DNA from: Apoderus coryli
Lineage: Eukaryota; Arthropoda; Insecta; Coleoptera; Attelabidae
DNA: 64,000 nucleotides
Assembly (NCBI GenBank): GCA_911728435.2
Contig: OU452203.1
Span: 15,397,651-15,461,650 of the forward strand
Direction: 5' to 3'
Shown: positions 1 to 64,000 of the stretch, in pieces
How the letters are laid out: every line of letters starts with the position of its first letter
Position numbering within the stretch: the stretch's first letter is position 1
Notes under the pieces: generated by a model
Databases searched by the model: none
The model's input: the letters and a program-made list of their open reading frames with translations, nothing else
What the model was told of the DNA's origin: nothing
Program-made: the position numbers and the translations under genes

Positions 1-699
1 CTACGAAATAGACAAAACGCCCAAAACAGTTTAAAAAAAAAAACAACAACGCAAAACAACAGAAAAACAAATTATTTTTAATTTTCATTTCAAGATCTTA
101 TATAAAAATACTAATTTGGACGCCTTTTCAATTCCTAGTTTTGTTTAGACAAATTGTAGTAATCATAAAGTCAGAAATAATAAGTTAAGTGCTGATGAAT
201 AGAAAAATCAAATAAATCATGATTTTTTTTGATTATTTTTAAAAAAATCACAATTTGTCCAACCCTGATTTCTGGTTTTTGTAGTAACCACAACGCCTTA
301 AATTTATGTCAAAATCCAAATATTTCAAAAACTACTGAACCTAGGCATATCAACCCTTATGTCATTTTTCTCGTCTTTTAGAGCGGCAAATATTTCTCTT
401 GAAATATACAGGGTGTCACTTTAAGAAAACGCAAGTTTGCTCTGATGCGCGTTTGTAAGCTACCCTGTATAATTGAAAACATTTTTAGGTTGTGCATCTC
501 TTCAATGCCTAAAAGTATTGTAAAGGATATTTTTGTCTATGGCTTATAGATCTTGAGGTATCTTCCGCCCACACACTAATCGGCTACCCTGTATAACATT
601 ATTTTATAAATATAAAATAATTTCTATTCAGATCATTTTTATGGAAAATTTTGTTGTTGTTTGTATTAATAAGATAATCAAACTAAAAAGAAAAAAAAA

Positions 700-733
700 C
701 TAACATTATTTTTTATTTATAAAATAATGTTAG
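700..733. repeat. Perfect 13-bp hairpin, AT-rich
   Basis: CTAACATTATTTT and its exact reverse complement AAAATAATGTTAG flank an 8-base loop. A related sequence occurs near 1276-1305, so this is probably a fold-back transposon remnant rather than a functional RNA. Confidence 0.6.
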
Positions 734-1385
734 GTTTTTCTTTCGGTAAAAAGGCCCATAATATGTCAAAATGCGAAAAAGTACTTTTTAATTTTACAGT
801 AAAAGTTTATTTTTTTAATATACTTAGAAGTAGTTTATTTTTGTTTATATGAAAAATACCAAAAAATTATCATAGTTCGGTACAGAGGTAGGTACATAAT
901 ATGTTCCTATATGACTATGTTCCATATTATATTACTTTATTTACCAAAGTCTCTTAGAAATTTTGTTAAATACCTACTTCTTAATTTCAGAATAGGTACA
1001 TTTTGTTTTGTGTAAGTATATGAATAGGTATGTAAAATGGCAATCTATTATTATAATACAATAATACAAATTTTTTCTTGGTAATATACTTAGGTATTTT
1101 TTTGATAATATTGGAAATTTTCTGGTAATACTCGTATTTTTTGGTAATAAATTTTATTTCTTCGTAATATTGGTGTTTTTGTGGTAATGTTGGTAATTTT
1201 TTGTCATATTGGTAATTTATTGTACCTACACATTTCTGCCAGCGGTTTGCCCCCTCGTTTTTTATTATTTTATGCATTATTTTTTATTTATAAAGTAATG
1301 TTACTTTTTTCTTAATTTAGTTTTATTATTTTATTAATACAAACAAATTTCTGGAATATTGATTTTGTAGATTTCTCTCTTCGCC

Positions 1386-1417
1386 ACTGATGATGGAACT
1401 GGTGTAAGTTCCGAAGC
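1386..1417 (+). other. Hammerhead-like motif (degenerate), possibly from a Penelope-like element
   Basis: CTGATGA (1387-1393) is followed by a 6-bp helix (GGAACT/AGTTCC, loop GGTGTA) and then GAA (1413-1415), the order of a hammerhead core with stem II. The base after GAA is G, not A, and no NUH cleavage site or stem I complement is clear. Motifs of this form occur in Penelope-like and related retroelements. Probably an inactive remnant; no reverse transcriptase is readable next to it. Confidence 0.4.
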
Positions 1418-1714
1418 ATATTTGGATATTAATTATAAATTTCTATTATCCAAATTTCTTTTTGTGGAGATTCGACTTTTGTTTCTCATCAAAAATATAC
1501 AACTCCATTTAAGAATGGACTATTTTTTCAAATTATTTTTCATATTAATACTTACACAGTAACAATGTTAACAATAACTCGAAATTAAATTACGTGACAC
1601 CATTCAATTAACTGCCATAATAATATAAAAAACACTGACAGTTGTCGTCTTTTTTTTTTCATGGCCTAAGACTACGACAAATTGAAATTTGTCTGAATTT
1701 CAGTTGCCTAAGGA

Positions 1715-1945
1715 ATTTTAATTTTTTACTGGCAAACGATGTGGCCGAACGAAAAAAAGTGAGGAGTCTTTTTTTTTTTGTTGTAAATTGAACAAGAATT
1801 CCAGAAATAATTTACTTAAAAAAGCAGTGGCGTACTTTTTTTTTATTAAAATTAAAAAATACGCAGTCCACTGGTGGAAGTAAATAATATGTTTTCCGCT
1901 TTCGAAACTGGACCACCCCTTATAGAAGAGGATTGAAAAGGGCAG
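1715..1945 (-). repeat. Dispersed repeat, copy 1
   Basis: The segment matches, in reverse complement, the sequence near 10505-10705. Shared blocks include CCAGTGG...GTACGCCACTG, ATTGAACAAG and GCAAACG next to TTTTTTAC. Two diverged copies in opposite orientation in one window indicate a mobile, non-coding family. Boundaries are approximate. Confidence 0.6.
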
Positions 1946-3380
1946 GCTAACAAAGGACAAAATCAAATAAAATAACCTACATGTTTTCATAATTTCAAAT
2001 ATACGGGGTAGTTCAATAATTCAGTGGCATATCAAAGTTATGTTTTTTTTTTAATTGAATTTGAATTGATCATATATTATACTAGTTTCTTTTAGGAATC
2101 GGCTCCTGATTCAGTGATTTGGAGAACATTTTGATATTGTTATAAATTATCTCTTGTCTTATGACCGGTATAATAGTCTTCATTAAAAAATTCATAATTA
2201 TGCTTTTACCTATGCCGGTAATAAGTAATTATCATCATGTTATATATAAAAATGCAGCATTTTCGATAGAATTTATTGTTAAAAGCACTCAATGTTCTAC
2301 CGTTTTTATAAGACCGTTTGGTTGGTTGTTGGTCAATACCAGTGTTGTTTCTAGACACAAAAATACATGGTCTATATTACTATTATGTTGGCAGAGTGCC
2401 AAAGATGGTTGTTTCAAAATTTGCTAGAAATATCCGTGTATTGTTTCCGCGTTTATTGAGAAATAATTAACAAGAATATGCGTTTACAAATATTTTTTTT
2501 ATTGGAAAGACAGGGTTCGAAACTAAATAAATGATTAAAAATGTTTTTTTTAAATATTTTAAATCCAAACATAGCAGTATTCTAATTGGACTTTATGCCA
2601 CATGGGACCGTCGGTTTTGATTAGAATTTTTGCTAAAAGCAAAATACCAGTATAATATGATAGAAGTGATCTTCGAGAGGTTCGCATTCCAGCAAATCCC
2701 CTCTAATAAAAATATGGCGGATTCAAGATGGTCGCCGGGCGATTACTATGTAAAAATCGTAACTTTCTTATATTTCGTCGGATTTCATTGAACCAAAAAT
2801 TGAATGGTAGATCTTGAAAAGCTCTAACCAGAAAAAATCGGAAAAGTTGAGTTCAATAAAAATATTTAAGAAATCTGCAACGCTGCTATGTAATTTTTTT
2901 AATTTTTAAGCCAAAAAGAATTTTTTGTTGTAAAACAAATTTCAAATAAAATAGATGAGGGATTTCATGTAGATTCCAAAACGCACTAAATATTTTAGTC
3001 TAAGATTTCTCCTTACGAAAATATCTCCCACACTTGTGAAAACGCTCACCAATCATTTTATAATCGGACGAAAGAAATTGATATGAGGAACGGTGGAAAA
3101 TCAATTACATAAATCTCATTAGTGTTTTTTGTTTTACTGTGATTAGTGGGATTTATTTCAAAATCCATTCCATGGTAGTCCAACGGATATCATTGCATGG
3201 CACACGAAGTTTATTGGAGCTCTTCCCAGAGAAGAGTTTCTTTCAGTTTAGTCGCATAAAAAGTTGTGAGTAGGTAACGACGAACAGAGAATGACTAACA
3301 ACATAATGCAAGATTTTTCTTTATTTACAATTCGGAATAATTTGTTTTGTATTTCGCTAAATTACTAAAGATATTTTGTT

Positions 3381-3391
3381 TTTATTTTATT
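3381..3391 (-). terminator. Poly(A) signal of the MBF2-like gene
   Basis: Two overlapping AATAAA hexamers on the minus strand lie about 50 bases beyond the stop codon at 3440-3442. Confidence 0.5.
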
Positions 3392-3439
3392 CTACATTTA
3401 ATTAAGTACATAGTAATGATGATTTCTTCGTAAAACAAA

Positions 3440-5628
3440 TTAGTGGCCGAAAATCTGTACTAAATATCTAAAGCCATGATTCCATTTGGATTCCAGTTTG
3501 ATTTTGACATATTGTGAACCAACTCCTCCTTTCAAGATGTAGGCTCTTGCCGAATTCCCATCGTAGAATTTGTTGTAGATTCTTATAGCTGATATAATTT
3601 CATGTCTTGTATAGCCAGCTGGTAGATCTTTAGGATATTCTATGATCTTCTCGCGGCTAGTCCACCATCGACTATCTTTGAAGTATTCCTAGAAAGAAAA
3701 CTGTTAAGTAATTCCTCATACAAGCATAGAAGTTGGTGGGCAGTATTTCTACTCTCAATTAGGTAATTCATCTGAAATATCGTTTATAACGGGTGATTCA
3801 ATTTGGGTTTCCAGTGAAAGTACTAAATAAAACACGGAAAATTTGAAGCAATGAAAAAAATTGTATTTGCCCTTTCAGTATACTTCATTACAATTTCGTA
3901 ATCCGTTTGTCAAAATTTTCGACTACTCTGCCACACAAATCTGCCGGGTATTTCGCGTCTGATCTCCTGTTTAAGTTCTGCAATAGTGCTTGGTTTATTC
4001 TTGTAGACACTGCTCTTCAGATACCCCCAAAGAAAGAAATCTGCGGGAGTTCAATCACATGATCGCAGCCGCCAAATGATGTCGCCGTTGCGGGACATAA
4101 TGCGGCCTTGAAACTTACCGCGCAGTAATTCCATCGTTTCTCTTGCTATGTGGCAGGTGGCACCGTCCTGTTGTAACCAGAGATTTTCGATATCCACATC
4201 TTCCAAATAATCCCACAAAAACTGTTATCATGTTCCGACAGCAAACCCCATTAACGGTAACAGCGTTTTCCGCATGATCTTCGAAAAAAATGGGCCAATT
4301 ACGCTTCCAGACCAAAAGGGACTCCAAACAGTCACTTTTTGCGGATGCATTTCCTTTTCAACAATCTCTCTTGGATTTTCCAATCCCGAAATACGGCAAT
4401 TCTGCTTGTGTACAAAGCCACCAAGGTGAAAATGTGCCTCGTCGCTAAAGAGGCAAACACACGGCGCTGTTGATGATGTCTAGGCTTCAATTCCTGCGTT
4501 ATTTAAGTTTGTATGGGTGTAGCTTTAAATTTTTGTTTGTAGTGGAATATGTAAGGTCTACTTGCTGCGATCGATGACGAATCGATGTGCTTGGATTTTC
4601 GGCCAAATTGTTCTCTCAGAATGTCGATTTTGCGTACCAAAAAATTCACGTAGGGCACGAAGTATTTTTCCTCGATCGCCCATTTTCATAATACGCTTCG
4701 ACAATTTTAACGCGTTGTTCCGTGGTGTATTGCTCCATGACTAATTTTGTTCATGTTTCTAGGTTAGAAATCTCACATTGCCGTTGACAAATACAGTGGC
4801 GTTTCAAAATTATTTTATTCTGTAATGTGGAAACCCGAATTGAATCACCTTTTATAAGGTATAAGAACACACATACTTTTCTCTTTTTTTTTCTTCATGT
4901 TCTGTCAATTTTTTAAAATGCACTTACTAAGATTTTCTACTCCAAAGCTAAATGTGATACGGAGAAAAACAAATATAGGTAAATTAAAAATCGAGAAAAA
5001 ATACATGAACTTTGGGGTAAAACTGTCTCGTTTAGGACGATAAACGTCAATTTGAATGTACAAGGAAATCAAATTGTACCCCCTATATTTTATTGAAGTA
5101 GTAATTTTTTACGGACACTGTAAAAATAATACATTTAAAACTTTGTTCACTTTGATGGATTGATTTTCCAATTTCAATCAAATCAACTTATTTTGACCAG
5201 CAATCTGTGTTATTCTCGACCGCCTTCTATTTATTATTATGTAAAACAAACATACTTACTTGACTGAAAATTAATCGATCATACAATTGAATGTTTCCAG
5301 CAAACAAATGTCCTTCTTGCGTCTCATTATGTGTGGTAGTTTTGTTCGGAACTAGTGAACTGTTGTTATTGTTTGTCCAATTTCTATTTGTTTGTTGGAA
5401 TGTTGGATTACCCACTGCCCATCCTGCTGCCGGTGGTGGAGCGTTTTGGGTGTTATTATTCTTCGTAGGTTGATATCCACCAATAGCTGTGATATTATAA
5501 ATTGTACCATTAGAGGCTATGATATGAGTCCCATTAATTGTCGGTATCAAAATTTGTGCTGGAACATAGTAAGCTTGTGCATTTGTTAAAGATATTATCG
5601 CGAACAAATATAAGAATACCCTGTTCAT
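3440..5628 (-). CDS. Secreted MBF2-domain protein (two exons)
   Basis: Exons are 5260-5628 and 3440-3688; the join is phase 0 with a strong GTAAGT donor and a CTTTCTAG acceptor, giving 205 residues. The protein starts with a hydrophobic signal peptide (MNRVFLYLFAIISLTNAQA). An Asn/Thr-rich middle with many N-x-S/T sites follows (residues about 35-110). The C-terminal ~90 residues contain YFKDSRWWTS, then ARAYILKGGVGSQYVKIKLE and end VQIFGH, the pattern of the MBF2 family (small insect secreted proteins, first named in silkworm as a transcription co-activator). I chose the second Met as start because the signal peptide follows it directly; an upstream Met 10 codons earlier is possible. Function is unknown. 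The single intron carries a dead mariner-type element. The Asn-rich insert between signal peptide and MBF2 domain is longer than I would expect. Confidence 0.8.
3787..4854 (-). mobile_element. Tc1/mariner-type DNA transposon, inactive
   Basis: Terminal inverted repeats of about 27 bp (GGTGATTCAATT.GGGTTTCCA) bound the element, with a TA duplication at 3785-3786 and 4855-4856. It sits in the intron of the MBF2-like gene in the same orientation. At 1068 bp it is shorter than an intact element of this kind (about 1.3 kb), consistent with internal deletion. Confidence 0.85.
3910..4738 (-). pseudogene. Decayed mariner-like transposase
   Basis: On the minus strand the reading starts MEQYTTEQRVKIVEAYYENG, a transposase helix-turn-helix start. 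Further on come LWLQQDGATCH and DFFLWGYLKSSVY, the second and third catalytic-region blocks of the DDE domain. The frame is broken by stops soon after the N-terminus, by at least one frameshift, and by a TGA just before the final D-containing block. No active protein can be made. Confidence 0.8.
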
Positions 5629-5690
5629 TTTGTTGTGTGTTAGAACAAGAATTATCAATCACTATGTGATACTAGATGTACCTGATGGGA

Positions 5691-5700
5691 TTTAAATATA
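5691..5700 (-). promoter_or_regulatory. Candidate TATA box of the MBF2-like gene
   Basis: The minus strand reads TATATTTAAA about 65 bases upstream of the chosen ATG, leaving room for a start site near 5665 and a short 5' UTR. Position is the only support. Confidence 0.35.
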
Positions 5701-8281
5701 CTTATTTATTGCTGTGACTAGTTGATTTTAATTAGTAACTGATAAGAAGTGTAAATTTGCTTAACTTGCACATGATATTTATTATTATTCGTAGTAAACA
5801 ATTGGAGGAAAATTTCCCTTTAATTTTCAAAAGTTTTTAATACAACACGATTACGTAATTCTAGGGATTTCGCTGAAAAAATGTTTGATCTTTCCGCATA
5901 ATTGCAAATTACTCATTTTGAATCATTTTTTCGAGGAATTAGGTTTCACGAATACTAAATTTCTACTGGTTCTTACACGAAAAGCTGTACCATATTATTA
6001 TTATGTATACGATATTATAATTCGGATTGTAAAAATAGTCATCGGCAGTAACTCCTAGAAAAAAACAACAAGATGCAAAAAAGTTTCTAAATGAAATGGG
6101 GAATACAAATTTCTTCTTATTATTAAAGATCAGAGGCGTTCCACAAGTTTCTTGATTATTTTATCGTTATAATCTGCAGCTTATTTTATTTGATAGCATC
6201 TATTACTTTCGAAATCACTTAAAATATACAGCTTTTGAATTTGCATTGTCTGTATAGTAGTTTTATCTAAAATTAGTTCTGTTTAATGTTCATTCAAATG
6301 GGTTTGTAAAAATACTTGGGTGTTTTCTATTTCATTGAACAGTAACTGTATGTAGCAAGTGTATAGGTATAATTTCTTTTATTTACTTAATTAAATGTTT
6401 ATTGATGAAAGCTGATGTGTTCTTAAGTTTCTTTTACACATTTATACAAAAACAATTTATAACGTAATTATTGTTATTTTCACTTAGAGAAAATGGAGGT
6501 TATTTACAATATTTAAAGTTTTTTTTTATAGATTGAATGTGCATGAAGTGTTGTAAGAAATAATTGAAAGCAATTTGCATTCTTTCGTTTTCTTTTAAAC
6601 CTGGTTTTCTTTTAAAGAAATGTTAAAATATTTTTCAGATTGGCTATTAAGTCATTAACGCGAATGATGCGATAATCGTTTCTAGAACCCTATTACTCCG
6701 TGGGTTGGATGAGAGTCACATCAATTTAATTTTAAATTCTATTCTGTCTTCAATATATACCGCGTAGGAACAGGACATGATTTTTATCAGTATAAGAATG
6801 ATGGTTATGATTTTCGTTAATTTTATTAACTAATTTTAAAAACTGGATATTCACGTAGCTAATGACTGCGTAGAATATAGTGTGAGAAAACACAATTTTC
6901 CAGAGAAGACACATTCTAAGAGAAACGACTTAATATTTACAATAAAAATTATAATATAAGGACCTAAGGGTTTTTAAGTTAGAAGCCGCGTGAATAAAAT
7001 TTCATTCAAAATTGAACATTGGAAGTAATTGCTGTACCTACTTTGTTGGGAGTAAGTGTTATATTATAAAGTCATGTTTGTTAATTCGCTGGGAAATAAT
7101 CTGGAGTCGTTTTGATTTTATTGGACAAAACTACGCTTTGTATCTACCTGTACCATCTGTTTATTGTCTTCAATAATTTTAAAAATGCGAAATTTGCCAA
7201 AATAAACAGGAAAACACGAAAATTTCGTCTTAGTGATTGGCATTTATCCAATAATCTGTTCGTTAAAAAAACCTTTTTTACATCAAATAGTTTATTTGAG
7301 TCGTATATTTATTTATAAATAATTTTTTGACTAGTCATCACATTATAAAGCGGTGAACATATGATTTCTGGTAGATACAAATATATGAATAAACATTAAT
7401 ATTTTAAATTTGAAACATATTGTGTATAAGATAATCTTCCAAATTACACTCATAGATTTAGCTAGGTATGGTGTTTACGCATGGTTACAGCTAAAACAAT
7501 CCCTGTAGCGATAGAAAACAACCCTCCTACTTTTTATTGTTGATTGACATAATAATGACACTTTCTGACGATTAAAAAAAAAATATTAATTGCCATTCAT
7601 AATAACCCCCTAATAACGCCTTGACAATGCCTTTCATTTGAATATTATGTCACATTGACAATATCATTATGTATTTGAAAGATTTTTCGAGTTAAAAAAA
7701 ATGTTGCAATTTGGCAAGAAAAAGTAACAAATTCATATCGATTTGTGAAGAAATAATATTTTAACGCAGGAAACACAGATTAAAGAACTTCCAGACATAC
7801 TTCAAGATTGGGCTTTTAACATAAAGAAGAATAAGAACGACGAGGAGTACAAATATCGACGAGGAGTACAAATATTTTACTCTACTACTACTGGAATTTA
7901 ATGGCGAAATTACTCCAAGAAAAGTATCATAATGAGTGTCAAATCAAGTTTGACCCATTTAAAGACATTGAATTCAAAGTTCAGATCACCACCTTACAAA
8001 GACTTGAAATACTTGAAACCGACGAATTTATACCATTCAGATACATGCGACAGATATGACGTCATAGCCGCCATTTCGAAATACCATTGGTGACTCATTC
8101 CGTTCTTCGCTTTTGGTATTTCTAACTGTATCTTTGTTTACAACAATTATGGTCTAAGTAATATTTGTGAGAATTGACAGTGAAGTATAGTGAAATTATA
8201 AACTTAAACATTACTTATATAATTTATAGTTTGTGACATTGGAAGGTTGTTTTAGCTTTGACCTGGTTTAAAACATTGAAA

Positions 8282-8668
8282 ATGGTTAGCTGTGTGGCTT
8301 GCGGACGATCTCAAATATAAACGACGAAAAACCATAAAATAACATTTCATCAGTAAGTATTTGACATAACCCAATATTTAGGGACAGTCTACTTAAGAAA
8401 TGTTATCGTTTATTGTAAAATTTAATATTTTATTATTTAAAATTGTAAACAAAGTAGAAAACTTAGGTTAGGTTTTGTCATATATGGTGTTATGTAAAAT
8501 ATGTGTAATATTATTATTATTTTGCAGCGCTTGTTATTGTTAATTTATACCGTATTTTCATATCAATTTGCATTTTTCCAAAAAATGAAACGAGAAAAAA
8601 ATGTATTTCCTCAACAAACATGGTTGGATGCATTCTTCAAATCCTCAAAAAGAAATAAGTATTAAAAT
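8282..8668 (+). pseudogene. THAP zinc-finger relic (possible)
   Basis: An ATG opens MVSCVACGRSQI, followed after a stop by TTKNHKITFH and a GTAAGT. Downstream (about 8574) another frame reads FPKNETRKK. This order (Cys-x2-Cys, ITFH, FP-x-N-x-x-R-x-x) resembles the start of a THAP domain, which occurs in P-element-type transposases and host factors. A stop codon, no clear acceptor and no downstream domain point to a dead copy. Confidence 0.35.
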
Positions 8669-10504
8669 TATAAGATAGAAAATAGTATTCTGTTAAATAA
8701 ACTGCTATTCAAAATTTTAAATGTGTTTTTATGAATTATCTATTTATTCAATCTAATTGTTTACCAGCCAGAATTTATAATAGTAATTAAAAAGAATTCT
8801 TCAAAATCTATGATCCATTAAATGCTTTTTTCTGTTAAAATTTAAAAATTGTAACCCACACTGGCGACCGTAAACCTGTCCGCGGCCATATTGAAACCCC
8901 ATCGCGATCGCATGACTATATGAAACATGCTCCTTCCTCCACTTTTTATATTCTCAGATTTATTTAAATTTAATTTAACTTAAATAATATTATACAAAGT
9001 GTAAAATCTTTATACGGATAATTACTTTCCCGCACAGGGAAATATTAAAAGAGAACCACAATAAATATTATGTAACTGTAACTGAATAAAATGATAATTA
9101 TTTTTTAATCAACATATTTTGTATTTTTTTCCTCTGCTTTTCTTATTCGTTAGTTTGTAATTGTATTCAAATTAACTTCATTTTCAAGTTTACGCATACA
9201 TAATTAGACATAAGTAAAACAAGTATCGAAGGCGGTAATTTTAATATGCAAAAGCAGTTCGTGTTACATTACATGAATAATATACCAGCTTACTTATGGA
9301 ATATTATGTATATAAAATTGGAGTGTTCCAAAGCGTTTCACTAATTTTTAATTAGGGTTAACTAGATTTTTGTTATGGTGTAAATTACGTTTTTGAGCAC
9401 ACTAACCTAATAAGGAAATACTGCAACTAAAACGCTCAGGTTTATGTGAATTCAGAAACAGTTTCTGCTGAAATATTTGAATTTGTATATGCAAAGTTTC
9501 CATTCTTTGAAACAGTGCTGAGAGTCTTCTTCTGTGACGTCCTTATGATGCTCGCAACTTCAACAGAGAGAAATCTTTTTCCTTTTAATTAATTGTAGAA
9601 AGGTCGATTACAAGTTGCACCTTCTTAAATCGGAGAATTATCACACTAAAAACAATATTCTTACACGTTACTTTTGATATCCAAAATGATTGATAAGAAT
9701 AGCAGGAAACTGAATAATAAATAAATGCGTATTTTCTTTAATTACAATAAAATTATGGTTAAGTGTAATTATTATTATTATATACGCAATTAATATACAG
9801 GGAGGAAACGTAATTACTTCGTAAACATATTGACTTAGACATTGAATCATAAATTATCTATATATTATTATCTTCTAAAGTTTTTCTTACTTGCGAAAGA
9901 TATTTCAAGAATTTGCATAGATAAATTATTGATTAGATGTTATTGAATTCAATTGTGGTCTAATTATTTCTATTATTTTAATTTTAATTATATTAAGAAA
10001 TGGTACATACTTGTTTAGCAGTAGATATTTGAGTTTATCAATCCTCTCCAAAAATGGATTGCTTCTTCCACTTAAAACTAACTTTTGGGTGTATAGTGTA
10101 TCCAAAGTCAATGTAAAATATATAAATTTAACGATTCTACCGGGGCTATCCGTTCCCATGCCTCTTTACATTATAAAAGGGCATCGAATGCAGCGTTTTT
10201 TGATACATTTCTCCCTCGTATATAAGACGTATAATAAATGTCTGCTAAAGGATACCGACAGTAATAAAAATAACTACAGTGACTGGAAAAAGTATTGGGT
10301 TAATGATTAATAAAAAAAAAAATGATTTTTTTTTTGAGAAAGATCAAAAAAAATGATCGAAACGTCAAGATTTATTCGACATTTCTTATAAAATACAATG
10401 TGCCTTTCATAAAACCGCAGTATTATTTGCAAATTGACCTAAAATCAAGAAAATAATATCAAAAAAATTTGTGTCCGACAGTAAAACACGGTGGCAGGAT
10501 ATTG

Positions 10505-10705
10505 TAACCACTTTCTTCTTCTCTTTTTACACAATTATTTTACTTCCACCAGTGGCCTGCGTACGGACACATCTTCGCACAATTTTAATGAAAAATATGG
10601 TACGCCACTGATGTTTTTATAAGCAAAAATTATTTCTAGAATCCTTGTTCAATTTACAACTATTTGTTTGACAAACCGTTTGCAAGTAAAAAATTAAAAT
10701 ATCTA
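10505..10705 (+). repeat. Dispersed repeat, copy 2
   Basis: Matches the 1715-1945 region in opposite orientation, sharing ACTTCCACCAGTGG, GGTACGCCACTGATG, CTTGTTCAATTTACAAC and the GTTTGCAAGTAAAAAATTAA block. Confidence 0.6.
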
Positions 10706-10976
10706 TTGATTTCTGAAAAAAAATTAAACAAAAACGAAAATAAGAAATTTAATTAGTGGCTTCCAACAACAATAACAGAATGAAAGAAAATTAAAAGTGT
10801 ATTCGAGATGAGATTGAGAACTTTAGATTGGCAACTTCACACTTCATTAATATGAATTTTATTTTTAACCAACTTTAAACTTATAATTAAGAAAAATTAA
10901 TTTGATTTATTTTCAACTTCGAGCTTGGATTTCAATGAGATGAGATTTTATTATTACCTGTGTTTATTTGTTTCAG

Positions 10977-11137
10977 AATTCAAATGAAGGAGTTGCCAGG
11001 ACCGTAGCTATTAGTTCACCCTCTAAAAAATTGTTTATTCCTGTACACACCCCCTACTTCCTACTATTCCTTTTATATCTCTCCCCTTGTATTTATAATT
11101 CTCCCTATTTTCCTGTCAAGTAAAATAGCAACCAAAC
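10977..11137 (+). other. Mical: Mical 5' UTR (3' part), inferred
   Basis: A good acceptor (TTTATTTGTTTCAG) ends at 10976, so a 5' UTR exon probably runs from 10977 into the first coding exon. The upstream non-coding exon and promoter are not identified. An in-frame TAG at 11126-11128 precedes the ATG. Confidence 0.45.
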
Positions 11138-14100
11138 ATGGAGCGTTCCCCAGCAGTTCGAGGCAGGCCCGTATCAGGAATTGAGGCAGCACACGCTATT
11201 GAGTATTTCGAACCATTTTTAAATGCCACTACATTGAAAAGTATATTGGGCTACTATAGGGGCATGTGTGAATTTCTTCATTTGAAACCGAACGTGTTTC
11301 CCCAGGTAAGCATCTTTAATTATTCAACTACTAAATGTTTCGTAGATCGAACCATTTCCTTTATCTTTTTTTGTATCGTTCATTTCTGGCTCAGTATTTG
11401 GATCTCAAGGTCCTAGTGGTCCCAATATCTGAGGCATGGAATCGATTTGTATGAATATAGATATAGTAATGGATATTCTTCTTTGTTCGTTTGTCTGTCT
11501 AATTCTTTTTTCTTCAGTTCGCACAACGAAACACTCCAAACGACTGCTACTTCCACTATTTTTACGTCCACTTACACTTTCCTTTTCACAGTTCTAGCTT
11601 CTCTGCAAAGTGGATAACTTCACACTGGCTAGTTCGAGGCTGTTACTGGAAATCACCATGAAGAGTTTCAAGATCTAGACCACTGCTGATGCTGATATCA
11701 TTATTTTTACTTTTGCAGGTTTCCCAATGACTTATTAGTCTGTTCAGTAGACCTTGCAATTCTTTACCACACTTTTTCCGCACTCCTCAACAACCTAGTT
11801 AGCCCACAACTTTCTTTTTTATAAAATGCTGGCAAATACTAAATTCTTTTCTACCCCGGCTTGTCATGATGTTCTGGTAGATTAAGTACGCCTAAAGCAA
11901 AAATATTACTGATATCTATTTTTTTTTGTCAAGGAAGAGAAATCTCTATTGACACTCAGGGGGTTGCTACCACTTCCCTGGGTAGTTTGGTAGACTTTAA
12001 CTCCACTAAAACTCTCCCCCATTTGTTGTTTGGCTCGGGAACCAACCCTTGTACGTTCTGCCCTCTGTTGCTGATTGTCCGCTGTTGCTGTTGACCCTTG
12101 TTGGTGGTGCCTAGAAAACACTTTAACATATATTTAATTAGTTGAGCTGAAATAAAGAATAAGCAATGTCAATTGATGTCTTCATGCCGGGGATTCCTTC
12201 GTGAGTTGTCTCCTTGGTCTCCGGTACCGCTTGGCACCGTCTTCTACATTGTGGTTGACTTCTTCGCGAATCAGAGAGGTTGCATGTGTCTGTGTCATTG
12301 AAAAGACCTTCTGGGCTCTCAATCTCATGACTTCCCTCAGGGAGTCGAGTTTGAGGTCCCTTCGGATCTGTGGGTTTGAGACAAATCACGGTGCACACAC
12401 TGCCATCCTTCTTGCCTTATTCTCCGTGGGGCCGCGTATCCCCATGATGACTGCCTTGATTATTTGGAGCTTGACCTACAAGGGCCTCTTGCTTCTTCTG
12501 CAGATCATCGGGTAAAGCTTCGAAATGGTGCCTTTGACATTCGCGATGCTCCTCTCTATGTGCGGTCTCCATGTTAGGGATCTGTCCATAGTTACCCCCA
12601 AGTAATTTCCAGTGTCCTACCTCAATGTTGACGAAGTCGTCGGGGCGCACTTGTCTCCTTCTGATGAGTAGCGCGGTGCTCTTCTCCGTATTAATCTTTA
12701 TCTTCAACCTGGTGCACCAGTCGGTAAAGTTGTCCGCTGCTCGCTGAAGATATCTTGTAACCAATTCCGCACTGCGGCTGCGGGCAATCAGGGCGGTGTC
12801 GTCTAACGCGAATCTTCCTGTCCTGTAGATAAGAGTCGTCTGCAAGCTTGATCGGTGGTGGGTATCCTAGTGTGTTCATCTTATAGATGAGTCCTTCCTG
12901 CCAGACTCTGTCGAAGCCTCTGGCTACATCGAGAAAAACGATTCCCGTGACTTGACGCCAGTTCAGTCCTGTAAAAGCTAGTAAAAAACATCAAAAAAAT
13001 CATCGATTTTTGATTAAAAAAAAGAACATGATTTTTATCAACCCTGCTCAATTAATTACTTTACTCCACTGTTCTAAGTTTTTATGTGTTGCAACTGACA
13101 ATTTTAATTTACTCTTTATAGTGCTCCGTTGTACCCATGTTTTAATTTAATTTTAGTTCTACCCAAAACTACGTGCTAACTTAACATCGTGGCGTGCAAA
13201 AGCACTTTGGAAAAAATTTGATGCTAGAGCATCACACAAATGTTACATCAAAGGAAAAATATGTGCAAACACACGAGTGTTAATTATTGGAGCAGGACCA
13301 TGTGGTTTGAGGACGGCTATAGAAGCACAACTTTTGGGTGCTAAAGTGGTATGTAAATGTATAAATAAAGTAGAGAGACTGTTCTGTTTTTCATGTTATC
13401 TAATATTTCATAGTTCGTCTGCTTTATATAGGTTGTCGTAGAAAAACGTGACAGACTGTCCCGCAACAATGTGTTGCATCTTTGGCCATTTGTCATTGAA
13501 GATCTACGTATGTTGGGTGCAAAAAAGTTTTTCGGTAAATTCTGCGCAGGCGCTATCGACCATATCAGCATTAGACAGTTGCAATGTATATTGCTCAAAG
13601 TTGCATTGTTACTGGGTGTCGAGGTACATACTGAAGTCAGCTTTATGGGTCTTTTGGAGCCAGATCAGGATCACAGTTAGTATTTAATGTTTATTTAAAT
13701 AAAAATTATTCATTCATGATCATACCTTTTTGTATAATAATAATAATTTTGATATTTAAGAGACTGGATGGAGGGCAGAAATCGCACCAGAAAATCATCC
13801 CGTGTCCCAATATGAATTTGATGTTATAATTGGAGCCGATGGCAAAAGAAATACATTACAGGTAATTTTAAATTCCTATGCTATCAATAAATTACTATTA
13901 ATTGTTTTATTTTTTGAAGGGTTTTAAGCGAAAGGAATTCCGCGGTAAATTAGCCATAGCAATCACAGCAAATTTCATCAATCGCAAGACTGAGGCTGAG
14001 GCACGTGTGGAAGAAATAAGTGGTGTTGCATTTATATTCAATCAAAAATTCTTCAAAGATCTTCAACAAGCTACGCGTATTGATTTGGAGAATATTGTTT

Positions 14101-17100
14101 ACTATAAAGACGATACCCATTATTTTGTTATGACTGCTAAAAAAGCTAGTTTACTAGAAAAGGGTGTTATTAAACAGGTAAGTTAGTCAGGTGGTGGTGG
14201 GTTAACCTCTTTATGCACAACTAGAGAGTAATATTATTTGTTGTTTAAACAGGATTTGGCTGATACAGAAAAGTTATTGGCTGCCGATAATGTTGACCGT
14301 GAGGCGTTACAAAATTACGCACGTGAGGCTGCTGAGTTTAGTACAAACTATCAAATGCCCGATTTGGACTTTGCTGTGAACCATTATGGACAACCTGATG
14401 TAGCTATGTTTGATTTTACTTCAATGTATGCAGCAGAGTATGCTTCTAAAGTATTGGAGAAGAATGGCGCGAAACTTCTTATGATACTTGTGGGTGATAG
14501 TTTGCTAGAGGTAATTTTAATTTTGTTCTTACTGTCGAATTTTTATTATGAATTATAATTTTATAATCATTGTTTGTATTTGTTGATATTATCATCCTGT
14601 AGTAGTAGTTGAATAGAGAATAAAAAATAATAATTTGATGTAACTTGTCAGTTGATATAAATCTGGTAAAATTTCAAATTATAGACAAAAATAGATGATA
14701 AATTTTTACATGGTCCTTCGAGCCGGATAATTAATCTTTTCACGGCATTACTTCTACTTTCAGGAAGTAGTACATTATCAAATTTCCATAATAATCCTGT
14801 TTCGTATCTATTTTCTCCTGCAATTTTTCTTGTTGTCTTTTGAAGCATTTCAATAGCACGTCTTTCTTCGCTGTTTATTTTATTGTTTGTCACTTGGACA
14901 CCAAATTTTTCAGTAGAAAATGATTCTTTTATTAATTTATCGATACTTTCTTCATAACTACACATATGTAATAACGATGTTTGACATACATTTTCAGATT
15001 TTGTGGTTCTGCCATGAACAGTCCACCCAAGTAAACATTTTGTGATAATAGGCTGACTGAAATTAATTTCATAAACTTCCCTTGGTACAATTAAATTTGC
15101 ATTATCTTGTCCAATTAATATATTTGGACGTACATTCTTCAATTCGTGAACAGGCAAATTAATATTATTTTCCAAGTTATCTATCGAAAATGTTTGCATA
15201 GGTAATGAGAGATTTTGAATTGTTCTTACATTTTTCATGAAATAAATTCTTCATTCGCTTACAACTGACACCACAATCATGGCTATATGTAGGATGATGG
15301 CAAGAAGAGGTCAAATTAAATGTCTTTATTCAGACAATGGAACAAATTTTCGAGGTGCATCAGAAGAACTAAAATCATTTTGGAAAAATATAGATAACAA
15401 AAATATGGGAACAAAACTTTCGGAACACATGATAGAATGGCATTTTATACCACCTGGAGCCCCACACATGGGAGGTTGTTGGGAGCGATTAATAGGGTCA
15501 GTGAAGAAAATTTTACAGAATGTTTTAACAGTAGAAAATCCTAGAGAAGAAGTGCTACAGACTGTTTTCGCAGAAGCTGAAAATGTAGTGAATAATAGAC
15601 CATTGACGTATGTTTCAATAGATCCATCTGATAAAGAATGCTTAACACCTAATCATTTGTTGTTAGGAAATAAACGTGATTCTTTACCAATAAAATTTGA
15701 GAACGTAAATCCTAGAAAGTTATGGAAGAAGACTCAACAAATTGTTGACAGTTTTTGGACCAGGTGGGTTAAAGAATATTTACCCACTTTAACAAAAAGA
15801 AGTAAATGGATCGACACTAACTCATCCATTCAAGTAAATGACGTTGTTGTGGTTATAGACCCGACATTTCCAAGACATAAATGGCAATTAGGTAGAATAA
15901 CGGCTGTTTATCCAGGAAAAGATGGGATTGTTAGAGTAATAGAAGTTCGAACAGCCTCTGGTGTTTATCGCCGTCCTATCACCAAAGTTTGCAAATTAGA
16001 TGTAACAGTTGATGATGGTGAAAATGATGATGGTGAAAACTGAAACAGTTTGCACGATGGGGAGAATGTCGAATTTTTATTATGAATTATAAAAATTCGA
16101 CATTGTTTGTATTTGTTTATATTATCATCCTGTAGTAGTAGTTGAATAGAGAATAAAAAATAATAATTTGATGTAACTTGTCAGTTGATATAAATCTGGT
16201 AAAATTTCAAATTATAGACAAAAATAGATGATAAATTTTTACACTTACCGAAATGAAAGCGTAAATTGAGTTTTGATAAAACGTGGAAAGTTGGTTTGTT
16301 TCTATCTGATTTTAATGATGTAATTGTGATTATGGTAATTGAAAGTATTGCCCATTAAAACCAAAATTATGTATAATACGGAGATCTCTTCTAATTTATT
16401 GATAAATAACAATTTGCTATAAAACATTTGAGGATAGCACATGAGATAAAGACAGATATAACCATTTTGAAGTTCCCTGAGACGATTAAGGCCATTTCCA
16501 GATAGAAGTCTGTATGTAACCTACCACGATAGCGCCCAAACGCTTTAACCAATTGAGCTAAATTTTGGTATATGAGTTTGGGGCAGTCCTGGGATGAAGC
16601 TATTAAATTTTGGTTGAAATCGCTTAAGCCCTGTGATAGGGGTGGACACAACTGCTAAATTTTCATATATCAGTAGGGGTCGAGTTATACATCATTTTTT
16701 ATCTGCTTTACAGCGCTAGGACACTTTTGATATTTGCCCCCATAATTATCGCGAAAATAGCGTTTCAAATGTCACCAGTTAGTTGGAACACGGATAATTG
16801 TATATAACAAATAAAATGCAATATTTATTACCAGGTCTCTGTTGGGTCATTGGTAGGGCGTTCGCTTCGCATGCGGAAGGTTACGGGTTCGAGTCCTAGC
16901 TCTGGCAATACTTTGTAGTTTGTTACGTTAGTTTATTGCAAATAATGAAAATAATACAATTATAATAATAATAATTATTAAAATTCTGTTTCGTTACGCA
17001 AGTCATATATTTTTGATTATATTATTACTTGTCGGGAAAGCTTTGGCGTGACACAACCGATTTTTTTTTTACTTTCAAATTGTGTTGCAAATTTGACCAA

Positions 17101-18215
17101 ATTTTAAATAATTTTGGTGTAGTTTTAGAGTTGAGTTGATTAGTTTTGAAAAAAATTATATTTTGCTTTAAAGGTTGACCTCCACCTAAAACTCTAAGGG
17201 CCAGTTGTACAAACAGTGATTGAACGAGCGATCATCGTCGCTAAGTTTAAAATTTGAACTGGTTTCTCCTTGTAAGAACATACTTCGTTCAATAGAAGTT
17301 CAGTAGAACTCTATTAAAGTTATGTTGGCAATATCAAAAACGTGGATACTTTAGTTTTATTGGGACTCTCATAACTCTCTTAGTTTTCGAGTTACAGGGT
17401 GATATTTTCTCGGTTACCCTTTAACTTGGATTTTTTTATGAGGAAAACGATTTTGGAGATATAAACCAAACTTTGTTTTTTTTTTTTAATTGGACACCCG
17501 TATATTTTTCTATATTTTTGTCGGGCTTGTTATGTGTTTTCCAAAAATATATAGTTTTCTATATTTATTTTCATTAGTTTAAAAATTATAAGCGTGTTTC
17601 ATAACTACGCCACTGGATTCTATGCAAAAATCTCGATAAGGGTTAGTTTTTATCTTCCCGCTAAGTTAAAGGGTAACCGAGATACAATATTTTCAATATC
17701 GCCTTTTAACTCGGAAATTAAGAGGTCTAGGACCATTTTGTTTGCAGCATCTTTCGTCTGACAAAAAAAGTAGCTCAGGTTCGCGAAAACCGAATGGTTT
17801 TATCATTGAAAATAACTGAGATATCTGGTAAGGACACCCTGTACACTTTCACACAGAAATTACGCATCAAATTGGAAAAAAAAAATTTGCCATTTAATTA
17901 AACTTTAAGGTTGAAAAAAGGTTGCTTTAAATGTGTCAAATACATTTCATGTAAGTTAACTCAAGTTCACCGGGCATTATATGTCCAGATTAAACATAGT
18001 TCATCGCTATACGATGCTGCGTACATTGTCCTCAGTTTAAGCTTGAACTGTAGGTTGGTAAAACCGGCCCTAAAATGATGAATACATTTTTATGAATTTT
18101 TTATGATTTTTTATGATTTATTATGCACAATGTAATTTGATATTGTATTTGATTGTTGTATGCATGCTCGGTTAAAAACAGCTTGCTGAAATTCGCCGAG
18201 TTAAAAATAAAGACC

Positions 18216-18255
<40 letters not shown>

Positions 18256-18791
18256 TTTCTAATAGTATTTTTGGAAACTAAAGAACATTTTCTAGTTTTG
18301 AATTAAAAACAATTACTTTCAAAGAAAATACTTTCAATGTTAAGGGTTATTATTTATGTTTCAGCCTTTCTGGCCCACGGGTTCCGGTTGCGCTAGAGGC
18401 TTTTTATCTGCTTTAGATGCTGCATGGGCAATTCGAAGTTGGTGTCTAGGTACATGCTCACCTTTAGATGTTTTAGCTGAACGCGAATCAATATATAGGT
18501 AAATATGATCCTCAATATTAAACTAGAGGATAGAAATGACTGCATTTTCCTTAAATAATTTTACAAATTGCAGGTTATTAGCTCAAACCACACCGGATAA
18601 TTTAAATAAAGATTGGAAATCGTACACATTAGATCCGTCGACACGATATCCAAATTTAAATAAAACAGTTGTTCTGCCCCATCAAACGATCTGTCTCTAT
18701 GAAACAGATAATCCTAACAGTATTGAAAAAATGAAACGGAACTCATTGGAAAGTAATTTAAGACGCGACATGCCAAAGAAACGACGAAGAG
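11138..18791 (+). CDS. Mical: Mical segment: FAD monooxygenase domain (exons 1-8)
   Basis: Residues 1 to about 520. The dinucleotide-binding motif GAGPCG is at residues 101-106, preceded by VLII and followed by the VVVEKRD strand. A second FAD motif, [12 protein letters not shown], is encoded by exon 4. The C-terminal flavin block [19 protein letters not shown] spans the exon 6/7 junction. These are the hallmark MICAL flavoprotein motifs and none is missing, so the enzyme should be active. A basic KKRRR stretch at the end of exon 8 resembles a nuclear localisation signal. Intron 6 (14511-18364) is inflated by transposons. Confidence 0.92.
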
Positions 18792-21700
18792 GTAGGTGAT
18801 GTTACTCAATTATCTTATAAATAATTTAAATTTATTTTCTATTTAAGGTAACGTTGATGAAGAAATGCTGCGCACATGGCTTAGTGAACAATTACGTGAA
18901 TACGAAAATATAACTATTACCGATATTGAATCAGTATTTCGAAGTGGTAAAGTGTTATGTGCAATCATACACCATTATAGACCCGATCTTTTAGATTTTA
19001 GTTCGATAATTGACGATGAAGCTGTCACGAATAATCAATTGGCTGTGGAAGTTTTAGAAAAGGATTTAGGTGAGTGAAATAAATGTGCAAGTTTTTCTTC
19101 TGTCTAGTCTAAGAACTCAATTTGAATCCAACAAAAATATTCGCAAAATGATTTATTTTGAGTAATAGTATGATCTGGATATATACCCGAAACTCAGGAG
19201 TCTTTGATTAGAATTAGTTGTTGCTGTAAAATATTGTGCTTTGACTTTCTCAGAGAGATACTTGACTGCGTTATTTGTTTTCTAAACGAGTTGAAAATTT
19301 TTTTTATGGGCTTAAATCCTTGTAATTAACTGAGGTTTAAGACTTTGGATTGTTGTATTACTTTATAGATATCACCGGTAACTTACCACTCTTTATTTAT
19401 TTAAAAGAAAACACTATTTACATGACCCTTCTGTTTACTAAGATATATCTAAAGTTTTTCCCAAGTAGAAGCTTTACTTGAAATAAAAACACAAGATTTT
19501 GGACTTATCAAAACAATTAATTTAATTATAAATAATAAAAATGAATAAAACATTAAAAAATGAAAATCAAGAAAGAAAATCTTAATCTAACAAACTGTAC
19601 AGATAAATTAAAATAATTACGAATAATTATATATATATTAAATTAATATAATTACGATTAATTATATTAATTCCTACATAAAACTTTAATTATAATTGTA
19701 ATCTGACAATTATAACAGGCATTAAATTCGATTATTCGAAATATTAAACAATTTACGAAAAGAAACAAACTTTACTGAAATTGAATTAGAAACAAAAAGG
19801 TCTTTAATCTTTAGAAATTAAAAATAATAAACAAAAGAACTTACTGAAACTTTACGTCGACTGACTATTAGAAACTTTACTTTTTGCCGAACTGAAAAGA
19901 ACTGGACTTTATAAACTGAAATAGTATCTTAATACTATAATATAATAATTTAAAAAAAAAAACTAGAAAATAATTCTTAAACTTTGTAAAATCTGAGAAG
20001 TCCAAAAACTCTTAAAATAAATTAAACTAATTCTTAAACTTCATAAAAACTAGTACGACTGTACTATTCAAGAACTAGTACGATTCTGCCTTTTTGAAAT
20101 GCGCAGGCATCTTGAGTTTCTTTCTAGTACGCTGTTGTCAGCTTGGAGAAGAATTATTTCTATCATCATTGGTTACATGTCAAAGTTTTATATTTATAAC
20201 ATTTTAAACATGTGCCGTACATACAGATGTACATAACTATAAATTTTTTTTATTATAGGGGTGCAACCTATGATGACACCTGAAGAATTAACGAACACCG
20301 AAGATCACCTAGCACTAACGTCATACCTGACACAAATCTATGACGTGTTCCGAGGTGAAATACCCCACATTAAACATCCAAAACTTGTAAGTACCATTAA
20401 TTCAATAAGAAACAATTAATTAATGTTTTTACAAGTATAAATTGCATTTATAGTCACCTAGAAAACGTCCAAAAACTCCTGAAATCCTCTCAATTTCCCC
20501 ACCAGTACCTCCATTTGTACTTGAAAACCGCAAAATAACAGTAACGTCAATAACAAACTTAGAAGATAATCGCCAAAGGACAGTTAAAAGTAGTAGTGAT
20601 CAGAGAGTTTCGGGTAAACGAAATGTTTTTCGGATAAAATTACGCCGCAGACGTAACGAGAAAGTGTCTTTAGAGGATATACAGAAGTGTTTTAGTGAGA
20701 AGTATTTACAAAGAGAATGTGATATTAGGAAAAATATGTCGTTTATTGGTGGTGTGGATTGCATTGATTTGACTTATGGGCATCAATGTATTTGCGAGAA
20801 TAAAGTGGTTGTTAAAGAGAAAGAAAGGAAATGTTGTGGTGATTTTAACGGTATGAATTTTTTCAAAACTTATAAAATATGATTGATGAAATGCAATCTT
20901 GGACAAAAACAAAATTTGGTCAAATTTAATATCAAAACACTTTTTCAGAGTTTACAATTCACAAATTGTGTGATAGTTTGCATGCTAGTTATTGTCTTTC
21001 CTCCTTCATTGTAATATTCGTATTTGGAAGTAGAATTAACAAAAAACTACGCATTTTAGTTTAATACGTTTAAAAACTTCTCCAGAAAATAATCCAGTAT
21101 GAGAAACATTTTATTCATTTGGCTCTGATGATATTTTATTTCATTTTTTAAATTTCTGTATAGAATTTGGCTCTAATAATATCTCAGATAAAATTGAGAC
21201 TCATAGGGCGTATGAGAAGGGTATGTCAAAACTTTAAAAAATTCATATTTATTAAACTAAATTGGAAATTAAGCAATTTTTGTTTTGCCAAAAGATCTTG
21301 GCATAAAAAAGACGTGTGAACAAATAATAATTTGAGAAAAGGACCAACATCTTTGAATATACGGATAAAGTGAAATCAGTCTCAAAAAATGTGACATTAA
21401 TTTAGAGTATAGAATTTCGAACGAAAGATATCCAATATAATACTAATACACATAGGCTGTCCATAAAGTATTAAAAAGGGTGAAATTATAAAAAATACAT
21501 GTTGTAACAAATATATCGCCCCATCCCTGAACCGACTCATCTAGTATGACGCTGGAGATTGCGGCAACCTGTAATGCATAGCTGGCGTCAGTACACACAT
21601 CAACAAGCAAGTGACACCTGCGCTTCGTTCTCCGTTTGTCAATAATAATTTCTTTTTACACAAATACCTAAGTTCAAATAATAATTATTACTTTGTTAAG

Positions 21701-24700
21701 TTAAGAATATATTTTAGTATAACTAAACCGTTGATTTAATTTTTGCGAGAACCAATAACACCCCCCTTCACAATGTGTTAATAGTTATACATAACTTGAT
21801 CGCAGCAAAAATAAAATGGTGCCCTTGAGTAAAAGTGAGTATACAGCGCCGGTGAGGTGGGTTTTTAAAGGGCTCATTATAAGTGGCATGCGGAGAAATT
21901 AGAGATCAAGGAAGCTATAATAAAGTAATTAGAACATGTCGGGAAAATTTTGGGGCGACACAACCGATTTTTTGTTTATTTAGTGATATTATAATTTAAT
22001 TAATAATAATTGTAAAAGACTGTCGTATAGCCTTTATGTCTGAATATAGTATGTTTTAAAGACGTATTGGATATTGGCAAATATTTTATTTATGACTGAC
22101 TTTTTTATATTAACTGACATGACATTTTCTCCTATTCCAACAATAACAATGTAACAATACATTAACATACAGGGACTAAACTATTATTATTAACTAAATA
22201 TTTAACATTTCTTCCACCACTCGACAATATCAATTGTCCATATCAATCCGACATAACTTTGCTACTGGCCGACGGAATATGCCTGATGCTGTCTTCAAAT
22301 CTACAACTCTGACTTTTCCGTCAGGACCGGGAAAAAGAGTCAATACCTTCGCAAGTTTCCACGATTTCCGTGGAGCACTTTCGTCAACCACTACCACAAT
22401 GTCTCCTTCGTTAATTGGTTTGCCATCTTTATTCCATTTCGATCGTCTGTTCAAGGTCGGTAAATAGTCTTTAGTCCATCGTTTCCAAAATGATTCTACT
22501 AAATTTTGGGACTTCCTCCATTCTTTTCTTAGATCAGTAGTAAGTGGACCATAATAATTTAAATTATTCGAAGTTCCTCGAAGAAAATGGTTAGGCGTTA
22601 GTGACTCTAAATCATCAGGATCTCCGGAAACTTTCGTTAATGGTCGTGAATTTATAATGTTCTCAACCTCAGCGAATAAGGTAAGTAATAACTCATCTTT
22701 TAAAACTTGTCCATGTAACACGTTCTTTAGAGATGATTTTACTGAACGAATTAATCTCTCCCACACTCCGGCCATATGAGGTGCACCTGCAGGCAAAAAT
22801 TTCCAATCTATATGAGAGTTTAACAATACTTGTCTCATTTTTTCCTGGTCTAAATTGTTTAAAGCTTGTCTTAATTCTTCAGTTCCTCCTCGAAAATTCG
22901 TGCCGTTATCGGAGTAAATCACCCGGGGCTGAATTCTTCTTGACGCCATTCTTCTCACAGCCATTATAGCCGAATCAGCCGTTAACGAATGAGCAACTTC
23001 TAAATGTACGGCTCTTACAGTTAAGCATGTAAATAGTACACCCCATCTTTTTTCACGTCGTCTTCCGACTGATACATACATAGGTCCGAAATAATCGACA
23101 CCGCAGTAAGTGAACGGCTGGATATTCGGTGTAAGTCTAACTGCAGGAAGTTGACCCATTTCAGGATGTTCTGGTTTCGCTTTTGCAACTCGACATTTCT
23201 GACACTTTTTAAAGGCGGCTTTTACTGCTACGCGTCCTTTCAAAATCCAAAATCTCTGCCTAACTTCATTTAAAACTGTTTCAATCCCTTGGTGATTATA
23301 GTCATCGTGATATTTTTGCAGTAAAAGTTGCGTATATCTATGTTTAGGTGCCAAAATTAATGGTCGTTTTGTAATTTGTACGTTGTTGGGTGCAAGATCA
23401 ATCCTTCCTCTTATTTTAAGTAGTCCGTCACTGTCTAATATCGGTGATAATGCTTTTAGTGCACTATTGGGCTTTAACATTTTATTATTGGTCAGAATTT
23501 CTATATCTTCATGAAACGAATCCCACTGACATTGCTTAACCCATTTTAATTCTGCTTCTTGTACATCCGCTGTTGTCAATTCTTTAGGAACGTTCTTATT
23601 TTTAAATTTCTTAGATATCAAAATTCTGGCATATTTAAATACGTAAGCTGTGGCTCTTATTAAGCGTGACCATTTTGAAAATCTAGAAATGTCAGGTAAA
23701 TGAGAGCTAGAATTTTGAAGTTTACAATTCTGAACTGTTAAAAGCTGAACTTCATTATTTGCTTCACCTTCTATTAAATTTTTACCAAAGTTTTTAGAAG
23801 GCCATACGTTTTTATCCGTTGATAACAAAAATTCTGGACCAGCATACCATTTCTTAAAATCTGTCATAATGTTGTGATCTTTGTCATGAACCCTTGTTGC
23901 GAGATCAGCTGCGTTTTGAGATGAAGGAACCCAGTGCCAGTCGGATGAATCGGTAAGTTCTTGGATTTCACCAATGCGATGTGCTTCAAACTGTCCTAAT
24001 TTTCGTCCATCGCCTTTTATCCAATATAATACAGTTGTCGAATCCGTCCACATATAAAGTTTGTTAATTTTAATTTCTAAAGTATTCCAGACAGTAGTTT
24101 TTAAACGACTTCCCATCAACGCTGCTTGTAACTCCAAACGAGGTATCGAAATTGGTTTTGTAGGCGCTACACGAGCTTTTGCCATAATTAAAGCAACATC
24201 AACATTGTCATTTCTACCTACAACTCTTAAATATGCAACACTAGCAAATGCTTGTTTACTAGCGTCACAAAATATGTGTAGTTCTATTTGTTTAGCGGTA
24301 GGGATCTGTTCACAGTAACATCTTGGTATTTTTAGTTCAGATACTTGTCGAAGATCGTTCAACCAGATTGTCCACTCTCTAAATAATTCGACATCAATAG
24401 AATCATCCCATCCTATTCCGCTACGCCATATATCCTGTATAAATATTCTTCCCTGTATTGTTAAATTTACTACTAGACCAAGTGGATCAAAAACAGCCAT
24501 AACAAATCTCAAAACTTGACGTTTGGTAGGTCGACAATCTTGAGTAAATTCAATACAGTCCATCTTTACTTTAAAACAAATGATGTCAATCTTAGAATCC
24601 CAAAATAGACCGAGTACGCGTTGAATTGAATAATCACTATTACATAAATCCTTACAAAATTCATCGTTTTCCGATAATGATTTCATGACGTTTTCGGAGT

Positions 24701-27700
24701 TTGAAATCCAACCAACCAGGTCAAAACCACCCAATTTCTGAATTCTTTTAACTTCAATTATTCTTCTTAAAGCAGCTTCTTCATCATCTGTACAGTCGAG
24801 GTAATCGTCAACATAATGCTTCTTAGTAATAGCATTTATAATTTCAGGATCTTCTGTATGATCATAGGCATTCAAATTTTTAATGTACTGGGCGCATGTT
24901 GGCGAACATGAAGCTCCAAATATCATAGACTGCATCTCATATGTTTCGTAATTATCCTTGATGTTATTTCGCCAAAGAAATCGTAGTGAGCTTCTATCTT
25001 CTTTTTGAATTCCAACACGAAGAAACATGTCTCTGATATCTGCACAAAATGCTATTTTTCTCTGTCGGAACTTCATTAAAACTTCCACCAAGGGCTGTAA
25101 AAGATCTGGTCCTGCTAATAGGTTATCATTCAAGCTGGTACCATTTGACTTGGAAGCGGCATCAAAAACTAACCTCACTTTATTGGGTTTATTAATATTG
25201 ACAACTGGAAAATGTGGTAAATACCAGCACCTTGGTCCTTCTATTTTTGCTTCTTCCTTTAACAGTTTTCGTGCATATCCTTGACTGACGTAACTTTGAA
25301 TTTTGTCACTGTATTTTTCTCGTAAACTACAGTCTTTAAGTACTCTCCTTTCAATGCAATTTAATCTTCTAATGGCCGTTGTTTTACTTTCTGGTAGGTG
25401 AATGTTGTCTGCTTTCCAAAGAAGTCCAATTTCATATTTCTGTCCAGCATACTTCGCAGTTCTTTTCATAATTTCAGTAGCTCGAATTTCGTCAGTTGTC
25501 GTTTTAATTTTCTCAGGTAATATTCCAAAAGCATCACATGAGAATGACTGCTTAACTAATTGATGAAGTTCTTCGTCCGATTTGTGAACGTCGCATACGT
25601 GAAATGAATAGAATTGTTTCGTATGTGCTTTAGTATCCTGGTTTCCATGCATAATGTAACCTAAATTTGTTTTTGTGGCAATAGGTGAATTTTCAGGACC
25701 CTGTATAACTTTACGAGCGACAGTAAGGTGTATATTATCTTGCCCCAATAGGATCATTGGCCTCTCATTAATTTCTGAAAATGGGATGTCTCTCAAGTAT
25801 GGATACGCTTTCCAGTCTTCCTCTGTTATAATTTGTAAAGGCATAGATAAATTATTAACAGTTCTAACATTCTTCAAGGTAAACAATTTAGCATTTGGAA
25901 AATCTCCAGATATTTGTAAATCTAAGCAAATTGATTTTTCATGTTCTGATACGAAATTATTTGTCCACTGAAGGCATAACGTTTCAGATTTTCCCTGCAA
26001 GTGTAGCTTATCAGTTATAGATCTATCTATTAATGTTACTGTAGAAGCTTCATCACAAATTGCTACTGTTTCTACAAATTTTCGATCTTCTCCATAAATC
26101 TTCACTTTAACCATTCTTAGTAACACATTTTTGGAACCACTGCCTGTAGCTAGCACATTTTCTGAAGACGTACTAGGAATTTCCCCATTGTTCTGTTCTC
26201 TTCTGACTTCATATGTTTGGTTTTCAGTGTGAAGTAACTTATTATGCATACGACGACAACCATCTACATTACAGGAACGTTTTAATCTACAATTTCCGGT
26301 TCTGTGTTTGCTTCTGAGGCAGGAGAAACACAACTTCTTTTTACTAACAATTTCCCATCTAGTCTTTATGTCATCGTTTGTTAATTTTCTACAATCCCTA
26401 ATCTTGTGGCCTTTACCATCACAATAAGGACAAATTAAGTCTTCAATATCACTTGTAATAAAACTGGATTCATATGGCTTGATTTTTTGAGGTCTTTGTA
26501 TGTCAAACTTAGGTGTACTCACATAGCATGCCGATTTAGCAATGTCGACAATAAAATCAGCGAAAATGCTTAGATCAACTTTTTCACAACATCTTCTTAT
26601 TTCTTCACCCCAACGAAGCTTCAGAGTGTCCGGAATTTTGTGAACCAAACATTCTAATACTTCCGGATTTTTCAGATGTTCGGGTTGACCCAAAGATTTA
26701 ATGGTCGCTGTCAGAGAACTTACATGGCTTGAAAAATTTATTAACAACTCAAGTTGATACTCTTTAATTTGTGGATAGGTCTTTATTTTGGAAATTAATT
26801 TCTTGATAATGATATCTGAACGTCCGAAACGCATTTTCAATGTGTCTATAACTAGATCAACATTTTGCGGAGACAACATCATTCCCGAAACTGCAAGTTT
26901 GGCTTGACCTTTTAAACATTTTTGCAACTTAACTATTTTTTCTTCATTAGAATAATCGCACATAGCTGATATTCTGTTAAACTGACTGATGAAAACTGGC
27001 CACTCTTCAGGATTTCCGTCAAAGTATGGAAAGTCGCGTTCGACTACTTGTCTTGTGATAAATTTGTCGTTTATTTTTTGATCAGCGGTGTTTGAAATTG
27101 TATTAAAAGCTTTTGAAATGGAATCACACAGTACCTTTATGTCTGAATTTTCAATTTCTCTGGACTTAGACAGGTTTCCTTCGTTCGAATTCAGTTCTTC
27201 AACCCACTTACTAGTTTTCTGAATAGATGTTACGCTCTCTATATCATCAATTAGATTGTGAGTACATACTGATGAATCAATATCACTGTTGTCGGCTAAT
27301 TCTTCAATTTCATTTTGCATTTCCAAGATTTTGAGTTGATCTTGTAATTTCTGGGCTTCCATTTTACTTTCTATTTTCTGAATTTCGATTTTCTGAATTT
27401 CGATTTTTTGACGTAACTTCTCGCCTTCTAAAGCTTTTTGTCGTCTTCGTAATTCACTACTTTTTACTGACTGCTTGGAATTACCTTTAGATATTGCTTT
27501 ACTATGTGTCTTTTTTGATGACGTGAGATCAGTATTATTATGAACTTCAGCAACAGTTTGCATTAGAGGAAAACCATGAAATGAAGATATAGAACTGACT
27601 GGCTTACTTTTCTCCTGTCTGGAGGATTCTAATATCTTCGCATCTGATGGTTCTATGTTATCCATTTTCACAAACTTGTCTGTTGTTAACAATTTTTGTA

Positions 27701-30700
27701 ATTTTACTATTTCTCCAGAGGACTCGGTTGTTAGCTCGAATGGACCAATGTAAAAGACTGTCGTATAGCCTTTATGTCTGAATATAGTATGTTTTAAAGA
27801 CGTATTGGATATTGGCAAATATTTTATTTATGACTGACTTTTTTATATTAACTGACATGACATTTTCTCCTATTCCAACAATAACAATGTAACAATACAT
27901 TAACATACAGGGACTAAACTATTATTATTAACTAAATATTTAACAATAATATTCATAGTGTTTATATATTACTTATACACGAGTATGCAAAACAAAATCT
28001 AGAGAATTTTATTTATCTCCTTGATTTCTATCTATCGAAATCTTTTCAGAGGCAAAGAGCAATTGTATTAAGATAAGTGATAATTATCAAAAGGATAAAT
28101 CGCCCTACGTTTGGATTCAGGTATGGTGGAATTTAAACACTACTGCTCGAATTTTTTGATTTTGATAAACGTTCTCAAATGAATAAACAGTTTCAGATGT
28201 CGATTTTTTAAGTCAGTGTTGTCCGTGAATTTGAACTATTGCTAATTTTGGTTCACCTGAAGAAGGGTGTTTATCTTTCTTAGATTTTTAATATAGGTTG
28301 CCTTCAATGATTTTATACGAGGTATAGCTACAAAATAACGATGCTTATATATGGTAGAAGACTCATAGCTATGCAGCGTGAGCCTGGCCCTAGTATGCAT
28401 GTTATACAAAGGCCATGCCTGTTGAAATTGCACATAAAACGCTACTGGAATTTAATTTTATTAAAATTATGTATAGTAGCAACAAATATCTATTACATAC
28501 GTGTTTTAAGTGGTTTGAGCGTTTCCAAGATGATCAAGAAGGTATTGAAGCTCATTCACGCCCAGGTCGTCCTTTCCCGTCAAAAAGGGATGGAAATATT
28601 CATAATGTGACGTTTATCTATTTCCCAAGGTCAATTCCGTATTAAAATAGTCTCGTTATTTTATAACCACACCTCGTATATCCTAATTTGTGAGAAACAA
28701 AATAATTTGTTAAATGAGCCTGATTGATATTTTAGTATCACATTTCCCGAAAATGAAAAAGAAAAAAGTATCATTGAAGGAGAGCAATCTAGAAGTAATT
28801 CCAGAAACCTGTGATGAAAAACTAATTAGCGATAAAACGAAATCTATTTCGCGAATTCCAATACTTCAAAATAGCATAAGGAAACAATTTAATCACAAAT
28901 CTATTAGTATCAGTGATATAGCAACTGTGCAAAACCGTGAAATAAAAGTTTATGATTGCCAAACAACCGTTACTAATAATTTAATAGAACAATTGGAATT
29001 ACCGAACATACCAGACAATAATGAAGTCCTTAAAGACTTATTCATGAAAACTAACACTCCACCTACTGTGGTAAAGAACAGTGACAACAAATTGAGCAGA
29101 AATAAAATTAAATTAAAACTCTGTAAAAAAACATTGAAACCAGTTTGTTTTGCCGATAAAATTCGATCAAAGCGTGTTAAAAAACCTATTGATATTCATC
29201 GGGAACAAGTTAAGGTTGAACCAAAAGTATTAGAAACTAAAACTGAAAATGTAGAGCCAGTTAAACTAAATTGTGATGATGAAAAGTTAACAGAATCACC
29301 AACAATCGTTTATAAGAATAATCGGTTTTCGAAACCCCGTAAATCAAAAACGAGTTTTGCAACTGCCCAATCGTCTATTCAAGAGGTGTTTCCAACGAAT
29401 CCTATGTCAACCATTAAGCAAGTTAGTAAAAAGACTTCTGGTTCATCTGTGGAAATACGAGTGATTGAGAAAAGTAGTAAACATAATGGTGTTACTTGTC
29501 AAAAAATTCATTTCAAGTCTTCATTGAATCTGGTGACAATATCGTCAAAAACTTGTATTGCTTCGATGACTGGTAGGTGTCGCTCGATTAATACGAGAAG
29601 AAGTGTTACGGCTTCTACTGTTAACGTCCATGGTTTATCACATACAAGGTAGGTGAGCAGTTTGTCGTTGTTTAATTTAAAGATTACTGGAAGTGCATCG
29701 CTGATAAATTGGAAAGGTAACGAGCATTTTGGGGTTATAGGGGCGTGGGTATGCAGAAAGGAATTAGATTTCTTCTCTTCGATAAAAGAACTTTACCTTT
29801 TTCCTCAAGTTATCTAATCATTGTGCCTATGATTATTAGATGATTGCATAATCAAGAATGATTACTGTTCAAGGTTCATACTTTTTGGGTTCATGATTAT
29901 ACTTTCTGTTAAAATGTATCATTTGTATTGCAGTCCGAGACGACAACAGTATGCTTGTTACAATTAAATAATAGGTCTACGAGCTCGTTTAGAAACTTTC
30001 TTATAAGACAGGAAAAAGATTCAGTCATTGTAAAACTTCTGTAAAAAAGGGTGGTGAAAGGGAACTTATCGAACCAGAACCTGCAATTAACATAGCGCTT
30101 AGCATACATACTCGTACTTAATCCTGGATAACGACAAAAGGTTATAACTTATGGCAAGACCATCCAGGTTGGATACATTTGAATTTAAGGGCCAGACAGT
30201 TGGATATGAGTTGATCTCGCCTGGTGGGAACAAGCAGGGGTCATCATCTCTCAAAGTAGGTCCTTTCGAACAATTCTGAATGCCGCTTGTGCCTGATGAT
30301 GTGACGACGGAACATGTGTCGTTTTTATAGACTAGATTTTCGGTGAAATATCACTTCCAACAGCAAGTCTAAAAGAAAACTCACCCAGCAAAATAATCGA
30401 CTTAATTCATTCAAGAAGATTGAGCTGTTGGATGAAATATGAATAGGTTTGAGCCAGAATAGACCCTTGTGTGGTCATTTTGAACGTACCTACCCATAGT
30501 TGTATTGAAATTGTAAAAACCCTTTCCAATTTATTATAGGAAATTTGATAAATGTATGAGATGGTGCATCTATTAGAATTTATTTTGGGTAATAATTTAC
30601 AGTAATTTTTATAACTCACCGTTTATCACTGTTGTACAAAAGGACCTGTTCACCAACAAACAGACTGCAACACATGAAACCAAAAGTGGCATTTGACAAT

Positions 30701-33700
30701 CATACGTCAGCTAGCATATTAAAATGTCGTGTACCGCCACATAGGAAGAAAAAGTTGTTGTATGTTGAAAAATTTCCGTCTATAATAGAAAATAACAGCA
30801 GAGACGTTATGTCGATGTCGGTGGATGAAAGCATGGCGAATGAAGTGTACCACAAAGTGAACGAGTGGATTTCGTCGCATGATTTCCGTGCATTGGGTGA
30901 TGGTCATCGCAAAGATATTGAAGGTGATACGGTAGTGACAAACGATATTTGCACTGATATAACTTCAGGTACAATTAGCTAGCATTCGAATAGATAGATG
31001 AGTAGAATTAAGAGGAGAGGTTTCGACAGTCTTGAAGTGATTAGGTTTAAACAGTTTTAGTGTAAACTATTTGTATTCTTAAGTTACACAGGCTATGGTG
31101 AAACAGAAAAAAGGTGAATATGATGATATAAAAATTGAAGAACGAACAGATGTGATACGTTGTGAATCAACGTCGTCTGTGGCGAATTTTTCCGAAATGA
31201 TACGTCAACTTAACCATGAGAATAAATTGGTGAAAACTTCATCGAAATTCACACATTACACACCATTTCTCACTACTCCTAACCTGAAATCCATGTCCGC
31301 ACCACCTGCTACATTTTCCGTTATTGTTGAAAATGAAGAAAATGTAATACAAATAAGAATTCTTTAGAGTTTTATGTTGATATTTGTTTATTTTTATTTG
31401 TACAATTTAGGAGTTACCAGAAGCTAATATCAAAAAGAGCGATATGTCATTTAAGACTGTGAAAAGTAGTTATCATAATGTGCAAGCAGTGGCAACACCA
31501 ATCATTCAACCATCACGACCGTCTAGTCGACATAAACGACATGCTGTTGATGTCATTACGCAGAAACCTAGTAGTATTGATAGGAAGATGCGTAAGCGAC
31601 GTACACTAGAGAAGGTGGGAACTATCGGGGTAAGTTTCAGCTGTCTATCTGTCGAGATTAGAAAAACGCCATTAAGTTTAGTAAGAAAATAGTATTTTTG
31701 AATATTTGCCATGGGCACTTTTTTTTTTAATTGACAATTCAGAGAAAATAATTTTTACAGATGTTTGGCTATTTTCTGAAAGTATTTTTGGAGACTTGTG
31801 TTGTGGCGTTTCTTCTATTTATATTTGATTTTGTAATCAGTCCAGAACAGTACGGGTATCAACATCGACTATTTATCAATAGCTATCTACCATTTTAAAG
31901 AATTATTGTCAAAAAATTAATAAATAAACTAAACAAGTATAAAAATAGTAAAGAGTTTATTTGCGTTTGTGTTTTTCTGTATTTGCTGGATTATCGAAGT
32001 TAGTTGACTAGCAAAATCTATTGCTAAATGTAAGCTGTAATAATCGTTTTATTTACTCCATGTAAAGGAAGAGCGTCGTAAAGTTCTTGAAGAGATCGCA
32101 ACAAATCGTTCGGATCGAATGAGCAAACGAAAGGAACAACGAAAACGCCAAACTGAACAATTCTTGAAAAGTATGCAAATGCTAGCAGCTAATGCTAAAC
32201 CAGATCATTCACAACCATTTGAAGACTATTCCATATTTCTCTATCGACAAACCGCTCCGAAATTTGAAGATAGAGTTAAAGATCTAGAAAAACAATTTAC
32301 ATATGTACCTGTAAGAACGCAATGTTACGTGTGTTGTGTTTTCGCTGTTGTTTTTCATCTATAACAATAACTAATGTTTCATGTTACTTTATTTTTAATA
32401 TACTAATTATTGAGAAGAGTATAATATATAGGTAAATTGCTGCGACCACATTTTAAAATGTGTTCTGAAGTCGAATGAGTATTTAAATCATTCAAGGAAC
32501 GCTTAGCATAGCAACAAGTTCTGGTTCTGGTTCAAAACACCCCAATCAGAGAAATCATTCCCTAACAAAATAAGAATATTTTGGTAATAAAATCAAGTCC
32601 AAACCTAAGGCTTTACACTCACGCGATAATCTACACTCATGGACATAAATATCGAATATTTCCAAATGTAAAAACACTTTGTACTAGGAAAACAGTTTAT
32701 TTTAAAATTCTTAATTGACGTTTTATGAAAGGAACATTGTGAAAACAAAAATGAAAAAGGAATGCTAAATGTGACAATTAGGTATATTTACATTGAACAA
32801 CTGTCAAAATATTTGCTAAAATTAGGAATATTCACATTGAACTTAGCTATCAAAATATTGGATAAAATTAGGAACATTCACATTGAACTTAACTATCAAA
32901 ATATTCGATAAAATTAGGAATATTCACATTGAACTTAACTATCAAAATATTCGATAAAATTCGGAATATTTACATACTTAACTATCAAAATATTGGATAA
33001 ACTTAGGAATATTTACAATGAATTTAGCTATCAAAATATTCGATAAAATTAGGAATATTTAGACTGAACTTAACTATCAAAATATTCGATAAAATTAGGA
33101 ATATTCACATTGAACTTAACTATCAAAATATTCGATAAAATTCGGAATATTTACATACTTAACTATCAAAATATTGGATAAACTTAGGAATATTTACAAT
33201 GAATTTAGCTATCAAAATATTCGATAAAATTAGGAATATTTAGACTGAACTTAACTCTCAAAATATTCGATAAAATTAGGAATATTCACATTGAACTTAA
33301 CTATCAAAATATTCGATAAAATTAGGAATATTCACATTGAACTTAACTATCAAAATATTCGATAAAATTCGGAATATTTACATACTTAACTATCAAAATA
33401 TTGGATAAACTTAGGAATATTTACAATGAATTTAGCTATCAAAATATTCGATAAAATTAGGAATATTTAGACTGAACTTAACTCTCAAAATATTCGATAA
33501 AATTAGGAATATTCACATTGAACTTAACTATCAAAATATTCGATAAAATTCGGAATATTTACATACTTAACTATCAAAATATTGGATAAACTTAGGAATA
33601 TTTACAATGAATTTAGCTATCAAAATATTCGATAAAATTAGGAATATTTACATACTTAACTATCAAAATATTGGATAAACTTAGGAATATTTACAATGAA

Positions 33701-36700
33701 TTTAGCTATCAAAATATTCGATAAAATTAGGAATATTTAGACTGAACTTAACTCTCAAAATATTCGATAAAATTAGGAATATTTACATGAACTTAACTAT
33801 CAAAATATTCGACCACTTTGCTAGATTGAAGAAGAATTTTAACGTCACAAATTGAGACTTTGATATTGAGGCACATTTGTAGAATCATTATTGTAGGTGC
33901 TTTGATCCTTTGATAGTAAAGGTCATTGATCAATTTTCAAACCAATAGTTCAGCGCTCTTTGTTCAGACCCTTAAGGCTCTGAATTTCCACGTTTTTAGA
34001 AATTATCAAGCGATGATAATAATTATTGCTTTAGTCCATTTATCTAATGCATTTAAGCCCTAAAAGCATATTAAGATATTACCGCTAAAATGCATTCAAT
34101 AAATTTTCTGTTTTATAGATTATCATTCTGATTAGGAAGAACCAGGCCAGCATTTAAAATATGGCATTAACTGTTACATAAAATTCGATCCCTTCGTGAA
34201 AGATGTGGATCCGTCCCTTTGGTTCTGGTCAAACATTATTTCCATGTGGTCGCATACTAAAGAAGCGCTCAAGTTTTACTTTATTTGTTTAGCATTATTT
34301 ATATAAACTATTAAACAATGTTTACTAATAATATTTGAACTATTCCCTGCTGCTAAAAATTAATATTTACCCTAACTGCACACTCTAGGATCATGAAAGC
34401 AAATTACCAAACATCACGCGGATGTCAGAAAAGGCTGATGAGGATATTGCAACAAAAATCAGACATCTAGAAAATAAGTGGACGAATCCTCAGCCGTACG
34501 AGAAAAAACCAAAAGATCTTAATAGGGCGATTGGAAAAATTGAAACTAGTGATTGGAATATTAAACAAATTGAAAAGAAAATTATGGAGAATAAAATGGG
34601 CAAACCATCATCAACAAATAAGGATAAGGAACGTGTACCGAAATGGAGTAAAGCTGAATTTATGGCGAAATTGACGAAAATGGAAAAGAAACATTTGGAT
34701 AGACAAGATAGCACCGAAGGTAACTATATAATTATAACTCAATGATTGTTTAATGATCTACGTATTATGTTTTTAGCGAAATACGCGGATATTGACAGAA
34801 ATATCAAACATCTAGAACTGAAATTGAAGGAAGGTACTACTAGAGACCTGGGTCAAAACAAAGTAGCAATTATAACAGAAAAATTGGTCAGTAAGGTACC
34901 AGAAAATCCGAAACCAGTTGAGAAACCGGTATGATAATATAACCTATAATACAAATATTTGTTGATAATATATACCTGTTTAATTTTTGTAGAATGATAA
35001 ACCACCAGTTAATTTGCCACTGCAAACAGCCTCCGAATTTTGCCATTTTTGCGGTAAAAAAGTGTACCTTATGGAGAAAGTATCAGCTGAAGGTAGATTT
35101 TTCCATAGGGGCTGTTTTAAGTACGTAAAAGTTTTACCGCATACACAATCCTGTAATTAATGATATATTGTTTCTTAAAGATGTCAGTACTGTCACACTC
35201 AACTACGTCTGGGATCATATTCCTTCGATAGAGATGGTCAATACGGTTTCAAATTCTTCTGCTTACATCATTTCGGTATGCAAGGCGAACTACCCCGTCC
35301 TACCACCAAAGTGCAACGAAGACAATCACAACGAGCGGCTAAAGGTGAAGATGTAAGGAGTCCAGTGAGAAGAGTGCCACAACATCCAGTTGTACTCGGG
35401 CTTGATCTAATGGACAGAGGTAACTTTTCTTGAATAAGCTAAAGCAAGCAGCCCAAGTAATTTTCAATACAACTTATTCTTTTGTTTAGTTCAAACTCCG
35501 GAACGAATAGAATTTTCAAATCCGTCCCCTGGTAATATTTCATCCGATCATGATGAACCGCTTAGTCCCATGGATGAGGACGAATGGACAGACAAAAATT
35601 TTGGAGCTTCATGTGCTGAACTTGATGATGACAGCGATGAGGATTCTTCTAGTTTAAGGTAACAATTGTTGACTATGAAACAAGTAACTCAATTTTAATG
35701 ATGATTTTTTAAAAATTAGCAGCGATACTGACAGTGATGATGAAGATGCATATGATGATGCCCTTGAAGAGCCCGTTACAAAAGAAGGTACAATGAAATG
35801 GGCAGAGCGGTGGAAGAATAGTTTTTCGCGGAAACATCGACGTTCTGATTCTGATGCGTACAGCAGCTCAGATCAGTTCAGTTATTATGAGAATAGCAGT
35901 GACGGTAAGTCAGGGTACATAACTAAACTAAAAATCTTTAAATGTCTTGGTTTCTCTTGCAGATGATGAAACGGATACAGCAACCGAGGGCGAAGAGGAA
36001 ATACGTGCTCGTGAATTACGCAAACAAGAATTTCGCGTCAAACCACCTATTCCACAAACTGACACGGGCACGGATACAGAGGTGAAGCTCTCATTCAATT
36101 TAACCCACAACGATTTGCCCGATATTTTACCTAAACCTTATGTAATCAGTTCCTTTGACAATCTTTCAGCTTGCTCGGGTGAATATAATAGCGCTGAATC
36201 TGAATTAGATCACAATCATCATCATATCATACATCAGATTCATAGTGATTCAAGAATAAACAATAATAATAACATGCCTGACATTGAACCTAAACAAAAC
36301 AGTGATACTCAAAAAATTAAAATTAGCACTAAATTACCTTTATCAAAAAGTTCCACAGCAGGAAATCTCGCACCTCCAAAACCCAAACGAAACTTCGTAA
36401 TACCTTCAAAAGAAGGTCGGAAAAGTATTGGAGATGAATTTATATCTAAATTCAAACCAGCTGAACCCGAACCTATCCTGGTTATAAAACGCACTCCAAG
36501 TAAAATTAATTTACCAAAGGAAGTCGGTAAACCTAAAGTAGCAGTTAATACAAAAATGTTAGATAACACAAAAAATTACTTTGGATTATCTCAATCGCCA
36601 AAGAAATCGCCGGTACTAAAACGCTCAGCTGCAAATCGCTCACCTTTAATCAAGCAAACTAGTTTACCCGAGACGAATGAAGAAATTAAGGAATGTAGTA

Positions 36701-39700
36701 CAATTAAACCGTTTAATTTTGAATTGGAAGACGAAGATCTTAATGATATTGATGATTATATTGAGACTTTGTTAAAACATGAAGATGAGTTGCAAAAACC
36801 GATAGATCTCAACAAGTTCTTGACTAAAGATGAAAGTGACGAAGATATATCTAGTAGTATTGAAGATCTGTTTAGTCAATTGGAAAAAGTTGATGAAGAG
36901 GAAAGTGTAAACGAAACTGATGATAAAATTGAAGATCTTCTGAAATTTATGGAAGAATTAGATCATAATGAACCACAAACGAAGTTAACAAGGTCGATGA
37001 GTGATGTGAAATATCAACATTTGGAAAAACTTTTAAAGAAGCCTGAACGTTCCAATTCAATTGTAAGCAAATTGCCAAAGGATAATATAAAATTCTTTGA
37101 AAACTATATATCAGGTAAAAATGATTTAGACAAAAACAAAGAAGAAAAACTATCTAGACCACGAACTGGGCTAAGTAGATCTAAAACGGAGGTACATTTC
37201 CAAAAGAAAATTGCACCCCGCACGTCAGTTGATTTAGATGAAGTTAATAGAGTTGATATCAAAGCAATGTTAAAAAAATTTGAATCATTTGATAATGGTG
37301 AAGCAGTGGAAGAAATAAAACCATCCTTAAATAAACGATTTTCGCTTGGTAGCAATATTGATAAAAAAATAACCAGAAAACCCGTGATAAGCGCCATTAA
37401 AAAATTTGAATCACCACCGATAGAGAATAAGAAACCCCCATTGCAACCGAAGAGAATAATATCACAAAAGTTCGAAGAAACTTCAGTTGAAGAAACTATC
37501 AAAGATCTCGAAAAATTCGTAGAAGATACTATTGAAAGTATTGGTTCTAGAAAACAGAGAAATCATGGAGAACTAGGTAAAAGCAAGAGTGATTGGTGTG
37601 TAAATATTACAGTGTCATCAAAAATTAATCCAGAATTTTTAAATGTCATGAGCAGAGATGAAGAACTTAGTGATGCAACTCAAATCGATGACGCAAGTGA
37701 TAAACCACACGATTTTTCCAAAATCGTAGCATCTAGTGATACATCTTTAACATCTGACAACGTTCTAGACGAGAGTTCAATCAGTTCTGAATATAAGAAG
37801 GAAGCACAGGAACCACATGATTTTGCTAAAGCTATATCAGATGACACATCATCGAGTGAAAGTGATATAACAGCAGAAGATAGTCAAGAAGAATCATCGG
37901 ATGATGAGGAAGAGATAGAAGACATTGAGAATGATGATGATACTACTACTTCAAGCGATGAGGACGATATTCAAAACGATTTTGACATAAATAGCACAAA
38001 AACAAATTTGATAAGTCAAGATGATGTAGTAGAAACTCAAATTACCAACAATGATAAACCCGACATTCGGCTACCAAAGGATGATGCAGAAGTTTCGAAC
38101 ACTAACAAAGCCGAAGAATCGAATTTAGTTGCAATCGCAGCGATTCAAACTACAGGCACTCTAGAACAACAGCCTGATGAATTAATTTTAGATGGATTAT
38201 CGGCAAAAGTTACTGAAAAGGGTGATGCTCCTTCATTTGAGAGTGTTTTAGAAAAAACAAGTACTGATAATAAAAATCATCCTCAAATTATTGTGGAACC
38301 TCAAGCTGCAGATGCCTTAAGCGATCTGTATGCTAAAGTTAAGAAACACCAGAGCTCTCAGCCAGTTGCTCCTGTACGTACTCGCAAGTTATCACATCCT
38401 GAATTTAAAAACAAACCATCTAATCAACAAATTTCTACTGAACAGCACAAACCAATTCCGCCTGAACGAAAACGTTGTGCTACTGTGTCCCCTCGTCCAT
38501 TAAAGAAGCAGATCGACCAAACTTCGAACTCTAAAAGTGTGTCCGTGAATAATTTGTCAACATCTCCAACAAAAAAAGTTGTTGAAAGTTATGAAACACC
38601 CGTACTACAAACTGTCGATGTCAAAGCCAGTTCGTTGGATAATTTGTTAAAATTTCCCCCGAAATTCGGACGGAAAGATAAGGATAAAGACTGCGTTATA
38701 CAGTAAATTAATTTTTTTGTACATAATTTTATTACCTACGTATAAATTAACGTGTGCGGGTAGAAATATTCACCTCGTATCGTAACCCGGATTGATGCGT
38801 AATTTTTTTTTGTTTGATTAATAATAACGAATTCATGATATGCATATTCACAAAACAGGGTGCAAATAATATGGTACCTGATGGGGTTTTAGTTGTTTAT
38901 TTTATTTTTGCCATTATTTACTTGCCCTTCTCCTTTATTGGTTGTGTCAACAATAACGTGTTAGCAATGGCGTGTGTTATAGTTTGAAAGGTAATTTATA
39001 TATTGTTGTGTCTGTTCTAAGAGCGTTTTGAGTGAGTTTTTTTTTATTTATTTTTGTTTATCGATGTTTAATAATATTAATACAATTTTTGTTGCAATAA
39101 CCCATTGCTAACGTGAGTGTTGTTGCGTTTTATTTAGTTTCTTTTTTTCTGTTTAATTTGTGTACTAATTTATATTATTTCAAACCAAACACGATTTTAC
39201 ACAAATTTTATGAAAAAACTAGTGGTGAAAGACGGAAACTGATTCTTCGATGCAATTTTTTGAAATTGGTTTAATTTTTAAATTATATACGTGAATCTAA
39301 AAACTTGTAATTAACAGCGACCTTCAGTTTATTATTCAATATTAAGTTGGTGTAACTCAGTTTAGACTTCAACTGTTTTTGAAAAAAAAAATCATTTTTA
39401 ATTTTTTCATCCAAAACAAGTCTCTGGGAAATATTCGCCATTTCGTTACCTGGATAGACAGACTCTTGTAATTTTGATGGTAGTTGAAGAGTGTCTTAGA
39501 AAAATCAACTAGCTTGACAGATTCGTCCATAAGGATACAGGGTGGTCGTAAACTACTGTAGTGTGCTCTACTAATAAAATTAGGCATCAGTCAAGTTTAC
39601 ACCCTTTCTCCTTTATATTATCTAATATTCTGAAAGACAATAACATAATATGTCCCTAAATGGTTAGATCTTTTTAACGGAAATTTTATTGTCTTGCAGA

Positions 39701-42700
39701 ACATTAGATAATATACAGGGCTTTCATTTTGAGAAAATTGACTTATGACTATTTTTATTAGTAGATCACACTACAGTAGTTTGCGACCATCCTGTAACCT
39801 TCTAGGAGAATCTGTCGAGATAATTGATTTTTATATGATATTCTTGAACTGCCATCAAAATTCCGAGAGTATGTATATTCAGGTGACAAAATGACGAATA
39901 TTATTCGGAGACCTCTTTTGAGGCAAAAACATTCAAAATAAATGTTTTATTCAAAAACAGTTGGAGATCGGTATAGGGAAGTGTTCAGACAAAATACTCC
40001 AAAACAGATAAGGAATTCAAAAATATAATTACCTACAGGTTGAAATAAGAAAGTTATAACCGCACAAATATCACAATATAAAGAATGATAGATTGGATTA
40101 ACTTGAGTATGTCCTTAAATTTTCAAAACAATCTTATGCGTTTGAGGTACCATCAACCGTGAAACACCCTGTATAAAGTAGTCAAAATTCATATGAAGGT
40201 TCTAGAAAAATATGACATTTTTAAAGTATGTGTATAAGTTCAATATCACTAATTTAATTTGATGTTTGTCTATGAGGCTCGATTATTTTAACAAACTCCA
40301 CCAACGAATCGTTAAAAAGACGTTCACATAACAAGCGCGTGAAGCTGCAGTGAAACCGGGAACTTAAATCGAACTGACTTTTTCGAAATACGCTCTGGAA
40401 ACAACATTTTCTAGAAAAATAAATAAGTCAAGATATTTTTTGGATCAATTTATTCGCGGAAAATTCCTTTTCCTAGAAAATAGCACCAAATCCCTCAAAT
40501 TAATCCTCAATTGGCATAGCTTTGATTATTCGATAATACTTATTACTTTTGTCAGTAGCGACGTTTAAATTCGCTTCTATTAATACCCTAAAATTTCAGT
40601 ATTATTTTGAAAGCATAGGCTTGAGTCATTTTTACGGCAATGGTCTTAAAATATGCTTATTACACTATACTGCAGATATCTTCATAAGACATTCTTTATA
40701 GAAAAAGTGGTGCGCTTTTTTTATTTAACAATTAACCAATTTGTGATTTGTTTTTTTTTTTTTTTTATTTACGTTGACTATCTTGCCAATTTAAAAATAT
40801 TTTTAGCTTCCACGAAATATAAATGCAGTATATTTAAAAAATAGTATTGAGAAAAAGTTTTTTTCTTAGGTACATTGAGTTGTCGGAAATATACTGCATG
40901 TATGTTTCCTCTATAACTAATTCAGTTTTTGTGTTCAATTTCAAGAGTGTATTTATTTTTTAATTGCAGATTCTATCAGATGAAACGTCATCTGAATCGT
41001 CAAGTAGCCGAATTCAAAATTCGGCTACAGAAATATCCACAGATTCGGAATTCGCGCAAGATGATCCCACACCTACTAGAGAAATTCCTTCAATTGTATT
41101 TAATGATGTATTTGTGACGAAAACCCGTGGTAGTGGATATCCAAGAAAAATACAGGTTAGAATATTCATGAATAGAATACCTCTTCAAGTTTGTTGCATT
41201 TTGAAATTATTTTTATTTTAGGTAAAGACCGGCTACATTGAGAACCCTCAAAACGGTAAAACAACCTCAACTAAACAACCAGATATTCAATTAAAGCTCG
41301 ATCCTTTAGTACCAAATACCAATACACTGATCACAAGTAAAAAACCATCACTTATTCTACCACATGAAGGTTATGCATTGAATCGCACACAAAGCACTGG
41401 GGGTATTGCGGCTAAGGTTTCATTAGAATTAAAAAAGAAATATCTATTAGGTGAAACAACGCCAGGTAATATACAGAAATCTGGTAGTGCCTCAACGTTG
41501 GACACGAAATTCCGATCATTCCAATCCACGATATCTGATTGTCAGAAACTGTTAAAACCCGCTCCGGAAATTAGTGCAAGCATGCAAGTGTTTTGTAACA
41601 AGTTAAATGAGCGTCACTCGCCAATAGTTGCGTCGCAACCGCTACCAACAGAAGAACCAAAAAATTTACCACCACCTGATATCACTATCACGACAATTAT
41701 ATCTGACGCCAAAGATGCGAACAATCAAATTGAAGATGATACTCGTCCGCGTAGTCCTATACATGAAGCATCAATACCAGTACCGAAAATAGACTGGTCC
41801 AAAAATCAATCGTCAGATGACAGTTTGTCTATGTCAAGTTCAAGTGAAAATATTGCACAAAACCCTATAGTAGAAATTACAGAAGACATAGCACTAGATT
41901 CATTAAATGTTATTGAAGATTCAGCACAAATTTCTAAATCAATTAATAGCGAGAAAAAATCGTTAAATCAACCGAAACAGTTACCGAATCTCGAAAGTGT
42001 TTTACCAGAAATCCACAAAGCTTTACACGTGAAAATTATCAGCGATAAAGAAGATTCACCGGAAAATGAAATAAAATCACTTAGAGCGCTTAGTGACCGT
42101 AGCTCGCCCGAAATAACAGCTGCATTAACAGAAACGGAATTATCAGATTGGGCGCGGGATGGTAACGTTTCTGACAATATCGAATTTGATTTTAGTCAGG
42201 GATCAGATAAAGCACCACTTGCAAAAGATATTGAGGATTTTAAAGAAACCAAAGAAGTGAAAAATAGGAATATTGCAGTTACTAGTAATATATTAACAAG
42301 TAATTTAGATAGTATTGAATTTATGGATACTGGTACCGAAGATACCAGTAGTGATGATGGCATTGTAGACAGTCAAAATGGTTATGTACTCTTCCAAAAT
42401 GAAGACCAAGATAGCTTAGAGCCAGAAGCTAAAGATAATAAAATATCAGCCCAAGAAACTATAAGCAAGTTTGGTGGAGAAGTAATTGATATAAAACCAA
42501 ACGATTTAGAAAAATTGAGGCAGAAACAAAACGCTACAGATCACGAAGAAGATAGTTTACTAATTTTGGACAACACGGGTACAACAACAGAAGAAAACAC
42601 TTGTAGTGATTCCACAGTAAAAAATATCACAGAAATCGTAACAGATAAGCGAGAAATTAAAATTGAAACCTTACAAAAACAGCGATTAGAAGACAAATTG

Positions 42701-45700
42701 GCTAAACTCAAAGCTGAACAAGCTCAATTAAAGCAACAGAAACATTCAACTGCGGATGATAACGAAAAGTTTGAGGAACATTGTCAACGGTTACAATCCA
42801 AAGTGGAATTCGGTAATGCAAAAGACTCAATTGATATTAGGAAATCACGACGTAGAAGTAAATCAGAACTACCTCAAAAACCTGATTTAATTCAAGAGGA
42901 AAAATCAGTCACAAATAACATAAAAAAAGATATTGTATTAAATTTAAGTCCGGACGTGTTATATAAGAAAGAAAACATTAAAAAGGAACGTGATGTGAAT
43001 CAAAAATTGATACAGGAGATGGTGATGAACAAAATGCGTGCGGAAAATAAATCTTTGGAAAGGAAGCGAAGATCCAGAACAGCACCAAGTCCAAACAGAT
43101 CATTGGAAATTGCAAAATCTCCAAATCCACCGGATCTAGTACCACTGAAGTCAGAAAATATTACCAACGTCCGTCCATTAAGTGTGTTTTCAACATTTGA
43201 CTTTGATAAGAAGGTGACTGTATCAACAATGCAGGAAAATATTAATAGTAGTTTACCAGATATACAGAAATCTTTAGACGATTTTAAAACACCGAAAGCT
43301 CCTCCAAGGCTCAATCGTGATATAATAAAAACAGCGGAGAAATTGAAGGAAAATGCTAGAAATAGGGTACGATTATTGTCAAATGAAGATCTTGGTCTTA
43401 GTCCAGAGGATAAATTAGCTAGATTAAGGGAAATAGCTGCTTCATCTAGACGTGGTAGCAATAAAGAGAACAAAAGAACTCAAGATCCGCATGTACAAGA
43501 AAGTATTGAATCGCTGGTTTTAAATACTGAACGCCGTAACTCTTTACTGTATTCCAATGATACTTTAACTAAAAAGCGTAATCACTCATTTAAGCGATCT
43601 AAAAGCGGGGAAGATACAAATGCCAATGTAAGCAATATACCAAACTATGATGATCTAAATAGAACGAAGTCTGTGACGGAGTTGCCAAAAAATATCATTG
43701 ATTTAATTGTTGACAACGATAAAAAGAAATCTGTTTGTAAGTCTGATCCTAATCTTTTGGATACTGATAGTAATAAGAAGACACCTGTTGGTAAAGACCG
43801 TGAGCGACGTAGGAGTATTACAAAATTAATTACGAATCTGTTCAAGAAGAGCCCTAGCAATGGTGAGAAGAATAGAGGGCTCTTTGCGAAACTGTCACCA
43901 AGATCCAAGGAAATATCCAAGGTAAGAGCTAAAGCGGCTGTTGATTATGTTAATTTAAGAAAGGATGGTCATAAATTTCATAAGATATTGAAATAGCTGA
44001 TTCAGTTAGATTATCATTTTATACTGTTAGCAAAAGATTCTTACCTTCGTTTTGTAACCAACTGCGGCACCAGCTGCTGGTGAAAATTGAAAAAAAAAGT
44101 TTTTCCTTCGGGCGTGAGGCAACTTCAATGTCTTCTCTGCCATCTTCTATATGCTTAGTCACATTTCATGCCATACATTATACATTTCTTTTAAAATTGA
44201 GATTCAATTACGAGTTTTCATGCGAAATCGATGACATTTCGTTTCCCTATTATAATTATCAGTTTTCATGCAGCAACTCTTAATAAGGCCAGGGTGTGAC
44301 TAAGTTTTTTAATGTCACGGAGGCACGTCAAGAAATTGCATACGGTTCTGGAATATAAAACCGTTAACTCGAATATCTTTCGAATCCTGGAAGTTAACGT
44401 GATACCAAGTAATATTCTGCAATCTTCAAAAAAGTTGCTGAGGGCTAAATCTGGAGAATACGTGGGTGGGTAAGCCCAATTCATTCAATTTCGCCATATT
44501 TTCATCGATTTGTGACACGGTGCATTGTCTTCGTCAAACTTTCAATCGATCCAAAAGTGCTCAGTAATAGTCGCTGTTGATGGTGGTTCCTTTCTGGAGG
44601 TAATCGAGGAATATTATTCCGTTCGCATCCCAAAATACAGCCACCATCGCGAAGAAACCTGCCCATTTCACTCGTTTTGAGTTGTCCATTTACCCCAGAA
44701 GAAAATGAAAATTTTCGTGTCTAGTTTCTTATAGAAACAATACTTCTGGATAAATCAAATTTACACTAACGTTTCGCTGATCACCCTGAGCAACTTTACG
44801 TGAACGCGGTGAAACTGAACTTTCTAATTTCTGTATTTCATCAAAGATATCTTTCAAATTTAAAATCTTCGAGATCTCATTATCAATAATTGCCTTCGAA
44901 GTTTGCGGTAATATTAATTTGTCTTGATGAAATAGATGACCAGCCTTTAAAACAAATCTATATTAAATATTTGAATTTAAATCAACTAATTGTTTTTACA
45001 GTCCTGCGGATATCTTTATGGTCTCGATTATTCTTGTGTAAGAAATTTAACGTTCAAATTAAATATCTGTGTTATATAAATGTTGTAATAAGTTATCGTC
45101 ATTGTACGTTGCTATCGTTGCATGTGTTTGTGTATAATTTAGTATTTGAGGGATGTTTGCTTGTATGTTTTGTTTCATATGTGTATTATAATAAGTGTCC
45201 CATAAAGTTTGGTCAAAGTGAGTTAGATTAAAGAGTAACATGTTTCATTAGAAGAAAATTTGCAGAAGTATATTTATACTTATTAATGGAAAGTTTACAT
45301 CCTAACATGTGCTTTCTAAAAAATGCTCAGCACAGCACAATAATAATCCTTTATTATGGGACACTGGGTGATTTTTGTATTATTCACCGATATGTATTTG
45401 TCTTTAGTAAGCGTAAAACACATAGCTAATTTGTTTTTTACTGTTATGTCAGCATGAGTAATTGAGTATTATATTTTTGTTGATTTACACAATTATTATG
45501 TTATATTCTGTTTTTCAAGGAAGTAATTTTATTTCTTCTGCAATTTAGGAAACACAAAAAGAAGATGCTTCACCAATAAAACGTCGTAGTATATCTGAGA
45601 TAAATATACAAAAGAATTGCATTACCCCCCCACCTGTGCCTCCTCTTCCACTACATTACGTCATGAAAGTTACTGGTAAGATTTGTTTACAAATAGTTTT

Positions 45701-47974
45701 CCATTTAGTGTCAAATAGACCTTTGTAGGGTAATATTAGGCGTTATCCTTTGGCAATTCAGGTCAGCTGGGTCGCCACTTATCTTACTTGCATTTTTAAA
45801 AGTACCGAAATACTGTCAAAATTATCCTTTAAGGTTAAATTTCTAAATGTAACTGTCATCAAATTTGTAAAAGAAACATGCGTTTTAGACAAGTTACTGA
45901 AAATTGCTGATACATATTTGGTGTTAAAGGATACCGCCTATTAATAATGAAGACTATTATGAAGTCATATTCAGCGTTCCATCTCCAAAACTATAATTTG
46001 TACACGGTCGATTATATTAGAGAACAGTTGCATTTCTTAACATGCAACATGAAAATAGAAAACGTCAAAAATTTAACTCTTAGTGACACGCGCTATTTAA
46101 GGCACCCTGTATATTTATATTGCCTTTTTAATGTTTAAATAATTTAGATCCTATTATTATCTTCTCTATCTCATATAGTTAACTGAATATTTTTGCAAGT
46201 ATTTTTATTTTATATAGATGAGAGCTCTGACGGTGAAAATGATTGGAGAAGGCAAGGGTCATGTGATACAGTAGATCAATCTGGTGTATTAGAAAGTTCT
46301 ACATCAAGTTTATCAAACAGACGTAGCGGTAAAGCACGTAGAACCGCTAGACAAGCTCAATTAAAACGGTAAGATTTATGAATATTTGAACTAGTGGTCA
46401 AATCTAACTTCCCTTTAATTTGTTTGGAGTTTCTAAAAGCTAAAGGTGGTTGAGAAACATAATGTAACTGTTTTAGCCATCGTATGGCTCAAGAAATACA
46501 ACGAAAACTCGAAGAGACTGAAGTTAAAACACGTGAACTAGAACAGCGAGGCGTTACCGTCGAGAAGACGCTAAGAGGTGAAACTAAAGACGAGACAAAC
46601 TGTACCAAAGATGAAGCCGAATTACTGCAAGAGTGGTTTGATTTGATGCGAGACAGGACTGAGTTGCGGCGATACGAAAAGGAATTATCTGTCAGGGCTG
46701 AAGAATTGGAATTGGAAGATAGACATGCTAGATTACAACATGAATTGCGGGAACGGTTAGAGAATAGTGAGTCACGATTTTAAATTTAATTTAAGGAATT
46801 TAGAACAGTCAAATCAAACTCTAGCTTTATGAATTTTATTGGAGTTAACGAATATTTTTGTGTCCAATACAAAATATGCACACAAGTTTATAAGTAGCTG
46901 ATTGTTACAGATGAATCTCGAACCGAAGAATGTATAGAAGCTGAGAAACGGATAATTGCTGATATGATGGAGATTGTATCCAAAAGAGATGCCTTGATTG
47001 CTATTTTAGAAGAGGAAAGGTTGAGGTTAGTTAGTAAGCATAATCTTTAATGTATTTATGTGGTTTCAGTTACTCATTGTATTTAGAATCAGAAAACAAC
47101 CCCATGTGTCGAAATTTAATCAGGATCGTCATTATTTTCCGCTGATTGCTATTTGCCACTTCCCAGAAGTTGAGAAATATGAATATTTCTAAAATTCGTT
47201 TTATTATGATAACTAAGAACAGGCTACGGCTATTTGTCGATCATTATGGAAAGGTATGGCTGGACCATCAAAGCGGATCTCTAAATGTGATTGATTAATT
47301 TATATTGTTTATACAATCCTGTATAAACCATTACCTGTTGACTCCTTCGCAAAGAACTGTTGTAATTATCATCTTACCTTTTTTCAAGCCTAATATATTT
47401 TTGTTACAATTTTAAAATATTCAGTATATTTAAGTAATTGTACGCTTCCTTAACACGGTTATTTGACTGACAAGTAATGGGAATCGTGTGAATTTATTGT
47501 AATCGTGTTGACTTCATTTCTGGGCAGTAGTGTTTGTCCGTTATAACTAATAGTTGGAATAAGTAGAATTTGTATAGTTGACGTGTATTATTTCATATAT
47601 ATACCTACTTCTCGACTACTTTACTTTGTATGATTATGATTCCACTCGTAAGTTTGTCCGCGCTGCCTGTACTCTGCATCCTGTTTTATATTTATGATAG
47701 CAGAATAGTAATATTCTGTAAACCTATGAGCAATGTGGCACGAGTATAGAATACCTAGTTTAACACTAGCTGAAAAAAAAATATTGATTGATTGAATTTG
47801 ACACTTTTGTCAACATGTGAGAATTCTCAATATTTAATATGCTACATTTTGGTAATGTACTACAATAATATGTATATATTTTATAGGTACTCCCACGCGG
47901 ATCGCGATCTAGAAGAACAAATGCTTGCTAAGGGATTGAGATTAACGTCTGTTAGAAAAACCGTAAATGAATAA
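11138..47974 (+). CDS. Mical: Mical, flavoprotein monooxygenase acting on F-actin (30 coding exons)
   Basis: MICAL proteins use FAD and NADPH to oxidise actin methionines and disassemble filaments, downstream of semaphorin/plexin signalling. Exons read by splice sites and phase: 11138-11305, 13157-13348, 13432-13675, 13761-13861, 13920-14177, 14253-14510, 18365-18498, 18574-18791, 18848-19069, 20259-20386, 20454-20850, 28736-29648, 30643-30968, 31084-31343, 31411-31629, 32068-32310, 34389-34719, 34777-34928, 34993-35120, 35181-35419, 35490-35658, 35720-35904, 35963-36081, 40970-41155, 41222-43921, 45549-45675, 46218-46368, 46477-46766, 46911-47025, 47887-47974. All junction phases agree, giving about 3086 residues. 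Order: monooxygenase, CH, disordered linker, LIM, long disordered region, bMERB. The start has a good context (CAAACATGG) and an in-frame upstream stop. The least certain junctions are the starts of exons 14 and 22. An alternative 3' exon (to 38706) gives a second C-terminus. Confidence 0.93.
12138..12960 (-). pseudogene. Non-LTR retrotransposon (LINE) reverse-transcriptase relic
   Basis: Minus-strand frames in Mical intron 1 read [20 protein letters not shown] and then, after a deletion and frame change, [14 protein letters not shown] with [10 protein letters not shown]. These are reverse-transcriptase blocks with the D-D catalytic core of jockey-like LINEs (F-ADD written here as LDDT). Frames are broken, so it is dead. 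The left limit is uncertain; related sequence may extend to about 11900. Confidence 0.75.
14531..14710 (+). repeat. 5' LTR of the rearranged BEL element
   Basis: Starts TGTCGAATTTTTATTATG and ends AATTTTTACA; a near-identical copy lies at 16067-16243. The copies differ in a short stretch near base 25 (ATTTTATAAT against AAAATTCGAC) and at a few other positions. Confidence 0.88.
14728..15238 (-). pseudogene. Inverted pol fragment (protease-RT linker region) of the BEL element
   Basis: Open on the minus strand, against the LTR orientation. It reads [29 protein letters not shown] and [18 protein letters not shown], matching the section between the A17-type protease and reverse transcriptase of the full-length BEL at 22 kb ([29 protein letters not shown]). 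Only about 165 residues remain. Confidence 0.85.
15279..16043 (+). pseudogene. BEL integrase C-terminal fragment
   Basis: A 254-residue open frame reading [12 protein letters not shown] (second catalytic Asp of the integrase core), [17 protein letters not shown] with the catalytic Glu, and a DUF5641-type tail ending near [13 protein letters not shown]. The first catalytic Asp, zinc finger, RNase H and RT are absent, so it cannot work alone. Confidence 0.88.
16067..16243 (+). repeat. 3' LTR of the rearranged BEL element
   Basis: Direct repeat of 14531-14710, preceded by a purine tract and followed by the CTTAC duplication. Confidence 0.88.
16829..16985 (+). mobile_element. tRNA-derived SINE (tRNA-Ala-like head)
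   Basis: The head has a polymerase III B box (GGTTCGAGTCC, 16886-16896) and an A-box-like TTGGTAGGGCG. A 5-bp anticodon stem (TTCGC/GCGGA) bears CGC, as in tRNA-Ala. The acceptor and T stems pair poorly, so it is not a working tRNA. An A/T-rich tail with AAT repeats follows to about 16985. Confidence 0.65.
17195..18072. mobile_element. MITE-like element with TAGGGCCGGTT-type inverted ends
   Basis: The left end TAAGGGCCAGTTGTACAAAC and the reverse complement of the right end (TAGGGCCGGTTTTACCAAC) match at all but a few positions. The inside has no coding potential and contains a second, nested fold-back structure. Target duplication not resolved. Confidence 0.6.
17370..17735. repeat. Nested fold-back element
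   Basis: The 19-mer CTCGGTTACCCTTTAACTT (17409-17427) recurs exactly inverted at 17663-17681. The arms extend imperfectly outward (CTCTTAGTTTTCGAGTTA against CTCTTAATTTCCGAGTTA). Non-coding. Confidence 0.65.
18218..18254. repeat. (ATT)n microsatellite
   Basis: About 12 ATT units follow TTAAAAATAAAGACC and a CTCGG...CCGAG mini-hairpin, resembling the 3' tail of a retroposed element. Confidence 0.8.
18848..20386 (+). CDS. Mical: Mical segment: calponin-homology domain (exons 9-10)
   Basis: Residues about 525-640 read [53 protein letters not shown] and [16 protein letters not shown]. This is the complete single CH domain that follows the flavoprotein module in all MICALs. Exon 9 is 18848-19069 and exon 10 is 20259-20386, joined in phase 1. 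Confidence 0.92.
19070..20258 (+). other. Mical intron 9
   Basis: AT-rich, without coding signal. GAACTAGTACGA-like phrases recur near 20050-20090. No transposon ends were recognised. Confidence 0.5.
20454..34928 (+). CDS. Mical: Mical segment: CH-to-LIM linker (exons 11-18)
   Basis: Eight exons encode about 950 residues of basic, low-complexity, probably disordered chain. Cys-rich patches occur in exon 11 ([21 protein letters not shown]). Lys/Glu-rich helices such as [18 protein letters not shown] and [15 protein letters not shown] occur in exons 16-17. [19 protein letters not shown] (exon 17) and [12 protein letters not shown] (exon 18) look like conserved short helices before LIM. The phases fix these as one chain. 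I recognise no enzymatic domain here. Intron 11 holds the full-length BEL element. Confidence 0.85.
20851..22010 (+). other. Mical intron 11, left part
   Basis: Non-coding. From about 21450 it looks like an old DNA transposon end (GGCTGTCCATAAAGTATTAAA). At 21937-21975 it repeats a ~38-base phrase also found at 17030-17070. The BEL element begins at 22011. Confidence 0.5.
22011..22207 (-). repeat. 3' LTR of the full-length BEL element
   Basis: A 197-bp direct repeat, apparently identical to 27749-27945, with TG...CA termini read on the plus strand. Confidence 0.95.
22230..27665 (-). CDS. BEL Gag-Pol polyprotein
   Basis: One unbroken frame of about 1811 residues from the first Met after the LTR and primer site; the frame is open upstream into the LTR. 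In order: a coiled-coil Gag start with repeated [11 protein letters not shown]; a DUF1759-type capsid region ([19 protein letters not shown]); Cys/His knuckles ([14 protein letters not shown], then [14 protein letters not shown]); an A17-type aspartic protease with [11 protein letters not shown]; reverse transcriptase with the active site YVDDYLD; RNase H ([11 protein letters not shown]); an HH-CC integrase finger ([17 protein letters not shown]); an integrase core ([26 protein letters not shown]); and a DUF5641 tail. The protease reads DEAS, where DSGS or DEGS is usual in the family. All catalytic blocks are present, so autonomous mobility is plausible. Confidence 0.95.
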   Translation of the reverse strand: MDNIEPSDAKILESSRQEKSKPVSSISSFHGFPLMQTVAEVHNNTDLTSSKKTHSKAISKGNSKQSVKSSELRRRQKALEGEKLRQKIEIQKIEIQKIESKMEAQKLQDQLKILEMQNEIEELADNSDIDSSVCTHNLIDDIESVTSIQKTSKWVEELNSNEGNLSKSREIENSDIKVLCDSISKAFNTISNTADQKINDKFITRQVVERDFPYFDGNPEEWPVFISQFNRISAMCDYSNEEKIVKLQKCLKGQAKLAVSGMMLSPQNVDLVIDTLKMRFGRSDIIIKKLISKIKTYPQIKEYQLELLINFSSHVSSLTATIKSLGQPEHLKNPEVLECLVHKIPDTLKLRWGEEIRRCCEKVDLSIFADFIVDIAKSACYVSTPKFDIQRPQKIKPYESSFITSDIEDLICPYCDGKGHKIRDCRKLTNDDIKTRWEIVSKKKLCFSCLRSKHRTGNCRLKRSCNVDGCRRMHNKLLHTENQTYEVRREQNNGEIPSTSSENVLATGSGSKNVLLRMVKVKIYGEDRKFVETVAICDEASTVTLIDRSITDKLHLQGKSETLCLQWTNNFVSEHEKSICLDLQISGDFPNAKLFTLKNVRTVNNLSMPLQIITEEDWKAYPYLRDIPFSEINERPMILLGQDNIHLTVARKVIQGPENSPIATKTNLGYIMHGNQDTKAHTKQFYSFHVCDVHKSDEELHQLVKQSFSCDAFGILPEKIKTTTDEIRATEIMKRTAKYAGQKYEIGLLWKADNIHLPESKTTAIRRLNCIERRVLKDCSLREKYSDKIQSYVSQGYARKLLKEEAKIEGPRCWYLPHFPVVNINKPNKVRLVFDAASKSNGTSLNDNLLAGPDLLQPLVEVLMKFRQRKIAFCADIRDMFLRVGIQKEDRSSLRFLWRNNIKDNYETYEMQSMIFGASCSPTCAQYIKNLNAYDHTEDPEIINAITKKHYVDDYLDCTDDEEAALRRIIEVKRIQKLGGFDLVGWISNSENVMKSLSENDEFCKDLCNSDYSIQRVLGLFWDSKIDIICFKVKMDCIEFTQDCRPTKRQVLRFVMAVFDPLGLVVNLTIQGRIFIQDIWRSGIGWDDSIDVELFREWTIWLNDLRQVSELKIPRCYCEQIPTAKQIELHIFCDASKQAFASVAYLRVVGRNDNVDVALIMAKARVAPTKPISIPRLELQAALMGSRLKTTVWNTLEIKINKLYMWTDSTTVLYWIKGDGRKLGQFEAHRIGEIQELTDSSDWHWVPSSQNAADLATRVHDKDHNIMTDFKKWYAGPEFLLSTDKNVWPSKNFGKNLIEGEANNEVQLLTVQNCKLQNSSSHLPDISRFSKWSRLIRATAYVFKYARILISKKFKNKNVPKELTTADVQEAELKWVKQCQWDSFHEDIEILTNNKMLKPNSALKALSPILDSDGLLKIRGRIDLAPNNVQITKRPLILAPKHRYTQLLLQKYHDDYNHQGIETVLNEVRQRFWILKGRVAVKAAFKKCQKCRVAKAKPEHPEMGQLPAVRLTPNIQPFTYCGVDYFGPMYVSVGRRREKRWGVLFTCLTVRAVHLEVAHSLTADSAIMAVRRMASRRIQPRVIYSDNGTNFRGGTEELRQALNNLDQEKMRQVLLNSHIDWKFLPAGAPHMAGVWERLIRSVKSSLKNVLHGQVLKDELLLTLFAEVENIINSRPLTKVSGDPDDLESLTPNHFLRGTSNNLNYYGPLTTDLRKEWRKSQNLVESFWKRWTKDYLPTLNRRSKWNKDGKPINEGDIVVVVDESAPRKSWKLAKVLTLFPGPDGKVRVVDLKTASGIFRRPVAKLCRIDMDN
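27749..27945 (-). repeat. 5' LTR of the full-length BEL element
   Basis: Carries the promoter side for the minus-strand element; followed on the plus strand by the ATAAT target duplication. Confidence 0.95.
28316..28678 (+). mobile_element. Internally deleted mariner element
   Basis: The ends TACGAGGTATAGCTACAAAATAACGA and the inverted CGTTATTTTATAACCACACCTCGTA are bounded by TA on each side. The inside still reads a mariner transposase N-terminus in broken frames ([25 protein letters not shown]). Everything after the helix-turn-helix region is gone. Confidence 0.75.
29649..30642 (+). other. Mical intron 12
   Basis: No coding signal or clear transposon end is visible in this ~1-kb intron. 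Confidence 0.5.
32776..33812. repeat. Tandem satellite with higher-order structure in Mical intron 16
   Basis: About 23 units of 46 bp (consensus start ATTAGGAATATTCACATTGA) occupy the intron. Four subtypes recur in fixed order: ATTCACATTGAACTTAACT; TTTACATACTTAACT (43 bp); TTTACAATGAATTTAGCT; TTTAGACTGAACTTAACT. Together they form a ~181-bp higher-order unit repeated about four times with small irregularities. The outermost units are the most diverged. Confidence 0.95.
34993..35419 (+). CDS. Mical: Mical segment: LIM domain (exons 19-20)
   Basis: The zinc ligands read [19 protein letters not shown], then [19 protein letters not shown], ending FFCLHHF. This is the C-x2-C...H-x2-C-x2-C-x2-C...C-x2-H pattern of a LIM domain, near residues 1605-1660. 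It is followed by a basic linker. Exon 19 is 34993-35120 and exon 20 is 35181-35419. Confidence 0.93.
35963..38706 (+). CDS. Mical: Mical alternative 3' exon ending in a CaaX box
   Basis: The main isoform can splice after TDTGTDTE (donor GAG|GTGAAG at 36081/36082, phase 0) to 40970. The frame also runs on without a stop for another 874 residues to TAA at 38704-38706. The extension is acidic and disordered, with a nearly continuous D/E/S stretch at about 37860-37980 and conserved-looking helices ([13 protein letters not shown]). It ends [15 protein letters not shown]. A Cys fourth from the end with two aliphatic residues and Gln is a farnesylation-type CaaX box, preceded by a Lys-rich run. Codon use and length argue for real coding. 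This isoform would be about 2742 residues and would lack bMERB. Confidence 0.8.
38707..40969 (+). other. Mical intron 23 / putative 3' UTR of the CaaX isoform
   Basis: AT-rich and non-coding, dominated by a ~630-bp imperfect palindrome (39357-39985). Candidate AATAAA signals lie near 39937 and 40418; which, if any, is used is unknown. Confidence 0.5.
39357..39985. repeat. Long imperfect palindrome (fold-back element)
   Basis: Arms of roughly 290 bp face each other around 39670. The best-matched inner part is bounded by TA-CAGGGTGGTCG and CGACCATCCTG-TA (39538-39794) and shares AAACTACTGTAGTGTG. The outer arms (for example AATTTTGATGG.AGTT.AAGA and CAACTGTTTTTGAA) continue with lower identity. 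It is either a fold-back MITE or two head-to-head copies. Confidence 0.75.
40970..43921 (+). CDS. Mical: Mical segment: long disordered region (exons 24-25)
   Basis: Exon 24 (40970-41155) and exon 25 (41222-43921, 900 codons) are both phase 0. Exon 24 ends [17 protein letters not shown]. Exon 25 starts near [19 protein letters not shown] and [11 protein letters not shown], a block I recognise as conserved in insect MICALs. The rest is Ser/Glu/Lys-rich with a short coiled coil ([20 protein letters not shown]). Without splicing at 43922 the frame would stop at 43996, a possible minor truncated form. Confidence 0.88.
43922..45548 (+). other. Mical intron 25
   Basis: Holds a decayed mariner transposase on the minus strand (about 44200-44880). 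The rest is AT-rich without recognisable genes. Confidence 0.55.
44200..44880 (-). pseudogene. Decayed mariner (DD34D-type) transposase
   Basis: The minus strand reads [19 protein letters not shown] followed by [16 protein letters not shown], a signature block of mariner transposases. In another frame comes [18 protein letters not shown] sequence near the last catalytic Asp. Frameshifts separate the blocks. No terminal repeats were recognised. Confidence 0.75.
45549..47974 (+). CDS. Mical: Mical segment: proline patch and C-terminal bMERB domain (exons 26-30)
   Basis: Exon 26 carries [16 protein letters not shown], a possible SH3 ligand like those of other MICALs. Exons 28-30 encode an all-helical bMERB domain (DUF3585): [80 protein letters not shown], and the end [16 protein letters not shown]. 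bMERB domains bind Rab GTPases of the Rab8 group and keep MICAL autoinhibited. The stop is TAA at 47972-47974. Confidence 0.92.
47026..47886 (+). other. Mical intron 29
   Basis: Nothing beyond AT-rich intron sequence is seen. Confidence 0.5.
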
Positions 47975-50860
47975 AATCACCTACTTAAATGTATCAGCAA
48001 ATATAGTATATATTTTTTATTTATTTTTAAATGCAATCAGAAATCTATTTATTAGGATGTAATACTTACTTGGTAAATGTGTGGCAAACAAGTGCAATTG
48101 AAAATAATTAATCTAATACATGCGTTGATGGAAAATATAATTTTCACAAATTTGAGATATCATTGTAGTCATTTTCTATTTCATTAAAACATTACGTCAA
48201 GTTATTGATTAAATATATGCACGAAATGAATTGTCATATATTATTAAAGCTCTACAAACGCTACGAAATCTTTGAAGAGTTGTACCATTTAAAAAGGAAC
48301 GTTATCATTGTCAAATGTGTGCTTTTTTCGCGTATCTGCGTCAGATTCATTGAGTTCTTTAATTTGAGATGCTATCGTTGCCCCAGCTTTAGTTAAAAAT
48401 ATAAACTAAATTAAAAAATTGAGTTTATTTTATATACAACGTTCGCCTTAAATTTCCAATTTAATTGAATGTTTAAGGTACTTTCTTGAGCTGGCACACA
48501 AACATTATATTATCTATTTACCAAGTAACGATGCAACAAAACGCGCAGGGTCAAAAAAAAAGATACTTGTTTTAAATGTGATTTAAGTTAAAAATAATAA
48601 CAAACATAACACTTTATCGATTTAGAAAAAGCCGGCTTAAATATTAGATTATATTTACTGATTTTCCTAATATCGGTCACGAAATTTTTGCTATCACGTT
48701 ACACTAGTCCTATTCTAACTTTTACTAACTGTGGTATCAGCTAAATTGATTTTTCTGTTCAACTATAATAACTTTATGTACCAAACTAAAACGTCCAGTA
48801 TTTATCTCACAAAATGTTTGTATATTTTAGGGAAATTGTGGGAGAAATGCAAATTGAAGCCACAATACTTTAACGTGTTGCCATTAAAAAATTGACAATT
48901 TGTTACAGTATTTTTGGTTGCTCCAGAATATTTTGTTCTTGTAATTTGCTTTGTTTCTTTCATATATGGTGATAAATCCGAATTGAAATGGTTTTTTTTT
49001 AGTACAAAATGATATCTTTAATAATTTTATATATACAGCATTTTTATAACTTGGTATTGTGACTTCAATTCTCCCACAATAATTCCATAAAAGAATTAAA
49101 TGCTATGCCAAATATAGTTACCAAAACATTCCCCTGCATCCCATCACAAAAATATTCGGAAAAAGTCGTTTTAAAAATGAATTTAGTTGATAACCATATT
49201 CCTAACTTTTAATATTAATTAAACAAATTGTTTTTAGTTTTATTTAATTGTGTTTATACAGAAATTTAATGTGATGACCATTTTTAGTTTAAAAAAAATA
49301 TGAGAAATATAAAAAAAAAATATATTGTGAATTGTATTTTTTCAAAATATATGAGGAATTGTACAGAATTGTAAAAAGAAATATATTATTAAATTTAAAT
49401 ATTTATATTTATAGTAAGATACTATTATGATTTTGTGAATTACTGCATATTTATATTAAGTGTGTGTATTAATATAAAATGCTTTTATACATTTGTTAAT
49501 GATGTTTTTATTGTATAAATAAAACTTCTCCAACAAACCATGTTTCAATAATATAGACGCAGCTGTGATACTGAATACCGTCAGTACGGGTAGGTACTTG
49601 AACTTAAATTTCTAAGTACTTGGTAAAGAACTTGTCCTTAGTACTTATTTTTTCTAAGGAAAATACTGAAGTACGTACAAATATACTTAATTACTCGAGA
49701 AAAGTACTTATGTATAGTAGGTACCTATATAGTTTAGTATCCGTTACCGTAAATATGGTTTAGTTTATTCTAAATGATTTGAATGAATAGCAGCTGATTG
49801 TCTAGCGGCTACTATTTTGCAGAACTTGTAATTATTATTATTTGTTTCAAATAGGACATGTACAAAGTATCTTTTATGGATTTACTTCAACCCTTACACA
49901 TTTAATCGTTAAAAACCCCGTAAATTCTTATGCGCGTGGATGAAAATCAGTCGAAAGAAGTCACTCGTGTCATATGTCGTATAAGTACAAGAAATAGCTG
50001 CATCGTAATCATTGAGATATAAGGAGCCGCTATCAGCATTATTTTACATTGTACACAAACGGGTGCATTGGGTGAGGCGTAATAGCATACCAATATGGCG
50101 GATTCTCCAGAGCCGCACTGGCTATTTTTGTTGACGTTTTTGTTTTTTAATTTGCAGCTTGGGTTTATACTTTAATTTGAAATGTTCAGCAGTGTACAAA
50201 ACACTTGAAATATAGGTAATTATTGATATTTGATACCAAAATACAGGAATAAAAGACGTTAGTACTTTATAAATTATATATTAATAACCCTTGAACAAAC
50301 CAATTTTATTTAAATGTTGCCGTGACTTATCTACTTAATTTTTACTTAAATAATACATCCTGGTATTAACGTATTTAGTCGCCTACATATAAACCCTGAG
50401 TACGTCCCTGTACAATGTTTACAATATTTAATACATATCTATGCAACGTTATTCCTGATATTTTCTTGTCGATTTTACTTCTACTACTGCAACTACGCAG
50501 AGCACAGGACACCATTATAGTATATTGTTAAATAACCGTCCAAAAAACAACGAAAAACTTAAGAAAACTTGTAAAATACTTGTAAATAACACTATCATCT
50601 TGAAAGCACGTCAAATGACAGAGGTAGCATACTAGTATGGCCTACCTGCACCCGCTTTTGATAACATATAGCGTCTCCTCCCACCTCAATGATCGTAATT
50701 GACATTTGTAAGTGGCCAATTGGAACATTCTTCATCATGTTCTGCACATTTTCTTTCACGTTTACTGGATTCGTCAGTTAGATTTAACATACCTGGTTAA
50801 GGAAAATACATTACTTTGGAAGGTTTTTAGTCAACAGTAACATGTTAAGAAATCCCTACG
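47975..50860 (+). other. Mical 3' UTR and downstream intergenic DNA
   Basis: Very AT-rich to about 49.5 kb, probably a long 3' UTR. An AATAAA at 49518-49523 is a good candidate for the distal end. Beyond that the sequence becomes less AT-biased and intergenic. Confidence 0.45.
49518..49523 (+). terminator. Candidate Mical poly(A) signal
   Basis: AATAAA in TTGTATAAATAAAACTTC, about 1.5 kb after the stop. Earlier A/T-rich hexamers exist, so use is uncertain. Confidence 0.35.
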
Positions 50861-50889
50861 TGTCAGCATCATCAGCATTCACTCGCTAA

Positions 50890-51240
50890 CGAGTACGAAT
50901 TACTCCAACTCAGGGATTTCTGTTGTGAACTCTAAGGTGGCTAAACAGACGGATCCTCGAGTGGCAAGTTTTGTCACAAAATTGACACACCACCATTTAC
51001 CCGCTGTTGTAAGTGCGCTGCACCATCGATGCTGTCTCTTCGCATCCTCATGTCGTTGACCCTGCTCTTCAAAAACTTGATGACCCTCGTAAATGGTACG
51101 CCTTCATCTCGGTCGGTCATTCGCGATCTGCTCCCAGTTGTTCTTCACGCAAACGCATCGCGATTGGCTACATGTTGCCACATTTAAGGTGTATCACTAG
51201 GATACAATTTTGGAGCTTTCATGGCATGGTATCCGTGCCA
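50890..51240 (-). pseudogene. 3' end of a LINE ORF2 with terminal Cys/His motif
   Basis: On the minus strand, one frame reads VCQFCDKTCHSRIRLFSHLR followed by VHNRNP and a stop. This is the C-x2-C...SRI-L-SH-R-H motif that closes ORF2 in several LINE clades. Upstream, broken frames are rich in Arg/Glu and of higher GC than the surroundings. Dead and strongly 5'-truncated. Confidence 0.6.
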
Positions 51241-51305
51241 ACGGTGTGTTTTGGGATAAATATAAAAATATCTTTGTATTTCTGTATAAATAAATTTCTC
51301 TATAT

Positions 51306-52084
<779 letters not shown>

Positions 52085-52767
52085 TGTTAAAACAATAAAT
52101 GGACTACTCCTTTCAATTAAAAAAAAATAATTATTGAAAATTGAGTTTTATATTTTTTAAGCGAATACATAACATAACCTCACATTTTACTGATACCCTA
52201 CCAAAACAAGAATCAGCTGTTTTTCGACGATTTAGAGCAAATGACCAGGGTATGAATTCTTTGAAAACCGTGGAATAGATCAAGAGAAGTGAGATTTGGC
52301 CTACTGAATTAACATATCGTTGTCTCGCTACTCCCGGCTTTGATTCAACCGCCACGCGCGTTGGTGTGAATAATAGTGCATAGTGCGTACCCGCCAAAGA
52401 AGTAGGAATTTGGTTTTTTGATTCACATCAGCTAACCACGAAACAGAATGGTATAGTCCCAGTCATTGTCTTTATAAACAAGAACAAATAGATGTTCAAA
52501 TACGGCCAATATTATAACCGTAGTTATGGTTAATCGCTTGAAATCAACAGCAAACGTCAATTGAGTTTTGAGATTAATGTGGAAAGAAAACAGAAAGTGC
52601 TCCACGTCAAATATACATTTAATTTTATTTCTGTTAATTAGGTTAAAATGCTAAACTAATTTATCCCTTATTTTTGTAATAAATATACTTATGTATATTT
52701 ACATGTTTAGTTAACACTCCATCAAACATCATAATTTTAGTTTAGTATAATAAGCAGTTAGTAAAAT
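52085..52767. promoter_or_regulatory. Divergent upstream region between MDP1 and ArfGAP1
   Basis: 683 bp separate the two start codons, so both promoters must lie here unless upstream exons exist. No TATA box is evident. A moderately GC-richer piece near 52190-52400 has a short open frame without similarity that I can name. Confidence 0.45.
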
Positions 52768-55429
52768 ATGGCTAGCCCTAGAACAAGGCGATTTCTCCAA
52801 GAACTGAAGCCCAACAACGAAAACGATGTATGTATTGGTTGCAATATTTGACGCAAAGATGGTTATTTTGCTTTTTAATTTTTTTGTATAACCGTATTTT
52901 AGAAATGTTTTGAGTGTGGAACACATAATCCCCAATGGGTGTCTGTAACATATGGTATATGGATATGTTTGGAGTGCTCTGGTAAACATCGTGGATTAGG
53001 TGTGCATTTATCGTTTGTACGGTCTGTAACAATGGATAAGTGGAAAGACATTGAATTAGAGAAAATGAAAGTAGGTGGTAATAGAAATGCAAGAGTATTT
53101 TTTGAAGCACAACAAGATTGGGATGATTCTATGTCAATTCAACAAAAGTATAATTCTAAAGCAGCAGCGTTATATAGAGATAAGGTAAGTACTGTGGAAT
53201 TAGATGGTTTTTTAGTCTTATGGGGAAACTAGTAAGTAATCGGCATATTTCCAATAATATTCTATTTCAGATTTCGACCATCGCTCAGGGCAAACAATGG
53301 GATGAGAGAAAGTCGCCAGCTCAAAATTATACGAGTAACCTCATTAGTGGTAGTACGAATTATAGTTCGTCTAGTTCAAATTATTCCAATTCCTATCAAC
53401 AGTCATCTTACCAGAATAATACGGATGGATATCAAAACAGTTATCAGAATTACAATTCGCTAAATGTTAAGGATCAAACTGAAGCGTTCTTTTCGAAAAA
53501 ACAAGCTGAGAACGCCGGTAGACGCAAGTAAGTATAACTTACATATTAAGTTATTTTACTTGCGTTAAGATTAGAACGATTAATATATATTTCCTGTGAT
53601 AACTATTTTTTTAGTGATTTACCTCCAAGTCAAGGTGGTAAATACAGTGGATTTGGGTACACTAGAGAAGTACCTCCCAGAAGTCAGTCACAAGAATTTG
53701 TTGATACAGCTCTATCATCACTCGCGAGCGTAAGATTTTAAGACTCAATACTATATCACCAGGATTCTACAAGAAATTGTGAATCATTACAGGGTTGGTC
53801 ATTCCTATCTAATTCAGCAACTAAAATGGCCAGCAAAGCTACCGAAAATGCCGTTAAATATGGTGGAATAGCTTCGCAGAAGGTAGTTGATTTTAGCACA
53901 CAAGTAGGTGAAAAGGTTCGTTTTTTTATTTGATTTTTATTTTGATTCTTCTATGTTATATTCTGTTAAATTGTTTTTAATTATTTTTTTTTTATTTTTG
54001 AGTTATTTAAGTTTTTGTTGTTATTTTAGTTTTATTTAATTTATTTTTTTTTTATGAAATAGGTTAAGGAAGGTAAATTAATAGAGGACGTTAGTTCGCA
54101 AGTAACAACATTGGCATCTAAGGTAATTGTACAAATATTTTCATTATTGTTAGCAACATTTAACTCCTAACTCTAAAACAAAGACACAATTGACATTAAA
54201 CTGAATGTATTTTCGTGGTAAGAGGCTTGTTATGAGTCAGACCAATGAATAACGATCACAAATATTTAGAACTAACTCTATTGGCCATTAATGTAGCTCC
54301 CGTTCTCAAAGAAACACCGTGTATAGAATTTGTTCTTGTTCAGGTGGGCGAGTTGGGTCGAAAAGGTTGGAAAGAAGTCGGCGGTACAACATCACCTGAT
54401 TCTGACGGATATGGACAAGTAGGTGGTGAAAATTATCATTCACCTGGTGAAAGATCGTCACTGGTTAGTGGTGGGAATAGTTTTGGACGAGAGGAAGATT
54501 GGAGTTGTGGCAGTCAACGTGGTTCTAAGTAAGTTGTCAGGATATTTTCGTCAATAAATCCAGCCCCAGACAACATATTATTAGAAGATCTAAACAATTG
54601 TGTTGTTTTACTCAGACTTGTTTGTTTAAGGTAACTAATATGACAGAAACATAAACTACTTATAATTCACGATTGAAACAAATATCAATGATCGAAAAGA
54701 GTTCAATACAAATTTATTTTTATACAATTTTGTATGAGTTTGAACCAATTTCTTAGCATGATGCAAGTTCTTTCATTGTATTGTGAAATTGAACAATGCC
54801 TAACATAGACTGGTTTCTGTTTTAGTTAAATACGACTTCTTATTATCACTTTTAAAAAGGACAACATTTGACAAGAAAGTAAAAAACCAAGGAAACTTTA
54901 ACATTTCAAAATGTTATTATGAGTGCTTGTGCGTTTTGTGCTATTCAACTGTAAATATCTCGCTAACGGTTGCCTTTGGATGAATTTTATAACATTTCAA
55001 ATATTGTTAGAATATGGGGAATAAATATGCACTTATGTTTATCTACTACACAATCGACATTGTATAAATTTCTTTTATGTTTTATTTATCGAATGTATGC
55101 GTGACTTTTGATCCTCACTGTATATGTATTTCAGAGCATCCAGTCCAAAATCACCAAATAACACCAACGCAAATTGGGAGACTAACAGTTGGACTGGTGG
55201 TGGAGGCTACCAGAATGACGGATCTATTGGATATCAAACGGATTTCGATCGGAGCTATTCAGGTAGTAGTAACAGTAACGCAACATCACCGGTTAGTGAT
55301 AATTATCCACATCAGAGAGTTGTAAATAGTGCAAATAGAAAAGAAAAAAAAGAAAAGGAGCAGAAAAAAAATAGTGGTTTTAACGATGGGTGGGGTGATG
55401 ATGAATTATGGGCAAGTTTGAATAAATAA
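52768..55429 (+). CDS. ArfGAP1: ArfGAP1, GTPase-activating protein for Arf1
   Basis: It stimulates GTP hydrolysis on Arf1 at the Golgi and controls COPI coats. Exons are 52768-52827, 52903-53184, 53271-53527, 53615-53729, 53793-53915, 54063-54122, 54344-54528 and 55135-55429, about 458 residues. Exon 2 has the zinc finger C-x2-C-x16-C-x2-C ([32 protein letters not shown]) with the catalytic Arg in the [15 protein letters not shown] block. Exons 4-5 hold a Ser/Thr-rich amphipathic segment ([20 protein letters not shown]), the ALPS-type curvature sensor. The C-terminus is Gly/Asn/Ser-rich, then Lys-rich, and ends [12 protein letters not shown]; the terminal W-x-D/E-W-like motif resembles coatomer or AP binding sites. 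Exons 5-7 are short and could be alternatively spliced in frame. Confidence 0.95.
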
Positions 55430-55781
55430 TTGTAATGATGTATTAGGTAAATGTTGTTTTTTAACTAATAATTATTGTTAATTGACATGTTTAATAATAT
55501 GAAACAAGTATAGAATATGTAAGTGTATAACGAATTAATTAATTGCCAAATTATCGTTTTGTATATTTAGAAACAAATTTAAGTTTTCTCCGACAATAGA
55601 TATCTAAATCAGTAATTGAAATGAAACTCTCCGTTATATTTCTCTGTGTCCACCCCTTGTATTATATTTTCGAGGTATTCAGACTATCCTACATAATACT
55701 CCTTAAAACTTTATATTATACGGAGGTATGGTCATTTTTTGTTGTAATATATATTTTAAATATATTATTTTATATGTTTTT

Positions 55782-55787
55782 AATAAA
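55782..55787 (+). terminator. Candidate ArfGAP1 poly(A) signal
   Basis: AATAAA about 350 bases after the ArfGAP1 stop codon, in an otherwise T-rich 3' flank. Confidence 0.45.
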
Positions 55788-56129
55788 TTTTATTATACAA
55801 AGCACATAATTTAGAAACATTGTGGAGTTATTTATATATTTAATTAAAAAAATCTTAGAATTTAGTAAATGTGTATTATTCCATCGTGGATGGTAAATTA
55901 TCATTTGTTCGACTTAAAACTCGTCAAAATGACGTTTAAATAGATTTTACCTACTGAAATGTCAATTTTATCCACTCAAACAATTCGATAAAAGTGAAAA
56001 GGCATCGCGTTGCAGTAAACCAAATGCATAACAATGGTGAAAACCAGTAAATTTGTCCTGCAATTACTAAATCTAAACTGCTCCCATTTTATTAATTTTT
56101 AGTAAATATTTCCGCTCAAGAATAAAATA

Positions 56130-56229
56130 GAATATTACACGACGGTAAAAAGGTTTACCTGTGCGTGTATTTAATCAACGTTTTTCACTTGCAGGTAAAG
56201 TATTAATTTACCGTCTTGTATAATAAATA
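56130..56229. repeat. Short fold-back MITE
   Basis: GAATATTACACGACGGTAAA...TTTACCTG and its inverted partner CAGGTAAA...TTTACCGTCTTGTATAAT form a ~30-bp imperfect stem around a ~30-base centre. Confidence 0.65.
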
Positions 56230-57407
56230 ACTATTCTTGTAATTATAAAGAGAGATGAAATCAGAAACCCATGAGTTTAGTATAAAAGGAAGATTATGAA
56301 AATATGAGGTAAGGTTTCAACCGAAATACTTAAATCAATGAATTTCATAACAGAAATTTGCATTATGCCGCGTTGACAAGGGTCATTTATCACGATGGTC
56401 AGTCAGCCACCTTCGTGATCACACGATCCAAATAATTATTAATTACGCTTCTTGGAAAAGGGTTTACACGTCTCAAAATTCAGTATTTGCTTCAGTCGTG
56501 AATATGCAGTCCTTTGTGGCAGAAGCATGGCAAGTTGTGTGTGGGATGGTAGCAGACAAGATTTTACAAAAAAAATAAACAACAGATAATGGTGGGCAAG
56601 GAAGGGACTATACAACGTAGTCATATTAATTTAATTAGAGATATGTCCAAATACCCGAAGATTTTAAAATTTGCTTAGAATGTCGGAACATCATTTTCAG
56701 TATTTATTGCAACTCGTTGGGCCCAAATTCAAAAAAGTGACACTAGAATGAGGGAAGCTCTACCGGCCAAGCCTAACCTTCAAATAACACTTCGATATTT
56801 AGCTACTGGGAACTTTTAAAAGTTTGGAGTATTTATTTAGAGTCCCTAAATCATCAATAAGTAAATTTATAGAAGTTTCGGATTCATTGTGATGCTTTAA
56901 AAGAATTTATCATTGTAAGTACAAATATTATGTGGTTTGAGAAAAGAATCCATTATTTGGAACCATTTCACTTTACGGGTATAAAACTCGTCAGAAAAAC
57001 ACCCAGACTTTATACTCTCATTCTGAGGTTTTATCTTTTCACGATCGGAATTATTGCGTTCGTGAAAAGAATTTAATATTCGTATTCACAAATCCAGAGT
57101 TGACACGGCACGTGGCCCACGTTCGTGATACACGACCCATGTTAACGCGCGAAAACGTTAATTGTCTATGAAAATTACCGATTTTATAAAAACATTACCA
57201 TCAACAACAATCAAACGCAAATAATTGGTGAACAATCTTAATAGTATAATATATTAATATGGAGAGAAACATAGCAAATATACATAAATAAATAATAAAT
57301 ATACATGAGGATATTATACAATAAGTGTTAAAAATAAATTTGCCCTATTAGCGACAAAAATATCATAAGCGTATTAATTACTTTTATAATAATTATTATA
57401 TAATAGT

Positions 57408-57413
57408 TTTATT
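57408..57413 (-). terminator. Candidate gamma-SNAP poly(A) signal
   Basis: AATAAA on the minus strand, about 105 bases beyond the gamma-SNAP stop codon. Confidence 0.4.
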
Positions 57414-57518
57414 ATAGACTAAATAAAATTCACATGATTTTGGAATGTTATACATCCAGATTTAAACAATACCTTATCAATAACAAGCATAAATATTATC
57501 AACTTATACGTTTGTTAA

Positions 57519-59190
57519 TTAGCATAGACCGCCAGCATATTCGTCATCATCATCGTCATTTTGTTTATTGTCTTCCGCATTATCCTTATCATTTTGTGAA
57601 TTAGCTGTATCTCCAACAGAGTTCTAAAATGAATAGAGAGATCACTGTGTTGTCAAGTATCCAAGTTCTTGAAAAATAACTCGAAAACTTTAAAGGATAA
57701 GAAATCGATTGAACTAAAGAAATATGTTTGTGGAATTGGACTTTTAATTGGAAATTCCTAATTCTAATGGTGTCGACACGCGCTATTGATTCTTTATTTA
57801 GAATATATAATATATATATCATACAAACCTTCAATGTTTTAGAAGAAGATTCCGTTTCTTCGTTATTTGTTGTCACTGTTGACGATGTAGCAATGCCTAA
57901 AAGTTTTAATGTTGATTTATCATTACCAGTTAATTAAAATATCTATCCTACCACTTGGGAGTGCTATGGTTCTGGCCAAAATCGCATATTCAACATCCAT
58001 ATATTTAATAAATGGGTCGTTCAATGCTCTTTTGGCATTTTCAGGATCTTCTTCATCATAAGCTTGAATTAACATTTCTAATGTTTGAACTTCCGGAGCA
58101 TCACAATAATTACCTAAAATTAAATTGTATTTTAGTTCAACGTTACAAAGATATCGCGTCACAAAGATGCAACTTACCCCATTCTGTAAATGCTTTTTCA
58201 GCTGCTACAACATCACCTCTAGCTAGCTGCACTAAAACTAGGGCAACAGCTAAACGACCGGTAGCTTGAAATGATCCATTTTGCTGATGAAGTCCTAGTT
58301 CTCTTCTGATAGCATCAGCGGCCAAATCATATCTAAATCACACAGAATTATTAACGACAAAAGGCATTTTATAACAAGTCATTACATACTGTTGTAACTT
58401 AACATGCAGTCTCGCTACTTTGCTTGTATACTCCACAGCTTGCCTATTGTTGTCTTGGATCTGTTAAAATAATTTGATAACGTAATTACATCTTAAAAAA
58501 ATATTAAAATGTGCTTACTAAGACAATTTCTGCCGCATGTTGGAACAACTTTAAAGCTTCCGCTGGATGAGTACCTTCTAAGATTTTTGCAGCTTTTTCC
58601 AGAGATGAAGCTGCAGCATCACCACTGCCATGATTCTGATACATATTTGCAGCTCTCTCAGCTAATTCAGCTATTTCTTTAAGATTACCCAACTCTTTAC
58701 ATATTAGGACACACTGATCTAATGCTTTAGCCGCGTAAAATAAACTATTTTTAATGTTAAGAAAAATCAACTTCATACACTTTGTTAGTAACTAGACCAA
58801 TTTTAAATATTAAAGGATACGCTCTATTTTGTTTGTGACATTCCACTACTTTGAGAAGGCAGTCTCTACACTGTTCGAATGCTTTGGCATTTCGAAAGCA
58901 TGTAGCTAAAATAATTTTATTAAATGAACAATTTCAGTATTAATAAAAACATAGTGTATTACCAGCTTTATTATATTCATCCGCTGCATTCTCGTAATCA
59001 GGTTTCCACTTCAGAAGAGACGTCTTCAAACTATATACAACAGTCATTGAGAATAAAATAAATAAAAAATTACTGAATTTTACCATAGAATAAGAAACCT
59101 AGCTAATAGCTTTCTTATTCTATGATTTTACCTTTTTTCGGCATTTTTAATATGTTCCAAGCCTTCTTCTACTTTTTTGTTTCCCGACAT
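57519..59190 (-). CDS. NAPG: Gamma-SNAP (NSF attachment protein gamma)
   Basis: SNAP proteins bring the ATPase NSF to SNARE complexes for disassembly after membrane fusion. Exons are 59132-59190, 58963-59030, 58821-58905, 58519-58744, 58390-58460, 58178-58332, 57952-58113, 57829-57896 and 57519-57623. All phases match, giving 332 residues, near the family length. The gamma type is shown by GLEHIKNAEK, KTSLLKWKPDYENAADEYNK, EYTSKVARLHVKL, PFIKYMDVEYA and the family-specific C-terminus YAGGLC after an acidic run. TPR-like helical hairpins run through residues 20-270. Intron 3 has U12-type splice signals. The gene is divergent from LRSAM1. Confidence 0.94.
58745..58820 (-). other. U12-type (minor spliceosome) intron in gamma-SNAP
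   Basis: The donor is GTATCCTTT (58812-58820), an exact U12 consensus. A branch-point-like TTTCTTAAC (58756-58764) lies about 11 bases from the AG, one mismatch from TTCCTTAAC. Intron length 76 bases, phase 2. Confidence 0.8.
59084..59124. repeat. Perfect 14-bp hairpin in gamma-SNAP intron 1
   Basis: CATAGAATAAGAAA and its exact inverse flank a 13-base loop inside the 101-base first intron, seven bases from the donor. Confidence 0.6.
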
Positions 59191-59548
59191 ATTTGTTATT
59201 ATTTATTTACAACTTTTTGGGATTTCTTACCAGCACAAAATTCAATACCAGGCTGGTGATTCTTGTTCTACTTTGGGGCTTGCAACTTGCAATATAGGTT
59301 ATTCTGTTATCCAGCCATTTTGAGATTAAATTGACGCTAAGTTCACAGCAGTCAAAATGTCAGATCAGCCCAGCTGATTGGTGTTGTAGAAGACGCATCA
59401 TACTGAAGTTTAAATTTTAAATGTAATGTCAAATTAATAAATATAAATAAATAATAAAAAATACCTATTCAAATGCCAATAAAGTAAATTGAAATTTGTG
59501 AATTCATGAAGACATTTGTGCCTTAGTTAATTAGATATTTGGAAAAAC
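59191..59548. promoter_or_regulatory. Shared divergent promoter region of gamma-SNAP and LRSAM1
   Basis: Only 358 bp separate the two start codons, so transcription of both genes must be driven from here. No TATA box is obvious, as expected for housekeeping genes. The gamma-SNAP-proximal half is less AT-rich. Confidence 0.6.
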
Positions 59549-62500
59549 ATGTTTCGTAGAAAACGTTCAGTAAATAAAAAAAAATTAGAACATAAATTAT
59601 ATTTGGTATGTACTTAATAACACAATTTTATTTCACAACACAACTTCTTTATTATTTTACAGGCCAGGGAAACTCCAGAACCAATTTTCGACTTGTCTGA
59701 ATGCGATTTAATTAATGTTCCCACAGGGATTTATTCATTATGCAAAGTTTTCTTAAAAACTTCCATAATTTTATGTAAAAATCAACTAGCATCTTTGTCG
59801 GGTGGAGGAGATCTCAGAGATCTACACTTGTTAAAAATTTTAGATATTAGTTACAACAATTTCAGTTCGTTACCGATAGAAATAGGTCTTCTAGTTCATT
59901 TAGAGGTAAATCTTATTTCCCTCTGTTAAAAAGTACCTACGTTACTAATGTTAATTTTAGGAACTGTATGCTAACAACAACTGTTTGAAAAAACTACCTC
60001 AAAGTCTGTCTAATCTAGTCAATTTGCAAATGTTATTTCTATCGAATAATTTGTTAAAAACACTACCAGAAAACATTGGAGAACTGGCCAATTTAACTTT
60101 ATTAAACATATGTGATAATAAACATTTAAGACATTTACCAAGGAGCATCCATAAGGCACAAAAGTTGATAGATATTGTTATGGATAGCGATAATTTTTTA
60201 TATCCGCCATCAGAAGTTTGTAAAACTGGCACAGAAAGTATTATGCGATTTATTTGTGCAGGTGAGTGAACTCTAGTATAAACAAAATATAATTTGCTTC
60301 AAGTTGTTTTTGGCAACGTCTAGTGTGAGCAGGCAATATTGCCAACCCTAGTATTGCCTGCTCACACTAGATGTCGTCAAAAACATTTTGTTGTATTTCA
60401 ACTCTCGTGCTAGTATAAGCTCTTTGTAAATGTTGGAAATTTGCGTTTCACTGCCTGCCGATCACCACTGATGAGTTGTGGATTAACGAAACGGCCCGTC
60501 TGGTGAATGCAGGGTGGTGTGAACCAAATTTCCAATATAACTAAAAGTCTTGTTACTTTATGTAACAAGCAATTCACAAATATAATTTGTTTATCAGTGT
60601 TACCTGTTATAAAGCGGTTTTGTGACACCCGACAAATTTGATTTTAGATATCAACGTGGAATATGTTTCTGGAACAGATGCGTCTGAAGTGAAAGCGGAC
60701 AGTGATATTAAAGAGATTCCAGATGAAACTGATTTCTATCAGGTTACATTAATTGTTCATTTCAACTGTAGGTATGAGCCTCGGTATACATCTTATTAAC
60801 ATAGGTACTCTCAGAGGTGTCGTCAGTCTGATATTTCCCAAATCAAATCTTGTCTGGAGGAAATTCATAGGTCACTCAATTTTGACTTACGTACACTTTC
60901 AGACTAGACCATTACAACCGTGAAATAAAATAATTACCACCCACACCGAGGCTCTACTTTATTTTTGTAATTTTCAGTTAACATTTAGACTTCATTATAT
61001 TATAATTTTTTAGGGCAAAATATGGGAGCTAGACAAATTAAAGGCATGTTCAGTAATATTCCTAACGCTTCTTATATATCATTATTACTTACACAGCTTT
61101 TATATTATATTATTTGTTGCTAATCATCTCATATTTGTCGTTTGGATTATTTAGATAGTTTTGCATTATACTAAAATATATTTTATAAAACTTGTAGCAA
61201 CAAAAAATCCAAGAATTTTTAGAAATTGAGAAAAATAATGAACTGTTACAAAGACAGGAGTTCGAAATGGCAAATGCTCAAAAGGAAAATCGTAAAAAGG
61301 TAAATATCTAGTAATTTTATAATATTTATATACATTAAAAACAAATAATGTTGTGGTATATTCGACAAAATTACTGGATTTAGCTAAAAATAACATGGGC
61401 CATGGGCTCGTCAGTATACCATAGCTATACCCTAATACAAAGATTGATATGCCTGTATGCATTAGGAATATGTCTACCAGCGGAGTTATGGACATATAGG
61501 TACACTCCCTTACAACATACATCTCAGCGCAGACAAATCTATAAATACAATGCCAGCCGCAATGTTAACAAGGCAGGAAAATAATGCAAATATAAACAGA
61601 ACGCTAAAAGGCTTGATGCTCTATTAATTTAAACAAAATCATCTGCTTAGGTAAAACCAGTAGTTTTGTCCAACAATCCAAAAAATTATTTCTAATTAAA
61701 TTATTTACAAACGTAACTTCTTTTTATGTTATTTTTGTTGGTACTTTCAAGTTATTGGCAGATATATCAAGGCAACAAAGTAAATTAGATTTAGAACTTA
61801 GTAAAATACAACAATTGAAAGAGTTGGACCGGTTTAAATTGATTGAACAATTACAAGAAGGTAAATATGATACATTTACATATTAAATAATTAGGTGAGG
61901 ATGTGTGGAAGAAACCTGGTTCGAATCTTGTTATAACTTAGATGAGCAGCAGTCTATCTCCGAAACGATGAGACGAGATTTCGTGCTGCAGCCATGTTTG
62001 AAACTGGGAATGGCCAGTGTAATGAATTTAAATTTGAAAGAGTTTCTTTGAGTAACAAACTTCAAGAAGGAAGGCGAACTTCTGCACTTACTGATAAAAA
62101 AACACTGTTTCTGCTGCTCGACAGCTGATTTAGGAGGAGAACGGGGTCCCCCACATAATTATTTGTTTGTTCTTTGGGGATAAGAATGACTGTAATTCTT
62201 CACAATCATCTTGGAGTCATAAGGTTGTTTATTGTCGTTGCCAAAAGACTGTTAATATGATTACTAAAGTAAATCAGAATCTAAACGTCCGTCGAACTCA
62301 TTGCGTGTTTCCAACTACAATGTCGACGGAGTAACATTGTACAGCGCACCAACATAACAGTATCTTTATTTTAGAGGAAAATAACGCTGACATCGCTATC
62401 AATAAATTGTTGAATCTAAGTAAAGAACCACAAAACGACTTATTACAAATAGAAAAATTAGAAGAGGCAAAATTAGTTGCCGCTGTTCACAAATATAATG

Positions 62501-62913
62501 AATCGTTGAGAAAAGATGATATATTGAATGATATGGAGAATATTCTGTTACAAGAAACGGAAAGGTTTCTTGAGTTTGATCGATGTAGAACTGAAGCGTT
62601 TAAATCAGTACTAGAACAGTAGGTTAATTAATATTCCATATGATATTGAATTGAAATTATGTTTTGTAGAGAAGTAGAAACTCTAGAACAATTATCAGCA
62701 GTACTACAAGATCAGTCTATACAAAAAGCTGAACTAGTTTCCAAACTGTTAATAGACAATGATCTTCAAAAAGCTGCTGTGGGTACACTATTGGAACGTG
62801 GTGATGCAAGATGTTGGAGTCTGTTGCAACAAGTACGATTAGTTGAGGCACAATTAGCAGCTCTTACAAATATAGAATTGGATAGAAGGAAATTAAGTAT
62901 GAATAAACATTTG
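59549..62913 (+). CDS. LRSAM1: LRSAM1-like E3 ubiquitin ligase, N-terminal and central part (partial)
   Basis: LRSAM1 is a RING E3 ligase that ubiquitinates TSG101 in endosomal sorting. Exons are 59549-59605, 59663-59905, 59961-60261, 60648-60742, 61014-61043 (or to 61052), 61198-61299, 61752-61860, 62375-62618 and 62670-62913, in consistent phase. Leucine-rich repeats span about residues 25-150 (LHLLKILDISYNNFSSLPIE, LQMLFLSNNLLKTLPENI, LTLLNICDNKHLRHLP). A coiled coil follows (QQKIQEFLEIEKNNELLQRQ; SKIQQLKELDRFKLIEQLQE; QSIQKAELVSKLL), the known LRSAM1 order. The SAM and RING domains are not seen by 64000, so the gene continues beyond the window. Exon 5 is very short and ends in a GC donor or a GT donor 9 bases later. 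Intron 3 contains the hammerhead ribozyme. Confidence 0.87.
60305..60385. repeat. 34-bp inverted repeat upstream of the ribozyme
   Basis: The inner 20 bases TCTAGTGTGAGCAGGCAATA (60319-60338) recur exactly inverted at 60352-60371 around a 13-base loop. The stem continues outward to TGTTTTT/AAAAACA with three mismatches. Confidence 0.85.
60433..60535 (+). ncRNA. Type I hammerhead ribozyme with extended helix I
   Basis: Self-cleaving RNA. The core is CTGATGA (60468-60474), then stem II GTT...AAC (60475-60487, with the G10.1-C11.1 pair), then GAA (60488-60490). Stem III is ACG-GCC-CGT (60491-60499), and the cleavage site is GUC with C17 at 60500. Helix I pairs TCACCA (60462-60467) with TGGTGA (60501-60506). 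An asymmetric internal loop (CGA/AT) follows, then CCTGC with GCAGG, and an outer stem TTGGAAATTTG (60433-60443) with CAAATTTCCAA (60525-60535). Every conserved core position is present. An internal loop in helix I opposite the stem II loop is where natural hammerheads make their activating tertiary contact. Predicted cleavage is between 60500 and 60501. It lies in sense orientation in LRSAM1 intron 3. Confidence 0.9.
60549..60569. repeat. 8-bp hairpin downstream of the ribozyme
   Basis: CTTGTTAC-TTTAT-GTAACAAG, a perfect stem near the right end of the insertion. Confidence 0.7.
61960..62275 (+). pseudogene. Decayed mariner transposase N-terminal region in LRSAM1 intron 7
   Basis: Broken plus-strand frames read FERVSLSNKLQEGRRTSALT-like sequence, then SLGIRMTVILHNHLGVIRL. 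These match the linker and second helix-turn-helix of mariner transposases (usual form: EPREGRPSTA, SLGIGMS, LHKHLGVRKL). Stops interrupt all frames. Confidence 0.6.
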
Positions 62914-63610
62914 GTAAGGATTCTCAGTATAAGGTACTTTCACAGATTTTTATTTAAAGCTAGTTCTTTTGCATTAAAAACTTTTCAGTTTTCAAAAGCA
63001 GCAATAAAGCAACCTTTTATAATAATAATAATAGCATTTATTGCTCTACAGAATAGTCCATTTACAGAGCAATACAATCAATACTACAAAAGTGATTACA
63101 AAAAACATTGATTACACAACAATGCAAACTAATACAGAAGTAATAATAATAATTATACCTTAAAGAAGAAATGACAAAACAACACAAATCAAATATTCAC
63201 AACTTAAAACCCTCCAGAGCAGCCTTCAACAGTGATCCACCGGAACAGGCGACTTCGTATACAAATTCGTGGCCGGTCTTTCGCAATAAAAATCTGACCA
63301 GTACGGCTTCCCCATCGCGGAACTTTTATATTTATTTGGGGCAACAGTTCAGGACAGTCAATCCGATTGTTCAGAAGAGCATGCAGTAACTTTATGGAAA
63401 AATATTCTTCTGAATTCCAAGCTTCTCACGCCAAATCTGTCCAACAACAATGTGTATTCAGTACCTCTAGCCGGGTAAACGCCATCCACTCTAAATGAAA
63501 GATACTTTAAGAACTTTCTTTGCCTATAAAAATTTTCAATAATTTGTCTCTGCGCTTGTAATTAATAGCGACCGCCAGAAAATTTAAGAGTGAAATCAAA
63601 AATTGTCTGC
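62914..63610 (+). other. LRSAM1 intron 9 or downstream sequence
   Basis: The GTAAGG donor at 62914 opens an intron whose acceptor is not in the window. The frame reads through the donor for about 60 codons before a stop, without similarity I recognise. Nothing else is supported here. Confidence 0.5.
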
Positions 63611-63619
63611 TGGATAACA

Positions 63620-63960
63620 GCTTTTATTCATTGAGTGAATATGTAGATTGTTCAATGCGTGCTTGATTCTGTAATGTAATTTTATAATATGTATGTCTTT
63701 TATACAATTCTGTTTTTATATGTAATTTGCTTAAAATCTTGACGTATTCTATGTACCTTTGCTGTACCCACTCTCGAACGAACATAAGAATTGTACAACA
63801 CAAGTGCAAAATTATCGTTGGGACTTCCACAATTTCTCACAATAAAACCGTACATTCTCATAGCGTCACTGGCCTTAGCATTTATATGCGGTACGAAAGA
63901 AAATTTTGAGTCAAACACAACTCCCAAATCAGTAGTAGAGGAACACCTATCAAGGAAAGT
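63620..63960 (-). pseudogene. LINE reverse-transcriptase relic at the window edge
   Basis: The minus strand reads TDLGVVFDSKFSFVPHINA, KASDAMRMYGFIVRNCGS and NDNFALVLYNSYVRSRV. This is the segment just after the reverse-transcriptase core of jockey/CR1-like LINEs. Frameshifts and stops follow. The 5' part would lie beyond 64000. Confidence 0.75.
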
Positions 63961-64000
63961 CTGACAAACTGTATATCGAAAATCTATATTTTTCTTTCTT

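Follow-up and report, generated by a model that had tools for sequence, protein, structure and literature searches.

An earlier note on this DNA of the beetle Apoderus coryli placed a complete type I hammerhead ribozyme in an intron of LRSAM1, which raises the question of whether the motif is real, how it came to lie inside a gene and what it may do to the transcript. The window analysed here is the whole stretch of 64,000 nucleotides (64 kb) that contains the locus.

Nine exons joined from the window, with the start ATG at 59549, gave a gene model of 475 aa that LRSAM1 proteins match along the full query. Among the 120 listed of 186 matches, the best identities were 60% (an unnamed record), 59% (Ceutorhynchus) and 57% (Tribolium madens). 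The best 53 of the 186 have 45–60% identity; a species is given in all but six of them, and judging by the names we take all of these to be beetles. Lower-ranked listed matches include at least two more beetles; cockroaches, a termite, a damselfly, a locust, bees, wasps, sawflies and ants appear there at 39–45%. A search for PDB molecules named LRSAM1 found none among the first 60 of 242 rows, which were mostly leucine-rich repeat proteins. The introns of the model measure 51, 55, 57, 154, 271, 386, 452 and 514 nt, and splice sites and protein search together confirm that the hammerhead lies in the 386-nt intron in the sense orientation, as had been claimed. The splice donor following 60742 (GTTACA) is weak, and so is that of a 30-nt exon of the model at 61014–61043, which has a GC donor. 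Elsewhere in the window, a single open frame of 1865 aa (22230–27827, minus strand) has the look of a BEL/Pao-type LTR retrotransposon polyprotein. A tandem array of about 23 copies of a 46-bp unit (88% matches) occupies 32776–33812. Near the LRSAM1 exons, an open frame at 63700–63999 on the minus strand looks by eye like a portion of a LINE reverse transcriptase; it had no Pfam match at E 0.001.

The features of the locus are collected in Table 1. A base-by-base check of 60462–60506 found every element of the conserved core in place (CUGANGA, G10.1-C11.1, GAA, A15.1-U16.1 and H17), together with the cleavage triplet GUC, in which C17 is 60500. The inner part of stem I, UCACCA/UGGUGA (60462–60467/60501–60506), is Watson-Crick at six of six pairs. 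Stem II has three pairs (60475–60477/60485–60487, including G10.1-C11.1), or four when a G-U is counted, and stem III has 3 bp (60491–60493/60497–60499, including A15.1-U16.1). Stems II and III are closed by loops while stem I is open at both ends, which is the type I layout; this arrangement differs from the minimum-energy fold. Stem III and its loop form a self-complementary stretch interrupted only by one central C-C, with a computed duplex energy of -10.2 kcal/mol. Beyond the inner stem I, an internal loop (CGA/AU) faces the 7-nt loop II. Stem I had been described as three co-linear helices of 6, 5 and about 16 bp. The 6-bp helix and the 5-bp helix (60454–60458/60509–60513, outside the internal loop) were both found, and the outer helix has 14 uninterrupted pairs at its base (60430–60443/60525–60538, one of them G-U); in the minimum-energy fold, however, a rival register pairs 60449–60456 with 60512–60519 and replaces the 5-bp helix. 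About 12 further outer pairs form in that fold besides the 14 basal ones, and stem I with its extension comes to about 30 bp in total. The description of a complete type I hammerhead thus stands at every conserved position, and an end-to-end Rfam alignment (below) agrees with it. We regard the motif as almost certainly genuine on the strength of its sequence.

Table 1. Coordinates of the features at the LRSAM1 locus (positions in the window)
Feature	Position	Strand	Basis
LRSAM1 exon 5' of the hammerhead intron (third exon of the model)	59961..60261	+	reading frame, splice sites, protein search
LRSAM1 intron with hammerhead, 386 nt, GTGAGT...TTTTAG	60262..60647	+	splice sites
Left copy of 15-bp direct repeat (putative target-site duplication)	60285..60299	+	repeat search, shuffles, controls
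Putative retrozyme-like insertion, 278 nt, 41% GC	60300..60577	+	between direct-repeat copies
Hairpin 1, arms 39 nt, 87% complementary	60300..60390	+	repeat search, folding
Weak small hairpin	60391..60418	+	block folded alone; absent in whole-intron fold
Hammerhead hairpin (hairpin 2): extended stem I, ribozyme at tip	60430..60538	+	folding
Type I hammerhead ribozyme (predicted)	60462..60506	+	full-length match to Rfam RF00163, descriptor search
Core CUGAUGA (C3-A9)	60468..60474	+	base-by-base check
Stem II GUU/AAC and loop II GUGGAUU	60475..60487	+	base-by-base check
Core GAA (G12-A14)	60488..60490	+	base-by-base check
Stem III ACG/CGU and loop GCC	60491..60499	+	base-by-base check, duplex calculation
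Predicted cleavage site, after C17	60500..60501	+	hammerhead model
Hairpin 3, 8-bp stem, UUUAU loop	60549..60569	+	folding
Right copy of 15-bp direct repeat (14/15 identical)	60578..60592	+	repeat search
LRSAM1 exon 3' of the hammerhead intron	60648..60742	+	reading frame, protein search

The context of the motif, overlooked by the earlier note, suggests a mobile origin. An AT-rich 15-bp direct repeat, AAATATAATTTG[C/T]TT, with one mismatch between its copies, encloses a block of 278 nt that folds into three main hairpins, the second of which carries the hammerhead; hairpin 1 starts at the first base past the left copy. Of 1500 shuffled flank pairs, 1 reached 14/15 identity, as did 8 of 4000 window controls free of tandem repeats, including 1 of the 1067 AT-matched ones among them; with tandem repeats kept in the controls the count was 19 of 1481. 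The repeat is a putative duplication, its status being a statistical inference from such frequencies and not a comparison with an empty site. It may also be read as a tandem unit of slightly more than one turn of a circle, which would fit a retrozyme as well. Removing the block and one copy of the repeat leaves an intron of 93 nt, which comes closer to the three shortest introns of the model (51, 55 and 57 nt); the other four besides this intron are 154–514 nt long, and 386 nt is thus not odd in itself. On this evidence the block and its repeat probably arose by target-primed reverse transcription.

Animal non-LTR retrozymes, as described in PMC7229834, are units of 150–450 bp that contain a type I hammerhead and have less than 50% GC; they are multicopy and mostly in tandem. 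Insects are among their carriers, and their target-site duplications, when present, exceed 4 bp. The block agrees in size, GC content and ribozyme type, and its repeat, at 15 bp with 14 identical, agrees in length, which leads us to a retrozyme-like reading. Against this reading stands the absence from the 64-kb window of a second hammerhead or a second copy of the block, metazoan retrozymes being multicopy and usually tandem. Apart from the query itself and the opposite arm of the same hairpin, blastn searches of the window with hairpin 1, hairpin 2 and the intron gave nothing better than short, weak matches, the best at E 0.02, and no second hammerhead site was found in the window with one core mismatch allowed. 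Patterns built on the hammerhead with its own stem I, or on hairpin 1, had 0 matches in the viral contigs and 0 in the genome contigs, collections that are not insect genomes and therefore say little. No LTR-like direct repeat was found within 60000–61000, a point of agreement with animal retrozymes; that the 3' end of the block has, by eye, no LINE-like tail counts against the reading. A tRNA-derived SINE origin was dropped, as an ARAGORN scan of the window detected no tRNA.

We also considered whether two or three hairpins of the MITE or microRNA kind were inserted independently into the intron, one of them tipped with a hammerhead, the 15-bp repeat being a coincidence. Hairpins 1 and 2 do fold separately and strongly, and 12 inverted-repeat pairs (at least 22 nt, within 200 nt) occur in the window, hairpin 1 included. 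However, no clear duplication is seen by eye immediately beside either hairpin, and the repeat that is rare in controls encloses both together, so that we consider independent insertions doubtful. Hairpin 1 looks like a microRNA precursor or MITE and matched no Rfam family at gathering score; MIR7502 on this hairpin was rejected at 33.5 bits against a gathering score of 71. Also rejected were mir-181 (19.4 bits against 45.5), the RAGATH-1 hammerhead (18.9 against 56.3) and weak matches to Plastid-ycf3, snR39 and SNORD31. Strand asymmetry of G-U pairs was examined as a mark of selection at the RNA level. In the minimum-energy folds the plus strand has 6 such pairs against 2 on the other strand for hairpin 1, and 9 against 2 for hairpin 2. 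Alignment of the arms gave G-U against A-C counts of 3 to 1 and 2 to 0, respectively, and the same count in control inverted repeats gave 12 to 5 for a long one at 39376–39956 (arms of 223 nt, 77% complementary, enclosing a further inverted repeat) and 0–1 to 0–1 for each of five shorter ones. The asymmetry was dropped as uninformative.

We return to a solitary retrozyme-like non-LTR insertion that carried the hammerhead into the LRSAM1 intron, which the sequence makes the likely explanation. The element would have been a small retrozyme-type non-LTR retroelement, non-autonomous and about 278 nt long, with three main hairpins, one bearing the type I hammerhead. During its mobile phase, by analogy with published retrozymes, the role of the hammerhead would have been to cleave multimeric transcripts into units. 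Target-primed reverse transcription would have placed one unit in sense in a short LRSAM1 intron and produced the 15-bp target-site duplication, and at present the solitary copy would be transcribed as part of the intron. Should the hammerhead fold, a cut between 60500 and 60501 would leave a cyclic phosphate and a 5'-OH. With the extended stem I clamping the two halves and a competing rod, most of the intron RNA is probably spliced normally.

The competing rod became apparent on folding. The 103-nt stretch delimited by the earlier note folds with a z score of -5.66, and 0 of 200 shuffles were as good, but the fold is not the hammerhead. With all four parameter sets the tip prefers a rod formed by GAUG/CGUC and GUUGU/ACGGC pairs. 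With dangles 2 and a 4-pair stem II, the rod is favoured by 9.3 (Turner 2004), 7.2 (Turner 1999), 6.3 (Andronescu) and 4.6 (Langdon) kcal/mol; with dangles 3 the advantage is 4.3–8.3 kcal/mol, and with a 3-pair stem II it is 5.5–11.3 kcal/mol across the same eight settings. Folding of prefixes places the rod as already formed once 60504 has been transcribed. As controls we used 27 viral loci obtained with a general hammerhead pattern, 26 of them with regular stems. The gap between folds was 0–2.8 kcal/mol in 26 of the 27, many of which are near-identical and few independent, with stems II and III of 4 bp that are stronger than those of the beetle motif. The locus left out of this range, L016, has a gap of 26.3 kcal/mol with a stem I of 3 bp and a stem II of 2 bp, and is likely a chance match. 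Nearest-neighbour models omit the tertiary contacts that stabilise hammerheads, and with the rod favoured under such models, slow or conditional cleavage is a fair expectation. Whether self-cleavage would be detectable in vitro is evenly balanced. Since the cut halves would stay paired through the extension of stem I, cleavage need not sever the pre-mRNA. In other type I hammerheads, a self-complementary stem III is linked to dimeric cleavage in the accounts of PMC3088659 and PMC6155905.

These folds bear on the proposal that the hammerhead has been domesticated, cleavage of the pre-mRNA tuning the splicing of LRSAM1. The intact core and the sense orientation inside the intron agree with it, as does the precedent of intron hammerheads in RECK (mammals and birds) and in C10orf118 (mammals), for which such a role has been proposed and which PMC3088659 reports to be conserved and to cleave in vitro. 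The direct repeat, which suggests insertion, and the rod that competes with the hammerhead argue against it. We consider domestication unlikely, and a regulatory role in LRSAM1 slightly more so. More speculative still is a retrozyme turned into a two-state intron element that would alternate between a silent rod and a cutting hammerhead. Its stem I of about 30 bp would act as a clamp and yield a nicked intron whose exons could still be joined, and the near-palindromic stem III would also permit cutting between two transcripts. We think such an element very improbable.

We also compared the motif with Rfam. Hammerhead_1 (RF00163) is matched at model positions 1–45 of 45 with 28.1 bits, at E 9.6e-6 when 61 nt were searched against all families and at E 1.7e-5 with a 111-nt query. 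A window-wide search at gathering scores gave no match, the 28.1 bits lying below the score of 34, which is a curators' cut-off and no structural feature. Hammerhead_1 was also missing from a 1-kb E-value search, probably through the action of filters. The proposed covariance check therefore gave a mixed answer, a full-length alignment with either query and no gathering match. The lack of a match above threshold had been named as grounds for refutation; formally this is what was found, and the rule is too strict, since one viral-contig hammerhead with clean 4-bp stems scores 28.5 bits and falls short likewise. For that reason a sub-threshold score alone is no argument against the beetle motif.

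A chance match had been called very unlikely. A strict descriptor (exact core, stem I at least 5, stem II at least 3, stem III at least 3) found 1 match on both strands of the window and 0 in 300 dinucleotide shuffles, while the loosest descriptor averaged 0.08 matches per shuffle. In a stricter version, Markov simulation gave 2.9e-4 per 64 kb (35 simulated cases), or 5.8e-5 (7 simulated cases) with stem I entirely Watson-Crick, the outer helix being left out of both. These values amount to about 2.3 and 0.5 per Gb of strand, so that in a large genome the motif alone is expected to turn up by chance; the claim holds for the window, at about 3e-4, and the outer stem I helix lowers the probability much further. 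That the hammerhead is a chance match on the tip of an ordinary hairpin would suit the favoured fold, a plain rod, and the fact that the motif was the selected best case of the earlier note. It suits poorly a core intact at every position, a wholly Watson-Crick stem I and an Rfam score equal to that of the viral-contig hammerhead, and we give it very little credence. Least credible of all is a fragment of a Penelope-like element: such elements do carry type I hammerheads, described in PMC7761336 as minimal and without stem III or loop contacts, whereas here a 3-bp stem III can form in the model, and among the listed ORFs of at least 110 aa in the window or at least 60 aa in 50–64 kb we noticed by eye no Penelope-like coding trace and no frame of an element with reverse transcriptase and GIY-YIG domains.

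If the preferred reading, a solitary retrozyme-like insertion, is true, a single copy with an apparent target-site duplication, lying on the sense strand of a gene, would show how retrozymes land in genes. Intronic hammerheads like those retained in other animals could have begun in this way, and the locus offers a clean test case for the effect of a clamped hammerhead on splicing. Among the papers listed by our searches of the open-access (PMC) literature on hammerheads, LRSAM1 and beetles, no report of this locus appeared.

Among known systems, the metazoan non-LTR retrozymes of coral, mussel and axolotl, as presented in PMC7229834, resemble the beetle block in the type I hammerhead, a length of a few hundred bp, less than 50% GC, highly self-paired RNA, a repeat longer than 4 bp and, for 60000–61000, freedom from LTR-like repeats. 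The beetle block differs in being single in the window, in its long stem I and in a hammerhead that is not the favoured fold. Penelope-like element hammerheads share the type I class and the link to retroelements, but according to PMC7761336 and PMC11167929 they are minimal, in contrast to the stem III and long stem I found here. Amniotes are known to have hammerheads within introns (PMC3088659, PMC6155905). Those of RECK and C10orf118 are, like the beetle motif, type I and in sense in a spliceosomal intron; they are described as conserved and active (PMC3088659), whereas the beetle motif is known here from the sequence of one species. The satellite pDo500 of the cricket Dolichopoda (PMC2837043) also comes from an insect, and an extended stem I was proposed for its hammerhead, so that the long stem I, rightly called unusual in the earlier note, has a proposed precedent. 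The account of pDo500 is of an abundant satellite with repeats of about 500 bp, as opposed to the solitary intronic copy in the beetle window. The beetle motif belongs to a known kind, and its solitary, intronic and long-stemmed form is unusual.
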